DNA from: Paludibacter sp.
Lineage (GTDB): Bacteria; Bacteroidota; Bacteroidia; Bacteroidales; Paludibacteraceae
Direction of reading: 5' to 3'
Length of the DNA: 64,000 nucleotides
Assembly (NCBI GenBank): GCA_019163375.1
Contig: JAFLKK010000005.1
Coordinates: 97,511-161,510, forward strand
In this document: positions 1-64,000 of the stretch, one piece after another
How the letters are laid out: every line of letters begins with the position of its first letter
How positions within the stretch are numbered: position 1 is the stretch's first letter
Translations under genes and position numbers: made by a program
Notes under the pieces: generated by a model
What the model was told of the DNA's origin: nothing
Database searches by the model: none
What the model saw: only the letters and a program-made list of their open reading frames with translations

Positions 1-122
1 CCATTAATCTGACGTATTGCCAGAGCTATATCAACCAGTGGAAAGCGACCGGCTTGAAGCGCTAGTTGATGCACATCAGCGTTAAGATGAGTGCTAATAA
101 ATTCTTTCGTTTCGGAGTTCAT
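1..122 (-). CDS. N-terminus of a THUMP-like / class I SAM-dependent methyltransferase (partial)
   Basis: An ATG at 120-122 on the minus strand opens a frame that runs off the left edge. The roughly 40 visible residues begin MNSETKEFISTHLNAD and continue through a segment containing LALQAGRFPLVDIALAIRQI. From memory this N-terminal pattern (a short helix, then LALQA..PxVD, then alternating I/Q) resembles Bacteroidales proteins annotated as THUMP-like SAM-dependent methyltransferases. The catalytic domain lies outside the window, so the family call rests on the N-terminus only. Confidence 0.5.
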   Translation of the reverse strand, partial: MNSETKEFISTHLNADVHQLALQAGRFPLVDIALAIRQIN

Positions 123-260
123 TTCTTTCTGCAAATTTGAATCAAAAATACATCAAATTATTCATTCTACGAAGCAGAGCTTACTCATTGTAGGATGATG
201 AAAAACGCGTTATTTGATTTTACTCAAACAACGCGTCCTAATTATCTATAAATTAAAATA

Positions 261-674
261 TTACCACATAAGAACTATTCTGAAATTCATTGTTTCCGGT
301 GGGTCGCTCATAAAATCCGAATTGGTAACATAAATATTAACGCCTCCTTTTAAATAGTCGAAATCAACGGTACGTGTCCACATGATGCCATTGCTGTTTT
401 CAAAATGGCGGACGTAGGGTAGAGCTTGTTGCCTGTCATCCAGTTCAATATATCCCACAACTGCACCATTATTATAAATATTTGAATTTATCTCGTTAAT
501 GGGAAAGTGATAGGAATAAAATCTGTTTAATCCGGCATTATCGGTATTTTCAACCCAATCGGCGCTATTTACCTTTAAACTGATAATTTGTTTAGTGTCT
601 AATTCGTCCGAAACCGAATCTCTACACGAGATAAACGTTAAAGCGACTGCTAAAATCAAGAATAATTTTTTCAT
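261..674 (-). CDS. Hypothetical lipoprotein
   Basis: This 137-residue protein starts MKKLFLILAVALTFISC, a short positively charged and hydrophobic signal ending in a Cys at residue 17. That is a lipobox, so the mature protein is probably lipid-anchored at the periphery of the cell. The remainder is rich in Asn, Asp and aromatic residues, with alternating hydrophobic positions that suggest beta structure, for example a stretch ending FRIVLMW at the C-terminus. I do not recognise a family. It stands alone on the minus strand between the methyltransferase fragment and the SRP RNA, and no operon partner is visible. Confidence 0.75.
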   Translation of the reverse strand: MKKLFLILAVALTFISCRDSVSDELDTKQIISLKVNSADWVENTDNAGLNRFYSYHFPINEINSNIYNNGAVVGYIELDDRQQALPYVRHFENSNGIMWTRTVDFDYLKGGVNIYVTNSDFMSDPPETMNFRIVLMW

Positions 675-930
675 TTTAATAGGTGTTATAATTAATAATT
701 AATGAATGAACGTAAAAATTGAATATAAATTATCAATTTACAAAGTTTGTGCCACAAATTTGATGGACACCATCATCGTTTTTTAGAAAATAAATCTATT
801 TATTCAGGTTATTCATCGGATAATCGGGTTCTTTACTTCCTGAATTAATTATTTTGAAAAAAATATTTCGCAATAGTTTTCTGAGAATGAATACTGTAGG
901 GCATTTCCGAAAAAAATATCGTATAAATGT

Positions 931-961
931 TTTGCAGATTAACTCAAAAGTACTACTTTTG
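931..961 (+). promoter_or_regulatory. Bacteroidota promoter for SRP RNA and tRNA-Thr
   Basis: TTTG at 931-934 and TACTTTTG at 954-961 match the -33 TTTG / -7 TAnnTTTG consensus with 19 nt between. Transcription would start near 967, which is where the SRP RNA terminal helix begins. Confidence 0.8.
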
Positions 962-1066
962 TCGTCGGGTAAGTCCTGCACGACATGCTCCTTTTGAATT
1001 CCCCCAGGGCTTGATCGCAGCAAGGGTAGAAGGTTGTAGCGGTGCGATGCAGGGTGCTTACCCACT
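962..1066 (+). ncRNA. ffs: Signal recognition particle RNA, small bacterial form
   Basis: The terminal arms GGGTAAG (967-973) and CTTACCC (1057-1063) are complementary, followed inward by CCTGCA / TGCAGG. The distal part has the SRP domain IV signature: CCCCCAGG on the 5' side and GCAGCAAGGG on the 3' side, which form the asymmetric loop that binds Ffh. The apical loop reads CTTGATCG rather than the usual GGAA tetraloop. The promoter places the start at about 967. tRNA-Thr follows within a few bases, so the two are probably co-transcribed and separated by processing. Confidence 0.85.
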
Positions 1067-1067
1067 T

Positions 1068-1141
1068 GCCTCTTTAGCTCAGTTGGCCAGAGCACGTGAT
1101 TTGTAATCTCGGGGTCGTTGGTTCGAATCCGACAAGAGGCT
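1068..1141 (+). tRNA. tRNA-Thr (anticodon TGT)
   Basis: The acceptor arms GCCTCTT (1068-1074) and AAGAGGC (1134-1140) pair fully. The D arm AGCTCAGTTGGCCAGAGC, the anticodon loop TTTGTAA with anticodon TGT, and the T arm with GGTTCGAATCC are all present. No CCA is encoded: the genomic sequence after the discriminator T is CAC. The gene directly follows the SRP RNA on the same strand. Confidence 0.95.
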
Positions 1142-1145
1142 CACT

Positions 1146-1181
1146 AAAAAAGCCGTTTCCAACATTGGAAGCGGCTTTTTT
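1146..1181 (+). terminator. Rho-independent terminator after tRNA-Thr
   Basis: AAAAAAGCCGTTTCC and GGAAGCGGCTTTTTT form a long stem with one G-T wobble and a 6-nt loop, ending in a T run. The A run on the other side lets it also serve the convergent gene at 1200-2525. Confidence 0.85.
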
Positions 1182-1199
1182 CATCTTTCACCATCAATT

Positions 1200-2525
1200 T
1201 TAGATGTCTTTTACCAATATATGATTGGTTTGTTCAATCGATTGTTTTTTTATCTCCAGCGTTTTTTGCCAAAACGAATCCAATAACTCATTTTTGCTGG
1301 TCAAAAAAAGCTCAGCTCCATTCTTTTCCAGCTTTTCAAATACAAGATTCACAGTCATTTGATTAATGTCAATAGCCGGTTGGTAGGTTTTTGATTTTGA
1401 GCTGTCGTGGTATACTTCAATCAGAATAGCAACCTCAGTTAATTGATTTAGAATTTGGTTTACTAACCTGATAGGGAGTTTATAGTTCGTTGCAATCTGC
1501 TCTGATGATAAAGGTGGCTTTTGCTCTTCAAATTGTTTTACCACCATGTGAGTGATAAAAAGAGTCAGAAAGTTTTTGTATCTGGAGCTGATATTCTTTG
1601 TGTCAACTTCGTAATCGAAGTTTTTAATATTTTGCGAAGCATACGATATTTCTGCTCCAAGTAAAATAATTAAACAGGATATTTGCAACCAGAGTAAAAG
1701 TAAAGGAATGGCCGCAAAACTTCCATATACCACGTTGAAACGCGATAAATAGACCTGACCATTGATATACAGTATTTGAAATAATTGGAAGGCTGAACCG
1801 GCAAGTATGCCTGCCAGCATCGCATTATAGAAGCGAACGCGTGTGTTCGGAATGACCATATACATTATGGTAAATACAATCCAATTGATAATGTAGGGTA
1901 TAAATTTTACGCCAAAACGTAGCACCGGACTCAGTACATTGAAGAAATAGCTGTGTGAAAGTATGGTGTTGATATATATTGAAAAACCGCTTGATAAAAC
2001 GATTAATAGCGGGATAATTAAAATAGCCGAGAAATAAGTGGTAAACTGGTGAATAAGTGAACGTGATTTTTTTACTTGCCATATACTGTTAAATGCATTT
2101 TCGACTTGCATAAAAAAATTCATTACCGATCCGAAAAGGATGGCAATACCAATTCCGATAAATAAACCACCTTGCGTAGACTCCAGATAGCGCTGTACGA
2201 ACCCCATTACCGTAGGAACAAGATTGGCTTGCCCAATAAAAGTACCCTGAAGTGAATTTTCAATCAGTTTATCTACTCCAAATCCCTTGGCTATGGCAAT
2301 AATTAGCGCAAACAAAGGTATCATGGCAAACAAAATGGAGTAGGTGAGGGCTGATGCTCTTACATTTAAGTTGTCAACTACAAAACCCCGAGTAGCGAGT
2401 ATTATTGTTTTCACCACACGATAGAAATAACGACGCGATTTTGTTAGTTCATACTCAGTAATCCGCCAAATGTCAAAACGGATAAAATTATATATTCCTT
2501 CAATGAATGCAATAAGTTTAAACAT
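1200..2525 (-). CDS. YihY/BrkB-family inner-membrane protein
   Basis: This 441-residue protein has about six hydrophobic segments in the first 310 residues. Family landmarks include NVRASALTYSILFAMIPL near residues 54-71, then QVENAFNSIWQV and the PNTRVRF segment before the last transmembrane helices. The YihY/BrkB family was once called ribonuclease BN in error; it is now viewed as a membrane protein of unclear function, possibly in transport. The last 130 residues are soluble and look like a winged-helix domain (SSEQIATNYKLPIRLVNQIL), a common extension in Bacteroidota. It is convergent with tRNA-Thr. Confidence 0.85.
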   Translation of the reverse strand: MFKLIAFIEGIYNFIRFDIWRITEYELTKSRRYFYRVVKTIILATRGFVVDNLNVRASALTYSILFAMIPLFALIIAIAKGFGVDKLIENSLQGTFIGQANLVPTVMGFVQRYLESTQGGLFIGIGIAILFGSVMNFFMQVENAFNSIWQVKKSRSLIHQFTTYFSAILIIPLLIVLSSGFSIYINTILSHSYFFNVLSPVLRFGVKFIPYIINWIVFTIMYMVIPNTRVRFYNAMLAGILAGSAFQLFQILYINGQVYLSRFNVVYGSFAAIPLLLLWLQISCLIILLGAEISYASQNIKNFDYEVDTKNISSRYKNFLTLFITHMVVKQFEEQKPPLSSEQIATNYKLPIRLVNQILNQLTEVAILIEVYHDSSKSKTYQPAIDINQMTVNLVFEKLEKNGAELFLTSKNELLDSFWQKTLEIKKQSIEQTNHILVKDI

Positions 2526-2640
2526 AAGTATTTATGAATTAATGTGGTACAATTGAACCCACTACTAAACCGAATGGTTTGAAGCGGTATTCTTGTCAAA
2601 AAATATTTGGTAGTTGATGTTTGGTAGTTGAAAAAAAATA

Positions 2641-3042
2641 GTAGGTCTATAAGCCGGGTTTTGTACTCTGCTTGCGCAAAGTGTCTGTCATTTATCTCGA
2701 ACAAATGTCGCCATTTGCCTTTAGCAATCTACCCCCCGACATCGGGCGAGCAACCCTACTGCGTCGGTATACATGATCTTGCAACCCATAAGACGTACGG
2801 CTTCGAATGTTGCCATCCGAACCGGTGAGCTCTTACCTCACCTTTTCACCCTTTCCATACACCTCTCCCGCCCATAGGGCACCCTCTCCAATGGAGAGGG
2901 AAAATGGAAAAGGTCAATTATGGTGGTTATTTTCTGTTACGCTACTCTGCCCTCACAAACAGCTTCCCGTTAGGAAATATGGTGCTCTGCGTTGCCCGGA
3001 CTTTCCTCCATTCCCGAGGGAAAAGCGACAAACCGACCTACT
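2641..3042 (-). ncRNA. rnpB: RNase P RNA, bacterial class A
   Basis: Read on the minus strand, the 5' end GTAGGTCGG leads to GAGGAAAGTCCGGGC, the conserved CR-I/P4 block. The 3' part contains the ACAGAAA-like and GGTAAGAGC-type core, and the RNA ends AAACCCGGCTTATAGACCTAC, whose last bases pair with the 5' end. The length of about 400 nt is normal. The stretch 2865-2930 holds a perfect 8-bp hairpin (2882-2900) and looks like an expanded variable helix. RNase P RNA is the catalytic subunit that trims tRNA 5' leaders. Apparent short reading frames across this region are not genes. Confidence 0.93.
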
Positions 3043-3051
3043 ATTTTGATG

Positions 3052-3059
3052 CAAAGATA
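3052..3059 (-). promoter_or_regulatory. -7 box of the rnpB promoter
   Basis: On the minus strand the sequence reads TATCTTTG, matching TAnnTTTG. It lies about 10 nt before the 5' end of RNase P RNA. I see no good TTTG at -33. Confidence 0.65.
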
Positions 3060-3225
3060 CAGATAATATTTTATATAATATTTGATGATTTTATTGTATT
3101 GATAAACAGATGTCTATAATAAAACTAAATTTTAATTAGAGAAAAATTTCTTTATTTGTCAACAATTATCTATTCTGCTTGTTTATAGTCTGTAGTATAT
3201 AAAGGAATAAAAAAAAGAAAAGAAG

Positions 3226-4500
3226 ATGGATGGTTTAAGTTTCAAAAAAGGTGATAAATTAGTTATTATTGGAGGGGGTTTTGCTGGTCTACAATTGGCC
3301 AAATCATTACAAAACAAAGATTTAAAGATTTTATTGGTAGATAAACAAAATCATCACCAATTTCAACCATTACTATATCAAATTGCAAGTGCACGATTGG
3401 AGCCTGCCAGTATTTCCTTTCCATTTCGAAAAGTTTTTCAGAAATATAATAATATAGATTTTAGAATGGCTGATGTTTTGAAAATTCTGCCGGCATCAAA
3501 AAAGATTCTAACTTCATCCGGTCAAATCACTTACGATCATTTGGTTATTGCAACAGGTTGTAAAACAAATTATTTCGGAAATGAGCAAATGAGTCAGCAT
3601 GCACTTTCGATGAAGACAACTCAGGAGGCCATCAAGATCCGAAATAAGATTTTAATTAGTTTTGAGCAAGAAATTTTTGCAACGGAAGAGGAAAAAACGG
3701 CGATTAACAACATTGTTATAGTAGGTGCCGGACCAACCGGCGTGGAGCTTTCGGGTGCATTTGCAGAACTAAAAAACAATATCCTTCCAAAAGATTACCC
3801 CAGTCTGGATTTCTCAAAATTAAACATAATTCTGGTTGAAGGTAGCAAAAATACACTTAATAACATGAGCGATGCAGCCAAGATTGCTTCGCGAAAGTTC
3901 CTTGAAGAGCTTGGTGTACAAATCAGAACTGAAACAATAATAAATACTTACGATGGAAACATTGCCACCCTGAGTACCGGAGAACAAATTCCAACGCGAA
4001 ACCTTATTTGGGCGGCAGGAGTGACCGGGAATATTGTTTCCGGACTTCAACCCGAAGATATTATTCGTAACAGATACATAGTGGATAGATACAACAGATT
4101 AAAAAACTATTCGAATATCTATGCGCTTGGCGATATTGCCTATATGGAGACTCCAAAGTACAAAACAGGACATCCTCAAGTGGCTAATGTGGCTATAAAT
4201 CAGGCTAAAAACCTTGGACATAATATTGTAAACACGCTAAAAGGAAAATCGCCTAACGAATATGAATATCGTGATTTAGGACTAATGGCAACCATTGGTA
4301 AGCATAAAGCTGTTGTTGATTTACCATTTTTAAGATTCAGTGGCGTAATTGCCTGGTATATTTGGATGTTTCTTCATTTAATGCTTATTCTTAGCGTGCG
4401 CAACAAGCTGATAGTGTTTTTTAATTGGGCATGGAGCTATATTACCAAAGATACTTCACTTCGATTAATTCTCATCTCGGATAAGAAAAAGAAAAATTAG
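3226..4500 (+). CDS. ndh: Type II NADH:quinone oxidoreductase (NDH-2)
   Basis: This 424-residue single-subunit flavoprotein transfers electrons from NADH to quinone at the membrane face without pumping protons. The FAD-binding Rossmann motif GGGFAGLQLA is near residues 16-25 and the NADH-binding motif GAGPTGVELSG near residues 168-178. ATGCKTNYFG follows the first Rossmann fold, as is typical of NDH-2, and YALGDIA near residue 300 is the FAD-ribityl motif. The C-terminal 60 residues hold two amphipathic or hydrophobic helices for membrane attachment. The length matches the family. It is monocistronic and followed by a strong terminator. Confidence 0.92.
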   Translation: MDGLSFKKGDKLVIIGGGFAGLQLAKSLQNKDLKILLVDKQNHHQFQPLLYQIASARLEPASISFPFRKVFQKYNNIDFRMADVLKILPASKKILTSSGQITYDHLVIATGCKTNYFGNEQMSQHALSMKTTQEAIKIRNKILISFEQEIFATEEEKTAINNIVIVGAGPTGVELSGAFAELKNNILPKDYPSLDFSKLNIILVEGSKNTLNNMSDAAKIASRKFLEELGVQIRTETIINTYDGNIATLSTGEQIPTRNLIWAAGVTGNIVSGLQPEDIIRNRYIVDRYNRLKNYSNIYALGDIAYMETPKYKTGHPQVANVAINQAKNLGHNIVNTLKGKSPNEYEYRDLGLMATIGKHKAVVDLPFLRFSGVIAWYIWMFLHLMLILSVRNKLIVFFNWAWSYITKDTSLRLILISDKKKKN

Positions 4501-4514
4501 TAAAATACTGCGTA

Positions 4515-4549
4515 CAAAAAAAGGAAGACTGATCATCTTCCTTTTTTTT
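4515..4549 (+). terminator. Bidirectional terminator between ndh and trpB2
   Basis: AAAAAAAGGAAGA and TCTTCCTTTTTTT form a hairpin flanked by an A run and a T run, placed between two convergent genes. Confidence 0.85.
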
Positions 4550-4579
4550 GTAGGTAATCTACTGGTTATATTCTTAATA

Positions 4580-5944
4580 CTAAACCAGATGTTCCAGTTG
4601 ACTTACGTTTTTTTCGATTTCTTCATTTGATAATGAATAGTTTACCAAATCACCGGCCAAATATTGATCGTATGCAGCCATATCCACTAATCCATGTCCT
4701 GAAAGATTAAATAAAATTGTTTTAGTTGTTCCCTCTTCTTTGCATTTAAGTGCTTCATTGATAGTAGCTGCAATAGCGTGAGCCGATTCCGGTGCCGGTA
4801 TAATTCCCTCGGTTTGAGCAAATAATACGCCCGCGTTAAACGAATCTAACTGTTCAATATCAACAGCTTCCATTAACCCATCCTTCATCAATTGACTAAC
4901 AATAGTTCCGGCACCATGGTAACGAAGCCCACCTGCATGAATGTGTGCGGGAGCAAAATTGTGACCAAGTGTGAACATTGGCAATAGTGGTGTATAACCG
5001 GCTTCATCGCCAAAATCATATTCAAATTTACCACGGGTCAATTTCGGGCAAGATGACGGTTCGGCAGCAATGAAGCGTGTTTGTTTGCCTTCTTTGATAT
5101 TATGACGCATAAATGGAAAGGAAATACCCGAGAAGTTTGATCCTCCTCCAAAACAACCAATTACGACATCAGGGTATTCACCGGTCATTTCCATTTGTTT
5201 TTCGGCTTCCAGACCGATAATGGTTTGGTGTAATGAAACGTGGTTAAGCACGCTACCCAATGTATATTTACAATTTGGTGTTTGCATAGCCAGTTCGATA
5301 GCTTCTGAAATGGCTGTACCCAAACTGCCTTGATAATTAGGATGTTTTGTCAGGATATCACGTCCTGCTTTGGTCGACATACTTGGAGACGGGATTACTT
5401 GCGCACCCCAGGTTTGCATTAATGAGCGGCGATATGGTTTTTGCTCGTAGCTGATTTTCACCATATAAACTGCCAGTTCCAGTCCGAATGCCTTGGCTGC
5501 AAATGATAATGCTGTTCCCCACTGGCCGGCACCGGTTTCGGTGGTGATATTGGTAGTACCTTCTTTCTTGCAATAATAGGCTTGCGCCAAAGCCGAATTC
5601 AGTTTGTGCGAACCAACGGGGCTCACGCTTTCATTTTTAAAGTAAATATGAGCCGGAGTGTCCAACGCTTTTTCTAGATTGTAGGCACGAACAAGTGGAG
5701 TAGGGCGATATATTTTTAGTTTCTCGCGTACTTCTTCGGGAATATCAATCCATGGATCGGTTTGATTAAGCTCTTGATGAGCCAGCTCTTTTGCGAATAA
5801 TGGATATAAATCTTCTTCTTTCAATGCTTGTTTTGTGCCCGGGTGCAACATTGGCATTGGTTTGGTTTCCATATCGGCCACAATATTGTACCATTTGGTA
5901 GGTAACTCTTTTTCAGCCAACAGAAACTTTTTCGTTTTTTCCAT
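4580..5944 (-). CDS. trpB: TrpB2-type tryptophan synthase beta-like protein (PLP-dependent)
   Basis: At 454 residues this is the longer TrpB2 form rather than the roughly 400-residue TrpB1 that partners TrpA. The PLP lysine is K114 in GSHKLNSALA. Other landmarks are TTETGAGQWG, the phosphate-binding loop CFGGGSNFSG, and GLRYHG near residue 345. The enzyme condenses indole with serine to make tryptophan; TrpB2 forms are thought to salvage free indole. No trpA or other trp gene is adjacent, which fits a salvage role. The gene has a leader of about 195 nt carrying a perfect hairpin. Confidence 0.9.
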   Translation of the reverse strand: MEKTKKFLLAEKELPTKWYNIVADMETKPMPMLHPGTKQALKEEDLYPLFAKELAHQELNQTDPWIDIPEEVREKLKIYRPTPLVRAYNLEKALDTPAHIYFKNESVSPVGSHKLNSALAQAYYCKKEGTTNITTETGAGQWGTALSFAAKAFGLELAVYMVKISYEQKPYRRSLMQTWGAQVIPSPSMSTKAGRDILTKHPNYQGSLGTAISEAIELAMQTPNCKYTLGSVLNHVSLHQTIIGLEAEKQMEMTGEYPDVVIGCFGGGSNFSGISFPFMRHNIKEGKQTRFIAAEPSSCPKLTRGKFEYDFGDEAGYTPLLPMFTLGHNFAPAHIHAGGLRYHGAGTIVSQLMKDGLMEAVDIEQLDSFNAGVLFAQTEGIIPAPESAHAIAATINEALKCKEEGTTKTILFNLSGHGLVDMAAYDQYLAGDLVNYSLSNEEIEKNVSQLEHLV

Positions 5945-5970
5945 GATGTAGTAAAATTATCAGTAAATAT

Positions 5971-6042
5971 TTATTTTATGTATTTCTTAACTAATACAGC
6001 CTGTTGCTTCGTTAAACAACAGGCTGTTATGGTATTACTCAT
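5971..6042 (-). other. Possible 23-codon leader reading frame upstream of trpB2
   Basis: ATG at 6040-6042 (minus strand) opens a 23-residue frame, MSNTITACCLTKQQAVLVKK plus three residues, closing with TAA 26 nt before trpB2. The perfect hairpin at 5996-6027 lies inside it. There are two adjacent Cys codons and no Trp codons, so it is not a classical trp attenuator peptide. Translation is unproven. Confidence 0.25.
5996..6027 (-). promoter_or_regulatory. Perfect 11-bp hairpin in the trpB2 mRNA leader
   Basis: ACAGCCTGTTG (5996-6006) and CAACAGGCTGT (6017-6027) are exact inverted repeats with a 10-nt loop. The element sits between the -7 box (6147-6154) and the start codon (5944), so it is inside the transcript. 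It has no T run, so it is not a simple terminator. Confidence 0.6.
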
Positions 6043-6146
6043 ATTATTACGGCAACAAAAACCTTATTGTTTAAAATAAAAGTTTTGCCAACGCCAGTAT
6101 TTAATCGGGTAAAAAGTGTGCATTATTTTTTGATTTTTAAGATAGA

Positions 6147-6154
6147 CAAAGATA
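6147..6154 (-). promoter_or_regulatory. -7 box of the trpB2 promoter
   Basis: It reads TATCTTTG on the minus strand (TAnnTTTG). Transcription from here gives a leader of about 195 nt. Confidence 0.6.
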
Positions 6155-6277
6155 AAAACAATTTTGTAAAATTGAAATATCCGGGTAGTTATTTATGATA
6201 TTTTGGAATTTAAATGACCATTTTACAATAAAATATATAGTGTTCGGTATAAAATCGCTACTTTAAAATAAAAGTAG

Positions 6278-6285
6278 TATTTTTG
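6278..6285 (+). promoter_or_regulatory. -7 box of the yicC-gmk-nadD promoter
   Basis: TATTTTTG matches TAnnTTTG and ends 36 nt before the yicC start codon. Confidence 0.6.
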
Positions 6286-6321
6286 TAATCAAGTAGAAAT
6301 TTATATAATAAATCAATAAAA

Positions 6322-7197
6322 ATGATACAATCGATGACCGGCTTTGGTAAAGCCACTTGCGAATACGGAAACAAAAAGATAGTAGTTGAAATTAAATCGT
6401 TAAATAGCAAACAATTAGATGTCTCAACTCGTATTTCGGGATTGTATCGCGAAAAGGATATTGAAATACGCAACGAACTTTCTCAGAAACTGGAACGTGG
6501 AAAGATCGATTTTTCATTATATGTTGACAATTCGGGAAAAGAGTCGGTTTCGCAGATTAATCAATCGGTTGTAGAAGCTTATTATCAACAAATTAAAGCA
6601 TTATCCGACAAAATTGGTATTGATGTTCCTTCAAATTGGTTCGAAGTGTTATTGCGCTTACCGGATACCATGAAAACGGAAACGGTAGAATTGGATGAAA
6701 ACGAGTGGTTGGAGATTCGTAAAACAATTGCTGTTGCTATCGAACAGTTCAATGCTTTCAGAGTGCAGGAAGGTAAATCATTGGAAGCGGTATTTGTAAA
6801 TAAAATTGCTCATATCAGCCAATTACTCGATGAAGTGGCACCTTTTGAAGCCGAGCGGGTTGAGAAGATAAAAGCTCGATTAGAGGAAAATCTACAGGCT
6901 TTATCCGATAAAATCGACTATGATAAAAACCGTTTGGAACAGGAGTTGATATTTTATATCGAAAAGCTCGATGTCAACGAGGAAAAGGTTCGCTTACGCA
7001 ATCATTTAGAGTACTTTATCGAAACAATGCAACACGAAAAATCACCTGGTAAGAAACTTGGTTTTATTGCGCAAGAGATTGGTCGTGAAGTAAATACACT
7101 TGGATCAAAATCGAATAATAGCGAAATGCAAAAAATAGTCGTTTTAATGAAGGATGACTTGGAGCAAATCAAAGAACAAGTATTAAACGTATTATAA
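6322..7197 (+). CDS. yicC: YicC/YloC-family endoribonuclease
   Basis: This 291-residue protein begins MIQSMTGFGKA, the invariant start of the family, followed by VEIKSLNSKQLDV. The C-terminal half has the conserved HLEYFIETMQ and GKKLGFIAQEIGREVNTLGSKSN block (DUF1732), containing the acidic and His residues associated with RNA cleavage. E. coli YicC is an endoribonuclease reported to act on small RNAs. It is the first gene of a three-gene transcript with gmk and nadD, an arrangement widespread in Bacteroidota. The 77-nt gap to gmk contains the short CAACTAC-type intergenic repeat. Confidence 0.92.
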   Translation: MIQSMTGFGKATCEYGNKKIVVEIKSLNSKQLDVSTRISGLYREKDIEIRNELSQKLERGKIDFSLYVDNSGKESVSQINQSVVEAYYQQIKALSDKIGIDVPSNWFEVLLRLPDTMKTETVELDENEWLEIRKTIAVAIEQFNAFRVQEGKSLEAVFVNKIAHISQLLDEVAPFEAERVEKIKARLEENLQALSDKIDYDKNRLEQELIFYIEKLDVNEEKVRLRNHLEYFIETMQHEKSPGKKLGFIAQEIGREVNTLGSKSNNSEMQKIVVLMKDDLEQIKEQVLNVL

Positions 7198-7232
7198 GTA
7201 AATAGTTTGTTATTTTAAGTCAGTGTACTTTT

Positions 7233-7268
7233 TCGAACTACCAACTATCAACTACCAACTACCTACTA
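7233..7268. repeat. Short CAACTACC-type intergenic repeat
   Basis: AACTACCAACTATCAACTAC followed by CAACTACCTAC is a run of imperfect 7-mers (CAACTAY) in the yicC-gmk gap. Similar runs occur at 2611-2632 (reverse orientation) and 46338-46372. Confidence 0.6.
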
Positions 7269-7274
7269 AAAGAC

Positions 7275-7841
7275 ATGTCCGGCAAATTAATTATATTTTC
7301 AGCTCCGTCGGGGGCAGGTAAAAGTACCTTAGTACAGCACTTATTAGGCTGTGGATTTAATATGGAGTTTTCTATTTCGGCTACCAGTCGTGCTCCACGT
7401 GGAGCTGAGCAAAATGGCGTTGATTATTACTACCTTACAGTCGAAGAATTCAAAAATAAGATAGAAAAAGGAGAATTTCTTGAGTGCGAAGAAGTTTATT
7501 CCGGCTGCTTTTACGGAACACTTCGCAGTGAAGTTGATCGCATTACAAGCAAAGGAAACAACATTGTTTTCGATGTAGATGTAGTAGGTGGTCTAAATAT
7601 AAAAAAAGAATTTGGAGACCGGGCTTTGTCGCTTTTTGTTGCGCCTCCAAGTATTGAAATACTGCACAAACGCTTAAAAAACCGTGGGACTGATTCCGAT
7701 GAAATGATCGCGAAGCGGATTGGCAAGGCAGACCTTGAAATGACTTTTGCCCCACAGTTTGATAAAGTAGTGGTAAATGATGATTTAGAGATGGCCAAAG
7801 AAGAAGCAGAAAGAATTATTCGTGAGTTTTTGAGTAAATAA
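7275..7841 (+). CDS. gmk: Guanylate kinase
   Basis: This 188-residue cytoplasmic enzyme phosphorylates GMP to GDP with ATP. The P-loop is GAGKST at residues 12-17 (preceded by SAPS). GMP-binding residues are in ATSRAPRGAEQNGVDYYYL near residues 36-54 and in the following EFLECEEVYSG segment. The lid arginines lie in RLKNRGTDSDEMIAKR. The length is close to the short form of the family. It lies between yicC and nadD, 14 nt before nadD, and is co-transcribed. Confidence 0.95.
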   Translation: MSGKLIIFSAPSGAGKSTLVQHLLGCGFNMEFSISATSRAPRGAEQNGVDYYYLTVEEFKNKIEKGEFLECEEVYSGCFYGTLRSEVDRITSKGNNIVFDVDVVGGLNIKKEFGDRALSLFVAPPSIEILHKRLKNRGTDSDEMIAKRIGKADLEMTFAPQFDKVVVNDDLEMAKEEAERIIREFLSK

Positions 7842-7855
7842 TTTGATATCATCCG

Positions 7856-8467
7856 ATGAAATCAGGTCAAAATACTGATAGTGAGAAAAAAAAACGAATA
7901 GGAATTTACTCCGGCTCGTTTAACCCCATTCATCTCGGACATACCAAACTGGCCGAATATCTGATTGATACCAAGCTTGTTGACGAAGTATGGTTTGTAG
8001 TTTCGCCATGCAATCCACTAAAAAACCAATCGGAGTTGTTGGATGAATATATTCGCCTGGATATGTTGATTCTGGCTATTATGAAACACCCCAATTTCAA
8101 AGCATCGGATGTGGAATTTTGTATGCCAATACCATCCTATAGTATTGATACACTTGAATTTTTATCCTACCAATTTGCTGATTGTCAGTTTAGTTTGGTT
8201 ATTGGAAGTGATAATGCATTGGTTTTTGATCAATGGAAGGAGTACACAGAACTGCTCAAAAACTATCCCATACTAGTTTATCCAAGAACAGGTTCAGACT
8301 TTGATCTAGTAGCTGATCAATATCCCGAAATGAAACTACTTGATAGTCCTGTTTATGATATTTCTTCTACCCAAATCCGCAATTCCATCGCACAAAAAAA
8401 GGATGTAAGCAAATGGTTACATCCTTCTGTCTCTCAATTTATTATTGAGAACAATTTATATCAATAA
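7856..8467 (+). CDS. nadD: Nicotinate-nucleotide adenylyltransferase
   Basis: This 203-residue nucleotidyltransferase makes nicotinate adenine dinucleotide from NaMN and ATP in NAD synthesis. The ATP-binding signature GSFNPIHLGHTKLAEY is near residues 20-35. The C-terminal ISSTQIRNSI is the second conserved adenylate-binding motif. The N-terminus has about 14 extra charged residues before RIGIYSGSFNP. It is the last gene of the yicC-gmk-nadD transcript and ends one base before the convergent hydrolase gene. Confidence 0.93.
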   Translation: MKSGQNTDSEKKKRIGIYSGSFNPIHLGHTKLAEYLIDTKLVDEVWFVVSPCNPLKNQSELLDEYIRLDMLILAIMKHPNFKASDVEFCMPIPSYSIDTLEFLSYQFADCQFSLVIGSDNALVFDQWKEYTELLKNYPILVYPRTGSDFDLVADQYPEMKLLDSPVYDISSTQIRNSIAQKKDVSKWLHPSVSQFIIENNLYQ

Positions 8468-8468
8468 T

Positions 8469-9104
8469 TTACAAGTACGGGTTGTTCTTTTTCTCGTAAC
8501 CAATGGTAGTGCTGGGACCATGACCACAATAAACCACGGTGGAGTCGGGGAGAACCAATAATTTCTTAGTGATGGCTAAGATTAAACTTGCATAATCACC
8601 CTTCGGTAAATCTGTTCTGCCAATTGAACCTTGAAAAAGTACATCTCCTGCAAACATGACTCCATCTTTTTCAGAATACAAAACCATACTTCCCGGCGAA
8701 TGACCCGGTGCATGAATGGCTTTTAAGCTCGAATTCCCAAAAGTTAGTTCTTGATTTTCAGTTATGTAAGCGCCTAATGGCTGTGCTTCTTCAGTAACCG
8801 GAAAACCGTATGAACGAGCCTGAGCCACAACATTCTCCAACAAAAATTCATCTTCTACACAAGCTTCGGGAGCAATTCCATAGGTGTCGAATAAGAATTT
8901 ATTGCCAAATTGATGGTCGAGGTGTAAGTGTGTATTTAATACTCGTTTGAGAGTTAGTTTATTGTCTTCAATAAAGCGGGAGAGTGCTTGTTTTTCAGCA
9001 GTTTGTAAGCAACCTGCATCGATGATTACCGCTTCGTTAGTCTCGTCAAAAACCAGGTATGTATTTTCCTGAAAAGGATTGAATGTAAATGTTTTAATTG
9101 TCAT
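8469..9104 (-). CDS. Metallo-beta-lactamase-fold hydrolase, glyoxalase II-like
   Basis: This 211-residue protein has the metal-binding HLHLDH motif (HxHxDH) near residues 59-64, then AIHAPGHSPGS (third His) and MFAGDVLF (bridging Asp), and CGHGPSTT near the C-terminus. These are the zinc or iron ligands of glyoxalase II-like thioesterases. The protein lacks the C-terminal substrate domain of true glyoxalase II, so the substrate is unknown. It is monocistronic and convergent with nadD. Confidence 0.88.
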   Translation of the reverse strand: MTIKTFTFNPFQENTYLVFDETNEAVIIDAGCLQTAEKQALSRFIEDNKLTLKRVLNTHLHLDHQFGNKFLFDTYGIAPEACVEDEFLLENVVAQARSYGFPVTEEAQPLGAYITENQELTFGNSSLKAIHAPGHSPGSMVLYSEKDGVMFAGDVLFQGSIGRTDLPKGDYASLILAITKKLLVLPDSTVVYCGHGPSTTIGYEKKNNPYL

Positions 9105-9200
9105 ATTTGAAAAAGTTATTCATTGATGCTAAAAATCGAAATAACGCTGTGAGCTAATCATAATTAACAAAACGAAATAGTGCAACAGGGATAATATTGA

Positions 9201-9821
9201 TTATAACGGTACGTAAACCGCTTTTTTTGTTTTGAAAAACTCTTCTTTAAAGTAATCGCTCACCTCATATAGCTCTGCAATGTTCTTGTACGGAAGTATT
9301 TCGTGATGTAACTCACCTCCTTTTAGGCAAATAAGTCCATTTGGGAGTGCATTTTTATGTTTCTTACTGACATTTTTTTGCACCAACTTTACCAAATCGC
9401 CCAGCGGCATTACAGCACGACTTACTACAAAGTCGTACTTTGCTTTTTCTTCCTGAACCCGTAGATGCTTTAAAGTTATGTTTTTTAATCCGATAGCTGT
9501 CGAAACTTCAGTTCCAACTTTAATCTTTTTGCCGATGGAATCAATTAAAACGAAGGTTGATTCAGGAAAAAGGATTGCAAGCGGAATACCCGGAAAACCA
9601 CCTCCTGTGCCTACATCCAAAATAGATGTATCGGGCTGAAATTTAATTATTTCGGCAATGGCCAATGAATGCAAAACATGATGCTCGTAAAGGTTTTCGA
9701 TGTCTTTGCGCGAAATGACATTTATTTTTTCGTTCCATTCAATGTATAGAGCATAAAGAGCTTCAAATTGAGCTATTTGCGTTTTACTTAGGTTTGGAAA
9801 GTACTTTAAAATTAGTTCCAT
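9201..9821 (-). CDS. rsmG: 16S rRNA (guanine-527-N7)-methyltransferase RsmG
   Basis: This SAM-dependent methyltransferase modifies G527 of 16S rRNA. The SAM motif ILDVGTGGGFPGIPLAI, followed by FVLIDSIGKKI and VVSRAV, is diagnostic of RsmG/GidB. I place the start at the ATG at 9819-9821 (MELILKYFPNL), giving 206 residues. A frame start seven codons earlier would be a TTG lying inside the promoter -7 box (9840-9847). It is monocistronic. Confidence 0.93.
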   Translation of the reverse strand: MELILKYFPNLSKTQIAQFEALYALYIEWNEKINVISRKDIENLYEHHVLHSLAIAEIIKFQPDTSILDVGTGGGFPGIPLAILFPESTFVLIDSIGKKIKVGTEVSTAIGLKNITLKHLRVQEEKAKYDFVVSRAVMPLGDLVKLVQKNVSKKHKNALPNGLICLKGGELHHEILPYKNIAELYEVSDYFKEEFFKTKKAVYVPL

Positions 9822-9839
9822 GGAGTTATTATTTTGTTG

Positions 9840-9847
9840 CAAAGTTA
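9840..9847 (-). promoter_or_regulatory. -7 box of the rsmG promoter
   Basis: It reads TAACTTTG on the minus strand (TAnnTTTG), only 19 nt before the chosen rsmG ATG. Confidence 0.55.
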
Positions 9848-9951
9848 GTTGTTTTAATTAGAAATATAAAGAGTTTGGGGTTGTGAACCTGAATAATATG
9901 AAAATCTTTAGCATCTTGCTTGTTAAATCAAAATATATTTTTATTTTTGTC

Positions 9952-9959
9952 AATCGCTG
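9952..9959 (+). promoter_or_regulatory. -7 box upstream of the helix-hairpin-helix gene
   Basis: TATTTTTG matches TAnnTTTG and lies 31 nt before the start codon at 9990. Confidence 0.55.
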
Positions 9960-9989
9960 TTAACTTCACAAATTAAGTCAGAGTTTATT

Positions 9990-10928
9990 ATGTGGAAAAA
10001 TTTCTTCTATTTTTCGAAAGGGCAAAGGATAGGGATCATCGTTTTGATATCCCTGATTATCATCGTTTTGATCGCGAACGTTGCTTTACCACTCTTTTTT
10101 CCAAGAGAAGAGATGCCTAAAAATGCTTTTTTGAGTGAAGTTAAGGCATTCAAAAAGACGCTTGTATCGCGTGATAGCGTTCGTCAGGCTATGTGGCAAC
10201 AGAAGTACGCAGACAGATACAAGCAGTATCAGAATTATCAGAATCCTACTTCTGCTAAGCACGAACTATCTTATTCCCTTTTTACTTTCGACCCAAATAC
10301 TATTGATTCGGCCGGTTTTACTCGTTTGGGTTTAAAGCCTTATATGGCATCAAATATCTTAAAATACAGGAACAAAGGTGGTAAATTCAGAACCTCGGCC
10401 GATTTTAGTAAAGTATACGGTATTACTCCCGATAAATTTAAGGAGTTGGAACCCTATATTGCTATAAAAGAAGTATCTAAACCCAAGGTTGATACGATAG
10501 TAGCTCCAAAAAAGGCATTTAAGCAAGATGTATTTGTAGATTTAAATTCAGCAGACACCACTTTGTTGATGCAAGTAAAAGGAATTGGCCGTGGTTATGC
10601 GAAGGGAATTGTGAGATTTAGAAAAGAAACCGGTGGATTTACGTCGGTAGATCAGCTGCACGAGCTATATGGTATGCGACCTGAGAATTTTGATAGAATT
10701 CGTCCGTTTTGTACGGTGAATACGGCTTTAATTCAACGGATTAAAGTAAATACAGCCAGTGTGGAACGTCTAAATGCACATCTTTATATCAATTTTTATC
10801 AAGCAAAAGCTTTATTCGAATTAAGAAGAAGTAAAGGTAAACTAAAAGAAATGAGTGATTTAAAAATTTTACAAGAATTTTCATCGGAAGATTTGAATAA
10901 ATTGAAACCTTATTTGAGTTTTGAGTAG
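9990..10928 (+). CDS. ComEA-like membrane-anchored helix-hairpin-helix protein
   Basis: This 312-residue protein has one N-terminal transmembrane segment (GIIVLISLIIIVLIANVALP, about residues 14-33). It is followed by at least three helix-hairpin-helix units: FTRLGLKPYMASNILKYRNKGGKFR, VDLNSADTTLLMQVKGIGRGYAKGI, and a degenerate third unit near VNTASVERLNAHL. The hairpin GIGRGYA is the sugar-phosphate-backbone-binding type. ComEA proteins bind double-stranded DNA at the cell surface during uptake. In Bacteroidota this multi-HhH form is common without other competence genes nearby, so a role in DNA uptake is an inference only. Confidence 0.85.
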   Translation: MWKNFFYFSKGQRIGIIVLISLIIIVLIANVALPLFFPREEMPKNAFLSEVKAFKKTLVSRDSVRQAMWQQKYADRYKQYQNYQNPTSAKHELSYSLFTFDPNTIDSAGFTRLGLKPYMASNILKYRNKGGKFRTSADFSKVYGITPDKFKELEPYIAIKEVSKPKVDTIVAPKKAFKQDVFVDLNSADTTLLMQVKGIGRGYAKGIVRFRKETGGFTSVDQLHELYGMRPENFDRIRPFCTVNTALIQRIKVNTASVERLNAHLYINFYQAKALFELRRSKGKLKEMSDLKILQEFSSEDLNKLKPYLSFE

Positions 10929-11053
10929 TTATCCTTGAAATAAGATTTACAATAACCGGAGTACAGGCTTTCTTAAAGATTTGATTTTTATTGTTTTTGA
11001 TTTTAATTTGTATTTTTATGCGATAATTTCGGAAATCAGTCGAACAATTTCAG

Positions 11054-11061
11054 TACTTTTG
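11054..11061 (+). promoter_or_regulatory. -7 box of the adenine deaminase promoter
   Basis: TACTTTTG matches TAnnTTTG and lies 45 nt upstream of the start codon. Confidence 0.6.
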
Positions 11062-11106
11062 TTCTTAGATATAAAAATTATAGACGTAAATATAATAGGA
11101 TAAACT

Positions 11107-12735
11107 ATGAAAAGTATTTCAGGACAAATTGTAGATGTAATAAATAAAACGATAATAAAAGGCATTATTCAAATTGAAGGTGATAAAATTATTCGCATTA
11201 TTCCAACAGATGCTGTTGATAATCAATTCATTATTCCGGGTTTAATTGATGCACATATTCATATCGAGAGTTCGATGATGTTGCCATCGGAGTTTGCGCG
11301 TTACAGCGTTACCCATGGCACGGTGGCTTGTGTGTGCGATCCGCATGAGATAGCCAACGTTTCGGGTGTGGATGGTATTGATTATATGATTGAAAATGCC
11401 AGTCATTCGCCTATGAAGTTTTATTTTGGAGCCCCATCCTGTGTTCCTTCTACTGCTTTCGAAACTGCCGGAGCCATTTTAGATGCCTCAGCCGTTGAAA
11501 AACTATTGAAACGAGATGATATTTATTTTTTGGCTGAAATGATGAATTATCCCGGGGTGATTCATAAAAATAAAGAAGTACATTCAAAGCTATTGGCAGC
11601 TCAAACGATAGGAAAGCCTGTTGACGGTCATGCTCCCGGGCTTATGGGGAACGATTTAAAGGCATATGCGGCCGGTGGAATCACAACTGATCATGAGTGC
11701 ATGACATTGGCTGAGGCGAAGGAAAAAATGGCATTAGGAATGAAGGTATTGATCCGAGAAGGAAGTGCCGCTAAGAATTTTGACGATTTATTGCCCTTAA
11801 TGACCGATTATGCCGGGAATATTATGTTTTGCTCGGATGATAAGCATCCGGATGATTTAATTAAAAATGGACATATCGATGCTTTGGTACGCCGAGCAGT
11901 TGCTAAAGGATATGATCCTATGGATATTTTGCGTGTTTGCTCGTTAAATCCCATTGCACATTATAAATTGGATATCGGATTGCTGCAGGTCAATGATTAT
12001 GCCGATTTTGTTGTTGTAGACAACCTTTCTAATTTTGAAATAAAAGCAACGTATATTCGTGGGGAAAAAGTGGCTGAAAATGGTTTAACGTGTTATCCCC
12101 GCTTTGAACCTACAGAATTAATAAATCATTTTAACGCCCGTAAAATTACTGAAGATCAATTGATTGTTCGTTCCACAGGTGAGTATCTGAAAGTGATAAT
12201 AGTGGATGATGGGCAATTGCTGACTCAATCAATGCTTTATCAGCCTAAAATGGAGAATGACAATGTGGTTTCCGATATAGAGAATGACATTTTAAAGCTG
12301 GTGGTTTATAACCGATATAAGCCCTCAACGCCTTCTGTTGCTTTTATCAAAAATATTGGTTTGAAGCGGGGCGCATTAGCTTCAACAGTATCGCACGACA
12401 GTCATAATATTGTTGCTGTGGGTACTTCGGATGCCGAGATTACGTTGGCTATCAATAAGATTATTGACAGCAAAGGTGGTATTTTGGCAAGTGAAGGTGA
12501 TAGAACCTGTTTGCTGTCGCTACCTGTTGGTGGCTTGATGTCGGAGCGCGAAGGAGCTTTAATTGCCCTAAAATATGAAGAGGTGGATGCCATGGCCAAA
12601 GAACTGGGCTCAACGCTCAGAGCACCATTTATGACAGTGGCTTTTATGTCGCTATTGGTTATTCCTGAATTGAAATTGGGGGATATAGGATTGTTTGATG
12701 GCAAACTATTTGCATTTACCGATTTGATGGAATAA
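11107..12735 (+). CDS. ade: Adenine deaminase
   Basis: This 542-residue amidohydrolase-superfamily enzyme hydrolyses adenine to hypoxanthine and ammonia for purine salvage. The metal-binding motif DAHIHIESS is at residues 48-56. Downstream are CVCDPHEIANV, the VDGHAPG loop, and MFCSDDKHPDDL, which carries the catalytic Asp and downstream His. The C-terminal region with SHDSHNIVAVGTSD is specific to the ade family and supplies further metal ligands. The length matches bacterial Ade. It is monocistronic, with a very strong terminator after it. Confidence 0.94.
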   Translation: MKSISGQIVDVINKTIIKGIIQIEGDKIIRIIPTDAVDNQFIIPGLIDAHIHIESSMMLPSEFARYSVTHGTVACVCDPHEIANVSGVDGIDYMIENASHSPMKFYFGAPSCVPSTAFETAGAILDASAVEKLLKRDDIYFLAEMMNYPGVIHKNKEVHSKLLAAQTIGKPVDGHAPGLMGNDLKAYAAGGITTDHECMTLAEAKEKMALGMKVLIREGSAAKNFDDLLPLMTDYAGNIMFCSDDKHPDDLIKNGHIDALVRRAVAKGYDPMDILRVCSLNPIAHYKLDIGLLQVNDYADFVVVDNLSNFEIKATYIRGEKVAENGLTCYPRFEPTELINHFNARKITEDQLIVRSTGEYLKVIIVDDGQLLTQSMLYQPKMENDNVVSDIENDILKLVVYNRYKPSTPSVAFIKNIGLKRGALASTVSHDSHNIVAVGTSDAEITLAINKIIDSKGGILASEGDRTCLLSLPVGGLMSEREGALIALKYEEVDAMAKELGSTLRAPFMTVAFMSLLVIPELKLGDIGLFDGKLFAFTDLME

Positions 12736-12778
12736 CAGAATTTATTACCGAACTTATATTTGGGTATTTTATAAATAC

Positions 12779-12820
12779 AAAGAAAAGTTTATTGAAACGA
12801 ATTTCAATAAACTTTTCTTT
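12779..12820 (+). terminator. Strong bidirectional terminator between ade and murA
   Basis: AAAGAAAAGTTTATTGAAA and its exact complement TTTCAATAAACTTTTCTTT form a 19-bp stem with a 4-nt loop (CGAA), between two convergent genes. Confidence 0.85.
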
Positions 12821-12883
12821 TAGCAATTCCAATAGGGATTTCAGCCGTTTTCACCAACTATTTTTGATTATTAGACTAATAAA

Positions 12884-14188
12884 TCAGATACGTTTAATGT
12901 TGGCACCCAAAGCATTTAATCGCTTTTCAATATCCTGATACCCACGATCAATCTGATCGATATTATGAATTGTACTTGTGCCCTCGGCGCAAAGAGCAGC
13001 AATTAGCAGGGCAATGCCGGCACGTATATCGGGCGAACTCATAGTTGATGCTCTGAGATGCAATTGATTACCCTGCCCGATTACTGTGGCGCGGTGCGGA
13101 TCGCACAAAATGATTTGCGCCCCCATATCAATCAGTTTATCGACGAAAAATAAGCGGCTCTCGAACATTTTTTGATGAATCAGTACACTTCCTTTCGCTT
13201 TTGCAGCAACCACCAAAAATACACTTAGTAAGTCGGGGGTAAGCCCCGGCCATGGTGCATCAGCAATGGTCATAATGGAGCCATCGATAAATGACTCAAT
13301 AGTATAACTATCTTGTTGGGGAATGAAAATATCATCACCACGTTGTTCCAACTGGATACCTAATCGGCGGAAGCTATCGGGAATAATTCCTAATTCGTCA
13401 TACGCCACATCCTTAATCGTTATTTCGGATGAAGTCATGGCGGCCATTCCAATAAAACTACCAACCTCAATCATGTCGGGCAGAATACGGTGATTGCAGC
13501 CGTTCAGTACTTTAACGCCTTCAACAATCAATAAATTGGATCCTAGTCCGCTGATTTTTGCGCCCATCGCGTTGAGCATTTTGCAAAGTTGTTGCAAATA
13601 GGGTTCACATGCAGCGTTATAAATGGTAGTTTTGCCTTCGGCCATAACTGCCGCCATCAAAATATTTGCCGTTCCGGTTACAGATGCTTCATCTAGCAAC
13701 ATATAACAACCGATAAGCTTCTTAGCCTCTATTTCATAGCGCTTTGCGTTAGGATCGTAATGAAACTCGGCACCTAGCTTTTGAATGCCTACGAAGTGCG
13801 TATCCAATCGACGTCGACCTATTTTATCGCCTCCCGGTTTCGGAATAATGGCTTTGCCAAAACGTGCTACCAATGGACCAACTATCATTACTGATCCGCG
13901 GAGTGAGGCACTTTTATTATAAAAATCTTCAGTCTGAAGATAATCCATATTCACATTTTCGGCTTTAAACGTGTAAGTATCACTACTTATACGATTTACT
14001 TCTACACACATGTCTGCCAACAAACTTATCAGGTTATTGACATCCAAAATATCGGGTATATTGCTGATAGTGACTGTTTCGGGAGTTAGCAAAACAGCGC
14101 AAATTACTTGTAATGCTTCGTTTTTTGCCCCTTGAGGCGTAATAGAGCCGGACAGACGACGTCCGCCTTCTATTTGAAATGATGCCAT
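12884..14188 (-). CDS. murA: UDP-N-acetylglucosamine 1-carboxyvinyltransferase (MurA)
   Basis: This 434-residue enzyme adds enolpyruvate from PEP to UDP-GlcNAc, the first committed step of peptidoglycan synthesis. The substrate-binding Lys22-Asn23 pair (GAKNEAL) and RRRLDTH loop are present. The residue that is Cys in E. coli (GGC) is Asp121 here (KPGGDKIGRRRLD). From studies of other bacteria, Asp at this position keeps activity but prevents covalent attack by fosfomycin. The gene lies 59 nt downstream of the DUF4290 gene on the same strand, a pairing common in Bacteroidota. Confidence 0.95.
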   Translation of the reverse strand: MASFQIEGGRRLSGSITPQGAKNEALQVICAVLLTPETVTISNIPDILDVNNLISLLADMCVEVNRISSDTYTFKAENVNMDYLQTEDFYNKSASLRGSVMIVGPLVARFGKAIIPKPGGDKIGRRRLDTHFVGIQKLGAEFHYDPNAKRYEIEAKKLIGCYMLLDEASVTGTANILMAAVMAEGKTTIYNAACEPYLQQLCKMLNAMGAKISGLGSNLLIVEGVKVLNGCNHRILPDMIEVGSFIGMAAMTSSEITIKDVAYDELGIIPDSFRRLGIQLEQRGDDIFIPQQDSYTIESFIDGSIMTIADAPWPGLTPDLLSVFLVVAAKAKGSVLIHQKMFESRLFFVDKLIDMGAQIILCDPHRATVIGQGNQLHLRASTMSSPDIRAGIALLIAALCAEGTSTIHNIDQIDRGYQDIEKRLNALGANIKRI

Positions 14189-14247
14189 AGATGTTGTTTT
14201 TTTATCGACAGGATTTCTGGAAAATGAATACTTGTTGCAATTTAGAA

Positions 14248-14865
14248 TTAATTGCTTTTTTTATTGATGCGAGGTGCTACCTTTTGTTCTTTCCTTTTGT
14301 TCTTTTTGTTGTACAATACATCTTTCGATTCTACCAGTTTGAAGAAATCTTCAGATATATTGATTTTGCCTTTAGAAAGTTCGCGTAAATCGTCAAAAAT
14401 TTTGCGGTCGTCAACTACTTCTTTGTTCCAGGTAAGGAAACATTTTTTCATCTGATTGGCAATGAGTCTGATAAGTTCGTTTTTTTCGTCGCCTTCTTCA
14501 TATCCGGCTACTTTTTCAATCATTTCTTCCAATGTACGTCCGTAATGTTGATAACGTATACGCGATTTTTTGTACGGAATGATTTCAGGACGTGTGTACA
14601 GATTTTCAGCCAAAAGTATTTCGTATGGAAAGTCGATATCTAATTTAAAATCGGACATAATAGCTACGTGATCCCAAAGTTTATGTTTGAAGTCGTTTAC
14701 GTCGCGTAAATACGGGAAAAGATTTCCCATTATGTTGATAATTGTTTGCACGCAACGAGTCCGCTCTTCACGATCCTCGATGGTCTGAGCAAAAGCAACT
14801 AACTGCTGTATATTACGCCCATATTCGGGCATGATTAATTTTCCTTGTAATGTTGGATATTCCAT
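14248..14865 (-). CDS. DUF4290-family protein
   Basis: This Bacteroidota-specific cytoplasmic protein of unknown function is mostly helical. MEYPTLQGKLIMPEYGRNIQ is the family's characteristic beginning, and it fixes the start at the ATG at 14863-14865, giving 205 residues. An upstream TTG ten codons earlier lies in the promoter -7 box (14893-14900) and is rejected. The C-terminus is rich in Lys and Arg. It is co-oriented with murA immediately downstream, which suggests a link to envelope growth, although none is demonstrated here. Confidence 0.85.
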   Translation of the reverse strand: MEYPTLQGKLIMPEYGRNIQQLVAFAQTIEDREERTRCVQTIINIMGNLFPYLRDVNDFKHKLWDHVAIMSDFKLDIDFPYEILLAENLYTRPEIIPYKKSRIRYQHYGRTLEEMIEKVAGYEEGDEKNELIRLIANQMKKCFLTWNKEVVDDRKIFDDLRELSKGKINISEDFFKLVESKDVLYNKKNKRKEQKVAPRINKKSN

Positions 14866-14892
14866 TTTATTTATAAATATGTTGTAAGGATA

Positions 14893-14900
14893 CAAAAGTA
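14893..14900 (-). promoter_or_regulatory. -7 box of the DUF4290-murA promoter
   Basis: It reads TACTTTTG on the minus strand, 28 nt before the chosen start codon. Confidence 0.6.
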
Positions 14901-14993
14901 ACCTTTTTTTTTGTAAAAAGGATATTTTGAAGGTAAGTTCTTATTTGCATCTGGTCAGCGGAGTTTATCAGGATGACCAAATATACGAACAAA

Positions 14994-15380
14994 CTAATTA
15001 TCTTTCGATGTTTCTTCAATGATTAAACTGGCATCCTCCCAATCCATGAACTCTTTGTAAAACTTAATGGCTTTGTCCATTATTTCTTCCAGTTGCGAAT
15101 CATCGATAAGTGTAAAATGCAAGACTATCAAATGTGTTTCAGTTTCGCCCCATATATTATTGAAAGTAAATATTTTACTTTTTACAGTCGGATCTTCTTC
15201 AATCGTCTCCTCATCGTCCAACAAAAAGAGTTCAAAGATGGTATGACTGAGATTATGTTGCAGTATATCACGACCTTCCAGCGTATTGCCGAGATGTGAA
15301 CTTCCATTCAGAAAAGCCCATTCCGGTAGTTCCAGGTTTAGTTCCATGTCCATAATATTGGCCCAGATACGCTTGGGCAT
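14994..15380 (-). CDS. Conserved hypothetical acidic protein
   Basis: This 128-residue soluble protein has no signal peptide or transmembrane segment. It is acidic in the middle (LLDDEETIEEDPT) and ends in a helical segment with IMDKAIKFYKEFMDWED. The ATG at 15378-15380 begins MPKRIWANIMDMELNLELP; a second Met at residue 10 is an alternative start. A -7 box (TAACTTTG on the minus strand, 15459-15466) lies 79 nt upstream, so it has its own promoter. I do not recognise the family. Confidence 0.65.
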   Translation of the reverse strand: MPKRIWANIMDMELNLELPEWAFLNGSSHLGNTLEGRDILQHNLSHTIFELFLLDDEETIEEDPTVKSKIFTFNNIWGETETHLIVLHFTLIDDSQLEEIMDKAIKFYKEFMDWEDASLIIEETSKDN

Positions 15381-15549
15381 GCATTTGTTTATTCATTCTA
15401 AAAATCAAAACCAAACAATATAGAAAACCAATAATCGACTTTCTTAATTGAATGAATACAAAGTTAGAAAAATATATGGAATATTATGTGTGGATTGGCT
15501 AATTGTAAGGTATAATCTTTAAAACAAAATGGAAAAGTGATTGACGGTT

Positions 15550-16590
15550 TTAAAAATCAGTCTCTTGTTGCATTTTTACTAATTCTTTAGTAGAAAGTAG
15601 TCCACAAGCCGCAAATATATCCTGTCCGCGAGATGCACGAATGGTGACTGTTAAGCCCTTGGCTTTAAGTCGATTTTGAAACTCAACAATACCTGCTTCG
15701 GAAGTTCCTTCGAGCGGAGTATCGGGGATAGGGTGGAAGCGGATGAGGTTAACGCGACATTTTATGCCGTTGAGCAATCGTACCAGTTCATTTGCATGCC
15801 TTGCCGTATCATTTACATCTTTAAACATTATGTATTCGAACGAGATACGGCGTTGACGCCCTAACTCCCAACGGCGGATTTCGGCTATCACTTCGGTAAT
15901 GGGATATACACTTTGAATAGGCATAATCTCCTGACGTTCACTATCAAAAGGTGAATGCAAACTCACTGCCAAATGTGCCTGGCTTTTTTCGAGAAATGTA
16001 ATCATAGCCGGAATAATGCCAATGGTTGAGACCGTTATTCGTTTCGGACTCCAGCCGTACCCTTTTTCGGAAGTCATAATTTCAATACTGTCCAATACCG
16101 CATCTACATTGTCCAATGGCTCTCCCATACCCATGTAAACAATATTGGTCAGTTTCTCAAATTCGGGTAATGACTGTATTTGATTCAGTATTTCACCGGC
16201 CGAAAGATTGCCCTGAAAGCCTTGCTTGCCGGTCATACAAAACAAGCAGCCCATTTTACAACCGATCTGCGTTGAAACACAGAGTGTTGCTCTATCAGAA
16301 TCGGGAATATATGCCGCTTCGATAAATTTTGCCGTTTGAGTCGGGTAGAGGTATTTTTTAGTACCATCTGTCGAAATTTGCACTTTGGTAGATGGAATCA
16401 GTTGAACAGTATATTCGGTCTCAAGTTTCTCACGTGCTTGTTTGGACAAATTAGTCATATCGGCAAAGCTTACAACTTGCTTTTTATACATCCATTCCAC
16501 AAGTTGTGTAGCTGTAAAAGTTGGCAAACCGAGAGAGCTGACAACCGCTTTTAGTTTTGATGGTGTAAGACCGAAAAGATTGGTTTTCAT
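15550..16590 (-). CDS. rlmN: Dual-specificity RNA (adenine-2-C) methyltransferase RlmN
   Basis: This 346-residue radical-SAM enzyme methylates C2 of A2503 in 23S rRNA and A37 in some tRNAs. The iron-sulfur motif CKMGCLFC (CxxxCxxC) is near residues 109-116, followed by GMGEPLDNVDAV. The resolving and methyl-accepting cysteines expected for RlmN are present: one in the C-terminal DIFAACGLLS and one in CRVNLIRFHP nearby. The N-terminal accessory helical domain ends before the radical-SAM barrel. It appears monocistronic and is followed by the reductase gene 3' on the same strand. Confidence 0.94.
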   Translation of the reverse strand: MKTNLFGLTPSKLKAVVSSLGLPTFTATQLVEWMYKKQVVSFADMTNLSKQAREKLETEYTVQLIPSTKVQISTDGTKKYLYPTQTAKFIEAAYIPDSDRATLCVSTQIGCKMGCLFCMTGKQGFQGNLSAGEILNQIQSLPEFEKLTNIVYMGMGEPLDNVDAVLDSIEIMTSEKGYGWSPKRITVSTIGIIPAMITFLEKSQAHLAVSLHSPFDSERQEIMPIQSVYPITEVIAEIRRWELGRQRRISFEYIMFKDVNDTARHANELVRLLNGIKCRVNLIRFHPIPDTPLEGTSEAGIVEFQNRLKAKGLTVTIRASRGQDIFAACGLLSTKELVKMQQETDF

Positions 16591-16607
16591 ATAAGTAGAC
16601 GTGTAAT

Positions 16608-17291
16608 TTAAAAATAAGTTTCAGAAACAATGTTATGAAATAGAATTCCCTTTTCGATCAATATGTCGCGAACCTGAACCACCATTTCGGGACTTCCGCA
16701 TAGATAGTACTGACAGTTGGTGGGTAAGTTCTGGTTGTCTACGAGCCACGCTGTCAATCTGCCTTTGTAGTTTTGAGTATCTTGCTGCTGCGAACAACAG
16801 CGCACATAACCATCTGTCATTAAGTCTGTCAACACATCCGAAAAATAAAAATTCTCGTCCAATCGCCCGCCGTGTACCAATGTTTTATCAACCGCCAATC
16901 CCGAACGTGCCATCGATACAAATGGTGCTACGCCTGTTCCTGAAGCTATCCAGAAAGCTTTTCCACCGGCGCTGGTAAATGTTCCAAACGGTTCGGAAAC
17001 GTAGATTGTAGCGCCACTATTTAGTTTGGAAAGAAAAGGAGTGAGGTTGCCGTCGGGTTTTTCGTCAAAGAGTATATCAACATATTTTTCATTTTCACCA
17101 CTTGCAATGCTGTACAATCGCGGTTGTCCGTCCGGCACAAGGTCAATGGCCACTACCTGCCCGGCATTGAATTTAAAATTGCGTAAAAAAGAAATTATGA
17201 AAACGCCATCGGCGATATTCCGAAGTGAGTGAACTTTTGTTTTGTGTAAGGTGCGTTTAATCGACAAAATAAACAACTGATTAGTGAGCAA
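16608..17291 (-). CDS. Ferredoxin-NADP reductase-like FAD/NAD(P)-binding oxidoreductase
   Basis: This protein of about 227 residues has the FNR fold. RLYSIASG near residues 55-62 is the FAD-binding RxYS motif, ASGTGVAPFVSMARSG is the pyridine-nucleotide phosphate-binding loop, and YLCGSPEMVVQV is the C-terminal NAD(P) CG motif. No iron-sulfur domain is attached, so it is a stand-alone reductase like bacterial flavodoxin or ferredoxin reductases. No ATG lies near the N-terminus; the frame seems to start at a TTG, and the exact start is uncertain. Confidence 0.83.
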   Translation of the reverse strand: MLTNQLFILSIKRTLHKTKVHSLRNIADGVFIISFLRNFKFNAGQVVAIDLVPDGQPRLYSIASGENEKYVDILFDEKPDGNLTPFLSKLNSGATIYVSEPFGTFTSAGGKAFWIASGTGVAPFVSMARSGLAVDKTLVHGGRLDENFYFSDVLTDLMTDGYVRCCSQQQDTQNYKGRLTAWLVDNQNLPTNCQYYLCGSPEMVVQVRDILIEKGILFHNIVSETYF

Positions 17292-17347
17292 ATAGCAACG
17301 ATATGCTTTAAATTCTGCCCTCTAAACAAGAATAATTGGGAATTTGT

Positions 17348-17833
17348 TCATTTTTGTAAGAGGAGTATGTCCAGGGTTTGAGCGATACGTTCCACTTTTT
17401 GGTCGTCACGTTTTGCAGCGTATATCCAATCTATCATGGTTTTCTGTTCGCTTTCGGATAATTGTTGGAATTTTTGATAAGCTACAGGCTCATCTTGCAG
17501 ACAAAGCAGAAAATCATCGGGAACAACGGTTGGTAGTTCTTGCGAATAAAGTGTAACATGTACCCAATCGCCTTCCTTTTTGCCTATTTTCTTGCGTATT
17601 TCGGCTTTTACGGATAAAAATAGTTGTCCATTACCCATTGGCATTAAATGATAGTTGGCTATTTCATAGTCGTCAATTGTACCCCTGACTTTAACCCAAC
17701 CAAAATAGGCATGTTTATCCTGCACAATTTCAGGGATGGCCGCATAAGTCCACCCACCTTTTCCCTCCATTTTATGCAGAAGGTAGTCCTGATCTACCAA
17801 TGGTTTTTCATTAGAAGTTGCATCCATAATCAA
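17348..17833 (-). CDS. DUF1905 / YdeI-like (OmdA) protein
   Basis: This 161-residue cytoplasmic protein has two parts. An N-terminal DUF1905 beta barrel spans about residues 25-95, with GGWTYAAIP and VKVRGTIDDYEI. A C-terminal YdeI/OmdA helical tail spans about 110-155, with FQQLSESEQKTMIDWIYAAKR. Proteins of this type are sometimes called bacteriocin-protection proteins, but their biochemical role is unclear. It starts 14 nt after the tilS stop codon, so it is co-transcribed with tilS. Two ATG codons, at 17831-17833 and 17825-17827, are possible starts. Confidence 0.82.
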   Translation of the reverse strand: MIMDATSNEKPLVDQDYLLHKMEGKGGWTYAAIPEIVQDKHAYFGWVKVRGTIDDYEIANYHLMPMGNGQLFLSVKAEIRKKIGKKEGDWVHVTLYSQELPTVVPDDFLLCLQDEPVAYQKFQQLSESEQKTMIDWIYAAKRDDQKVERIAQTLDILLLQK

Positions 17834-17847
17834 GAAATAATTATAAA

Positions 17848-19170
17848 CTATGAAATAGTGAATTGAAAAACATCCTTTGTTTCGTCAGTCACCCGGTATC
17901 TGTTATCCATTCGTTGCCCAACCACCCACACGATTTCGTCGCCCGAAAGTAACAACCAACTTTGTTCTTTTTCTATAATACTCAACTTGTTATCTATAAA
18001 AAAGTCACTTATTTTCTTGCGTTTGTTCATTCCAAATGGAAAAAATGAATCACCTTCGCTCCAACGACGCAGGTGTAAAGGAAAACTTAATCTGGAAGCA
18101 TCAACGTGAATGCAGTATTTTTGCTTCGAAACCAAAAAATCCGAACTGATTTTTATTTTGCTTATTTTCAATGGGAAAGGAATATTTATTTCGGTTTGGC
18201 TATCGGAAATAAAATATTCTTCGCTCGATATTTGTTCATTATTGCTGATAATCAAATATTCACGGTCTTTCAACAATCGATGCGTATCGGAATAAAACAG
18301 TTTGCCGGATTCTCCTTCCAAATGTATGGCAATTTGTTCCATCACAGCTTTTCCAAAACCATAGGGTTGCAGTAGTTCATAAAGCACAGTAGGCACATCT
18401 ACTTGCTTTAAAAGCTCCTCAATATTCAGTTTAATCAGCTCATTTTCAACCTGTAAAATCTTTTCTTTTATGTGGGTAATGGCCTGATCATAAATGGCCA
18501 AGGTTCCTTCAAAGCGTTCCAGTGAATTATACAAAGTTTGGCGTACAGACGGATTAATTTCTTCCAACAATGGGAGAACTACATTTCTAAACTTATTACG
18601 CTGGTAATCCAAAGTGGCATTGGTCGAATCGGTGATGTTTTCCAGGTCGTGCCTAATGATATAGGTTTCAATTTCTTCGCGGGTACAGCAGAGTAGGGGA
18701 CGAATCACTTTTTCATTGCGTGCCGCGATGCCGGTCAAGCCTCTTAATCCAGTGCCACGGACCAAATTCATAAGCATTGTTTCGATACTGTCATCCGCAT
18801 GATGAGCAACAGCAATAGCTTGTGCATCAAGTTTTTCGACTAATTGATAGAACCATTCATAACGTAAATCCCGCGCAGCCATTTCGATAGACTTATGATG
18901 TTCCTTGGCATATTTAGTTGTTTCAAAATCAATACTATAGAATGACAAATGAAGCGATTTTGAAAGATTGCGAACGAATACCTCGTCGCGATTAGACTCC
19001 TCCATTCTCAAATGAAAATTACAATGCGCTATCACACAGTCATATCCCAGTGAAAGTAAAATATGCAATAATGCCACCGAGTCGGCACCACCGCTTACAC
19101 CTACAATTACACGCGCATTTGGCGTTAGTAATTTGTGTTGTTGAATGTAATTTTGAACTTTAGCTAGCAT
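17848..19170 (-). CDS. tilS: tRNA(Ile)-lysidine synthase
   Basis: TilS uses ATP to attach lysine to C34 of the CAU-anticodon tRNA-Ile, so that it reads AUA codons. The PP-loop SGGADS is near residues 27-32, and AHHADDSIETMLMNLVRGTGLRGLTGI is the family's second signature. The C-terminal domain contains WSEGDSFFPFGMNKRKKISDFF, typical of TilS. I start it at the ATG at 19168-19170 (MLAKVQNYIQ), giving 440 residues. The longer frame would begin in the promoter -7 box at 19216-19223. Confidence 0.92.
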   Translation of the reverse strand: MLAKVQNYIQQHKLLTPNARVIVGVSGGADSVALLHILLSLGYDCVIAHCNFHLRMEESNRDEVFVRNLSKSLHLSFYSIDFETTKYAKEHHKSIEMAARDLRYEWFYQLVEKLDAQAIAVAHHADDSIETMLMNLVRGTGLRGLTGIAARNEKVIRPLLCCTREEIETYIIRHDLENITDSTNATLDYQRNKFRNVVLPLLEEINPSVRQTLYNSLERFEGTLAIYDQAITHIKEKILQVENELIKLNIEELLKQVDVPTVLYELLQPYGFGKAVMEQIAIHLEGESGKLFYSDTHRLLKDREYLIISNNEQISSEEYFISDSQTEINIPFPLKISKIKISSDFLVSKQKYCIHVDASRLSFPLHLRRWSEGDSFFPFGMNKRKKISDFFIDNKLSIIEKEQSWLLLSGDEIVWVVGQRMDNRYRVTDETKDVFQFTIS

Positions 19171-19188
19171 TTTCAAGTTGTATTTGGG

Positions 19189-19223
19189 TATCTTTGTAGT
19201 CGAGATTGTTACGTACAAAGATA
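19189..19223. promoter_or_regulatory. Face-to-face -7 boxes for tilS and the nitroreductase gene
   Basis: On the plus strand TATCTTTG (19189-19196) faces right towards the nitroreductase gene. On the minus strand TATCTTTG (19216-19223) faces left towards tilS. The two predicted start sites are within about 10 nt of each other and their transcripts would overlap slightly at the 5' ends. Confidence 0.5.
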
Positions 19224-19295
19224 TTCATTTTTTTGAAATAACTTTTCTGAAGCACAAATCGCCGAAAATTTTTCTAAACACGAAAAACGAATCAT

Positions 19296-19838
19296 ATGAA
19301 GACATTTTTAGAATTAGTTCAAAATCGTCAAAGCGACAGAGCCTTTTTCGACACGCCCGTTGAAAAAGAAAAGATTGAACGTATACTTGAAGCAGCGCGT
19401 TTGGCACCTTCGGCCTGTAATTCTCAACCCTGGAAATTCGTAGTGGTTACTAACGCCGAAAAACGGACATTGGTGGCCGACGCAACAGCCAGTAAAGTGC
19501 TTTCGATGAATCATTTTACCAAACAAGCTCCAGTGCAACTGGTGTTGATTGAAGAAAACTCGAATTTCACCTCAAATATTGGTGGAATGCTCGCAAATAA
19601 ACACTATCCGCATATCGATTTGGGAATAGCAGCTTCGCATATCAGCCTGGCAGCTACCGACGAAGGATTAGGTTCCTGTATTGTGGGTTGGTGCAACGAG
19701 AAAAAAGTGAGAAAAGCGCTGGATATTCCCAGAAATAAAAGGGTATTATTAGTGATTTTTTTAGGCTATTCAAATCAACCATCGCGTACCAAAACCCGTA
19801 AAACGATAGAAGAAATCGTTAGTTGGGAAAAATACTAA
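19296..19838 (+). CDS. Nitroreductase-family FMN oxidoreductase
   Basis: This 180-residue flavoprotein has RQSDR... FFDTPVEKEKIERILEAARLAPSACNSQPWKF at the N-terminus. That is the FMN-binding R-S-x-R and APSACNSQPW motif of the family. IGMxxxH-type residues are replaced by DLGIAASHISLAATDEGLGSC, the usual FMN-phosphate region, and a Cys follows in SCIVGW. Such enzymes reduce nitroaromatics, quinones or enones with NAD(P)H; the native substrate is unknown. It is transcribed divergently from tilS. Confidence 0.9.
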   Translation: MKTFLELVQNRQSDRAFFDTPVEKEKIERILEAARLAPSACNSQPWKFVVVTNAEKRTLVADATASKVLSMNHFTKQAPVQLVLIEENSNFTSNIGGMLANKHYPHIDLGIAASHISLAATDEGLGSCIVGWCNEKKVRKALDIPRNKRVLLVIFLGYSNQPSRTKTRKTIEEIVSWEKY

Positions 19839-19839
19839 T

Positions 19840-19947
19840 CAATTGTCAATTATAAATGATCAATGGTAAATTATTTATCATTGTACACTGATTATAAATC
19901 ATCTGTGTTTAAAATTGACCATTAATAATTTATCATTAATCATTATA
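19840..19947. repeat. AT-rich CAATTRTCAATTAT-type intergenic repeats
   Basis: TCAATTGTCAATTATAAATG, ATTGACCATTAATAATTTAT and CATTAATCATTATAA are imperfect direct and inverted repeats of short words (CAATTRT, ATTAAT, TTATCATT). They fill the whole gap between the nitroreductase and folC genes. Confidence 0.5.
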
Positions 19948-21228
19948 ATGACTTATACCGATACACTCCAATATCTGTACGATCGTCTGCCTGTTTTTCA
20001 TCATGTGGGTGGTGCAGCCTATAAACCGGGTTTAAACAATACTATTCAATTAATGGATGCATTGGATAATCCTCAAACAAAATATCGCTGCATTCACATT
20101 GCCGGAACCAATGGGAAAGGTTCTGTATCGAATATGCTGGCTGCCGTTTTGCAAACAGCCGGTTACAAGGTTGGACTTTATACTTCGCCTCACTTAGTTG
20201 ATTTTGGTGAGCGAATTCGGGTGAATGGGCAAATGATTAACCAGCAATATGTGATTGATTTTGTTGAGAATAACAAGGATGTATTCAATACCATCGAACC
20301 TTCTTTTTTCGAAGCAACAATGGCTATGGCTTTCAATTATTTTGCCGACAGTAAGGTAGATGTTGCTATTATCGAAGTCGGACTGGGCGGTAGATTGGAT
20401 AGCACTAACATTATTCAGCCTGATTTGTCGGTCATTACCAATATCAGCTTTGATCATGTCGGTTTTTTGGGAGATACCTTGGAGAAAATAGCTTTCGAAA
20501 AAGCAGGGATAATAAAACCTGCTACTCCGGTAGTTATTGGTGAGTCAGTAACCGAAACACAACCGGTATTTGTTCAAAAAGCCGGAAAAGAGAATGCGCC
20601 ACTTTATTTCGCTGAAGAACGGTTTAAGGTCACTTTTAAGGAGTATTCTGATGCAAAGATGCTTGTTGAAATAAACGGTAAGTCGCAAATAAAATGCGGA
20701 TTATGTGGAAATTATCAATTGAAAAACATTTCCACTGCGCTTACAGCAATCGAACAACTCATAGCATTGAATTATTCAATATTAGAGAGTGATATACTGA
20801 ATGGTTTTGAAAATATTACTGAAATAACGGGCTTGCAAGGGCGTTGGCAGACATTAAGAAGCAATCCGACCGTGGTGTGCGATACGGGTCATAATGTGGG
20901 TGGTATTCAGTTTGTAGTGGAACAACTCAAAGCTCAGAGTTATAAAAAATTGCGAATAGTGATCGGAATGGTAAACGATAAAGATATTAGTGCAGTACTG
21001 AATTTACTACCTAAAGATGCTGTTTATTACTTCACGCAAGCCAATATTATTCGAGCTCTATCCTGTGACGAATTAAAATTAAAAGCTGAAACCTTTAGTC
21101 TAAATGGCGATGTTTATAAAACTGTAAAACAAGCTGTTGATAAAGCTGTAAATGATTCTGATCCGAACGATCTTGTTTTTATTGGAGGTAGTAACTTCAT
21201 TGTTGGCGATGCATTGCCATTGTTCTGA
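19948..21228 (+). CDS. folC: Folylpolyglutamate synthase / dihydrofolate synthase
   Basis: This Mur-ligase-superfamily enzyme adds glutamate to folates, or to dihydropteroate in the bifunctional form. The P-loop HIAGTNGKGSVSNM is near residues 50-63, with VGLYTSPHLVDFGERIRVNG after it. VGLGGRLDSTNII and SFDHVGFLGDTLEKIAFEKAGI are the central-domain motifs, including the ligase Lys. I take the ATG at 19948 (MTYTDTLQYLYDRLP) as the start, giving 426 residues, because the eleven upstream codons lie in AT-rich intergenic repeats. Confidence 0.92.
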   Translation: MTYTDTLQYLYDRLPVFHHVGGAAYKPGLNNTIQLMDALDNPQTKYRCIHIAGTNGKGSVSNMLAAVLQTAGYKVGLYTSPHLVDFGERIRVNGQMINQQYVIDFVENNKDVFNTIEPSFFEATMAMAFNYFADSKVDVAIIEVGLGGRLDSTNIIQPDLSVITNISFDHVGFLGDTLEKIAFEKAGIIKPATPVVIGESVTETQPVFVQKAGKENAPLYFAEERFKVTFKEYSDAKMLVEINGKSQIKCGLCGNYQLKNISTALTAIEQLIALNYSILESDILNGFENITEITGLQGRWQTLRSNPTVVCDTGHNVGGIQFVVEQLKAQSYKKLRIVIGMVNDKDISAVLNLLPKDAVYYFTQANIIRALSCDELKLKAETFSLNGDVYKTVKQAVDKAVNDSDPNDLVFIGGSNFIVGDALPLF

Positions 21229-21238
21229 GGCACAAAAA

Positions 21239-21265
21239 AAGAGAGGTAAAATACCTCTCTTACTT
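21239..21265 (+). terminator. Bidirectional terminator between folC and def
   Basis: AAGAGAGGTA and TACCTCTCTT form a 10-bp stem with a 3-nt loop. An A run precedes it and T-rich sequence follows. Confidence 0.75.
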
Positions 21266-21285
21266 TCTTATTTCTAACTGAAAAG

Positions 21286-21837
21286 TTACGCTTTTTTTAC
21301 TTTGTAGTCGCAACTTGTTTTTCCTTTTACAATGTTTGTCAATCGTGATTTAAGTAATTGGCGACGAATAGGTGAAACGCGATCCGTGAAAAGATGACCT
21401 TCGAGGTGATCATATTCATGTTGAACAACACGTGCCTTAAAACCTTCAAATTCTTCTATATATTCCTTAAAATCAGCATCCTGATATTTTATTTTGATAC
21501 GTTCGGCACGAAGTACACTTTCATGAATACCAGGGATACTCAAACAACCTTCCTCGGCAGAAACTTCTTCTTCGCTACGTTCCAAAATGGTTGGATTTAT
21601 CATTGCCACTTTAAAAGCTCCCAGCTCAGGATTATCTTCTTTGTAGGCCACTAAATCAATCACTAGCAGGCGAATAGCCAAGCCAATCTGAGGTGCGGCC
21701 AAACCCACACCTTCGGCTTTGTACATAGTGTCGTACATATTGGTAATCAGAGTATTTAACTCAGGATAGTCTGCTGCAATTGGCTCCGCTTGTTTTCGCA
21801 ACACTGCGTTGCCATAGGTGTAAATTGGTAAAATCAT
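21286..21837 (-). CDS. def: Peptide deformylase
   Basis: This 183-residue metalloenzyme removes the N-formyl group from nascent proteins. All three signature motifs are intact: GVGLAAPQIG near residues 42-51, EGCLSIPG near 95-102 (the Cys is a metal ligand), and QHEYDHLEG near 138-146 (two His ligands and the catalytic Glu). The length is that of the type with the Bacteroidota insertion before motif II. It lies 71 nt downstream of ruvX on the same strand and is probably co-transcribed. Confidence 0.95.
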   Translation of the reverse strand: MILPIYTYGNAVLRKQAEPIAADYPELNTLITNMYDTMYKAEGVGLAAPQIGLAIRLLVIDLVAYKEDNPELGAFKVAMINPTILERSEEEVSAEEGCLSIPGIHESVLRAERIKIKYQDADFKEYIEEFEGFKARVVQHEYDHLEGHLFTDRVSPIRRQLLKSRLTNIVKGKTSCDYKVKKA

Positions 21838-21908
21838 TGTTTGTTATAGTTGTCTGTAAATGGTTATCAATTGCATTGCAAAAGAATAACCGGATATTAT
21901 TTTATGAA

Positions 21909-22328
21909 TTAGTATTTATGAATTGACTCCATATAGCTTTGCAAAATTATAGTTGCCGAAATTTTATCCACCAGTTCTTTATTTTGCCTGTCTTTCTTCT
22001 TTAAACCACCGTCTAACATAGCTTTATGTGCCAAAACGGATGTAAAACGTTCATCCATATAAACAAGTTCAATATCAGGAAATTTTCTTTGCAACCCAAC
22101 AACAAACGGACGGATATATTGCATTGAATCAGAGTCTTGTCCGTTCATTTGCTTGGGTAATCCGATAACAAATTTCTCAACGGGCTCTTTGGCAATATAT
22201 TTTTCAAGATAGTCCAGTACTTCGTGTACTAACACTGTATCCAAACCATTGGCAGTAATATGAAGCATGTCGGTAACTGCTAGACCCACACGCTTTTGTC
22301 CGTAATCAATGGCTAAAATTCGTCCCAT
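21909..22328 (-). CDS. yqgF: Putative pre-16S rRNA nuclease / Holliday junction resolvase-like YqgF
   Basis: This 139-residue RNase H-fold protein starts MGRILAIDYGQKRVGLAVTD, with the first catalytic Asp in AIDYG. FVIGLPKQMNGQDS and VYMDERFTSVLA supply the remaining active-site residues (the conserved Glu and Arg). YqgF acts in 5' end maturation of 16S rRNA in E. coli and was earlier proposed as a RuvC-like resolvase (RuvX). The next gene is def, and a TAnnTTTG -7 box sits just upstream. Confidence 0.93.
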   Translation of the reverse strand: MGRILAIDYGQKRVGLAVTDMLHITANGLDTVLVHEVLDYLEKYIAKEPVEKFVIGLPKQMNGQDSDSMQYIRPFVVGLQRKFPDIELVYMDERFTSVLAHKAMLDGGLKKKDRQNKELVDKISATIILQSYMESIHKY

Positions 22329-22348
22329 AGTTGAATGTTTATAGGCTA

Positions 22349-22356
22349 CAAAGGTA
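22349..22356 (-). promoter_or_regulatory. -7 box of the yqgF-def promoter
   Basis: It reads TACCTTTG on the minus strand, 20 nt before the yqgF start codon. Confidence 0.6.
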
Positions 22357-22472
22357 CTAAAATCAGTTTGTTCTGTAAAATCCAGAATTTAAATCAGAAA
22401 AAATGAATTGATAAAGTTCCAAATTTAACGATATAAGTATTTTATCGAGTTCAGTTTTTAATAAGATTTGAC

Positions 22473-22480
22473 TATCTTTG
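22473..22480 (+). promoter_or_regulatory. -7 box of the DUF4494 gene
   Basis: TATCTTTG matches TAnnTTTG, 61 nt before the start codon at 22542. Confidence 0.55.
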
Positions 22481-22541
22481 TAATCGTTGGTTCAAAAACA
22501 GGGACTTAAATTAAACTACTCATTTTTAAAAGAATATACTT

Positions 22542-22976
22542 ATGTTGAATTGGTTCGAGTGCAAAATTAAATACGAAAAAACTGCTGAAGAAGGAAAAAT
22601 AGTAAAAGTAAACGAAGCTTATTTGGTCGATGCCTTGTCGTTTACCGAAGCTGAAGCTAGAATTAATGAAGAGATGAAACCATTTATCAGTGGTGAATTT
22701 ATCGTATCAAACATTCGCAGAGCACGTATCAATGAGCTTTTTGCCAATGAAAATGGTGATAAATGGTACCGAAGCAAGGTTTACTTTATTTCGCTCGACG
22801 AAGAAAAAGGAATTGAAAAACGCACCGCCTGCACCATGATGGTACAAGCCAACAATGTAAAAGAAGCTTGGGACGGTCTACAGGAAGGTATGAAAGGCAC
22901 AATGGCCGATTACGAAGTAGCGTCGATTACCGAAACAACAATTTTGGACGTATTTGCATTCGGAGTAAAAGAGTAG
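22542..22976 (+). CDS. DUF4494-family protein
   Basis: This 144-residue cytoplasmic protein begins MLNWFECKIKYEKTAEEGKI, with conserved YLVDALSFTEAEARINEEM and DKWYRSKVYFISLDEEKGIEKRTACTMMVQA. That is the pattern of DUF4494, a small family confined to Bacteroidota. Alternating strands and helices suggest a ferredoxin-like fold with possible duplication. No function is known. It is followed by yggS on the same strand 81 nt away, possibly as an operon. Confidence 0.85.
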   Translation: MLNWFECKIKYEKTAEEGKIVKVNEAYLVDALSFTEAEARINEEMKPFISGEFIVSNIRRARINELFANENGDKWYRSKVYFISLDEEKGIEKRTACTMMVQANNVKEAWDGLQEGMKGTMADYEVASITETTILDVFAFGVKE

Positions 22977-23057
22977 GACGTAAAATGTAAGTAGAATAAC
23001 GCAAAGTACTTGTGCGTTATTTCATTTTTTCATCTCTCATTTCTTGATTAATTTAAG

Positions 23058-23726
23058 ATGTCAATCACAACCAATATACAATCTATACGTACACATATCC
23101 CGGGGCATGTGCGCCTGGTGTGTGTATCTAAATTTAATCCGAATGAATCAATCGAAGAAGCTTACGCTAGTGGTGAGCGCATTTTTGGTGAAAGCAAAGT
23201 ACAGGAGCTATGTGGCAAATATGAAACGCTCCCAAAAGATATATCTTGGCACTTTATTGGTCATCTTCAAAGCAATAAAATTAAGTTTATTGTTCCTTTT
23301 GTTTCGCTGATTCATGGAGTAGACTCCTACAAACTACTTACTGAAATCAACAAACAGGCCGAGAAACAAGGGAAAATAGTCAATTGCTTGCTTCAGGTTC
23401 ATATTGCAAACGAAGAAACCAAGTTTGGCTTTTCGCCCGATGAGTTATTAGCAACATTGGCTTTGCCGGATTGGAAAATACTCGAAAACGTACAGATTTG
23501 TGGGTTAATGGGTATGGCTACGTTTACAGATAACAGGGAGCAAATTCGCTCAGAATTCAAAATACTGAAAACCCTTTTTGAAAAAGTAAAGAGTGATTTT
23601 TTTAGTTCAAGTGATTCATTCACTGAACTTTCTATGGGTATGTCTGACGATTTTCTGATAGCGATTGAAGAAGGAAGTACACTAGTACGCGTGGGCAGTT
23701 CAATATTCGGAAGCAGAAATTACTAA
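23058..23726 (+). CDS. yggS: YggS-family PLP homeostasis protein
   Basis: This 222-residue protein has the alanine-racemase-like TIM barrel without the second domain. The PLP lysine is in VCVSKFNPNESIEEAY near residue 25. Family motifs GESKVQEL, WHFIGHLQSNKIK, LLQVHIANEETKFGF and MGMATFTDN, and the C-terminal ELSMGMSDDFLIAIEEGSTLVRVGS phosphate-binding region, are all present. YggS/PLPBP proteins buffer free pyridoxal phosphate and influence amino- and keto-acid balance. The role here is by family. Confidence 0.94.
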   Translation: MSITTNIQSIRTHIPGHVRLVCVSKFNPNESIEEAYASGERIFGESKVQELCGKYETLPKDISWHFIGHLQSNKIKFIVPFVSLIHGVDSYKLLTEINKQAEKQGKIVNCLLQVHIANEETKFGFSPDELLATLALPDWKILENVQICGLMGMATFTDNREQIRSEFKILKTLFEKVKSDFFSSSDSFTELSMGMSDDFLIAIEEGSTLVRVGSSIFGSRNY

Positions 23727-23836
23727 CGAACAAAAAAAGTAAAGATTCTTGCCCGTGGCAAAATCGGTTTTTAGCTTTAATTCAAAATAGTGAGGGTATT
23801 TGCGCTCATAATTAGGATTTTAATTCGTAAAAACAC

Positions 23837-23844
23837 TATATTTG
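23837..23844 (+). promoter_or_regulatory. -7 box of the M48 protease promoter
   Basis: TATATTTG matches TAnnTTTG. The longest reading frame begins at a TTG inside this box, so the true start must be the ATG at 23881. Confidence 0.6.
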
Positions 23845-23880
23845 TTGCCATATTCTAATTTAATCTCAACACACCTTGTC

Positions 23881-25110
23881 ATGGCTCAATTTTTATTCTA
23901 TACAATAATTGTCATTCTTGTTGCCGATTTTGGACTGGAGCGATACCTGGCTTATTTAAATATTCAGCATTCAAAATTGCCATTACCGACCATTCTTAGT
24001 GATATTTATAATCCCGAAAAGTACGATAAACAGCAAGATTACTTCCGAACAAACTCAAGATTCGGCATGTTAACCAGTGCATTTAGTTTTATTATTACGC
24101 TATTAATGTACAGCTTAGGTGGATTTTCATGGGTTGATAATTTGATTCAAAGCTATACACAAAGTCCTATTCTAACTCCCATTCTGTTTTTTGCAGTACT
24201 TTACTTTGCCAACGATATTATTGGCATTCCGTTCGAAATCTATGATACCTTTGTGATTGAACAAAAATTCGGGTTTAATAAAGTCACTCCAACGTTATTC
24301 CTAATCGATAAACTGAAAGGCTACGGAATGACCATTGTTCTTGGTGGTGGTATTTTATCGGCCATCGTTTGGATTTATACGGTTACTCCCGAGTATTTCT
24401 GGCTACTGGCATGGGCTGTGATAACTGCATTTAGTCTTTTTATGACCATGTTTTATTCTGAAATTATTGTTCCTTTATTCAATAAACAAACGCCACTGGA
24501 AGCCGGTGAATTACGCACCGAAATCGAAAAATTTGCGATCAAATCGGGCTTTAACCTTACTAATATATTCGTTATCGATGGTTCAAAACGCTCCACCAAA
24601 GCAAATGCTTATTTTAGTGGATTAGGAAGCAAAAAACGTATTGTACTGTACGACACGTTGATGGACTCCATGAGCACGCAAGAAATAGTGGCTGTTTTGG
24701 CACACGAGGTTGGGCACTATAAACACAAGCACACTTTGATAAATCTTCTTATCTCAATGCCATCAACTTTGCTGCTTTTCTTCGTTTTCGGGTTGATTCT
24801 GAAGAGTGATGATATGGCACAGGCCTTAGGCGGACAGCACGCATCATTCCATCTTAATGCATTGGCATTTAGCATACTATATTCGCCGATATCGTTAGTG
24901 CTGGATATTGCTACCAATGTGCTTTCGCGGAAGTTTGAATATCAGGCTGACGCATTTGCGGCTAAATATGGCTTTGCCGAACAGTTAGAGTCCGGCTTAA
25001 AAAAACTATCGGCTACTTCGTTGAGCAATTTGATGCCACACCCGTTGTATGTATTTTTTCATTATTCGCATCCGACGCTTTATCAAAGAATTACGAAAAT
25101 AGCTCAATGA
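23881..25110 (+). CDS. M48-family integral-membrane metalloprotease (Ste24/CaaX protease type 1)
   Basis: This 409-residue protein starts at the ATG at 23881. The N-terminal half holds several transmembrane helices (FLFYTIIVILVADFGLERYL, SAFSFIITLLMYSLGG and others). The zinc motif HEVGHYKH is near residues 274-281, with the third ligand Glu in FEYQADAFAAKYGFA near residue 355. Related Ste24 proteases cleave C-terminal or signal-anchored membrane substrates; bacterial members take part in membrane-protein quality control, which is only an inference here. It appears to have its own promoter. Confidence 0.92.
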   Translation: MAQFLFYTIIVILVADFGLERYLAYLNIQHSKLPLPTILSDIYNPEKYDKQQDYFRTNSRFGMLTSAFSFIITLLMYSLGGFSWVDNLIQSYTQSPILTPILFFAVLYFANDIIGIPFEIYDTFVIEQKFGFNKVTPTLFLIDKLKGYGMTIVLGGGILSAIVWIYTVTPEYFWLLAWAVITAFSLFMTMFYSEIIVPLFNKQTPLEAGELRTEIEKFAIKSGFNLTNIFVIDGSKRSTKANAYFSGLGSKKRIVLYDTLMDSMSTQEIVAVLAHEVGHYKHKHTLINLLISMPSTLLLFFVFGLILKSDDMAQALGGQHASFHLNALAFSILYSPISLVLDIATNVLSRKFEYQADAFAAKYGFAEQLESGLKKLSATSLSNLMPHPLYVFFHYSHPTLYQRITKIAQ

Positions 25111-25213
25111 TAATTTTCAGACAATAATTTTTATATTGAAAATGAAGATTTTGCTTGATGTTTATATCAAAACTACATAAGAAATTTTAAACATTCCCAC
25201 TTTTGGGAACAAG

Positions 25214-25220
25214 AAGGAGG
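25214..25220 (+). promoter_or_regulatory. Strong Shine-Dalgarno site before the nucleosidase gene
   Basis: AAGGAGG lies 5 nt before the ATG at 25226. Such a perfect site is unusual in this window, where most starts have no recognisable Shine-Dalgarno sequence. Confidence 0.7.
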
Positions 25221-25225
25221 TTGAT

Positions 25226-25975
25226 ATGTTACTGGGAATCATGGGTGCTATGCCCGAAGAAATGGATAAAATAATTGCAACTATTACCGATAAAGAAATT
25301 TTAGAAAGCGGTAGTCGCATTTATTATAAAGGAAGATTGTACGGTCAGGACGTCGTGGCTGTATTTTCTCGCTGGGGAAAAGTCGCAGCAGCTACCACTG
25401 TCACCAATATGATTCTGGAGTTCAATGTGGATCGTATCGTATTTACCGGTGTAGCTGGTGCCATTTCGCCCGAATTGAATGTAGGTGATGTGGTTATCGG
25501 GCAACGTTTGTTTCAACACGATATGGATGCGCGACCACTAATGCGTCGGTTCGAAATTCCACTTACCGGCCGCACTTCCTACGAAACTCCACAACAGAAT
25601 GTGGATACCATGTCACAAGCAGTACATAACTTTCTGAAAAACGATAAAGATTTTCGCAAAGTGCTGGCCGAACAAGATATAACCAATCCTAAAATGCTGA
25701 TTGGTGACATTGCGAGTGGTGATTTGTTTATCTCCAGCAAGGAAATGAAAAACGCTTTGATTAAAAACTTGCCATCAGTTGTTTGTGCCGAAATGGAAGG
25801 GGCAGCCGTGGCACAAGTTTGCGATGATTATGGAGTTCCATTAGTAGTTGTGCGGGTTATCTCCGATTCGGCCGATGAAGAAGCTCATATCACTGCTATT
25901 GGCTTTGTGAATCAACATGCAAGTGACTACTCTTTATCCATTTTAAGAGAGTATATAGAACTTATAAATAAGTGA
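25226..25975 (+). CDS. mtnN: 5'-methylthioadenosine / S-adenosylhomocysteine nucleosidase
   Basis: This 249-residue enzyme hydrolyses MTA and SAH to adenine and a sugar, recycling SAM by-products. The N-terminus LGIMGAMPEEMDKI, the GVAGAISPELNVGDVVI phosphorylase-fold motif, and VCAEMEGAAVAQVC with the substrate-binding Met-Glu are diagnostic. The catalytic Asp is in VISDSADEEA. It is slightly longer than the E. coli enzyme because of a loop around RRFEIPLTGRTSYETP. It has a strong Shine-Dalgarno site and a terminator after it. Confidence 0.94.
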   Translation: MLLGIMGAMPEEMDKIIATITDKEILESGSRIYYKGRLYGQDVVAVFSRWGKVAAATTVTNMILEFNVDRIVFTGVAGAISPELNVGDVVIGQRLFQHDMDARPLMRRFEIPLTGRTSYETPQQNVDTMSQAVHNFLKNDKDFRKVLAEQDITNPKMLIGDIASGDLFISSKEMKNALIKNLPSVVCAEMEGAAVAQVCDDYGVPLVVVRVISDSADEEAHITAIGFVNQHASDYSLSILREYIELINK

Positions 25976-25987
25976 TTGAGAAAACAG

Positions 25988-26025
25988 AATCCCGGGTTTG
26001 GCTACGTGCTAATCCGGGATTTTTG
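25988..26025 (+). terminator. Rho-independent terminator after mtnN
   Basis: AATCCCGG and CCGGGATT pair, with an 18-nt loop, and are followed by TTTT. Confidence 0.7.
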
Positions 26026-26059
26026 TTTAGCATAAATTGGACGAGTCATTTTAATTGAC

Positions 26060-26067
26060 TACTTTTG
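26060..26067 (+). promoter_or_regulatory. -7 box of the fba promoter
   Basis: TACTTTTG matches TAnnTTTG. TTGG at 26036-26039 is a weak -33 element with 20 nt spacing. The predicted leader is about 125 nt. Confidence 0.6.
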
Positions 26068-26197
26068 TGGGGGATGGGGGGAAGTTGTCAAATAGCTTTA
26101 AAAACGCTATAAATATCCCTGCGACATCTAACTTTATCGTAAGTAATTTGTTTTACTAAGAACGCTAAATTATATATAACAATTAAATAATAGAATT

Positions 26198-27277
26198 ATG
26201 GGTAAAATTTCAGATGTAGTTAAACCGGGTGTGGTTACAGGAACTGACTTGCAGTTTATCTTTCAAGTTGCTAAAGAAAATGGTTTTGCAATTCCGGCAG
26301 TAAACGTTGTAGGTTCTTCGACCGTAAACGCTATTTTGGAAGCTGCAAAAGTTGCTAATGCTCCGGTAATGATTCAGTTCTCTAATGGAGGTGCTGCTTT
26401 CAATGCTGGTAAAGGTTTAAAATTGGAAGGTCAACAAGCAGCTATCTTAGGTGCTATTGCTGGTGCTAAACACATTCATACACTGGCTGAAGCTTATGGT
26501 GTACGTGTTGTATTGCATACCGACCATGCTGCTAAAAAATTACTTCCTTGGATTGACGGTTTGTTGGATGCAAGCGAAAAAAACTTTGCTGAAACAGGCA
26601 AACCACTTTTCAGTTCGCACATGCTTGATCTTTCTGAAGAACCTCTTGATGAAAACATCGAAATCTGCGAAAAATACTTAACTCGTATGAGTAAAATGGG
26701 TATGACCTTGGAAATGGAATTGGGTATCACCGGTGGGGAAGAAGATGGTGTTGACAACAGCGATGTTGACAATAGCTTGCTTTACACTCAACCAGAAGAT
26801 GTGTACAAAGTATATGCTGCTTTAAGCAAAATTTCTCCAAACTTTACAGTTGCTGCTTCTTTTGGTAACGTACATGGTGTTTACAAACCGGGTAATGTAA
26901 AATTGACCCCTGTAATTTTGAAAAATTCTCAGGAATATATCAGAGCTAAAGCGGGAATTTCAGATGCACATCCTGTAAACTTTGTATTCCACGGAGGATC
27001 GGGTTCTTCACACGAAGAAATTCGCGAAGCAATCAGCTATGGTGTTATTAAGATGAATATCGACACTGATACTCAATGGGCTTTCTGGGATGGCGTACGT
27101 GGCTTTGAAGCTAAAAATCGTGAGTACTTGCAAGGTCAGATCGGAAATCCTGAAGGAGCTGAAAAACCGAACAAAAAATACTATGACCCACGTGTATGGT
27201 TACGCAAAGGTGAAGAAGCTCTTATTGCTCGTTTGCAAGTAGCTTTCGAAGATTTGAATGCTATCAACAGTCTTTAA
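26198..27277 (+). CDS. fba: Fructose-bisphosphate aldolase, class II
   Basis: This 359-residue zinc enzyme of glycolysis and gluconeogenesis cleaves fructose 1,6-bisphosphate. The metal ligands are in VVLHTDHAAKK near residues 108-118, in MTLEMELGITGG near 169-180, in FGNVHGVYKPG and in FVFHGGSGSSHEEI near 265-278. Those motifs are the E. coli FbaA (class IIA) type. Codon use is strongly biased to Bacteroidota preferred codons, as expected of a highly expressed gene. It has a TAnnTTTG -7 box with a leader of about 125 nt and a strong terminator. Confidence 0.96.
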   Translation: MGKISDVVKPGVVTGTDLQFIFQVAKENGFAIPAVNVVGSSTVNAILEAAKVANAPVMIQFSNGGAAFNAGKGLKLEGQQAAILGAIAGAKHIHTLAEAYGVRVVLHTDHAAKKLLPWIDGLLDASEKNFAETGKPLFSSHMLDLSEEPLDENIEICEKYLTRMSKMGMTLEMELGITGGEEDGVDNSDVDNSLLYTQPEDVYKVYAALSKISPNFTVAASFGNVHGVYKPGNVKLTPVILKNSQEYIRAKAGISDAHPVNFVFHGGSGSSHEEIREAISYGVIKMNIDTDTQWAFWDGVRGFEAKNREYLQGQIGNPEGAEKPNKKYYDPRVWLRKGEEALIARLQVAFEDLNAINSL

Positions 27278-27315
27278 ATTGAAATACTATTGATAAGAAC
27301 TTGTCAATAAAAATT

Positions 27316-27349
27316 AAGCCGTTTTGGAATCTCCAAAACGGCTTTTTTT
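27316..27349 (+). terminator. Bidirectional terminator after fba
   Basis: AAGCCGTTTTGG and CCAAAACGGCTT form a 12-bp stem with a 5-nt loop, followed by seven T. Confidence 0.85.
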
Positions 27350-27383
27350 GTTTTAAACAGGCTGGGAGTAAAGCTCCTAAGAA

Positions 27384-27602
27384 TCATTTTTTGAACGTAG
27401 AAATATACAACTCCTCCACCTTGGTTCTTGCCCATTGCGTTTTGCGTAAAAATTTCAAACTCGAGTTTATACTGGGGTTTTCGTGAAAACAATTGATGCG
27501 AATCAATCTATCCAACTCTTCCCAACCGTACTGTTTGAGTAATTGTTCCAAAATAGCTTTTAGAGTCAAACCATGTAACGGATCATTTGATTGTGTATTC
27601 AT
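27384..27602 (-). CDS. VF530-family (DUF2132) small DNA-binding protein
   Basis: This 72-residue protein starts at the ATG at 27600-27602. Landmarks are [58 protein letters not shown]. This matches the VF530/DUF2132 family, for which a helical structure with a double-stranded-DNA-binding surface has been described. The 17 codons before this ATG are not supported. It is convergent with fba across the shared terminator. Confidence 0.85.
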
Positions 27603-27722
27603 TTTTTTGTGGCTATTGGATAAAAGAAAGTGCTCTAAACAAAAATTTCCCACTTTTCAGTGGGAAATTTTATAGATTGGGGCAGTATCAAACTACTCCT
27701 AAATGATTATTTCAATCACTAA

Positions 27723-28091
27723 TTAAGTAGTGATCATTTTGTAACCTTTACCATGAATGTTGATAATGATTACTTTTTGGTCATCTTTAAGAAGTTTACG
27801 CAATTTGCAGATATAAACATCCATGCTTCTTGCATTGTAATGGTTATCATCTTTCCAAATTGTTTTCAAAGCATATTTACGATCAAGGAATTCGTTAATG
27901 TTAGCAGCAAACAAAATAAGCAAGCTTAATTCTTTGTTGGTAAGTTTTGTAGGCTCACCTCCAGCTAAAGTTAATTGTTTCTTTGGTACATCGATTGAAT
28001 AAGCTCCAATGGTGTAAGTTGGTTGTTTTAACAACATGCTTAAGTCATCGTTTTCTTCGCCCTGAGCGACTTTGTCTTTTTCAGTTTTCAT
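27723..28091 (-). CDS. Stand-alone winged-helix DNA-binding protein of the OmpR/PhoB C-terminal type
   Basis: This 122-residue protein consists of a short acidic N-terminus followed by one OmpR/PhoB-type winged helix (about residues 27-120). Features are KLTNKELSLLILFAAN, DRKYALKTIWKDD, the recognition helix RSMDVYICKLRKLLKDD, and the wing HGKGYKMIT. There is no receiver domain, and I see no coding sequence for one upstream. The C-terminal half of the response regulator at 59546-60292 is a close relative (ARSMDVYICKLRKLL in both). It probably regulates transcription without direct phosphorylation. Confidence 0.85.
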   Translation of the reverse strand: MKTEKDKVAQGEENDDLSMLLKQPTYTIGAYSIDVPKKQLTLAGGEPTKLTNKELSLLILFAANINEFLDRKYALKTIWKDDNHYNARSMDVYICKLRKLLKDDQKVIIINIHGKGYKMITT

Positions 28092-28746
28092 TTTTTTTGA
28101 TTTTTAGAGAGTTAGTATTGTGATAGTGATTTCTTAATTTTTATTGACATTTAAAAACCTTTTTTGTAACAAAACATAGATAAATATATCTTAATGTGGT
28201 TGCTCGTAAGATTGTTATATTTAAACACCAAAACTACAAAAAAAGTTTGATAAAATTGCAATTTAGGTTAATCTATTTTCCACCAAATTGCACTTTTTTT
28301 TACTTCGTTTAATCAATATGGGGTCGAAAGATAATTCAAAAACTCCATTGATAAAGCAAAATCTTTATTTTTATTAAATTTTATTTTTGTTTGCAAAATA
28401 ATTTCAATATTTTGATATTTTACAACATTTAACTTACATTAATGGTCAATGTCGGTATTATCGTTCGAAAACCAAACAACTAATTATAAAATAGTAGAAT
28501 ATTGAAATTAAAAATGGTCCCTTCTTAACAGATTTTCAGGCCTTGGTTTTCAATTCACAAAGTAAATAGTTTTATTTGAATTAACCAAGAAAGAATTAAA
28601 TTATTATTGATTTTTTTTCTAAAAAAATCAATAAACTCATCAAAAAAGCTTCATTTGTACAAATTCCAAATTTCCCAAATTTAAAATTCACGAAAACTGA
28701 GATTATGGTTGAGAAATCGTAATCTTATTTTAGATATTGTGTGACA
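28092..28746. other. Gene-free AT-rich region of about 650 bp
   Basis: This stretch has no credible coding frame on either strand. It is very AT-rich, with runs of T and A and words such as TTTATTTTTATTAAATTTTA. One perfect 14-bp hairpin (TTATTGATTTTTTT at 28604-28617, complement at 28621-28634) is the only clear structure. It separates the winged-helix gene from the PFOR terminator and may hold the promoter of the winged-helix gene. Confidence 0.5.
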
Positions 28747-28781
28747 TAAAAAAGACTGCCCAAATTTGAGCAGTCTTCTTT
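28747..28781 (-). terminator. Terminator of the PFOR gene
   Basis: AAGACTGC (28752-28759) and GCAGTCTT (28770-28777) pair. On the minus strand the stem is followed by TTTTTTA. Confidence 0.75.
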
Positions 28782-28800
28782 AGAATATATGAATTATCAA

Positions 28801-31800
28801 TTAAAATTGACGTTCAGCCATACGTTTGTAACCTTCGTAACGCCATTTAGCATTAACTTCGGCTGCAGTAAACAGTTCTTGCGCTTCTGTTGGGAATTGT
28901 TTCATCAACGAAGTGTAACGTACTTCACCTTTCAAGAAATTCTGGAATTTATCCCATTGAGGTTCTTTCGAATCTAAAATCATTGGGTTCTTTCCTTCAG
29001 CTTCTAAGTCCGGATTGAAACGATACAAGTGCCAGTATCCACATTCAACGGCACGTTGTTGTTCGTCTTGAGCTTTACCCATTCCGGCAAGTAATCCGTG
29101 GCTGATACATGGAGAATAAGCTATGATAACCGATGGTCCGTCAAATGCTTCCGCTTCACGAATTGCTTTCAAAGTTTGTGCTTGGTTTGCACCCATTGCG
29201 ATTTGCGCAACGTAAACATAACCATAAGTAGCAGCAATCATTCCTAAGTCTTTTTTGCGAACACGTTTACCTGAGGCAGCAAATTTAGCAACTGCACCAA
29301 CCGGAGTCGATTTAGAAGCTTGACCACCTGTGTTAGAATAGATCTCGGTATCCAAAACAAGGATATTTACGTTTTTACCTGAAGCAATTACGTGATCTAA
29401 TCCCCCGAAACCGATATCATACGCCCATCCGTCACCACCGATAATCCATTGCGATTTTTTGACAATATACTGAGTCAAATCAACAATTTGTTTTACTAAT
29501 GCACTTTCAGATGCTTTTACTAACGGTGTAATTTTCTTTTCAAGAATTACAGTTTCGTCAGCAATTTCGCGTTTTTCAATCCATTCAGCAAACAAAGCTT
29601 TCAACTCGTCAGAAACAGTAGCATCAGATTGAGCAGCAGTAAACAAACGAACCAAACGCTCACGCATGTTGTCGTTTGCGAATACCATACCTAAACCAAA
29701 TTCTGCGTTGTCTTCAAACAAAGAGTTAGCAAAAGCTGGTCCACGACCTTCTTCGTTTACTGTATATGGAGTAGAAGGAGCAGAGGCAGAGTAAATAGAG
29801 CTACAACCGGTTGCATTAGCAATTAATTGACGGCTACCGAAAAGTTGAGAAACTAATTTTACATAAGGAGTTTCACCACAACCAGCACAAGCACCAGAGA
29901 ACTCGAACAACGGCGTAGCCAATTGAGAGTTTTTCACGTTGCCTTTAATATCCACTAAGTGTTGTTTGCTTTTTACTTCAGTTGCACAATAATCCCAGTT
30001 ATCCTGGTTTGGATATTGAGTATCGATAGGCACTAACTCCAATGCTTTGTTACCCTTATTACCCGGACAAACATCCACACAGTTGTTACAACCCATACAG
30101 TCAAGTACGTCGACTTGAATGCGGAATGCGGTATCAACAAATTGCTTTCCGTTCGTTTTAAGCATATCGGTAAACGGTGCATTTGCTTGTTCGGCTTGAT
30201 CTAGGATAAATGGACGAATAGCAGCGTGAGGACAAACATAAGCACATTGGTTACATTGAATACAGTTTGAAGAATTCCAAACAGGTACAAATGCAGCTAC
30301 ACCACGTTTTTCATGTTTACTGGTACTATTTTCCCAGGTACCATCTTCGCGACCTTTAAATGCAGAAACAGGAAGGCTATCACCATCTTGTGCATTAATA
30401 GGACGAACGATATCACCAATAAATACTGGTACAATATCAGTGATTGCTTCAGTTCCATCAACTAAGTTAGCCCATTCTGCAGGAATTTCCACTTTTGTGT
30501 ACTCTCCACCACGATCAACAGCTGCGTAGTTTTTGTTTACAATACTTTCACCTTTTTTACCGTATGATTTATTGATAGCATATTTCATTTTTTCCACTGC
30601 CAATTCGTAAGGAACAACATTGGTAATTTTGAAGAATGCTGATTGAAGAATAGTATTGGTACGATTTCCTAAACCAATTTGCTCTGCAATGTTTGTTGCA
30701 TCGATAATATAAAGGCTGATGTTATTAGCAGCTAAATATTTTTTTACTTTGGTAGGTAAGTTTTTCTTTACTTCTTCTTCGTTCCAAATTGTATTCAATA
30801 AGAAAGTACCATTTTTCTTCAATCCTTTGGTCACATCATACAACTTCAAATAAGCCTGAACGTGACAAGCCACGAAGTTAGGAGTAGTAACCAAATAGGT
30901 CGAACGAATTGGAGTTTCGCCAAAACGTAAGTGAGAACAAGTAAAACCACCTGATTTTTTTGAATCGTATGCAAAATATGCCTGGCAATATTTATCTGTG
31001 TTGTCACCAATAATCTTGATAGAGTTTTTGTTAGCACCTACAGTACCATCAGCACCTAAACCATAGAATTTTGCTTCGATAGTTCCGGCTCCACCCAATG
31101 CAATCTCTTCTTTCAATGGAAGTGAAGTGAATGTAACATCATCAACAATACCTACTGTGAAGTGATTTTTTGGTTCTGGTAATGCAAGGTTTTCGTAAAC
31201 CGAAAGTACTTGAGCTGGCGTAAAGTCTTTTGAAGACAAACCATAACGACCACCAACTACGATTGGTTGTTCCGGAGTACCATACAATACGTCTTTTACA
31301 TCAAGATACAATGGTTCGCCACCAGCACCAGGTTCTTTTGTACGATCTAAAACGCAAATACGTTTTGCTGTTTTAGGTAATACTGACAAGAAGTGTTTAG
31401 CTGAGAACGGACGATATAAGTGAACAGATACCAAACCTACTTTTTCGCCATTTTCAATTAAGTGGTCGATACCTTCGCGGATAGCTTCGGTAGAAGAACC
31501 CATAGCAATAATTACGCGATCTGCATCTTCAGCACCGTAATAATCAAACAAACCGTATTTACGTCCGGTTAATTTGTTCATTTCGTTCATATAATGCTCA
31601 ACTACTTCAGGAATTGCATCGTAGAAAGGGTTACAAGCTTCGCGAGCCTGGAAATAAATATCTGGATTTTGAGCAGTACCACGAACAACTGGGTTCTCAT
31701 TGTTCAATGCACGTTCACGGAAACCTTTAAGGGCTTCTTGGTCAACAAGTGGAGCCAAGTCTTCCTGGTCCAGTTGCTCAATTTTTTGAATTTCGTGTGA

Positions 31801-32334
31801 AGTACGGAAACCGTCGAAAAAGTGTACAAATGGTACGCGGGTTTTGATAGAAGCTAAGTGAGCCACAGCGGCCAAATCCATAACTTCTTGTACAGAACCG
31901 GTTGCTAACATTGCGCATCCAACCTGACGTACAGCCATCACATCTTGGTGGTCACCAAAGATTGATAGTGCATGTGAAGCCAAAGCACGAGCCGAAACGT
32001 GATAAACACCCGGAAGTAATTCTCCGGCTACTTTATACATGTTCGGGATCATTAGCAACAAACCTTGAGAAGCTGTGAAAGTAGTAGTCAAAGCTCCAGC
32101 TTGTAGTGCTCCGTGCATAGCGGCAGCAGCACCTGCTTCCGATTGCATTTCTTGTACTTGTACTTTTTCGCCGAAAATGTTTTTACGACCTGTTGATGCC
32201 CATTCATCTACATATTCAGCCATTGTAGTGGATGGTGTGATAGGATAAATAGCAGAAACTTCGGTGAACATATATGCGATATGTGCCGCAGCTTGATTTC
32301 CATCACAGGTTAAAAATTTTTTAGATTTAGCCAT
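28801..32334 (-). CDS. nifJ: Pyruvate:ferredoxin (flavodoxin) oxidoreductase
   Basis: This single-chain PFOR of 1177 residues oxidises pyruvate and CoA to acetyl-CoA, CO2 and reduced ferredoxin in anaerobic metabolism. The N-terminal pyrimidine-binding domain starts near YPITPSTTMAEYVDEW. Two [4Fe-4S] clusters are held by CIQCNQCAYVCP (about 690) and CMGCNNCVDVCP (about 744). A further Cys-rich segment CAGCGETPYVKLV precedes the TPP domain, with GGDGWAYDIGFGGLDHVI and DTEIYSNTGGQ binding TPP-Mg. The enzyme implies anaerobic or microaerophilic life. It is monocistronic. Confidence 0.95.
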   Translation of the reverse strand: MAKSKKFLTCDGNQAAAHIAYMFTEVSAIYPITPSTTMAEYVDEWASTGRKNIFGEKVQVQEMQSEAGAAAAMHGALQAGALTTTFTASQGLLLMIPNMYKVAGELLPGVYHVSARALASHALSIFGDHQDVMAVRQVGCAMLATGSVQEVMDLAAVAHLASIKTRVPFVHFFDGFRTSHEIQKIEQLDQEDLAPLVDQEALKGFRERALNNENPVVRGTAQNPDIYFQAREACNPFYDAIPEVVEHYMNEMNKLTGRKYGLFDYYGAEDADRVIIAMGSSTEAIREGIDHLIENGEKVGLVSVHLYRPFSAKHFLSVLPKTAKRICVLDRTKEPGAGGEPLYLDVKDVLYGTPEQPIVVGGRYGLSSKDFTPAQVLSVYENLALPEPKNHFTVGIVDDVTFTSLPLKEEIALGGAGTIEAKFYGLGADGTVGANKNSIKIIGDNTDKYCQAYFAYDSKKSGGFTCSHLRFGETPIRSTYLVTTPNFVACHVQAYLKLYDVTKGLKKNGTFLLNTIWNEEEVKKNLPTKVKKYLAANNISLYIIDATNIAEQIGLGNRTNTILQSAFFKITNVVPYELAVEKMKYAINKSYGKKGESIVNKNYAAVDRGGEYTKVEIPAEWANLVDGTEAITDIVPVFIGDIVRPINAQDGDSLPVSAFKGREDGTWENSTSKHEKRGVAAFVPVWNSSNCIQCNQCAYVCPHAAIRPFILDQAEQANAPFTDMLKTNGKQFVDTAFRIQVDVLDCMGCNNCVDVCPGNKGNKALELVPIDTQYPNQDNWDYCATEVKSKQHLVDIKGNVKNSQLATPLFEFSGACAGCGETPYVKLVSQLFGSRQLIANATGCSSIYSASAPSTPYTVNEEGRGPAFANSLFEDNAEFGLGMVFANDNMRERLVRLFTAAQSDATVSDELKALFAEWIEKREIADETVILEKKITPLVKASESALVKQIVDLTQYIVKKSQWIIGGDGWAYDIGFGGLDHVIASGKNVNILVLDTEIYSNTGGQASKSTPVGAVAKFAASGKRVRKKDLGMIAATYGYVYVAQIAMGANQAQTLKAIREAEAFDGPSVIIAYSPCISHGLLAGMGKAQDEQQRAVECGYWHLYRFNPDLEAEGKNPMILDSKEPQWDKFQNFLKGEVRYTSLMKQFPTEAQELFTAAEVNAKWRYEGYKRMAERQF

Positions 32335-32480
32335 TTTGTTAGAAATTTATTAATAATTATTTGAGTTATTTTTTGTGTTATTAAAGAATCTCTTGTTCCT
32401 GAAGCGGAGGTTGAGATTAGTATCGTATATGTTCCCTTGTATAAATGTGCCAAAAGGGCTTGGCTTTGTTTAATGTCTTG

Positions 32481-33665
32481 TTAGTATAAGAATCCAAATA
32501 ACCACAATGGAATTACACTTTTATTCCCTACTTCAATATCATCAACCGCGTACAATGCTTTCGAATATAGCTTACCACCTTCGGGTTTGCTCTCACATCT
32601 GAAATGGTATTTGAGATCAATACAAAAATCAAGGTGATATTTGCAGATATTCACCTTGTGGCAGGCATGTAATGCATTGTAAAAGAATGTCTTGCGCTCA
32701 GCTACTTTATCCACATTTCCCGGGCTTATCACATACATCAGATTGGTGTTGTGAACGTAAACCTGATTCGGCTTTTTTGGATATTCATCCCCTTCGGCGT
32801 AGAGCATATTCAGCAATCGTGCGTCTTTGAGGTACTTTAAGTAATTCATGATGGTAGCACGTGAAACACCAATATCTTTACTCATCTGGCTAACGTTAGG
32901 TGCCGAAGGTGCACTTTTCATTATCTGATAAAGTAATTTTCTTATTTTTGATAAATACTTCAATTCTATCTGTTTAATTAACAGAATATCTACTTCCAAC
33001 ATCATATTCATGGTTTTTAGCAGATTCTCGGAGAAATTTCGTTCCTCTAAAAAGAATGGATAATATCCATGATGTAAATAAGCCTGAAAGTATTCGAGAG
33101 GTTGAACTTGTTTGCAAATATCCTGCGCTATTTGCACATGATTTTGCATGATTTCGCTCAAAGTATATGAAGGAAACGATGTTCCTGATTGTAGATTTAA
33201 GAATTCGCGGAATGAAAAACCCCGCAAGTTATAGGAGGCAACGATACCTTGAAGATCTTCATTATCTTCAATCAACCGCATTACCGAAGAGCCTGAAAAA
33301 ACAATGTGTAATTGTGGAAAACGATCGTAACACTCACGCAATTCTTTCGACCAGTTTTCGTACTTAAATGTTTGGTCAATCAAAAGGGTCTTTCCACCTT
33401 GCTTGCAAAACGCTTCAGCAAACTCTACCAGGCTGTGTTCCGAAAAATAGAAATGATTGAAGCTAATATACAGGCAACTTCTGTCTGTTCCAAAATTTTC
33501 CTTGGCGTATTGCAACAAAAATGAGGTTTTGCCTACACCACGACTGCCCTTTATACCAATCAGGCGATGAGTCCAGTCGATTTCGTCCATCAACAAACGC
33601 CTTACCGGTAACTGTATGTGATCAACTAAATACTTGTGTGTTTTGAAAAACGCCTCCATTTGCAT
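32481..33665 (-). CDS. AAA_14-type ATPase with C-terminal winged-helix/DUF4143-like region
   Basis: This 394-residue protein has a P-loop GSRGVGKTSFLLQYA near residues 38-52, a Walker B-like LHIVFSGSSVMRL segment near residues 116-128, and GFSFREFLNLQSG after it. That is the pattern of AAA_14 ATPases. The C-terminal part has a helix-turn-helix (MSKDIGVSRATIMNYLKYLKDARLL) and a DUF4143-like end. These proteins are common and dispensable in Bacteroidota and archaea; the role is unknown, though they are often regarded as mobile or toxin-linked. Confidence 0.8.
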   Translation of the reverse strand: MQMEAFFKTHKYLVDHIQLPVRRLLMDEIDWTHRLIGIKGSRGVGKTSFLLQYAKENFGTDRSCLYISFNHFYFSEHSLVEFAEAFCKQGGKTLLIDQTFKYENWSKELRECYDRFPQLHIVFSGSSVMRLIEDNEDLQGIVASYNLRGFSFREFLNLQSGTSFPSYTLSEIMQNHVQIAQDICKQVQPLEYFQAYLHHGYYPFFLEERNFSENLLKTMNMMLEVDILLIKQIELKYLSKIRKLLYQIMKSAPSAPNVSQMSKDIGVSRATIMNYLKYLKDARLLNMLYAEGDEYPKKPNQVYVHNTNLMYVISPGNVDKVAERKTFFYNALHACHKVNICKYHLDFCIDLKYHFRCESKPEGGKLYSKALYAVDDIEVGNKSVIPLWLFGFLY

Positions 33666-33676
33666 TTATTTTGATA

Positions 33677-33684
33677 CAAAAGTA
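33677..33684 (-). promoter_or_regulatory. -7 box of the AAA_14 ATPase gene
   Basis: It reads TACTTTTG on the minus strand, 12 nt before the start codon. Confidence 0.55.
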
Positions 33685-33936
33685 AGGAAAAAATTCTATT
33701 TTGCAATGCAGAGATAGCAAAATTAGTATCTTTTACACTGAAGGGCATTGAAAAACTCAAGTTACTAGGAGAATACGAAGAAAAAATGAATAATTATTTA
33801 ATCTATAGTCATATTTCTAATTCTATACAGTTTTTCAAATTATATTATAGATAAATAATTGATTTGCAATGTAAAATTGAGTGATTAAAAATTCATTTCT
33901 TGTTTGATGCTATCTGTAATTTTCAAATAAAACGAC

Positions 33937-34875
33937 TTATTTTATATCACTTATAGCTTTAAAGATAACTCCTTCATATTTGGCCAGCGTATTGCATTTC
34001 TTTATATTTTTAAATATTTTTCGTCCATCTTCGAATGCTTCGGAATGATAAGCCCAAAGCTCAACAAATCGTCTAAGCAAATGTAAATCGCCCGAATATT
34101 TTTTCTTACAATACTCAATAACAGACAAATGAAAGTCGCGTATCATTCTCACCCTTTGATCATGTGTAAGTTCTTGTCCACGTATTTCGGACAATAAAAA
34201 GGGTTGTTGAAGTATACCACGCCCAATCATAAACCGATGGACCATTGGAGATAATGTTCGAATCTTTTCTATTTCAGCAATGCTTGTGATATCACCATTG
34301 TAGCACACCGGATGTTTTAAAAGAGGAGCATAGCGCACAAATTCATCAACATACACCTCACCCTTGTACATTTGCTTACCAAGCCGGGGATGAATAATTA
34401 CTTCTTCGAGCGGATAGTTATTGAATATTGGAATGAGTTCTTCAAATTCAGAAGTTTCATCTTGACCCAATCTGCATTTAATTGAAATTTTAAGCTTTGT
34501 GGTTGAGAAAATTCCATCTAACATTTCAGCAATACGAGCAGGTTGCGACAACAATCCTGCCCCCATACTTTTATCAACTACTCTTGAAAATGGGCAACCT
34601 AAGTTTATATTCACCTCGGTATATTGATGCTGATGGCAAAGTTCTTCGAATCGTTGAAACGCATCGGCTTTATTCCCAAGAAACTGTGGAACAGGTGTTT
34701 GAAATGTATTATTAGTAGGGAGAATATCGTTGCATTGACTTGGACGATAAAAATCGCCATTTTGCACTCTGATAAAAGGTGAAAAAGTTTTGTCAAACTT
34801 ACCAATATGTTCGGTATAAGCTTCTCTGAAAATCCAATCAGTAAGTCCTTGTAAAGGAGCTAAATATATTTGCAT
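33937..34875 (-). CDS. dus: tRNA-dihydrouridine synthase (Dus family)
   Basis: This FMN-dependent enzyme reduces specific uridines of tRNA to dihydrouridine. I use the ATG at 34873-34875 (MQIYLAPLQGLTDWIFR), giving 312 residues; an upstream TTG lies in the -7 box at 34903-34910. Motifs are APLQGLTD (FMN site), NINLGCPFSRVVDKSMGAGLL with the catalytic Cys, ISIKCRLG, and IIHPRLGKQMYKGEV, which normally reads HxRxxxQ. MVHRFMIGRGILQQPFLL is the phosphate-binding end. The paralogue (DusA, B or C) cannot be decided here. Confidence 0.9.
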   Translation of the reverse strand: MQIYLAPLQGLTDWIFREAYTEHIGKFDKTFSPFIRVQNGDFYRPSQCNDILPTNNTFQTPVPQFLGNKADAFQRFEELCHQHQYTEVNINLGCPFSRVVDKSMGAGLLSQPARIAEMLDGIFSTTKLKISIKCRLGQDETSEFEELIPIFNNYPLEEVIIHPRLGKQMYKGEVYVDEFVRYAPLLKHPVCYNGDITSIAEIEKIRTLSPMVHRFMIGRGILQQPFLLSEIRGQELTHDQRVRMIRDFHLSVIEYCKKKYSGDLHLLRRFVELWAYHSEAFEDGRKIFKNIKKCNTLAKYEGVIFKAISDIK

Positions 34876-34902
34876 GTTTTTCTGTTTTATGAAAAAGGAG
34901 TG

Positions 34903-34910
34903 CAAATATA
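34903..34910 (-). promoter_or_regulatory. -7 box of the dus promoter
   Basis: It reads TATATTTG on the minus strand and overlaps the TTG that would begin the longer frame. Confidence 0.55.
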
Positions 34911-34964
34911 CGGAATTTTGAGGTAGGGTAGAGGGTTGAAACTTTATGTTGATTGAAATTCGAA

Positions 34965-35384
34965 TTATTTAGCTTTCTTAGAACGCATTGCTTTTATTTT
35001 TTTTAAACTGATATTACTGCAATATTTTTTATAATCATCTGTTTCAAGACCAATAAGAGCTACTTTTCCTTGGTGATCGAAGTGAAATCCCCAACCATAT
35101 CGTTTGGCCAACGCTGAAGAACGTAAACAAGCTTGACCCTTTAAGAAGAATTCTTTCTTTGCAATGGCGTAGTGAGATGCCGCTAAATCATTTCTTATGG
35201 CATAAACACGAAAGATAATTTCATCGGAAGTAAATGCATAAGGCTGTTGACTGATGAGTTCAAATTGAATTGTTGCCACTGATGGCGCACTTACATTTAA
35301 AGGTGGAATTTGCCCGGTGACAGCCGGACAGTCATCGGCCACTTCGATAAACGTGTCAAAATAATTCGTTGTATGAACAATCAT
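34965..35384 (-). CDS. DUF6157-like conserved protein
   Basis: This 139-residue soluble protein contains HTTNYFDTFIEVADDCPAVTG near the N-terminus, YAFTSDEIIFRVYA in the middle and LAKRYGWGFHFDHQGKVALIG near residue 95. From memory this matches DUF6157, a widespread small family without known function. It lies 50 nt after the DUF423 gene on the same strand and so may be the last gene of the transcript that starts with the ABC exporter genes. Confidence 0.7.
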   Translation of the reverse strand: MIVHTTNYFDTFIEVADDCPAVTGQIPPLNVSAPSVATIQFELISQQPYAFTSDEIIFRVYAIRNDLAASHYAIAKKEFFLKGQACLRSSALAKRYGWGFHFDHQGKVALIGLETDDYKKYCSNISLKKIKAMRSKKAK

Positions 35385-35434
35385 AATAACATATCATTTA
35401 ATTTGTTATGCCATAGATCTAAACTTATGCTTTA

Positions 35435-35812
35435 TTACTTTGAGTTAGTGAGTTTACGACAATGTATCATTAAAAGAAACCATGCCGCAATCCAAACCGT
35501 ACCACCAAATGGTGTAATAATTCCCAACGCTTTAATGCCTGTGATAGTCATAACATAGAGTGAACCTGAAAATAACAGTATTCCCAATACGAATAAATAT
35601 CCCGACCATTTCAACGCTTTTGAAATATTGAAATGCATCAAAACACCTACCGCCAATAGAGTAAAAGTGTGATAAAACTGATATTGAACACCCGTTTTAT
35701 AGACCTCAAGCATTTCCGGGCTAATCATTTTCTTCAATGCATGTGCCCCGAAAGCTCCGAGAACAACAGCCAACAGTCCACTTATAGCTGCTATCGTTAG
35801 TATTGATTTCAT
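35435..35812 (-). CDS. DUF423-family membrane protein (YgdD-like)
   Basis: This 125-residue protein has four transmembrane helices. It starts MKSILTIAAISGLLAVVLGAFGAHALKK, the invariant G-A-F-G-A-H-x-L-K motif of DUF423. MVITGIKALGIITPFGGTVWIAAW near the C-terminus is also typical. The function of the family is unknown. It lies 15 nt after the second ABC exporter subunit and is co-transcribed. Confidence 0.9.
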   Translation of the reverse strand: MKSILTIAAISGLLAVVLGAFGAHALKKMISPEMLEVYKTGVQYQFYHTFTLLAVGVLMHFNISKALKWSGYLFVLGILLFSGSLYVMTITGIKALGIITPFGGTVWIAAWFLLMIHCRKLTNSK

Positions 35813-35827
35813 ATAAAAGTCTTTTTG

Positions 35828-37594
35828 TTAGCTTTCTCTTTTTCCACTCATCAGTAAATCGACCGCTTCATCCATAGAACCGGCTTTGGTAACCGAGCCT
35901 GAATTGACAAAAAATATTTCATCGGCATTTTCTATCGTATTCAAGCGATGAGCAATGATAATGCGAATGGTACTTTTGGGAAGCCTCTTCAAAATATCGT
36001 CGAGCAATTGTTCGGTTACTGTATCGATATTGGCAGTGGCTTCGTCAAGAATAAGAAGTTCAGGCTTACGCAATACCGCACGAATAAATGCAATTAACTG
36101 CTTTTGTCCTAAACTAATACCATCCCCGGAAGACTTTATGTCTGCGGTAAGTCCGCCATCAAAGCGTTCGAGTAAACCATCCAAACCGGCTGCAGAAATA
36201 ACTTCGGATAGGGCTTCGTTACTAATATCTTTGTATTGAACATTGCCATAAAGAATATTATCGCGCAAGGTACCGGTAAAGAGAAACGGTTCCTGAAGGA
36301 TAAATCCAATTTTAGAAGTGCGCGTATCCAAATCCATCGAACGGATATCAACTCCATTGAGAATGATTTTTCCATCGGTAGGGTCGTACAATCGAGCCAT
36401 CAAGGAAGCTGTTGTAGTCTTTCCACCGCCGGTTGGCCCAACAAAAGCATAGGTTTTACCACGTTCCAGACTAAAACTTACATTTTTCAATATTTCATTT
36501 CCGGGAGTATATGAAAATGAAACATTGCGGAACGCCAATACACAACAGGCTTCTTCCTTCTCCGAATCTTTTATAATTTTCAGATTATTCTCCATCTCCA
36601 ATATGTGCGAAATGCGATCCCATCCGGCCAAAGCCACCTGAAAGTTAGCCCACAAAGCTGCAATCTGACGTAAAGGATTGTAAAACTGAGCAATATAAGC
36701 TAAAAAGCTAATCAATAGTCCAACCGAAAACTGTCCGACACTAATCAGATAAATTCCAAATGCCAGCACCACCATTTGACCAATGCTCGACGAGAAACCA
36801 TACACCGGGGTAAACATATTATTAGCAATACCAGCTTTGATAGCTGTTTGATAATTTTCAGTATTTACCTCATCAAATCTCTTCCTAAAATAGTCGCGAC
36901 GATTAAAAGCCACGATTACTTTGAAATTATTCATGCTTTCCTGAATTTCAGCACTTAAGCTTCCTGTACTTTTCAAGTTTTTTGCATTAGTGCTTTTTAC
37001 CCATGGAGATATACCCCGTGTAAAAAACAATAATAGTACAGCCGGAGCCAATGCAGCAAGTCCTAATTTAAGATTGATCGAAAGAAGGAATATTCCAGCG
37101 CCGGTCATTGAAAAGATACTGCTCATAAACTGCACTAACGACTGCGAAAAGAACTGATTAATCTTGTCCGTATCATTGTTGACACGCGAAATCAAATCGC
37201 CGGCCTTATTTTGATTGAAAAAATCGATGGGTAAGTCCTGTAGTTTATTGAAAACCGTATTTCGAAGATTAAACAACATCCGTTGCCCTACACGTCCCAT
37301 CAATTGCATTTGTGTGTAACCACTGACAAGCGCCATCGCAAAGACGCAAAATAAAATGATAGAGTATTTAATCACTCCATCGTATTGTTTCGTTACTACA
37401 AAAGTATCCACAGCATGTCCCATCAAATAGGGTCCGATAAGGTTCAGACCTGAATTGATAAGAATAAAAACCATGGCTATATAAAGGTTTTTCCGCTCCT
37501 GACCAACAAGTGCCATCAACCGCCGTATAGTAGTGGCTGTGCTAACATTCTCGTTTGCAGATAACCCTTTTTTAAAATTGAGATTATATTTCAT
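35828..37594 (-). CDS. ABC exporter subunit with canonical ATPase residues
   Basis: This half transporter of about 588 residues joins six transmembrane helices (residues about 30-330) to an ATPase domain. Walker A is GPTGGGKTT (about 389), Walker B ends LLILDEAT with the catalytic Glu (about 516), and the His-loop is IIIAHRLNT. Its signature is degenerate (ISLGQKQL instead of LSGGQ, about 493). I start it at the ATG at 37592-37594 (MKYNLNFKKG), overlapping the previous gene by 11 nt. It is the partner of the gene at 37584-39335. Confidence 0.92.
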   Translation of the reverse strand: MKYNLNFKKGLSANENVSTATTIRRLMALVGQERKNLYIAMVFILINSGLNLIGPYLMGHAVDTFVVTKQYDGVIKYSIILFCVFAMALVSGYTQMQLMGRVGQRMLFNLRNTVFNKLQDLPIDFFNQNKAGDLISRVNNDTDKINQFFSQSLVQFMSSIFSMTGAGIFLLSINLKLGLAALAPAVLLLFFTRGISPWVKSTNAKNLKSTGSLSAEIQESMNNFKVIVAFNRRDYFRKRFDEVNTENYQTAIKAGIANNMFTPVYGFSSSIGQMVVLAFGIYLISVGQFSVGLLISFLAYIAQFYNPLRQIAALWANFQVALAGWDRISHILEMENNLKIIKDSEKEEACCVLAFRNVSFSYTPGNEILKNVSFSLERGKTYAFVGPTGGGKTTTASLMARLYDPTDGKIILNGVDIRSMDLDTRTSKIGFILQEPFLFTGTLRDNILYGNVQYKDISNEALSEVISAAGLDGLLERFDGGLTADIKSSGDGISLGQKQLIAFIRAVLRKPELLILDEATANIDTVTEQLLDDILKRLPKSTIRIIIAHRLNTIENADEIFFVNSGSVTKAGSMDEAVDLLMSGKRES

Positions 37595-39335
37595 AATGAT
37601 TGGTACTGCGTTGTGAATTAAAAATTTGAACATATTCAGGACTCGACTCCATTAGCAGTTCGTGCGTTCCACTTGCCAGTATTTCGCCTTCTTCTAACAA
37701 AATTATTTGTCCGTAATGTTGCACCGAAGCAATTTTTTGAGTGACAGACAGTAAAGTTATTCCGGGATAATTTCGTTCGACATTGTCCAGGATTTTTTGC
37801 TCCGTTTGACCATCAACACGTGCCGTAAAGTCATCTAACAACAATATTTTGGGATTCAATGCCAATGCTCTGGCCAACATAATGCGCTGTTTCTGACCGC
37901 CTGAAAGACTTGTACCGCGTTCACTTACTATCGTTTCCAATCCATCTGGCAATGTGGCAATAAAATCGCCCAACTCAGCTGTTTCAATTGCCTTTTTCAT
38001 CAATTCATCGGTTACTCTTTCGTTGAAAGCAATGTTTTCGCGCAGACTCATATTAAACATTACACTGTCCTGAAATACAAATCCTATTTGATGTTGGAAC
38101 GTTTCTTTATTATAGTCGTTTATATTTACGCCATCGAAAAGAATGGCACCTTCTTTGGGCAGCATCAAACCGGTAAGCAGGTATAACAACTGTGTTTTTC
38201 CAGCTGCTGTAGGTCCAATCACTGCTGTTCGTGTACCTGGTTCAACAGTGAACGATACCTTTTTTAAAGCCGGCTTATCACCATACGTTACCGTAATGTC
38301 CTGCATTTCTATTTTCCCTGCCAGTGGAGTATTTACTGTTCCAAGATCTTCGGTTTCAACTGCATTCAAAACGGCACATATTCTACCATACGACACAGAG
38401 GCCTGAGCCACAAAGTTACTGATAAAACCAATAACCATAATGGGGAAGATGAGAATAACCAGGTACGAACTAAATGCGGCAAAGTCACCTAAACTCATGG
38501 CACCGGTAATCACGTAATGACCACCCAACGCCAGAATAATTAGTGAAGCCATATTACTCACGAACACCACGATAGGAATCAGAGTGGCAAAAAACCGGAG
38601 AATGGACATGCCTAAATCTCGGGCTTGTGTATTCGCATCAAGAAACTTGTTGTATTCAAGGGTTTGTGAATTGAGTACGCGCACCAAAGCAGCACCCATA
38701 ATACTCTCATTGATAACCTTATTGAGCCAATCGATTACTTCGCGACTTTTCTTAAACAATGAACCCAATCTGCGAAACACAAACATAAATGCTCCGATAA
38801 TGATAGGTATAATGGTCAATACCGATAAAGCCAGTTCCCAATTAATAGAAATCAACAAAATGCTTGCACCAATGATTATAAATAAAGATGATGCCAATGA
38901 TACTACCGCCATGGATACAAACAGTTTGATAGAATCAATATCGGAAGTGAGGTTGGTAAGTAGCTTAGAGGGATTGGCTTCTTGAATAAATGCGTAACTC
39001 TGGCGGGAGATTTTATCTGCAAGTTTTGTCCTTAAATCTCGTGCAACACGCTCAGAAGCATAAGTTTGCAGAATTCCTTGTAAAAAAGTAAACACAAAAA
39101 TGATAAGGGCTGCAATCAGGAATTCGATGATTAGTCGCTGGTACGAAAAATTTCCATTCGAAAAATCGTCAATACCACGCGAAATCAGTTTTGGGATGAC
39201 TAAATTTACCGTATTACTCAACAATGCAAAGCCAATAAGGCTAAATATCATTAATTTATACGGCTTTAGTACTGCGAAGACAGTTGGTTTTGCCGGTTTG
39301 CCATCCGGTATGCGTTTGTTTTTTCTATTTGCCAT
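37584..39335 (-). CDS. ABC exporter subunit with degenerate Walker B
   Basis: This 583-residue half transporter has six transmembrane helices followed by an ATPase domain. Walker A is GPTAAGKTQ (about 378) and the signature is intact (LSGGQKQR, about 477). The residue after Walker B is Asp, not Glu (ILLLDDFTARVD, about 500), and the His-loop is LLSVTQKIASV with Gln in place of His. With the overlapping downstream gene it forms a heterodimer with one competent and one degenerate ATP site. The substrate is unknown; lipids or drugs are typical. Confidence 0.92.
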   Translation of the reverse strand: MANRKNKRIPDGKPAKPTVFAVLKPYKLMIFSLIGFALLSNTVNLVIPKLISRGIDDFSNGNFSYQRLIIEFLIAALIIFVFTFLQGILQTYASERVARDLRTKLADKISRQSYAFIQEANPSKLLTNLTSDIDSIKLFVSMAVVSLASSLFIIIGASILLISINWELALSVLTIIPIIIGAFMFVFRRLGSLFKKSREVIDWLNKVINESIMGAALVRVLNSQTLEYNKFLDANTQARDLGMSILRFFATLIPIVVFVSNMASLIILALGGHYVITGAMSLGDFAAFSSYLVILIFPIMVIGFISNFVAQASVSYGRICAVLNAVETEDLGTVNTPLAGKIEMQDITVTYGDKPALKKVSFTVEPGTRTAVIGPTAAGKTQLLYLLTGLMLPKEGAILFDGVNINDYNKETFQHQIGFVFQDSVMFNMSLRENIAFNERVTDELMKKAIETAELGDFIATLPDGLETIVSERGTSLSGGQKQRIMLARALALNPKILLLDDFTARVDGQTEQKILDNVERNYPGITLLSVTQKIASVQHYGQIILLEEGEILASGTHELLMESSPEYVQIFNSQRSTNHYEI

Positions 39336-39464
39336 TCATCTGATATAAGAATCATTTAATAAAAAAGATGCATGAAAACACTTCCTTTTTTTATTGCCTG
39401 AAATATTAGTTCTATTCTGTTTTATGTTGAAAATGTAGGTTAGTTATTTTACATTTTGTGTTCG

Positions 39465-39472
39465 CAAAGTTA
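39465..39472 (-). promoter_or_regulatory. -7 box of the ABC exporter operon
   Basis: It reads TAACTTTG on the minus strand, about 130 nt before the first exporter gene. The remaining 39336-39743 gap shows no coding sequence or other clear structure. Confidence 0.5.
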
Positions 39473-39743
39473 CTCAAAACAATTCTTCAGGTAGTATTGA
39501 TAAGTTGAAAAATTATATGATTTCAAGTGAAAGATTGTAAATGGAGCTTTTTGATGGCTATTTTAAGTCTATGCATGTAGTACGCTATTTATTGCTGAAT
39601 AAACATTTATAATAACAACCACTCAATAGTATTGTTTAGCCGTTGAGTCTATGTTTTGCAGAAGAATAATTCAATTCAATCAATCTGTCGAATAATCAAG
39701 AAATTATCATTTGTTGTACAATAAAACACGCCTTATTTAAAAA

Positions 39744-40625
39744 CTACATAAAAAACAGGCTTGCTCCAAAAATACTTATGGCAGCACCAATCACTTGTTG
39801 AGGAGTTATTTTTTCCTTAAACATAATGGCTGAAGGTAAAATTATGAATACAGGCACCAATGCCATTAGGGTAGAAGCAATACCTGTTTTGGTTTGTTGA
39901 ATGGCAAAAAGCGATAAGGCCACCCCAATGAAAGGGCCAAACAGAGACCCAACGGTAAGAAATTTCATGCTACTGGTGTGAGTAAACGAGTTGCCTACTT
40001 TTTTCCAACGGCGCAGAACGGTAATCAAAATTGCAAAACTAAGAATTCCAAACAGAGCACGTATTTGTGTAGCTGCAATCGGATCGTAGTGACCCATGCC
40101 TTTCTTGCTGAGAATCAACCCAACAGCTTGACCCAATGCTCCTCCAAATGCCAGTAAAAAGCCTTTAAACGGGATATTGAGTTTCATGCGACGATTGGAT
40201 ATAGCAATTATAATACCCGAGATACTCACCAGAATACCGGCTATGTTCATTCCCGACAGCTTTTCATTCAGAAAAAACCAACCGATAATTGCCGTAAGCA
40301 TAGGTGCAAAGCTCATTATTAAAGCTGCTGTGCGTGAACCAATTACCATATAGGATTTAAACAAGAACATATCGCCCAGGAAGAAACCGACAAAGCCCGA
40401 CAGACCAAGCCAAAACCATTGATAGGGTGTTGCATCGGTTGGAAAGAAAATGCCCCGCGTAAAATAGGTGGTTATCCCTATGAAAATGATAGCCATCAAT
40501 AAACGAATGAAATTTACTGATAATGAACCGATTTTGTGTCCGGCCTTTTCGAATGTGAGGGCGCTTACTGTCCAGCAAATGGAAACACCTAAGCCGGCTA
40601 TTTCGCCAATATGAGATTGAAACAT
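39744..40625 (-). CDS. EamA/DMT-family transporter
   Basis: This 293-residue protein has ten predicted transmembrane helices in two five-helix EamA repeats. The first begins near GEIAGLGVSICWTVSALTFEKAG and the second near GFLLAFGGALGQAVGLILSKKG. Each repeat ends in the typical glycine-rich helix before a loop (FVGFFLGDMFLFKSY and LMALVPVFIILPSAIMF). EamA proteins export metabolites such as amino acids or nucleotide sugars; the substrate is not predictable. A -7 box (TATCTTTG, minus strand, 40693-40700) precedes it. Confidence 0.9.
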   Translation of the reverse strand: MFQSHIGEIAGLGVSICWTVSALTFEKAGHKIGSLSVNFIRLLMAIIFIGITTYFTRGIFFPTDATPYQWFWLGLSGFVGFFLGDMFLFKSYMVIGSRTAALIMSFAPMLTAIIGWFFLNEKLSGMNIAGILVSISGIIIAISNRRMKLNIPFKGFLLAFGGALGQAVGLILSKKGMGHYDPIAATQIRALFGILSFAILITVLRRWKKVGNSFTHTSSMKFLTVGSLFGPFIGVALSLFAIQQTKTGIASTLMALVPVFIILPSAIMFKEKITPQQVIGAAISIFGASLFFM

Positions 40626-40692
40626 TTGGTATTGGGTGATGGTGTGAAGGATAATTCAGTGACGAATTATTCTATGATTTCAAAAATGAATA

Positions 40693-40700
40693 CAAAGATA
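40693..40700 (-). promoter_or_regulatory. -7 box of the EamA gene
   Basis: It reads TATCTTTG on the minus strand, 68 nt before the start codon. Confidence 0.55.
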
Positions 40701-40812
40701 ATGTAACATATTCATACATTATAAATTTTTATACACAAATACTCAGATTGTTGATTAACAGATATTTGTGCAAATACTTTACAGATAGAGTGAAGAAATG
40801 CAATAATTTAGC

Positions 40813-40820
40813 TACCTTTG
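40813..40820 (+). promoter_or_regulatory. -7 box of the gene at 40900
   Basis: TACCTTTG matches TAnnTTTG, 80 nt before the GTG start. Confidence 0.5.
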
Positions 40821-40899
40821 TAAACTGTTGTAAACTGATATTTTTATCATGCAACTATCAAATTTACAATAGTTTATAAAACAAAAGAACCGTAAGCCA

Positions 40900-41313
40900 G
40901 TGCCTAAAGAAGATTATTTATTAAAGTATTTGGAAAAACTAAGCAGAGTAATAGCAGCCATGCTGGGATTACGCGATAAAGGTTTTCCCGAGGATGCTTT
41001 GCGCTTAGCCGATGAAACCTACAAAGAAATGTTGGGTTTCGATGTGGAAGAACTGGCCATTATGCCGGTCGAAAAGTTTGTTGAGTTGGTACGCAAGCAT
41101 GGGTATACTTCAAGTCATCTGGAGATTATGGCGCGATTGGCTCACGAAACAGCTAATGCTATGAATACACGGACTGACAATGAAAATTCCAATAGTTTTT
41201 ACGAAAAAACATTGCAATTATACTATTTACTCAACGAAAAAGATAAAACATTCTCGTTCGAACGGGAAATGATTATTGACGAGCTGAAGCAGTTGACCGC
41301 AAAAGGTAAATAA
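40900..41313 (+). CDS. Conserved hypothetical helical protein
   Basis: This 137-residue soluble, mostly helical protein starts at GTG (40900-40902), MPKEDYLLKYLEKLSRVIAAM. It resembles tetratricopeptide-like hairpins around DALRLADETYKEML and SFYEKTLQLYYLLNEKDKTF. No domain is recognised with confidence. It precedes rlmB by 84 nt on the same strand and may be co-transcribed. The -7 box at 40813-40820 supports transcription. Confidence 0.65.
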   Translation: MPKEDYLLKYLEKLSRVIAAMLGLRDKGFPEDALRLADETYKEMLGFDVEELAIMPVEKFVELVRKHGYTSSHLEIMARLAHETANAMNTRTDNENSNSFYEKTLQLYYLLNEKDKTFSFEREMIIDELKQLTAKGK

Positions 41314-41397
41314 CCAAAAATAAAGTTCCATGAGTAATTCTCATTGAATTAATATAATTAGAAGCACATCTATCGCAAAGCAAATAACAATATAACC

Positions 41398-42165
41398 ATG
41401 ATAAATTATAACCACAAACAACGTCCTGAAAAGGACATGATCTTTGGCATACGTGCCGTAATTGAAGCCATTCAAGCCGGAAAAGAAATAGATAAGATAT
41501 TGATGCGTCGCGATATGACCAGTGATTTGGCCCGCGAACTATTTGCAGCACTTAACGGCCTGGAAGTTCCGGTTCAAAAAGTGCCTATCGAAAAATTAAA
41601 TAAAATTACGACCAAAAACCATCAAGGTGTGGTAGCATTTATATCGGCTGTAACCTATCAACGTATCGAGGATATTATCCCAACGATTTACGAAGAAGGA
41701 CGCATGCCGTTTATTGTGGTTTTAGATGGTGTGACCGATGTGCGCAACTTTGGTGCAATTGCCAGAACATGTGAATGTGCGGGTGTTGATGCCATTGTTA
41801 TCCCTACAAAAGGGGGTGCAGCCATTAATGCTGATGCTGTAAAGACATCAGCAGGAGCATTACTTTCTATCCCTGTTTGTCGTGAAGCAAGTTTGACTAA
41901 CGTATTGAAATTCCTTGCCTCTTCGGGAATTAAAATTGTGGCTGCTACCGAAAAAGCGTCCATGAATTATACCGAAAGTTCGATGACTGAGCCTATCGCT
42001 ATCGTAATGGGATCGGAAGATGAAGGTGTTGCACCGGAACATTTACGTATTTGCGATGACATGATACGCATTCCTTTGTTAGGCAGCATTGATTCGTTGA
42101 ATGTATCTGTTGCTGCAGGTGTTTTGATTTATGAAGCGGTACGTCAACGTCAAATTAATGCATAA
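41398..42165 (+). CDS. rlmB: 23S rRNA (guanosine-2'-O-)-methyltransferase RlmB / TrmH family
   Basis: This 255-residue SPOUT methyltransferase 2'-O-methylates a guanosine of 23S rRNA (G2251 in E. coli) or a related site. The N-terminal substrate-binding domain has MIFGIRAVIEAIQAGKEIDKIL. The trefoil-knot motifs follow: VVLDGVTDVRNFGAIARTCECAGVDAIV, IAIVMGSEDEGV near residue 200 and IPLLGSIDSLNVSVAAGVLIYEAVRQR at the end. All motifs are intact. RlmB and related TrmH-type enzymes cannot be separated without alignment. Confidence 0.9.
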   Translation: MINYNHKQRPEKDMIFGIRAVIEAIQAGKEIDKILMRRDMTSDLARELFAALNGLEVPVQKVPIEKLNKITTKNHQGVVAFISAVTYQRIEDIIPTIYEEGRMPFIVVLDGVTDVRNFGAIARTCECAGVDAIVIPTKGGAAINADAVKTSAGALLSIPVCREASLTNVLKFLASSGIKIVAATEKASMNYTESSMTEPIAIVMGSEDEGVAPEHLRICDDMIRIPLLGSIDSLNVSVAAGVLIYEAVRQRQINA

Positions 42166-42289
42166 TTTCTAATTCATAATGCATAATTATGACCTTACAA
42201 TGATAGTTATGCAGTTATGCATATAAGCAATGTTCTGATTATGCATTTCCTTCCATTTTGAATTATGCATTATAAATTATGAATTAAAC
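42166..42289. repeat. Inverted AT-rich TTATGCATAA-type repeat between rlmB and the pseudouridine synthase gene
   Basis: AATTCATAATGCATAATTAT near the left end is inversely matched by GAATTATGCATTATAAATTA near the right end. Further copies of TTATGCAT lie between. Related words recur at 44109-44152 and 44335-44372. Confidence 0.6.
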
Positions 42290-42970
42290 ATGACAGTTCT
42301 TTACGAAGATAACCATATTATAGCCGTAAACAAAAGTTCTTCGGAAATTGTGCAGGGCGATAAAACGGGCGATCAACCGCTTTCGGAAACGATAAAACTC
42401 TATCTGAAAGAAAAGTATAATAAACCGGGTGATGTATTTCTGGGTGTAGTTCATCGTTTGGATCGACCAGTGAGCGGTGTGGTGCTGTTTGCAAAAACTA
42501 GTAAAGCTTTGACGCGTCTCAATGAGATGTTTCGCACTCAGGAGATAAAAAAAACCTATTGGGCTATTGTAAAAGAGAAACCCGAACAACCCGAAGGACG
42601 TCTGGAGCATTACCTAACGCGTAATGAAAAACAAAACAAATCGATGGCGTATGATAAACCGCGGTCTGATGCTAAAAAAGCTGCGTTAAGTTACAGAATG
42701 ATAGCTCAATCGGATACCTATTATCTATTGGAAGTTCAACTGGAAACCGGTCGTCATCATCAAATCCGTTGTCAGTTGGCTAAAATGGGTTGCCCTATTA
42801 AAGGCGATTTGAAATATGGTTTTCCACGCTCAAACCCTAACGGTGGTATCAGTCTTCATGCCCGTTCGGTGGAGTTTATTCACCCTGTATCCAAAGAGTT
42901 TATACAACTTACAGCTCCACTTCCTACCGACGATAAACTTTGGCAGGCAATGGAACGAATAGCTAAATAA
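42290..42970 (+). CDS. RluA-family RNA pseudouridine synthase
   Basis: This 226-residue protein has the catalytic motif HRLDRPVSGVVLFAKT (Asp in HRLD), with AVNKSSSEIVQGD before it. GRHHQIRCQLA is the second family motif (RxHQIR) and SLHARSVEFIHP is the third. It lacks the S4 RNA-binding domain, unlike full RluD, so it is a short RluA- or RluC-like enzyme. The substrate RNA is unknown. It follows rlmB by 124 nt that are filled with an AT-rich repeat. Confidence 0.9.
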   Translation: MTVLYEDNHIIAVNKSSSEIVQGDKTGDQPLSETIKLYLKEKYNKPGDVFLGVVHRLDRPVSGVVLFAKTSKALTRLNEMFRTQEIKKTYWAIVKEKPEQPEGRLEHYLTRNEKQNKSMAYDKPRSDAKKAALSYRMIAQSDTYYLLEVQLETGRHHQIRCQLAKMGCPIKGDLKYGFPRSNPNGGISLHARSVEFIHPVSKEFIQLTAPLPTDDKLWQAMERIAK

Positions 42971-43025
42971 CTATAAGTAGAGAATTGATGACTAACAATT
43001 AGTACTCTATATCATCTCTTTTTAT

Positions 43026-43033
43026 TATCTTTG
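43026..43033 (+). promoter_or_regulatory. -7 box of the fabD promoter
   Basis: TATCTTTG matches TAnnTTTG. The predicted leader is about 190 nt, with no obvious structure in it. Confidence 0.55.
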
Positions 43034-43231
43034 CGCTCTGTTTTGAAAAAAATAGTATCATAACAATAGACGTATATATAAGTAAATCAAACATATAAAT
43101 ACGTTTATCCTGAGGTTGAGTTATCGAATTAATACTAAATATATTTTTTACTTGAAACCGGTTTTACAATAATGTGCAAGCAATATGTAAATAATTAGTT
43201 TCAAATGAATTAAATTAAAAAAATTGAATAG

Positions 43232-44104
43232 ATGAAAGCTTACGTTTTTCCCGGTCAAGGTGCTCAGTTCGTAGGAATGGGCAAAGATTTGTACGACAAC
43301 TCACCTTTAGCAAAAGAGTATTTCGAAAAAGCGAACGATATTTTAGGATTTCGTATCACTGATTTGATGTTCGAAGGTACACCAGAAGATTTAAAACAAA
43401 CACGTGTTACTCAACCTGCAGTTTTTCTTCACTCGGTAATTTCTGCCCTTGTACTAGGCGATGATTTTAAACCCGAAATGGTTGCAGGTCACTCATTAGG
43501 TGAATTTTCTGCTTTGGTAGCTTCAAAAGCATTATCATTCGAAGACGGGTTGAAATTGGTATATGCACGTGCTATGGCCATGCAAAAAGCATGTGAAATA
43601 GAACCTTCAACAATGGCTGCAGTTCTTGGACTTAGCGACGAAGCAGTTGAAGAAGTTTGCGAATCAATCAAAGGATTAATCGTTGTTCCGGCTAACTATA
43701 ACTGCCCCGGACAATTGGTTATCTCAGGTTCTATCGAAGGAATTGACAAAGCATGTGAATTATTGAAAGAAAAAGGAGCAAAACGTGCATTGAAATTGCC
43801 AGTTGGTGGAGCATTCCACTCACCATTGATGCAACCGGCCAGCGAAGAGTTACAAGCAGCTATTAATGCTACTACTTTCAGCACGCCGATTTGTCCTGTT
43901 TATCAAAACGTAAATGCTTACCCACAAACTGAGGCTGAAGCAATTAAACAAAACCTGATCGATCAGTTAACTGCTCCGGTACGTTGGACACAAACTGTAA
44001 AAAACATGGTGACTGATGGTGCTACCGAATTCTTCGAATTAGGACCGGGCGATGTTTTGAAAGGTCTTGTGAAGAAAATTAGTCCTGAAGTAACAGTAGG
44101 ATAA
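43232..44104 (+). CDS. fabD: Malonyl-CoA:acyl-carrier-protein transacylase
   Basis: This 290-residue enzyme moves malonyl from CoA to ACP for fatty acid synthesis. The N-terminus KAYVFPGQGAQFVGMGKDLY is typical. The nucleophile Ser is in VAGHSLGEFSALVA near residue 90, with the QACEIE/PSTMAAVLG segment after it. The catalytic His is in GGAFHSPLMQPA near residue 192, and the C-terminal FELGPGDVLKGLVKK completes the fold. Length is normal. No other fab genes are adjacent. The codon use suggests high expression. Confidence 0.95.
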   Translation: MKAYVFPGQGAQFVGMGKDLYDNSPLAKEYFEKANDILGFRITDLMFEGTPEDLKQTRVTQPAVFLHSVISALVLGDDFKPEMVAGHSLGEFSALVASKALSFEDGLKLVYARAMAMQKACEIEPSTMAAVLGLSDEAVEEVCESIKGLIVVPANYNCPGQLVISGSIEGIDKACELLKEKGAKRALKLPVGGAFHSPLMQPASEELQAAINATTFSTPICPVYQNVNAYPQTEAEAIKQNLIDQLTAPVRWTQTVKNMVTDGATEFFELGPGDVLKGLVKKISPEVTVG

Positions 44105-44108
44105 TTCT

Positions 44109-44152
44109 CCGGAATTAATTCATAATGCACCACTTATAATGCATAATCTAAG
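44109..44152. repeat. AT-rich ATTCATAATGC-type repeat after fabD
   Basis: GGAATTAATTCATAATGCAC and CTTATAATGCATAATCTAAG share the AATTCATAATGCATAATT word with 42166-42289. Confidence 0.45.
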
Positions 44153-44229
44153 ATGCAAGGAAATTAGTTTCTTTGCATCTTCTTTTTGCTAATGTGCATA
44201 AAGATAGCTTTCTGATACAGATTTTTTTG

Positions 44230-44237
44230 TACTTTTG
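44230..44237 (+). promoter_or_regulatory. -7 box of the aspS promoter
   Basis: TACTTTTG matches TAnnTTTG, 137 nt before the start codon; the leader includes an AT-rich repeat at 44335-44372. Confidence 0.55.
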
Positions 44238-44374
44238 TTATTCCAAAAAATCAGAGAAACAATACTAACTCAAAATAAGCACAATTTATAGTTCTAATAC
44301 AGAGATATTATATTCAAAGTAATAAATATCAATCATTTATGAATTATTCATTGTGAATTATCAATTATTAGATT

Positions 44375-46147
44375 ATGTTTAGAACACACACTTGCGGCGA
44401 ACTTCGCCAGGCTAATGTAGGGCAACAAACAACCTTGGCTGGTTGGGTGCAACGTACCAGAAGAATGGGCGGAATGACTTTCGTGGATATTCGCGACAGG
44501 TACGGAATAACACAATTGGTATTGAATCAGGATGTTAATGCCAACCTATTCGAAGCTGCCAACAAACTTGGTCGTGAATATGTGATTCAGGTAACCGGCG
44601 AAGTGGCTGAACGAAGCAACAAAAACCCAAATATGGAAACAGGTGATATTGAGATACTTGTTTCTGACTTGAAAACATTAAACGAATCGAAAACACCGCC
44701 CTTTACTATCGAAGACAATACCGATGGTGGCGATGATATTCGGATGAAATACCGTTATTTGGATTTACGTCGTAACTCAGTGCGTGCTAATCTTGAATTA
44801 CGTCATGCTATGGCGTTCGAAACGCGTCGTTACCTGGACAATATGAACTTTTTGGAAGTAGAAACTCCCGTATTGATCGGTTCTACACCCGAAGGTGCAC
44901 GTGATTTCGTGGTACCTTCACGCATGAGTCCGGGTCAGTTTTATGCTTTGCCACAATCTCCACAACTCTTCAAACAATTGTTGATGGTTTCGGGCTTCGA
45001 TCGTTATTTCCAGATCGTTAAGTGCTTCCGTGACGAAGATTTACGTGCCGATCGTCAACCTGAGTTTACACAAATCGACTGCGAAATGTCGTTTGTCGAT
45101 CAGGAAGATGTATTACAAATCTTCGAAGGAATGGTAAAACACCTGTTCAAATTTGTAAAAAACATCGACTTCAACGAAGCTTTTCCTCGTATGACATGGG
45201 CCGACGGAATGAAATACTATGGTTCTGATAAGCCGGACATTCGTTTCGATATGAAGTTTGTAGAACTGAAAGAAGCTGTTTCGGGTCGCGATTTTGTAGT
45301 ATTTGATTCGGCTCTTTATGTAGGTGGCATCTGTGCTCCGGGATGTGCAAGCTATACCCGTAAACAATTAGACGAATTGACTGATTTTGTTAAACGTCCT
45401 CAAATAGGAGCGAAGGGAATGGTCTATATTCGTTGCGAAGCTGATGGTACCTTCAAGTCGTCTGTTGATAAATTCTACTCACAAGAGGACTTAAAAAATA
45501 TAGCAACCCTTTGTAACGCTAATCCGGGTGACTTAATCCTTATGTTATCAGGTGATATGCGCAAAACTCAAAAAGCATTGTGCGAATTGCGTTTGGAAAT
45601 GGGAGCGAGGTTAGGTCTTCGTGACAAGAATGTGTTTGCACCGCTTTGGATTATCGATTTTCCATTGTTCGAATACGATGAAGAAACAGATCGTTATTAT
45701 GCTATGCATCACCCATTTACTTCTCCATTATTGGAAGACATACATTTGCTCAATACCGACAAAGGTTCGGTTCGTTCCAATGCTTATGATATGGTAGTGA
45801 ATGGAGTAGAATTAGGAGGTGGATCTATACGTATTCACGACTCGGCAATACAACAAGAGATGTTCAAACATCTTGGATTTACACCCGAGAAAGCCGAAGA
45901 ACAATTTGGATTCTTAATGAGTGCCTTCCAATATGGAGCGCCACCTCACGGAGGTTTGGCTTTCGGGTTGGATCGTTTTGTTTCCTTGTTTGCCGGATTG
46001 GATAGTATTCGTGACTGTATCGCGTTCCCTAAAAATAATTCGGGTCGCGATGTAATGATTGATGCTCCTTCATTTATTGATCAAACGCAATTGGATGAAT
46101 TAAACCTGAAAATAGATTTGAAACCACAGACTCCAAAAGGCGTTTAA
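44375..46147 (+). CDS. aspS: Aspartyl-tRNA synthetase
   Basis: This 590-residue class II synthetase charges tRNA-Asp. The N-terminal OB fold ([22 protein letters not shown]) is followed by motif 2, [25 protein letters not shown], and motif 3, [22 protein letters not shown] bacterial GAD domain lies between, around residues 290-410. The length is that of the bacterial-type, discriminating enzyme. No gatCAB genes are nearby. It is monocistronic with a strong terminator. Confidence 0.96.
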
Positions 46148-46180
46148 GAATTTATTTCCGATTTCAACCTATACAATAGA

Positions 46181-46215
46181 AAAGCCGCTAAGCAAAAATG
46201 TTTAGCGGCTTTCTT
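46181..46215 (+). terminator. Rho-independent terminator after aspS
   Basis: AAAGCCGCTAA and TTAGCGGCTTT form an 11-bp stem and are followed by a short T-rich stretch. Confidence 0.75.
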
Positions 46216-46337
46216 CATCTATGGGCTTCAGTTTTATCCAAAAGTAATGATGAAGTATTCTATGTTAATTCAATCATCTAACAATGGAGTAGGGGAGTTA
46301 ATTAAAATAAAAGTCAAAACACTCTAATCTACCATAT

Positions 46338-46372
46338 TTGTCAACTATCAATTATCAACTGTCAACTTGTAA
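46338..46372. repeat. CAACTATCAATTATCAACTG-type repeat before the phnA gene
   Basis: GTCAACTATCAATTATCAAC then TGTCAACTTGTAATT is a run of CAAYTAT-like 7-mers close to the 3' end of the phnA-like gene. It resembles 7233-7268. Confidence 0.5.
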
Positions 46373-46377
46373 TTAGA

Positions 46378-46719
46378 TCATCCCTTTTTGAGGAAGCAGG
46401 TTTTCAATACCAAGCTGGTACCATCTATTTTGCAATCAACTTCTTCGTGGTTGTCAGTAAGGCGAATGCTTTTTACTTTTGTGCCACGTTTCAGTACCAG
46501 GCTCGAGCCGCGTACTTTCAAATCTTTTATTAATGTTACGCTATCGCTGTCCATCAATTCTGTTCCGTTGCTATCTCGGGGAGTAGTGTCAACAATTTCT
46601 TCTGTAGAAGCTTCATTACTAAACTCATGGCTACAATCCGGACATACATACATCATTATTGACGAATCGTAGTAAGTGTTTTCCATTCCACACTTAGGAC
46701 ATTTTGGATCTTTGTTCAT
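46378..46719 (-). CDS. PhnA/YjdM-family zinc-ribbon protein
   Basis: This 113-residue protein has an N-terminal zinc ribbon CPKCGMENTYYDSSIMMYVCPDC (two CxxC pairs) and a C-terminal SH3-like domain (SVTLIKDLKVRGSSLVLKRGTKVKSI). This is the YjdM/PhnA family, named after phosphonate genes, although no phosphonate genes are nearby and the function is unknown. The ATG at 46717-46719 sits 27 nt from a perfect promoter. Confidence 0.9.
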   Translation of the reverse strand: MNKDPKCPKCGMENTYYDSSIMMYVCPDCSHEFSNEASTEEIVDTTPRDSNGTELMDSDSVTLIKDLKVRGSSLVLKRGTKVKSIRLTDNHEEVDCKIDGTSLVLKTCFLKKG

Positions 46720-46745
46720 TTAATTCTTTTGGTTTTATTTTGGCG

Positions 46746-46777
46746 CAAAAGTACTAATAATTAACCGGATAGGCAAA
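46746..46777 (-). promoter_or_regulatory. Promoter of the phnA-like gene
   Basis: On the minus strand TTTG (46774-46777) and TACTTTTG (46746-46753) are 20 nt apart, a near-perfect -33/-7 pair. Confidence 0.75.
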
Positions 46778-46779
46778 TT

Positions 46780-47258
46780 TGTTAGAAAAGCAATTTGCTT
46801 ACGATACCCTAAATTATACCAACTATTGAGAGCTCCTGAGAATTGAATATTTGCGACGAGCCCTTAGTCTTATACGGAATAGGGCATTCTCATGCGATTT
46901 AAATCACATGAGATGTAACCATCTTTTTTATTATTTTCAGTGAGAATCAGAATTCCGATAATTCTATTTTACATAATATAAATTATAAGAAATTACTTGT
47001 ACAAAATGAACAAGTACAATTAAAGTAATTAAATGACCTCGCATAATCTACTAAGCTAAAATGATGAATCCGAAATAAACGGAAAATAGTTGATGAAAAC
47101 GAATATTGGAAAAATATAAACTATGGAAAGAATAACAGAGACCTGCACACATCAAAAAATGCACGATCAAAAAATAATCGTGCATTCATGTATAAGATGA
47201 AAACTGACATGCAAACTAAAATAGAAAAAACATTTCGCTCAATCAGGTAGAATTATTT
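46780..47258. other. Gene-free region, about 480 bp
   Basis: I see no credible coding frame in this stretch. The only clear structure is a hairpin ATGCACGAT (47159-47167) with ATCGTGCAT (47177-47185), which has no T run. It separates the promoter of the phnA-like gene from the 3' end of the gene at 47261 and marks the start of the accessory part of the window. Confidence 0.4.
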
Positions 47259-47260
47259 AT

Positions 47261-47665
47261 TTACAATGCTTTCCACTGGAGTCCACTTAACATAGTAATA
47301 ATAGTCATACTCATGCTATTGGCATTCATCCATTTTAATAACTCAGAATTAGTTTGGTTAATAATAGCTACCTTACTTTCTGGATGTGGCAAACAGAAAT
47401 AATAAGTTTTGAAATTGGTAAATTTAAGCCAGTAGCAGGCAATTGATTTATCGCCGGTTCTGATTAATTGTCCTAACTCCGCACGTTTCTGTCCACTATT
47501 AATTATATGAATTGATTTAAGTTCATAGCCTTTTTTCATATCCAGACCAGCATCAACCTGAATCTTCAACCCCTTTGTTACATAATTAAATTCTTCCTCA
47601 GTAGTTTGACAAAAAGTATAAGTACTTACAAACAATACAATTAGCAATAGTAAAATCTTTTTCAT
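47261..47665 (-). CDS. Secreted hypothetical protein
   Basis: This 134-residue protein has an N-terminal signal peptide (MKKILLLLIVLFVSTYTFCQ) with cleavage likely near residue 20; the Cys at 19 is only a weak lipobox. The mature part (TTEEEFNYVTKGLKIQVDAG and onward) has a beta-rich look. I do not recognise a family. It is on the same strand as the LuxR-type regulator at 47847-48632, which lies upstream of it, and could be co-expressed. Confidence 0.7.
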   Translation of the reverse strand: MKKILLLLIVLFVSTYTFCQTTEEEFNYVTKGLKIQVDAGLDMKKGYELKSIHIINSGQKRAELGQLIRTGDKSIACYWLKFTNFKTYYFCLPHPESKVAIINQTNSELLKWMNANSMSMTIITMLSGLQWKAL

Positions 47666-47846
47666 GTGCTTGATTTATGATTAGCGAAGATGTTCGCTAA
47701 ACCTTCACAAACATAATACTTTTTCCCCGATTATTCACATTTTATATGATAAAAACGAAACACACTCAGAAGCTTTAACGGATCGAAATCCAATCTGTTT
47801 TTTGTCTTTCAAACACAGCTATTTTTGAAAAAAACGTCTCATTTTT

Positions 47847-48632
47847 TTATCGTAGCTCAAGCTGTTCGGATAAACTGCAAGCCATATTTATAGAATTTAC
47901 ATATAATTTGCTGTGAATATTTGCACAATGTTTTCGCACAGTTGTCTCTTCAATTTCGAATATATTTGCAATTTGTGCTTTGGTAAATCCCTTATCTACA
48001 AAATATAATATATCTTTTTCTTTCTTTGTTAGATGCGGAACTTCAAATTCCCACACTTTTTTAAATAAATGAATCTGACGGCCGGGATGAACTGAAAATA
48101 ACTGATAGCGTTCATCATTTTCTGCATTAAAAATTTTACAAGGCTGCGAACTAATCATTATGAGCCATGGATTATCGTTTTCATCGCTCATAATAAGATT
48201 AATTTTGTGTATTTGACACTGGAAATCAACTTCGTTTAACATTATTCGCCGCTGATAAACCAATACAAATTCGTTCTGTTGTCTGGGGCTGAGTAACATT
48301 AAAAATCTATATGCCGCAATTTGCAATTTGAGTAAAAACATACGATCATCTACATGCGTCATCTCCCATATATAGTTTCCGTTACGCAGTGCACAAAGAG
48401 ACAGATTCAATTTGTTTGCTACACTTTCTTTGGCTGATTGATGTGCGATAACTTGTCCTTTTTGAAAATCATAAATTGTATAAGATTTACCTTCAATCTG
48501 TGCCAAAGTTTTAATATTTTTTATCCAAATGTCCCTTTCTATTTCTTTTTGAGGACTGATAACATAGCTGTTATTTTGAAAATAATTTCTTAATTCTTGC
48601 TTCAAAGCTTCGAATTTATAATAATTGTTCAT
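47847..48632 (-). CDS. LuxR/FixJ-type helix-turn-helix regulator
   Basis: This 261-residue protein has a C-terminal LuxR-type helix-turn-helix (about 193-255): PHLTKKEKDILYFVDKGFTKAQIA, then the recognition helix EETTVRKHCANIHSKL. The N-terminal 190 residues have no receiver domain with Asp-Asp-Lys, and no HPt or PAS motif I can name. It resembles the ligand- or PAS-like N-termini of Bacteroidota LuxR solo regulators. Immediately upstream lie 230 bp of non-coding DNA and then an orphan hairpin. Confidence 0.8.
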   Translation of the reverse strand: MNNYYKFEALKQELRNYFQNNSYVISPQKEIERDIWIKNIKTLAQIEGKSYTIYDFQKGQVIAHQSAKESVANKLNLSLCALRNGNYIWEMTHVDDRMFLLKLQIAAYRFLMLLSPRQQNEFVLVYQRRIMLNEVDFQCQIHKINLIMSDENDNPWLIMISSQPCKIFNAENDERYQLFSVHPGRQIHLFKKVWEFEVPHLTKKEKDILYFVDKGFTKAQIANIFEIEETTVRKHCANIHSKLYVNSINMACSLSEQLELR

Positions 48633-48874
48633 GGTTAAAAATAGTTAAGTTGTATCTGTTTATAGCAACTAAAGTTCTTAAATTTAATCAATTAAAATGT
48701 AAACATCATAATTCAGTCCTATATCTCGCAAGAGTGGACACTCCCCTACTCCACCTTCTGTTTAAATTTTAAGAGCATCTTATCACGACTCGACCTACTT
48801 TTAATTGATTATTTTTTAGCTGTGTTGTAAATATAGATTGCTCAATCCAAACCTGCAAGAAATTTTTTAATTTT

Positions 48875-48912
48875 CTTATAAAAAATACTCCGAAGGGAGT
48901 ATTTTTTATAAG
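48875..48912. terminator. Orphan perfect hairpin with terminator-like arms
   Basis: CTTATAAAAAATACTCC (48875-48891) and GGAGTATTTTTTATAAG (48896-48912) are exact complements with a GAAG loop. A and T runs within the arms give it terminator character on both strands, yet no gene ends here on either strand. Confidence 0.55.
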
Positions 48913-49032
48913 ATTTATTTACTATTATTTTACAGTTATAATAATACAACCGGTTAGTAGAAACGAAAGATAATATAGTAAGCAGGAAACTAATATATCA
49001 ACCAGCTATAACTTATCAACTAATTTCTATTA

Positions 49033-49284
49033 ATGCTAAGGAATAAGCTATTACTAAGAAGTATTACTACATTCATGACAAGTAATAAGGCAATAATGGT
49101 TATGAATGCTTCATTACTGACCATTAATAGTCTATTCATGACAAGTAATATGCCATTAATGGTTATGAATGCTTCATTCCTAACAAGTAATGCTCTATTC
49201 ATGACAAGTAATACCTTATTAATGGTCATGAATGCTTCATTCCTAACAAGTAATACTTTATTAATGATCATGAATAGAGCATTA
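49033..49284. repeat. Twelve phased 21-bp repeats
   Basis: The 252 bp divide exactly into twelve 21-mers with no indel. Typical units are ATGACAAGTAATACCTTATT, ATGGTCATGAATGCTTCATT and CTAACAAGTAATGCTCTATT (each plus A or C); three unit types alternate to give a 63-bp higher-order period. Ten units contain AAT-N5-ATT, a dyad such as AATGCTTCATT. Both strands stay open as reading frames through it: the plus strand (49033-49293) reads as heptads with Asn in the fourth position (MVMNASF, LTSNALF, MTSNTLL), which follows from the 21-bp unit. I treat it as DNA repeat rather than a gene because no ribosome-binding site or composition supports translation. Confidence 0.85.
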
Positions 49285-49383
49285 CTGATATAGAAAACTG
49301 CAGTGCAATACTAATTATTCATTGATTAACAGAAACTTATATATTTCTTAATCATAACAATAATCATTAAAATTTATCGAATT

Positions 49384-50010
49384 ATGACAAAAGCAAAAGT
49401 AATTGTTGATTTTTCAGCAAATCGTTATTCCGACCTGGAGTTAAAGAACATAGCGGAAACTATCGGAGAAGATCTTTTAAACAGTACCACCTTTCAGTCA
49501 CTGAATGAAATGGCAAATGCAATTAAAAGTCAGGCAACTGATTTTGGCTCGTGGCTAATTAAAATGCCCGAAGGCAACAAACAAGTTACCCTGTCTAAAA
49601 ACCAGTCGAGGGGTCTGTTAGAAAATTCACTGAGCACTGCCGCCATCAAAGTGCAGGACTTAAGTAATGGTGATGAGAAACTTATCCTTAGTGCCGGTTT
49701 TGAAGTAAAGCGTAAACGGGCTCCGGTAGGCTTGCTCGATCGTCCTGAGAACGTGATTGCTAAAGCAGGACCTACGCGCGGTAGTTTGGAAATCAGTTGG
49801 AATGTAGTACCCAACGCGTATCTGTACGAAGTGCAATACACCGAAGCACCCGCTACTGTGGATAGCAAATGGTCACATACTTCGAGCACCAAGCATAAGA
49901 TGGTCATCGACGGCTTAACCCGTGGCAAAGCGTACGTCATACAGGTAGCCGCTGCCGGTTCAGATCCCGGCCGTGTGTGGAGCGATGAGATGATCAGTTA
50001 TGTGATGTAA
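49384..50010 (+). CDS. Fibronectin type III domain protein
   Basis: This 208-residue protein lacks a signal peptide. Its first 120 residues (MTKAKVIVDFSANRYSDLEL onward) are a helical or mixed region seen in a Bacteroidota family. A fibronectin III domain follows, about residues 118-205: PENVIAKAGPTRGSLEISWNVVPNAY, ending GKAYVIQVAAAGSDPGRVW. Base composition is more GC-rich than the defence genes that follow. The 21-bp repeat array ends 99 bp upstream, so the array may control this gene. The function is unknown. Confidence 0.8.
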   Translation: MTKAKVIVDFSANRYSDLELKNIAETIGEDLLNSTTFQSLNEMANAIKSQATDFGSWLIKMPEGNKQVTLSKNQSRGLLENSLSTAAIKVQDLSNGDEKLILSAGFEVKRKRAPVGLLDRPENVIAKAGPTRGSLEISWNVVPNAYLYEVQYTEAPATVDSKWSHTSSTKHKMVIDGLTRGKAYVIQVAAAGSDPGRVWSDEMISYVM

Positions 50011-50040
50011 CTCTCCTCTCCCACTCATTATCAACAATAA

Positions 50041-50073
50041 ACCGTAGAAACCAACCCGTTTCTACGGTTTTTG
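50041..50073 (+). terminator. Terminator after the fibronectin III gene
   Basis: ACCGTAGAAAC and GTTTCTACGGT form a stem with a 6-nt loop and are followed by TTTTTG. Confidence 0.8.
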
Positions 50074-50149
50074 TTTAAGGACATCAAGTAAAATTTCAAA
50101 TTGTTTAAATGTTTTTTAATAAACTGTATTAAGTAAATAATTATTTTCG

Positions 50150-50157
50150 TATTTTTG
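50150..50157 (+). promoter_or_regulatory. -7 box of the Gabija-like module
   Basis: TATTTTTG matches TAnnTTTG, 77 nt before the first gene. I see no clear TTTG at -33. Confidence 0.5.
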
Positions 50158-50234
50158 AGGTCGAAATTGTAGAAGATATTTTTTTGATTTGAAAAGGACT
50201 TATATACTAAATTATCACAATAACAAATTAATCA

Positions 50235-51950
50235 ATGGCTATAATACATTCATTAAAAATATCAAACTTTCGAGGAATAAAAAGTTTTGAACAAATTTTT
50301 GAAGACCACGATTTTGTATGTATTGTTGGTCGAGGTGATACTGGAAAAACAACAATACTTGATGCAATCTCATATGTCTTATCTCCAAACTGGAATATAA
50401 CATTCTACGATACTGATTTTAATAATTGTGACATAGATACTCCAATTGAAATAGAGATATCAATCTCAGATGTACCTTCAAGGTTGCTACAATTAGATAA
50501 GTTTGGTAGTTATATTCGTTTCTTAAATTTAAGTACAAAGGTAATACAAGATGATTATATAGATGATGCAATACCTATTTTGACAATACACTTAAAAGTT
50601 GAAAGGGATTTAGAACCAATATGGTACGTTTCAAGTTGCAAGGGTGAAACAAAAGAAATAAAATCAAATGATAGATCTAAATTAAATGTTTTTCTTGTTT
50701 CGGATTTTATAAATCAACATTTCTCATGGAATAAAGGAACCCCATTATATTCTTTACTTAAACAAGCAGATGGAACAACAGAAAATACTTCAATAGTTAT
50801 TGATGCATTAAGAAATGCAAAGGAGAAAGTAAATGATGCAGACTTTACTCATTTAGATCCAGTTATTGATATTATAAAAACGATTGCTGCAAGCTTAGGT
50901 ATTGATATAGCAAATACATTAACAAGTATTGATTTAAAGGATCTTTCAATAAAAGATGGGAGGATATGTCTCCATGATGAAAATATTCCGTTTAGATTAA
51001 AAGGTAAAGGATCAAAAAGATTAATTTCAATTGGAATTCAAATTGCATTAGCAAAACTGGGAGGAATTATATTAATCGATGAATTAGAACAAGGATTAGA
51101 ACCTGATAGAGTAAAACATTTAATTAGAACTTTATATAACAATAACAAAAAAAACAAAACACAGATATTTATTACAACACACTCTCAGAATGTCGTTGAA
51201 GAACTTGAATGTGATAATTTATTTTTTTTGAATAATGACTCAGGTGTTCTTACAGGTAATTTTATACCTAGTGAAGACAAATATCAAAGTCTTATACGTT
51301 TTTGTCCATCAGCTATATATGCTAAAAAAATTATTGTTTGCGAAGGTAAAACTGAAATTGGTATTTGTAGGGCTTTAGATCAATATAGAATTAATACTGG
51401 TTCTTCAAGCTTTACAACAAATAATGTGGTTTATGTTGATGGAAGTGGATCTTCCTTTACTGATAGAGCTTTGAGATTAAAAAAACTTGAACTTGAAGTT
51501 TGTATTTTATCTGATTCCGATAGAGATGAAACATTAAACCCTACTAAGGATGAATTACTTGCTGCAGGAATAATAATTATTGACTGGGAAGCTGGGAAGT
51601 CAATAGAAAGACAAATATTTGATGATCTTCCTTGGAATGGGATTGTTAATCTAGTTGATTATCGCATTAAAGACAAAAAAGGTAATATTAAGTCTGTAAT
51701 TGATTCAATCAATGAATTTTCAGTTATTCCATTGACTCCAAATTGGAAGGAAACCCCAACAGATGAAATAAGAGATTCAATTTATCAAGCATGCACAAAA
51801 AAAGTACCTAAACCAGATGAAGACAAATCATGGTTTAAAAGAATTGATCATGGAGAAGAATTAGGTAATATAATCTTTGATTATTTCGAAGAGATGAAAG
51901 GTAAAAGATTACATATAAAATTGCAAGAACTATCTAATTGGATTGGTTAA
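50235..51950 (+). CDS. OLD-family ATPase/TOPRIM nuclease, GajA-like
   Basis: This 571-residue protein has an N-terminal ABC-type ATPase: LKISNFRGIKSFE, Walker A GRGDTGKT at 32-39, Walker B ILIDELEQGLEP near 278-290, and THSQNVVEELE as the His switch. A C-terminal TOPRIM nuclease domain follows, with the catalytic Glu370 in VCEGKTE and the metal-binding DSDRDE at 427-432. The size and domain order match GajA of Gabija, a tetrameric nuclease that nicks phage DNA when nucleotides are depleted. The stop codon shares a base with the start of the helicase gene, as expected of a translationally coupled pair. AT-rich composition differs from neighbours and suggests transfer. Confidence 0.85.
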   Translation: MAIIHSLKISNFRGIKSFEQIFEDHDFVCIVGRGDTGKTTILDAISYVLSPNWNITFYDTDFNNCDIDTPIEIEISISDVPSRLLQLDKFGSYIRFLNLSTKVIQDDYIDDAIPILTIHLKVERDLEPIWYVSSCKGETKEIKSNDRSKLNVFLVSDFINQHFSWNKGTPLYSLLKQADGTTENTSIVIDALRNAKEKVNDADFTHLDPVIDIIKTIAASLGIDIANTLTSIDLKDLSIKDGRICLHDENIPFRLKGKGSKRLISIGIQIALAKLGGIILIDELEQGLEPDRVKHLIRTLYNNNKKNKTQIFITTHSQNVVEELECDNLFFLNNDSGVLTGNFIPSEDKYQSLIRFCPSAIYAKKIIVCEGKTEIGICRALDQYRINTGSSSFTTNNVVYVDGSGSSFTDRALRLKKLELEVCILSDSDRDETLNPTKDELLAAGIIIIDWEAGKSIERQIFDDLPWNGIVNLVDYRIKDKKGNIKSVIDSINEFSVIPLTPNWKETPTDEIRDSIYQACTKKVPKPDEDKSWFKRIDHGEELGNIIFDYFEEMKGKRLHIKLQELSNWIG

Positions 51951-53434
51951 TGGATATTGAAGATTTTATATTGCAACCTAAATCAATGTTGATTGCACCT
52001 GCAGGATATGGTAAAACATATACCATTGCATCTTGCTTGCATTATATTGAAGAACATAAACTAGGTAAGCATCTAATATTAACTCATACACATGCAGGAA
52101 TTATCTCTATTAAAGAAAAACTGAATAAATTAAAAGTATCTACAAGTTTTTATTCAGTTGAAACTATAACAAGTTTTGCTCAAAAATTTGTTTTATCATT
52201 TTATAGAGGTGAAATATATAACCAAGAAGACAATGAACATTACTATTCTTTTATAATTGCAAAAGCAACAGAAATAATTAAAATCAAGCCAATTACTGAA
52301 ATAATTAAAGAATCATATACAGGTCTATTTGTTGATGAATATCAAGATTGTACAATAGACCAACATGCATTAATTTTAGAAATTTCCAATTTATTAAAAA
52401 CACATATACTAGGGGACCCATTACAAGGTATCTTTAGTTTTGCAGGGACACTTGTAAATTTAGAAAGTAATATTGATATGGGAGAATTTCTTCAGCATCA
52501 ACAAATACTTGAAACTCCTTGGAGATGGAAAAATGGAAATAATGAGGAACTAGGTAAACAATTAGGAAATATTAGAACTGAATTAATTGACAACAAACAA
52601 ATAAAAATTTCAAATCATAAAGCAATAGAAACTATAATAACTAATGACTACCTTAATGAGAAAAGGAAGATTTATGAAATAATAAAAAATAATGATAGTG
52701 TGCTATTCATTGATCCAGGTTCATACGATATTGACTCTAGAATAAAGTTTCTTCAACAATTTTCTAATATTCCTATATTGATTGAATCAATTGATGATAA
52801 GAATTTTTATTTATTAGCAAATAAAATTGATGAGATTACTGCTGTTAATGTTATTCATGTTTTAAAGGAAGTTTTAATAAAAATCTCAAATGAATCACTC
52901 GTAAAAAAATGGTTTAATGATAAAGACCTTATAAAGAAACAATCAATTGAAGATCAAGATGCATCGAAAGCGCTCTCAATTTCAATAAACAACTTTAAAC
53001 TGACGTTATCAAAACATGAGATTAAAATTATGATTCAAGAATTTTTTAAATTACCTGATGCAAAATCCAAATGTTATAGAAAAGACTTATTTAATTCGTT
53101 AGTATCAACAATTGAAGATGCTGAAATTAATAAAATATCAGTATACGAAGCAATGGTAAAAAGAAGAAATAACATTAGAAGAATTGGCAGAAAGGTATAT
53201 GGTAAATGTATAGGAACGACATTATTGACAAAGGGATTGGAATTTGATACAGTCATTGTTTTAAATGCACATAAGTTTAATGACATGAAAAACCTTTATG
53301 TTGCTTTGACACGTGCATCTAAAAATTTGATTGTGTTTACCGATAATCCGATTTTAAGTTTTATCCCTAAAAAAACACCTAAAGTAAGATCAGTGAAAGA
53401 TTTTAGTCAGATGCAATTATTGTTTGAAGAATAG
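51950..53434 (+). CDS. UvrD/Rep-like SF1 helicase, GajB-like
   Basis: I use the ATG at 51950, which overlaps the previous stop (TAATG); a TTG four codons earlier is less likely. The result is 494 residues. Walker A is APAGYGKT at 16-23, motif II is DEYQDC at 129-134, motif III is ILGDPLQGIFSFAG (about 154-167), and the C-terminal motifs V/VI are LTKGLEFDTVIVLN and LYVALTRASKNLIVF (about 448). Class 2 OLD nucleases pair with a helicase of this type. GajB senses DNA termini in Gabija and stimulates the nuclease. The length equals that of characterised GajB, as far as I recall it. Confidence 0.85.
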   Translation: MDIEDFILQPKSMLIAPAGYGKTYTIASCLHYIEEHKLGKHLILTHTHAGIISIKEKLNKLKVSTSFYSVETITSFAQKFVLSFYRGEIYNQEDNEHYYSFIIAKATEIIKIKPITEIIKESYTGLFVDEYQDCTIDQHALILEISNLLKTHILGDPLQGIFSFAGTLVNLESNIDMGEFLQHQQILETPWRWKNGNNEELGKQLGNIRTELIDNKQIKISNHKAIETIITNDYLNEKRKIYEIIKNNDSVLFIDPGSYDIDSRIKFLQQFSNIPILIESIDDKNFYLLANKIDEITAVNVIHVLKEVLIKISNESLVKKWFNDKDLIKKQSIEDQDASKALSISINNFKLTLSKHEIKIMIQEFFKLPDAKSKCYRKDLFNSLVSTIEDAEINKISVYEAMVKRRNNIRRIGRKVYGKCIGTTLLTKGLEFDTVIVLNAHKFNDMKNLYVALTRASKNLIVFTDNPILSFIPKKTPKVRSVKDFSQMQLLFEE

Positions 53435-53585
53435 TTTACTTCACTTGTTCATAGTGTAATCATTTGTAGAATGGTCCTACCTCATCACTTTTAAAAGCTA
53501 GACTTTTTCTTTATTCGAATTTATTTAGAAAGAATCTGTTGGAATTATATAAGAATCTGAGATATTATCTTTTGATATAGCTATT

Positions 53586-53670
53586 CAACCACTCCGTGGT
53601 TGGTTGTTTTGTTTTCGTATTCAACCATGCATTGCATTCATGGATAATCATATTCAATTCCTTCGGAATT
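53586..53670. repeat. Cluster of three REP-like palindromes
   Basis: CAACCAC-TCC-GTGGTTG (53586-53602), CCATG-N9-CATGG (53625-53643) and AATTCC-TTC-GGAATT (53656-53670) lie within 85 bp between the helicase and the DUF2238 gene. Similar GTTCC-TAC-GGAAC lies at 56458-56470. Confidence 0.6.
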
Positions 53671-53729
53671 ATAAGATAGAGATATGTGGGAAAAGATATA
53701 TTTAAACTGTAAAAATAACATATAGAGTA

Positions 53730-54338
53730 ATGACTAAAATCAGAATATTCATCATATTGTTTTTTATTGGGTTGATAGTATCGGGTATATATCCTCATGA
53801 TTATTTCACCTGGATACTTGAAGTATTTCCCGGTATCATCGGCTTTATGGTATTAATGTTCAGCTTTAAGAAGTTTCGGTTTACAGACTTTACCTATATC
53901 TTTATACTGATTCATTGTTACATTCTGTTTATTGGCGGTCATTATACCTATGCCGAAGTACCGTTGTTTGATTGGATAAAAGAATTATTGCATCAAAGTC
54001 GGAATAATTATGATAAGGTAGGTCATTTTGCTCAGGGTTTTATTCCGGCTATGGTTGTTCGCGAATTGTTTGTGCGGCTCGAAATAGTAAAACGTGGAAA
54101 ATGGTTGTCATTTCTTTGTGTTTGTGTCTGTTTTAGCATAAGTGGACTGTATGAACTGTTTGAATGGTTTGTAGCTGTTGCTTCAGGTCAATCGGCCGAA
54201 GCATTTCTGGGAACTCAAGGTTATGTTTGGGATACCCAATCGGATATGCTATTTGCTTTAATTGGTGCAGTTTGTATGGTTGTATTTGTGTCGGGTATTC
54301 AGGATGAGTATATCGATAAAATAAGTATTAAATATTAA
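53730..54338 (+). CDS. DUF2238-family membrane protein (YjdF-like)
   Basis: This 202-residue protein has about six transmembrane helices, beginning RIFIILFFIGLIVSGIYPHDYFTWILEV. The family motifs HYTYAEVPLFDWIKELL, NNYDKVGHFAQGFIPAMVVREL, SGLYELFEWFVA and LGTQGYVWDTQSDMLFALIG are all present. The acidic and His residues in YDKVGHF and YELFEW suggest metal or proton handling, but the function is unknown. It starts a co-oriented group that includes the repeat protein 11 bp downstream. Confidence 0.9.
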   Translation: MTKIRIFIILFFIGLIVSGIYPHDYFTWILEVFPGIIGFMVLMFSFKKFRFTDFTYIFILIHCYILFIGGHYTYAEVPLFDWIKELLHQSRNNYDKVGHFAQGFIPAMVVRELFVRLEIVKRGKWLSFLCVCVCFSISGLYELFEWFVAVASGQSAEAFLGTQGYVWDTQSDMLFALIGAVCMVVFVSGIQDEYIDKISIKY

Positions 54339-54348
54339 ATATCTAACT

Positions 54349-55476
54349 ATGAAAAAGATAATTCTAGTTTTTGTTATCCAATTATTTATTAACCTTGGGT
54401 ATAGCCAACATCATGCTTCTATAATCAGAGCCTATTCTGTAGATATAATGGGCGATACTATTGTAAAAGATGAGCATGGTAACAAGATAGAAGTAATTTC
54501 GAAAGATATTTTCGGAAACAAGGTAATTAAAGATGGAAACGGACAAACTATCAAGGTTATTTCGAAGGATATTTTTGGAAACACGATTGTAAAAGATGGT
54601 AATGGGCAAACTATCCAGACTATTTCGAAAGATATTTTTGGAAGCACGATTGTAAAAGATGGTGATGGACAAACTATCAAGACTATCTCGAAAGATATTT
54701 TTGGAAGCACGATTGTAAAAGATGGTGATGGGCAAACTATCAAGACTATCTCGAAGGATATTTTTGGAAGTACGATTGTAAAAGATGGTGATGGGCAAAC
54801 TATCAAGACTATCTCGAAAGATATTTTTGGAAATACAGTTGTTAAAGAAGATAATGGGCATAAAGTTCTTAGCATAGAACAAAATATTTTTGATGATACG
54901 GTAATTAAGGACGAAAAAGGACAAACTATCAAAACTATTTCGAAAGACATTTTTGGCAGTACGATTGTAAAAGATGGTAATGGGCAAACTATTAAATCTA
55001 TTTCGAAAGATATCTTTGGAAACACAGTTATTAAAGATGGTAATAGTAAGACTATCAATACTATCTCGAAAGATATATTTGGTAATACTGTGATAAAAAA
55101 TGATAACGGAATAACAATTATCAGTATAGGAAAAAATATATTTGGTGATAAAGTGATTAAAGGTGAAAATGGACAGATTATCAAAACAATTTCGAAAGAC
55201 ATATTTGGCAATACAATAATAAAAGATGGCGATGGTCGAAAAGTTAGCAGTATAGAGAAGGATATATTTGGCAATACCCTGATTAAAGATGGAAATGGGC
55301 AGCTTATTAAAAGCTTTTCGAAAGATGCGTTTGGTGATTTGGTGGTGAAAACAGAGAACCCGGAACCGGAGTCTATGCATTCAACTAAAATAACCGTGGA
55401 TTTATTACAATTTGATGATGATGGAAACTTGAGTGAAAACTCATTAATTAATTTTATTCTGGGAAATACAAAATAA
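54349..55476 (+). CDS. Secreted protein of fifteen 21-residue repeats
   Basis: This 375-residue protein has a signal peptide (MKKIILVFVIQLFINLGYSQ) followed, from about residue 29 to 344, by fifteen consecutive 21-residue units. The consensus is SKDIFGNTIVKDGNGQTIKT plus I. Three units near residues 97-159 are almost identical at the DNA level (63-bp tandem repeats 54636-54824), so the array has recently expanded. Each unit looks like two short beta strands with a D-G-N-G turn, which would suit a beta-solenoid. The C-terminal 30 residues (MHSTKITVDLLQFDDDGNLS) differ. The repeat resembles no family I know. Long open frames on the opposite strand are by-products of the repeat. Confidence 0.85.
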   Translation: MKKIILVFVIQLFINLGYSQHHASIIRAYSVDIMGDTIVKDEHGNKIEVISKDIFGNKVIKDGNGQTIKVISKDIFGNTIVKDGNGQTIQTISKDIFGSTIVKDGDGQTIKTISKDIFGSTIVKDGDGQTIKTISKDIFGSTIVKDGDGQTIKTISKDIFGNTVVKEDNGHKVLSIEQNIFDDTVIKDEKGQTIKTISKDIFGSTIVKDGNGQTIKSISKDIFGNTVIKDGNSKTINTISKDIFGNTVIKNDNGITIISIGKNIFGDKVIKGENGQIIKTISKDIFGNTIIKDGDGRKVSSIEKDIFGNTLIKDGNGQLIKSFSKDAFGDLVVKTENPEPESMHSTKITVDLLQFDDDGNLSENSLINFILGNTK

Positions 55477-55528
55477 GATTATTGCAAATGATTTTTAATC
55501 CAAAATAAATAATAATATTAAAACAATT

Positions 55529-56434
55529 ATGGAGTTAGTATACAAAGGCAAAAGTCAGGGTTGGAAAAACATTCTGAAAATCATTATTCCTTATTTGGTT
55601 ATAGTTGGTATATTTGAACTGATTGGAGGTCTTATCGTGGGTTTAGACTTTAGGCATATGCAACCGAATAGTCAAACAACAGCTCAGCGGTTTGTAACCT
55701 GTTTTATGGGAATGGTTGGAACCCTTGGTTTAGTATGGCTATTTACCACCAAAGTAGATAAAAAATCATTTACAAGCATTGGCCTTGATAAAACCAACAT
55801 GGTCAAAGATATAGCATTAGGACTTGCCATGGGTTTTGTGATTATGTTGTCGGGGTTTTCTATTCTTGTGCTTACTCATCAACTTCAATTTGTTGACATT
55901 AAGTTCAATGCGTTGAATTTGGTGTATAGTGTTGGAATCTTTGTTTTTGTAGCCGTATCCGAAGAAGTATTTACCCGTGGTTATATTCTCAGAAACCTTG
56001 CCATTTCGTTTAATAAATATGTGGCATTGGTTGTTTCGGCTTTGATATTCAGTTTAATGCACCTGGGTAACCCCAATACCAATCTGGTTGGTTTATCTAT
56101 CATCTTCCTTTCGGGAGTGGTACTGGGTCTTCCCTATTTGTATACCAGGAATCTTTGGTTTCCGATAGCACTACACTTTAGTTGGAATTTCTTTCAAGGT
56201 CCTATCTTTGGTTTCAATGTGAGTGGTCTGAATTTTTATAAACTTATTGAAACAAAATATGCTACACCCAATAACTGGAATGGTGGTGAGTTTGGTTTCG
56301 AAGGTTCAATAGTGGCTGTTTTCTTCCTGCTTGGTGCATTGGCTGTCATCTATTTTCTATTCAGGAATAGAAAAGCTATTGAAGAGCCTGAGGTAGATGA
56401 GTTGGAAGCTTATTCTCCCATTGCCCAAGGTTGA
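55529..56434 (+). CDS. CPBP-family intramembrane metalloprotease
   Basis: This 301-residue protein has eight or so transmembrane helices. The CPBP/Abi motif is intact: EEVFTRGYILRN (about 144-155), FSLMHLGNP with His178 and ALHFSWNFFQG with a third His (about 215). In this family (CAAX proteases and bacteriocin-processing enzymes) the Glu pair and two His form the active site. The stop codon lies inside a palindrome (56426-56441), so a REP-like element abuts the gene. It precedes an ABC transporter pair on the same strand. Confidence 0.9.
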   Translation: MELVYKGKSQGWKNILKIIIPYLVIVGIFELIGGLIVGLDFRHMQPNSQTTAQRFVTCFMGMVGTLGLVWLFTTKVDKKSFTSIGLDKTNMVKDIALGLAMGFVIMLSGFSILVLTHQLQFVDIKFNALNLVYSVGIFVFVAVSEEVFTRGYILRNLAISFNKYVALVVSALIFSLMHLGNPNTNLVGLSIIFLSGVVLGLPYLYTRNLWFPIALHFSWNFFQGPIFGFNVSGLNFYKLIETKYATPNNWNGGEFGFEGSIVAVFFLLGALAVIYFLFRNRKAIEEPEVDELEAYSPIAQG

Positions 56435-56470
56435 AACCTTGAGTAACAATATAGATCGTTCCTACGGAAC
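56426..56470. repeat. Two REP-like palindromes after the CPBP gene
   Basis: CAAGGTT-GA-AACCTTG (56426-56441) overlaps the CPBP stop codon, and GTTCC-TAC-GGAAC (56458-56470) follows. The style (short perfect arms, 2-3-nt loop) matches the cluster at 53586-53670. Confidence 0.6.
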
Positions 56471-56534
56471 TTATTTGATATGAAATGTATTTGTAGAAAA
56501 ACGTATTAATTTATTACAATCCTATAAACTCTAA

Positions 56535-57320
56535 ATGCAAATGAATAACCAAAACATCGTTGAGATTCGTAATCTCGAAAAAAGATACGGACAAAAGCAA
56601 GTTCTACACGGTATTAATTTAGAAATTACTGCCGGACAAATCATTGGATATATTGGGCCAAACGGTGCCGGGAAATCAACTACCGTAAAGATTCTTTGTG
56701 GTTTGATCAATGAATTTGATGGTGATATAAGCATTTTCGGAAAAGATCTTCGCACCAACACCCTGGAAATAAAAAAGCAGGTAGGTTATATTCCTGAAAA
56801 TGCCGTTTTATACGAATCGCTTACTCCAATGGAATTTATGGAGTTTATTGGCGAAATGCGTGGTTTGGAAAATGAAGTAACCCGGTCGAAAGCAGAAGCA
56901 TTGATGAATATCTTCGAAATGAAAGCAAATCTGAATCAACGAATTGCAACATTCTCGAAAGGTATGCGTCAGAAAGTAATGATTTGCTCGGCTTTATTGC
57001 ATAATCCCGACCTTATATTTATGGACGAGCCTTTATCGGGGCTAGATGCTAATTCAGTCATCATGGTCAAAGAAATGCTTATCCATTTGGCCCGCGAAGG
57101 AAAAACGGTGTTCTATAGTTCACACCTCATGGACGTGGTGGAAAAAATATCCGATCGAATAATATTGATTGATCAGGGAAAAGTGATTGCCGACGGGTCG
57201 TTTGACGAACTGAACAAATTATCGAACGATGAAAATCTAGAGAAAATGTTCACTCGCTTGACAGGAAACACCAATCACAGCGAAAAAGCAGAAGCATTCA
57301 TTAACGCATTCGAAAAATAA
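56535..57320 (+). CDS. ABC transporter ATP-binding protein
   Basis: This 261-residue ATPase of the ABC-2 type has Walker A GPNGAGKST (about 38-46), a signature FSKGMRQKV (LSGGQ-like, about 142) and Walker B LIFMDEPLSGLD (about 160). The His-loop YSSHLMDVVE follows. It is 5 nt before the permease gene and is certainly co-transcribed with it. The signature with FSKG is normal for this export class. The substrate is unknown. Confidence 0.93.
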   Translation: MQMNNQNIVEIRNLEKRYGQKQVLHGINLEITAGQIIGYIGPNGAGKSTTVKILCGLINEFDGDISIFGKDLRTNTLEIKKQVGYIPENAVLYESLTPMEFMEFIGEMRGLENEVTRSKAEALMNIFEMKANLNQRIATFSKGMRQKVMICSALLHNPDLIFMDEPLSGLDANSVIMVKEMLIHLAREGKTVFYSSHLMDVVEKISDRIILIDQGKVIADGSFDELNKLSNDENLEKMFTRLTGNTNHSEKAEAFINAFEK

Positions 57321-57325
57321 GCCTT

Positions 57326-58999
57326 ATGATTCGATTTTTACTTTCGCTTTTTAAACCTTTTCGTTGGTTTATTGAAAAAATGGATGCCGATTATAATCAG
57401 TTTATCCGCATTCTTCAACTAAAGTTGACCATGGACGACCGACGAATGAAAGGATTGGGGAATAAATCAAAACAAGAAACTGAAAATGCATTGCTCAAAC
57501 AATCCTTTATGCAGATTCTGTTTGGGATATTCTTTGCAACATTTTTATTGATGATTAAATCGCAGTTTACGTACTATTATTTTTCGCATACTTTCTTGAT
57601 GGCCATGATGGCGATGATGATTATATCTGAATTCACCACCATATTGTTTGATACTTCCGAAAATGTTATCATTCAGCCGCTTCCTATTAAAGGAAACACC
57701 ATTAGTTTGGCTCGTAATGCGCATGTATTCATATACCTGTCGTTAATGGCCTTTAATCTTTCGGTTATTTCAATCGCTGTTGCCGTTTTCAAGTTTGGAA
57801 TTGCTTCAGCATTGATATTTTCGTTTACCATATTCATGAACGTGTTGTTTACCTTGTTTTTGGCCAACGTACTTTACTTGCTTATTATGCGACTTGCCAG
57901 TGGTGAGAAATTAAAGAACTTGCTGATGTACTTTCAGATAGTTATTGCTATTCTGTTTATGTTAGCCTATCAATTTGGTATAAATATGGTAGATAAGACG
58001 CATATCGAGAACATGATTCTACCGGTTTATTGGTATACTTATCTGGTTCCACCCGCTTTTTTTTCGGGTTTAATAGAAGCTTTGAGTTCCCGGATGTTTG
58101 ATCAGCAACATCTTATTTTTATTGCTGAAGCATTAATTATTCCACCGATAGCTATTTATCTCACCGGTAAATATCTAACGCCTGTATTCAACCGTAAACT
58201 AATGGACTTGGAACAAGGTGACAGAGTGTCCAAAATAAAAACTGAGAATGGGCGTGAAAGCTTGTGGTACAGAATACTATCTGCTGTATTTATCCACCGT
58301 CAGGATGAAAAAGCGGCCTTTAAGCTGATATGGATTATGTCGGGGCGCGAGCGATTGTTTAAGCAAACCTTGCTACCGGCATTCGGGTATATTGTAATCA
58401 TGATTATTGTTCCATTTTTCAACAAATCATTTAATTTTAATGAATTAAATCAAGGTTACAAATACTTACTAATTCTCTATGCTTTCGTTTTCATCGGTGC
58501 TTCTCTATCAGGTTCGTTGGTGAGCGGCAATAATCAACATGCCGCATGGGTTTTTAAAACGATGCCTCTCTCCTCACCTGCCTGTTATTTTAAAGGATTT
58601 ATCAAAGCAGCTTTTGCACGCTTCTTTATTCCGTTTTATGCACTATTAGCCATCGTTGTTTGTTCCATTTGGGGACTAAAAGTACTACCCGATGTTATCA
58701 TTGCTTTGTTGGCTATTTATCTGTTTACCATAGTATTCTACTATTATCAAAATGCAAATTTCCCCTTTGGGATGGAAAAAATAGCCACTCAGGGCGGAGC
58801 TGCATTTTTAAAAGTAATGGGATTAATACTGGTAGCTGTGCTACTTGGAGTCTCGCATTATTTTTTATTGAAATGGTTTTACCTTGCTAATTTATTGCTT
58901 ATTCCGGTTTATCTGATGGCTATTTATTATGTAAACCGTATTTTTGTGTACAAAAAAATAACCTGGGAAAGAGTGGATAGTGTGAATAGCTATTCCTAA
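57326..58999 (+). CDS. ABC-2 type permease
   Basis: This 557-residue membrane protein has about twelve transmembrane segments in two halves: ILFGIFFATFLLMIKSQ through LLIMRLASG, and LLPAFGYIVIMIIVPFF through LLIPVYLMAIYYV. A soluble loop lies at residues about 285-350 (RVSKIKTENGRESLWYRIL). It is paired with the ATPase upstream. Such permeases move peptides, lipids or drugs. The CPBP protease upstream is sometimes found with bacteriocin exporters, but no bacteriocin precursor is visible here. Confidence 0.88.
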   Translation: MIRFLLSLFKPFRWFIEKMDADYNQFIRILQLKLTMDDRRMKGLGNKSKQETENALLKQSFMQILFGIFFATFLLMIKSQFTYYYFSHTFLMAMMAMMIISEFTTILFDTSENVIIQPLPIKGNTISLARNAHVFIYLSLMAFNLSVISIAVAVFKFGIASALIFSFTIFMNVLFTLFLANVLYLLIMRLASGEKLKNLLMYFQIVIAILFMLAYQFGINMVDKTHIENMILPVYWYTYLVPPAFFSGLIEALSSRMFDQQHLIFIAEALIIPPIAIYLTGKYLTPVFNRKLMDLEQGDRVSKIKTENGRESLWYRILSAVFIHRQDEKAAFKLIWIMSGRERLFKQTLLPAFGYIVIMIIVPFFNKSFNFNELNQGYKYLLILYAFVFIGASLSGSLVSGNNQHAAWVFKTMPLSSPACYFKGFIKAAFARFFIPFYALLAIVVCSIWGLKVLPDVIIALLAIYLFTIVFYYYQNANFPFGMEKIATQGGAAFLKVMGLILVAVLLGVSHYFLLKWFYLANLLLIPVYLMAIYYVNRIFVYKKITWERVDSVNSYS

Positions 59000-59032
59000 C
59001 CATAAAATCGAGTGTTCCAATTATAAAACTGT

Positions 59033-59353
59033 ATGAAAACTATTGAAATGATTCAGAAATTATCCATTTTGCATTGTCTGTATCAGATGATTGCCTCTGC
59101 TGATGGAGCTATTGATGACGAAAGAGATCAGGCGGCAATTGAAATTGCACTGTCTGAATTGGATTTACCCTCTAATTGCTGGGATAGAGCATTGCGACTG
59201 AACCCTCACGATTGCTTTATTCATGTATCCACTTTGAACGATGATGATAAGCAACAATTTAAAAACTTATTGCTTAAAATTGCGGACATGGGTGGCAATT
59301 CTTTTTTTAGAGTTAGTTGTGCGAACCATATTTTTCAACTTGCAAATATCTAA
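59033..59353 (+). CDS. TerB-like small protein
   Basis: This 106-residue helical protein contains LYQMIASADGAIDDERDQAAIEIALSEL near the N-terminus, which is the acidic helix motif (ADGxIxxxE) of TerB-like proteins. TerB-like domains are linked to tellurite resistance, membrane stress and toxin systems, but the single copy here says little about role. It is 33 nt after the permease gene and is probably co-transcribed. Confidence 0.6.
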   Translation: MKTIEMIQKLSILHCLYQMIASADGAIDDERDQAAIEIALSELDLPSNCWDRALRLNPHDCFIHVSTLNDDDKQQFKNLLLKIADMGGNSFFRVSCANHIFQLANI

Positions 59354-59545
59354 AAAAATATTTTTTTGATTTATTTTCTTTTAATAAAACATCTAAATAA
59401 CATTGTCAGTTAGAATATTAAGATAAAAATAGCCCTAAATATGCGACTTTAAGACGGAATTGATATTATCCATTTTTATTTCAAAATTAAATATTATCTT
59501 TATCTCATAAAATAAAAAAATTACAAAAATAAAAATGACAGGAAT

Positions 59546-60292
59546 ATGAGTGACGACAATTTTAGAATTTTACTACTGGAAGAAAATGAGAATCTGGGTG
59601 TAATGATGAGTGATTTCTTAGTTCGCAAAAATTTTCGGGTTGACTTAATGTTAAATGCAAAAGCAGGTTTTGAAGCCTTTATCGAATACAAGCATAAAAT
59701 GTGTATTATCGATATTGCATTGTTAGGAGAAGACGGTTTTAAGATGGTTGATGAAATACATCAATTAAATCCGGACACCTATGTAATTGTGCTTCTGCCT
59801 AAATTAATGAAGGTTGTGAGATTGAATATTGAAAATGAAATTCATCTCAACAAACCGTTTAGTATTGAAGATTTAGTGAGAATTATAAAATTCAAAAACA
59901 GGTCGAAAGTTAGTGGAATATCCAGCGCAAGAGCAAATAAGGATGTTTATGAACCATCGGAAGTAAAAACGTACAAAATAGGGAAATACATTTTTGAGGT
60001 TCACAGAAAACGATTGACACTAGATAATCAATCGACTTATCTTACCAAAAAAGAAGCCGGATTACTCGCAATAATTGTTGAAAATGCAAATGGCCTGGTA
60101 CAACGTGAAACTATTCTTGAAAAAATATGGGCAAATGACAGTGAATCACACCGTAAAGCAAGAAGCATGGATGTATATATTTGCAAATTGAGAAAATTAT
60201 TGGCTGCCGACCCTAACCTTTATTTAGTAAACCACCATAGTATTGGTTACCAAATGATTGGAGAGGTTTCAGAAATTGAAAATAACATTTAA
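59546..60292 (+). CDS. Atypical response regulator with OmpR-type winged helix
   Basis: This 248-residue protein has an N-terminal receiver-like domain (1-115) and a C-terminal winged helix (about 150-245, with ARSMDVYICKLRKLL). The phospho-Asp D56 (CIIDIALLGEDGF) and the Lys K103 (LNKPF) are kept. The acidic pair is Glu12-Glu13 (LLLEEN) and the conserved Thr/Ser of beta-4 is replaced by Leu-Pro (IVLLPK). Phosphorylation may be absent or unusual. The output domain is close to the stand-alone regulator at 27723. No histidine kinase is nearby. Confidence 0.85.
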   Translation: MSDDNFRILLLEENENLGVMMSDFLVRKNFRVDLMLNAKAGFEAFIEYKHKMCIIDIALLGEDGFKMVDEIHQLNPDTYVIVLLPKLMKVVRLNIENEIHLNKPFSIEDLVRIIKFKNRSKVSGISSARANKDVYEPSEVKTYKIGKYIFEVHRKRLTLDNQSTYLTKKEAGLLAIIVENANGLVQRETILEKIWANDSESHRKARSMDVYICKLRKLLAADPNLYLVNHHSIGYQMIGEVSEIENNI

Positions 60293-60371
60293 AAACATCA
60301 CATATAAAAATTTAAGCGGAATGCATCGGGCATTCAATGAATTTGAATTAAGTGTAACGATAAAAGAAAAT

Positions 60372-60899
60372 ATGAAGAGTAATAAATTGATGATTCTCAC
60401 TATGTCCTTATTTCTAATTTTGGCTTACTCATGCATGAAAGATAACTCTGCAGAGATAGTTGCAAAATGGAAAACACAAAATGAAACTTATTTCGCAAAT
60501 ATGAAAGATAGCGCTGGTTATGTTTTGCATGAAATCCCATCTGCTCCTGCCGGATATAGTTACTACTATAAAATTAAAACACAAGGTGATCAAACTAGTG
60601 AGAGCCCAATATCTACCGACTCTGTTTATGTGAATTACAGAGGAAGAACAATTAGTGGAGCCGTATTTGATCAGACCTATTCAGGCACAACTCCGGTTGG
60701 TAATGCAACTGCTACACCACGTATGTTTAAATTGAATCAGCTCATCTCCGGGTGGACTTACAATCTGATGCAGATGAAAGTTGGCGAAATAAGAACCATT
60801 GTATTACCACAACAACTTGCGTATGGTGATGACTTCTTACCATCGATGCCCTACTCTACTCTTATATTTGATATTCAACTTGTATATTACAAAAGGTGA
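60372..60899 (+). CDS. FKBP-type peptidyl-prolyl isomerase lipoprotein
   Basis: This 175-residue protein starts at the ATG at 60372 (MKSNKLMILTMSLFLILAYSC). The lipobox LAYSC ends near residue 21, so the mature protein is lipid-anchored. The FKBP domain has YVNYRGRTISGAVFDQTY and VGEIRTIVLPQQLAYG, with an irregular first strand. An earlier in-frame ATG at 60258 would overlap the regulator by 35 nt and is not supported. FKBPs assist protein folding in the periplasm or at the outer membrane. Confidence 0.88.
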   Translation: MKSNKLMILTMSLFLILAYSCMKDNSAEIVAKWKTQNETYFANMKDSAGYVLHEIPSAPAGYSYYYKIKTQGDQTSESPISTDSVYVNYRGRTISGAVFDQTYSGTTPVGNATATPRMFKLNQLISGWTYNLMQMKVGEIRTIVLPQQLAYGDDFLPSMPYSTLIFDIQLVYYKR

Positions 60900-60930
60900 T
60901 ATACTAGTTATAAAGAACATTATACTTTTA

Positions 60931-60967
60931 AAAGCTGGCAAATCGTTTAGACTTGTCAGCTTTTTTT
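60931..60967 (+). terminator. Rho-independent terminator after the FKBP gene
   Basis: AAAGCTG and CAGCTTT pair (with extra CAA/TTG pairs across one G-T wobble) and are followed by TTTTTTT. Confidence 0.75.
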
Positions 60968-60974
60968 ACTTTAA

Positions 60975-61012
60975 AAATGCGCTCTCGGGAACTTTCTATC
61001 GAGAGCGCATTT
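60975..61012 (+). terminator. Second strong hairpin after the FKBP gene
   Basis: AAATGCGCTCTCG and CGAGAGCGCATTT form a perfect 13-bp stem with a 12-nt loop. Back-to-back with the previous terminator, it insulates the curlin locus. Confidence 0.75.
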
Positions 61013-61798
61013 TAAATTTTATTTCTATGTGAATTACAAATTTCACTATTTCTTCATAATCCTGTTTTTATAGTTAATTGTATCACTATTTGTGTTTTTT
61101 GTAAATGCTTACCAGATAAGGTCTTTCCGAAATTATCTAAATATATTATAATACATAAACAATATATAACATATTTTAATAGCACTTTGTGTTTCACGTG
61201 TCGTATTTAGTTCTATATTTGCAGACGTACAATTAAGACAAATTATAATATATTATATATTATTATATCAATATTGTAATTATTACAACTTGTAGATCGT
61301 TATAAAAAATAACAATTACTATGCATAGAGCTTTACATAGCTCTAAAAAAGACCTATCGAAAGATACTATTTTGATTTATTGGCAACTCTTGATTAAAAA
61401 GTAACTAAACCCGGTTAGAATTTAATCATGAATCTATTTTGAGGGTTTTATTTCTGATATACATAGATTTAGGCATCTTTAGAAATCAAACCTGGCAGAC
61501 CGCTCAACTCCTCACAACGAAACTATCTTATTAGTTTTAATTCATTTCGCATTTAATGTTCAAATATTTATGTGCTTTCTTTCAAAAGAGAGGCATACTT
61601 CAGCACCAACAGTTAAATATATTTAACTAAATATACATTAAGTGTAAAATAAATTTTTGTAGCAATTAATACAATCTTATGTCGTAGTATTTAAATTGCA
61701 ATTTATCAGCTCAAATCCCCGAATATATCTGACTATTTATTTTTCTCTAAGAAATTTCTATCAGAATCATTTATATTAAACACAATAATCAGAGCATT
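61013..61798. other. Long non-coding leader region of the curlin locus
   Basis: There is no credible coding frame in this 786-bp region. TATATTTG at 61214-61221 is a plausible -7 box; if used, the leader would be about 570 nt. An AGAGCT / AGCTCT hairpin lies at 61327-61344 in a plus-strand transcript. Such a long leader could hold post-transcriptional control of the curlin genes. Confidence 0.45.
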
Positions 61799-62155
61799 AT
61801 GAAGAATCAATTACTTAGCTGCGCCATGACTTTCATCCTTTCTGTTTTGATGAGCACAACTGTTTGGGGTCAGCAAAATGAACCAAGCAAAAGCAAAACA
61901 AATGAAAATTCCATAGTAGTAAAATTGGCGGCCGATACATCTCATTTTTCAATAAAAGTATCCGGCTCAACAAACTGTGTAAAGGTAAATGGAAAAATAA
62001 TGACCTCAACTACCGATTCAACAAATACAAATAATAAAATTAGTGTTAGTGGCGAAAGAAATACAGTCTCAATAATTCAGAGTGATAGAAAATCGGATGT
62101 AAATATAAAACAAGAAGGAGCACATAATCAGGCAATTATATCTCAAAGAAAATAA
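61799..62155 (+). CDS. Small secreted protein with one curlin-like motif
   Basis: This 118-residue protein has a signal peptide (MKNQLLSCAMTFILSVLMSTTVWGQQ, cleavage near residue 25). The mature region is Ser-, Thr-, Asn- and Lys-rich. The end carries a curlin-like motif (NTVSIIQSDRKSDVNIKQEG then AHNQAIISQ). A single repeat and its place at the head of the operon suit a minor or nucleator subunit such as CsgB. No other evidence fixes that role. Confidence 0.7.
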   Translation: MKNQLLSCAMTFILSVLMSTTVWGQQNEPSKSKTNENSIVVKLAADTSHFSIKVSGSTNCVKVNGKIMTSTTDSTNTNNKISVSGERNTVSIIQSDRKSDVNIKQEGAHNQAIISQRK

Positions 62156-62208
62156 CCGGTATTATATAATAATCAAGATTTTTTAACGCAACAAAAAAAA
62201 CAAATCTT

Positions 62209-63282
62209 ATGAAAAAGTTAAGTTTTATTATCGCAGCTCTCCTATTGTTTGTAGGAGTATCATTGGGACAAACAAACGTAGCAAATGTCACAGAATCGGG
62301 TACTGGACAAAATGCTTCAATCGATCAAAACGGGATTTTAAATAAATCCTACGTTACTCAGTCTAACTTAGAAAACACGGCCAAAGTAACTCAAATTAAT
62401 CACAATGCAGCATTTAGTACTCTTTCTGAGGTTAATCAATCGGGAGAAAAGAATTTATCGACCATCGAGCAAAACTCCAATGGATCGTTAACGACTAATC
62501 CTAATGTTGTTGGAGCTTTGAAAGCTGTTACAACTCAGTCTGGTAATCTGAACAAAGCGCTTCAAGTGCAGGGTCCAACATTGACAAATAATCAGCAGGG
62601 TAAATCACTTGCAGAAATTGTACAAAGTGGCAACGAAAATTATGCATCACAACATCAATTGAGATATGCCAATGATGCAAAAATAGTTCAATCGGGCCAT
62701 AGAAATACAGCCATGCAAGCCCAAGATGCAAAAATACTTCCTGAAGAAGAAGGAAGTGCAAACATTGCCTATATCGAACAAGGAGGAAGCGATAATACAG
62801 CTACTCAAACTCAGGATGGTTGGGCTAATGATGTAAAAGCATATCAAGCAGGCAATGGAAATACTTCAACTCAAATTCAACAGGACTATTCCTGGAAGAG
62901 TAAAGCTGATGTACACCAATCAGGCAACTATAATAAAGCTGATCAATTGCAGGTCGGCAATTTAAATTCTGCTGGCATTAATCAGGAATCAGGTTATAAT
63001 ACAGCTAAGCAAACCCAAACTACCTTAGGAGCTTCTCGTGGAGGCACAAATTATGATCCTTACAACGAAGCATGTATCGGTCAAAAGGGTGGTGACGGTA
63101 ATATTGCCGAACAAACTCAAACTTCACCTGGTGCAGGTGCAATAGAAAATTATGCACAAATTTGTCAGGATGGTGCTTTGAATTATGCAACACAAGTTCA
63201 GGTTGGTGGTGATAATTCAAGTATAATCTCTCAAGTTGGCAATGGAAACCATGCAGTTGTATCTCAAATGATGGTCCCATAA
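62209..63282 (+). CDS. Curlin-repeat amyloid subunit (CsgA-like)
   Basis: This 357-residue protein has a signal peptide (MKKLSFIIAALLLFVGVSLGQ). The mature part consists of repeats of about 20-25 residues with the curlin pattern Q-x-G-x-x-N-x-A-x-x-x-Q: QSGNLNKALQVQ, QSGNENYASQHQ, QSGHRNTAMQAQ, QAGNGNTSTQIQ, QSGNYNKADQLQ and others. Curlin proteins are secreted unfolded and polymerise into extracellular amyloid fibres for biofilm. At 357 residues it is longer than E. coli CsgA (about 150). It has a close paralogue at 63570. Confidence 0.88.
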   Translation: MKKLSFIIAALLLFVGVSLGQTNVANVTESGTGQNASIDQNGILNKSYVTQSNLENTAKVTQINHNAAFSTLSEVNQSGEKNLSTIEQNSNGSLTTNPNVVGALKAVTTQSGNLNKALQVQGPTLTNNQQGKSLAEIVQSGNENYASQHQLRYANDAKIVQSGHRNTAMQAQDAKILPEEEGSANIAYIEQGGSDNTATQTQDGWANDVKAYQAGNGNTSTQIQQDYSWKSKADVHQSGNYNKADQLQVGNLNSAGINQESGYNTAKQTQTTLGASRGGTNYDPYNEACIGQKGGDGNIAEQTQTSPGAGAIENYAQICQDGALNYATQVQVGGDNSSIISQVGNGNHAVVSQMMVP

Positions 63283-63485
63283 GTAGTGAGCGTTAAATAA
63301 CTACAGAAGTTTTTATCAGGTAAGTATAGCTATGAATTTGAAGGTCAAATTTATATTAATTTAATAAAAAATGATATACACAAGATATACAAATTTAAAA
63401 GCTTAAATATTATACCGGTTATTACATTCCTGGAAAGTTTCTGTAACTATTTAAGATTAGAATCAAACAGGCATAAGGTTTAAAG

Positions 63486-63508
63486 CCCCAACTCGTCGAG
63501 AGTTGGGG
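63486..63508 (+). terminator. Intergenic hairpin between the two curlin genes
   Basis: CCCCAACTC and GAGTTGGGG pair perfectly with a 5-nt loop (GTCGA). No T run follows, so it may be an mRNA-processing or stability element rather than a full terminator. Confidence 0.5.
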
Positions 63509-63569
63509 TAATAAACTGAAATTTATCTTACATTCAATTTAACTAACCAGTACATTTAAAATAATCGTT

Positions 63570-64000
63570 ATGAAAAAACTAAACTATATTATCGCAACTC
63601 TCCTATTGTTTACAGGAGGTATTTTCGCACAATCTAATATCGCAAATGTAACAGAATCCGGACAAGACCAAAATGCAACGATTGATCAAAAAGGGATTTT
63701 AAATCAATCGTATGTAAACCAATCAAATAAAGCAAATACGGCCTTAGTTACTCAGATAAATATGAATAAGAAAACAAATACTTATTCTGAGATAATTCAA
63801 TCCGGAGAAACAAACAAAGCCAAGGTTGAGCAAACTTCAAATGCGAGATTCCCATTATCAGTTGGTAAGATTGAAGCATACATCACTCAATCGGGTAATC
63901 AGAATGAGGCAGTACAGGTTCAGGGACCACATTTACTTCAGGGAAGAACATTTGGAGAAATTATTCAAGGTGGCAATGAAAATTATGCTTCGCAACACCA
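63570..64000 (+). CDS. Second curlin-repeat protein (partial, runs off the right edge)
   Basis: The ATG at 63570-63572 opens MKKLNYIIATLLLFTGGIFA, a signal peptide close to the previous gene. The 143 visible codons keep the same order of motifs as the 62209 gene (NVTESGQDQNATIDQKGILN, TQSGNQNEAVQVQGPHL, IIQGGNENYASQH), so it is a tandem duplicate. The remaining repeats lie outside the window. Confidence 0.88.
   Translation, partial: MKKLNYIIATLLLFTGGIFAQSNIANVTESGQDQNATIDQKGILNQSYVNQSNKANTALVTQINMNKKTNTYSEIIQSGETNKAKVEQTSNARFPLSVGKIEAYITQSGNQNEAVQVQGPHLLQGRTFGEIIQGGNENYASQH

Follow-up and report, generated by a model that had tools for sequence, protein, structure and literature searches.

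The window analysed in this work, a stretch of 64,000 nucleotides from the genome of a Paludibacter species, contains a tandem array of 21-bp units ahead of a gene for a small protein with a fibronectin type III (Fn3) domain. The question that this locus raises is whether the array is a peculiarity of one genome or a member of a wider class, and whether it is read as DNA, as RNA or as protein, or has little function of any kind. The array and the features surrounding it are summarized in Table 1.

Table 1. Positions within the window of the 21-bp array and of the features around it
Feature	Position	Strand	Description
GerE/LuxR-type regulator gene, divergent	47847..48632	-	Pfam GerE, 1.6e-10
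Perfect hairpin, 18-bp stem	48874..48913		A/T-rich ends; between regulator gene and array
21-bp repeat array	49033..49284		12 units; 63-bp higher-order repeat; AATN5ATT in 10 of 12 units
Open frame spanning array, 86 codons	49033..49293	+	ATG at 49033, TAG at 49291-49293; not regarded as a gene
Gap between array and ATG	49285..49383	+	AT-rich, probably leader
Gene for 208-aa protein	49384..50010	+	N-terminal helix bundle (residues ~17-103), C-terminal Fn3 domain (~114-208)

The original prediction, which was made from this DNA alone, described 12 units of 21 bp without any indel, and the stretch indeed divides exactly into units of this length. When the array is compared with itself, its identity is 0.56, 0.63 and 0.78 at lags of 21, 42 and 63 bp, respectively, and 0.25 and 0.26 at lags of 20 and 22 bp. 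The mean for the first three lags (0.658) lies far above the maximum of 0.376 that was observed among 1238 other 252-bp pieces of the same window, pieces around the array and around 54.2-55.4 kb having been omitted from this comparison. As TRF also assigns to the array a period of 63 bp (3.5 copies, 83% matches), the higher-order repeat of three alternating unit types that had been proposed is real. The dyad AATN5ATT, which had been reported for most units, begins at 49042 and then at every 21 bp from 49105 to 49273, always in one phase. Since this motif is not rare in the window as a whole (100 matches, 89.9 expected), it is its phase within the array, rather than its occurrence, that stands out. 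The distance of 99 bp between the array and the start codon, and the presence of a hairpin ahead of the array, were likewise as described. The hairpin has a folding energy of -23.1 kcal/mol (z -7.2) and looks like a terminator in both directions.

To place this array in a wider context, the 800 bp upstream of each gene were scored for every period from 11 to 40. The set of genes related to that of the 208-aa protein (family 1) comprised 109 entries, including truncated, broken or partial members (L010, L040, L081, L089); five entries with less than 250 bp of upstream sequence were omitted, leaving 104 testable loci. In 88 of these 104 loci, 21 was the best of all the periods, and the upstream score was at least 8 in 83 of them (median 15.2), compared with 5 of 107 on the downstream side (median 2.9). 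A score of at least 8 was also seen for 34 of 40 family-1 representatives that are less than 40% identical. In a control consisting of 400 kb of the Paludibacter genome, 13 of 980 half-overlapping windows reached this score, and they fall at six places (L160, L161, two in L163, L168 and L171), of which one L163 site is coding and at L168 period 14 outscores 21. Arrays of 21-bp units thus also exist away from Fn3 genes, far more rarely. Through the array at L161 a second protein of 221 aa (MADYIP...; L161:517-1182, corresponding to G000:C1:300517-301182) was found. In this second family, period 21 was best upstream of the gene in 19 of 22 cases, 17 of which score at least 8, while no downstream region out of 21 did so. 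The window array is, therefore, one member of a class that is tied to gene families, and most of the family-1 genes examined are accompanied by an array that belongs to them alone, with about 12 units (range 4-25) and a median distance of 170 bp from the ATG. Neither this tie nor the second, unrelated-looking family with the same kind of arrays had been noticed in the original prediction.

The rule is not absolute, as is evident from some arrays that lie 3' of the gene (6 of 86 in family 1), from arrays beside other genes, and from L156:1078-1515, where upstream of one Fn3-family gene a 20-bp array passes into a 21-bp array of another sequence. The arrays on the 3' side that were seen in detail are those at L138, L140 and L143 (G424, tandem Fn3-family gene pairs) and at L153 (G369). 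Further arrays in the control sample are found at L160:6944-7057 beside a small membrane-like ORF, at L163:1127-1342 on the 3' side of an ice-binding-like gene (Pfam 1.7e-67), and at L171:7883-7987 beside an ORF that comes after what we take to be a SusC-like leader.

In the 208-aa protein, Pfam recognises only the Fn3 half, and a search of NCBIfam yielded no credible model; for this family, the arrays provide a first handle. The protein is modelled as a helix bundle followed by an Fn3 domain, and a recognisable DNA-binding fold is absent from the lists of fold matches seen, which allow other folds. Matches were detected in 14 of 60 genomes in a first search, that of Paludibacter included, and in 112 of 296 genomes evenly sampled from the phylum, where most among the matches listed are plain Fn3 domains within long proteins. 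Among the matches listed, full-length or near full-length relatives outside the Paludibacter genome are found in seven genomes (G312, G314, G185, G092, G251, G225 and G094). In a search at the level of the order, 19 of 295 genomes reached an E-value of 1e-12, some of them with up to 10 matches; named carriers include Paludibacter sp. STB_36, an uncultured Bacteroidales MAG, Mangrovibacterium lignilyticum and M. marinum. No match to the 208-aa protein was found in the plasmid and phage records searched. The Paludibacter genome itself contains three further paralogues, one of them broken, and one truncated copy. For the 221-aa protein, relatives are present in 14 of 60 genomes, a Pfam search gave no match, and a profile comparison of the two array-linked families revealed no similarity between them. 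A truncated family-1 gene directly adjoins a fragment of a family-2 gene at G000:C1:816970-817680.

The feature that these arrays have in common is their period. Arrays could be extracted at 86 of the 109 family-1 and 18 of the 23 family-2 entries. In the 86 arrays, the spacing is exactly 21 bp at 1018 of 1032 unit junctions, and in the 35 most diverged of them, whose neighbouring units are less than 60% identical and differ at about 4600 bases, the same is true for 455 of 464 junctions, counts that favour in-phase arrays because the arrays were detected by their 21-bp period and every shift cost 4 bits in the alignment. These results bear out the earlier suggestion that length is constrained above sequence. 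Close homologues hold the phase without drift in unit length, and the number of units varies between them (9, 10 and 14 units in L183, L184 and L186; 9 and 12 in L100 and L123). Mixed spacings of 20-22 bp or a weak signal were seen at the degenerate loci L008, L029, L036 and L010. The 21-mer consensus that was to be sought in related genomes does not exist as a fixed sequence, as the unit differs from locus to locus, for example CTTACTTCCTTATGGAAATGA in L033, ACAAAAACAGACCTGCATAGA in L024 and AAAAGCAATTGAAACAGGAGT in L038.

The similarity of the motifs falls with that of the proteins. For family-1 proteins less than 40% identical, only 1-6% of pairs exceed the 99% point of the null distribution of motif similarity, and motif-sharing pairs number 8 of 94 at 40-50% identity, 10 of 42 at 50-60%, 14 of 24 at 60-80% and 2 of 3 above 80% (16 of 27 for all pairs above 60%). 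In family 2, motifs are shared by 7 of 8 pairs above 80% identity and by 4 of 36 at 60-80%. The proteins of L032 and L035 are 95% identical and their motifs correlate with an r of 0.57, and in L030 and L033, with proteins 77% identical, the same motif is present in inverted form (0.89 in reverse, 0.62 in forward orientation). A switch of this kind is also seen within a single array (L138:2292-2707, in the orientation of the gene strand), where the core TCCTTTACAGGA is present in 8 units and its reverse complement in the following 7, in phase; here a 12-bp core would have been reversed with the spacer unchanged, or alternatively two base changes could account for it. Higher-order units of 42 and 63 bp also occur in the arrays, which indicates amplification via duplication of multiple units. 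Such units, the fast turnover of sequence and the 21-bp arrays beside other genes are what one would expect if the arrays were the product of a mutational process, such as slippage or templated amplification proceeding in 21-bp steps within long leaders, with little or no function, and other short tandem repeats located between promoter and start codon are described for Bacteroidetes in an earlier report (PMC4679880). However, the link to two protein families and the phase that is kept in the diverged arrays require either selection or a process aimed at these genes, and the dyads described next exceed those of permuted columns. We consider this explanation unlikely.

In comparison with column permutation, a significant dyad is present in 60 of 86 family-1 arrays, 6 of 18 family-2 arrays and 17 of 45 arrays that are non-redundant in motif; 26 of 86 and 12 of 18 arrays of the two families are without one. 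As many arrays have an imperfect dyad in each unit, the most plausible reading of a unit is a binding site for a dimeric protein. The original prediction had further proposed that units of 21 bp, or two helical turns, place all sites on the same face of the DNA, and this holds in part: in the variability of the columns the 10.5-bp harmonic is raised (0.155, with 0.1 expected), but in base composition it is not (0.092), and the 20-bp array at L156 indicates that an exact two-turn phase is not universal. Since the 21-bp harmonic of variability is raised as well (0.153), the rise at 10.5 bp may partly reflect smoothness. A somewhat raised 7-bp harmonic (0.148) was seen in the G+C pattern only.

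The position of the arrays relative to signals of transcription was examined by means of the Bacteroidetes promoter consensus. Upstream of the arrays the consensus was found at 12 of 97 loci on the gene strand and 6 on the other strand (1.8 expected for each); the gaps that precede the ATG contained it in 2 of 97 cases, with 1.1 expected. For the -7 box taken by itself, the counts are 6 of 97 in the gaps, 25 of 97 in the sequence upstream of the arrays and 72 of 158 for control genes from the Paludibacter genome. At the window locus the consensus was not recognised upstream of the repeats. A terminator-like hairpin was found downstream of the gene in 36 of 95 cases and in the gap ahead of it in 2 of 97; such hairpins are not recurrent in the 200 bp upstream of the arrays (2 of 97). 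Because promoters are enriched upstream of the arrays and not in the gaps, and terminators come after the gene, the array probably lies in a transcribed leader. The simplest order, as far as such signals indicate, is probably promoter, leader, array, gene and terminator in one transcript, although an activator-dependent promoter without the consensus, located in the gap, would also fit.

If the array is transcribed, as the promoters upstream of it and the 95 of 97 loci with no terminator before the gene make probable, it might act as RNA, the leader of 21-nt repeats binding the encoded or another protein either in the manner of a type III antitoxin or as a post-transcriptional scaffold. On both strands, folding is more stable than in arrays with permuted columns (mean z of -2.65 for sense and -3.11 for antisense), and the arrays are specific to their loci, as are type III antitoxins. 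However, the sense strand is not favoured, having the lower energy in only 40 of 101 arrays (p 0.03 in the opposite direction). The mismatches at dyad positions (127 A-C, 102 G-T) reveal no RNA-like tolerance or excess of G-U pairs, the motif is inverted between the close homologues L030 and L033, some arrays lie 3' of the gene, and a search of Rfam gave no match at the gathering score. Our loci resemble the type III toxin-antitoxin systems (ToxIN, CptIN) in having locus-specific tandem repeats followed by a gene for a small protein and, probably, a promoter ahead of the repeats. According to PMC8860590, the repeats of these systems precede the gene, as they do here in 88 of 104 loci (6 of 86 arrays being 3'), but a hairpin terminator separates the two, unlike the situation in our arrays, where one is present in 2 of 97 gaps. 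The ToxI clusters of E. coli contain, according to that report, 3-5.6 repeats (PMC8860590), in contrast to about 12 units of 21 bp in ours. Our arrays also differ in lacking a sense-strand RNA signature, and while the type III toxin is an endoribonuclease of the ToxN kind, our protein is predicted to be a helix bundle with an Fn3 domain, the fold lists leaving other folds possible. A role of the array as RNA is, in our judgement, improbable.

It is even less probable, indeed very unlikely, that the array is translated into a peptide with a repeat of seven residues. In the window, an open frame of 86 codons covers the array exactly, and over 86 arrays the gene strand has 68 of 258 frames open (46.1 expected from permuted columns). 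However, almost as many frames are open on the other strand (60 of 258, 51 expected; p 0.54 for the difference), and in the window one minus-strand frame is likewise open across the array. The 3-bp harmonic is 0.093 in composition and 0.082 in variability (0.1 expected), so that the codon-position signal of a conserved protein, which would have spoken against a DNA element, is absent, and the orientation of the arrays flips. For the window peptide, neither Pfam (best match 0.39) nor NCBIfam (0.0085, with 15 bits where the cut-off is 604) gave a match that came close to a curated threshold, and PHROGs gave none at all.

The reading that we favour, tentatively and with somewhat less than even confidence, is that the array consists of phase-locked sites for a dimeric protein, probably within a transcribed leader, on which a cooperative filament forms that gates the gene. 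The array would be a cis-acting DNA element of the gene family situated in the transcribed 5' leader. With a spacing of two helical turns all sites would lie on one face of the DNA, and cooperatively bound dimers could form one straight filament serving as a switch, whether by acting as a silencer or roadblock within the leader or by providing a platform from which the gene is activated. The units of one locus would co-evolve via multi-unit duplication, allowing the sequence of the site to drift with the locus's own binder, and the period would stay fixed since drift in it would break the filament. What the data show is the class itself, the strictness of its period, its association with the gene families, the dyads, the turnover of sequence and, statistically, where promoters and terminators are placed; the binding of a protein, its dimeric state, its cooperativity and the control of the gene by the array are what we infer. 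Counting against such a filament are the arrays without dyads, the L156 array, the arrays located 3' of the gene, the flat 10.5-bp harmonic of composition and the changes of motif between similar proteins (family 2 at 60-80% identity; L032/L035). A filament within a transcribed leader would also be an unusual design.

The first candidates for the binder are the divergent regulators of the GerE and AraC types, which are present at some loci (adjacent at a minority), and in the window the GerE/LuxR-type regulator is the candidate. Upstream neighbours were scanned for 96 of 129 entries, namely those with an ORF of 100 aa or more, and among the 25 most frequent Pfam families listed, GerE was found in 14 of 96 and AraC-type HTH in 5. 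No HTH family was present in two or more of 96 downstream neighbours among the 25 most frequent families listed (96 of 116 scanned; partial entries, second genes of tandem pairs and the last family-2 rows, 20 in all, were omitted). Regulators related to that of the window flank 20 family-1 entries and represent 18 distinct genes, 17 of them divergent and some ending at the edge of the locus before their HTH; for comparison, 4 GerE-like ORFs occur in the 400-kb control and 2 in family-2 flanks. At L007, L015 and L016, where the Fn3-family proteins are 64-73% identical and the arrays are related, the regulators are 23-26% identical by a rough alignment of mixed proteins, which counts against a filament formed by them. 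A second array with the motif of the window is present at L011:2755-2998 (G000:C1:450255-450497), directly after what is presumably a YihY-like gene and 414 bp upstream of a presumed CheB-like gene; the family searches of the Paludibacter genome placed no Fn3-family gene beside it. This array may be a second target, and its existence is as expected for an array of sites with a diffusible binder.

Alternatively, the Fn3 protein itself could bind the array, regulating or anchoring itself there. In favour of this, no other partner accompanies the arrays as constantly as the protein families do, and the motifs become more alike the more similar the proteins are. We regard this as quite unlikely, since the lists seen for the helix-bundle and Fn3 model, which allow other folds, contain no recognisable DNA-binding fold, near-identical proteins have changed motifs (L032/L035), the relation is loose in family 2, and two families without detectable similarity would both need to bind.

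A binding array of the kind that we favour can be compared with several known elements. Iterons and centromere-like arrays (ParR/parC, omega heptads) are direct repeats of about two helical turns that are read by dimers with the phase kept, and the iteron sequence is fixed within a replicon family. Our arrays share the two-turn direct repeats and the retained phase, and may share the reading by a dimer, but they are chromosomal, many different ones occur per genome, and their sequence is variable. No Rep or Par gene was recognised beside the window array, whose neighbours are the GerE regulator, the Fn3 protein and a Gabija pair. Operator arrays with dyadic sites and a divergent regulator gene are a textbook arrangement, which our loci resemble in their repeated dyadic sites and, at some loci, in a divergent HTH regulator; they differ in that their sites, about 12 in number, are contiguous, measure exactly 21 bp and lie downstream of the likely promoter, with a regulator adjacent at a minority of loci. 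Tandem heptamer repeats such as TAACTGA also occur ahead of genes, those of Bacteroidetes included, and they are described as a fixed 7-mer, in one genome mostly within nucleotides of the start codon (PMC4679880). In contrast to these heptamers (TAACTGA, STRR), our unit is variable, 21 bp long and a median of 170 bp from the ATG, and in the window array the identity at lag 7 is 0.38, compared with 0.56 at lag 21.

Regulatory DNA is normally recognised via conserved sequence, and motif searches miss these arrays because their period is fixed and their sequence is free. It is possible, although we consider it doubtful, that they represent a phylum-wide class of leader-embedded elements in which a 21-bp dyadic period, rather than a sequence, is conserved, a nucleoprotein filament reads this period via helical phase, and the elements are linked to no fewer than two unrelated families of small proteins. 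If so, they would represent a novel type of cis element and offer access to a protein system that is spread through the Bacteroidota. If the period is what is read, the arrays would lend themselves, as a natural system, to the study of how selection acts on helical phase alone, and if every array has a regulator of its own, several insulated switches of one design would coexist in genomes with as many as 10 protein matches.

The window contains some other features of interest. Directly after the Fn3 gene, at 50235-53434, there is a Gabija defence pair (GajA-like, then GajB-like), and the Fn3 paralogue of L012 is likewise followed by an ORF that, as named from its sequence, is AAA-ATPase-like. 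At 54349-55476 a protein with many 21-residue repeats is encoded, whose DNA period of 63 bp belongs to a coding array unrelated to the 21-bp array. Lastly, the region 61799-63998 contains a run of what we take to be curlin-like repeat proteins, with repeats of the QxGxxN type.
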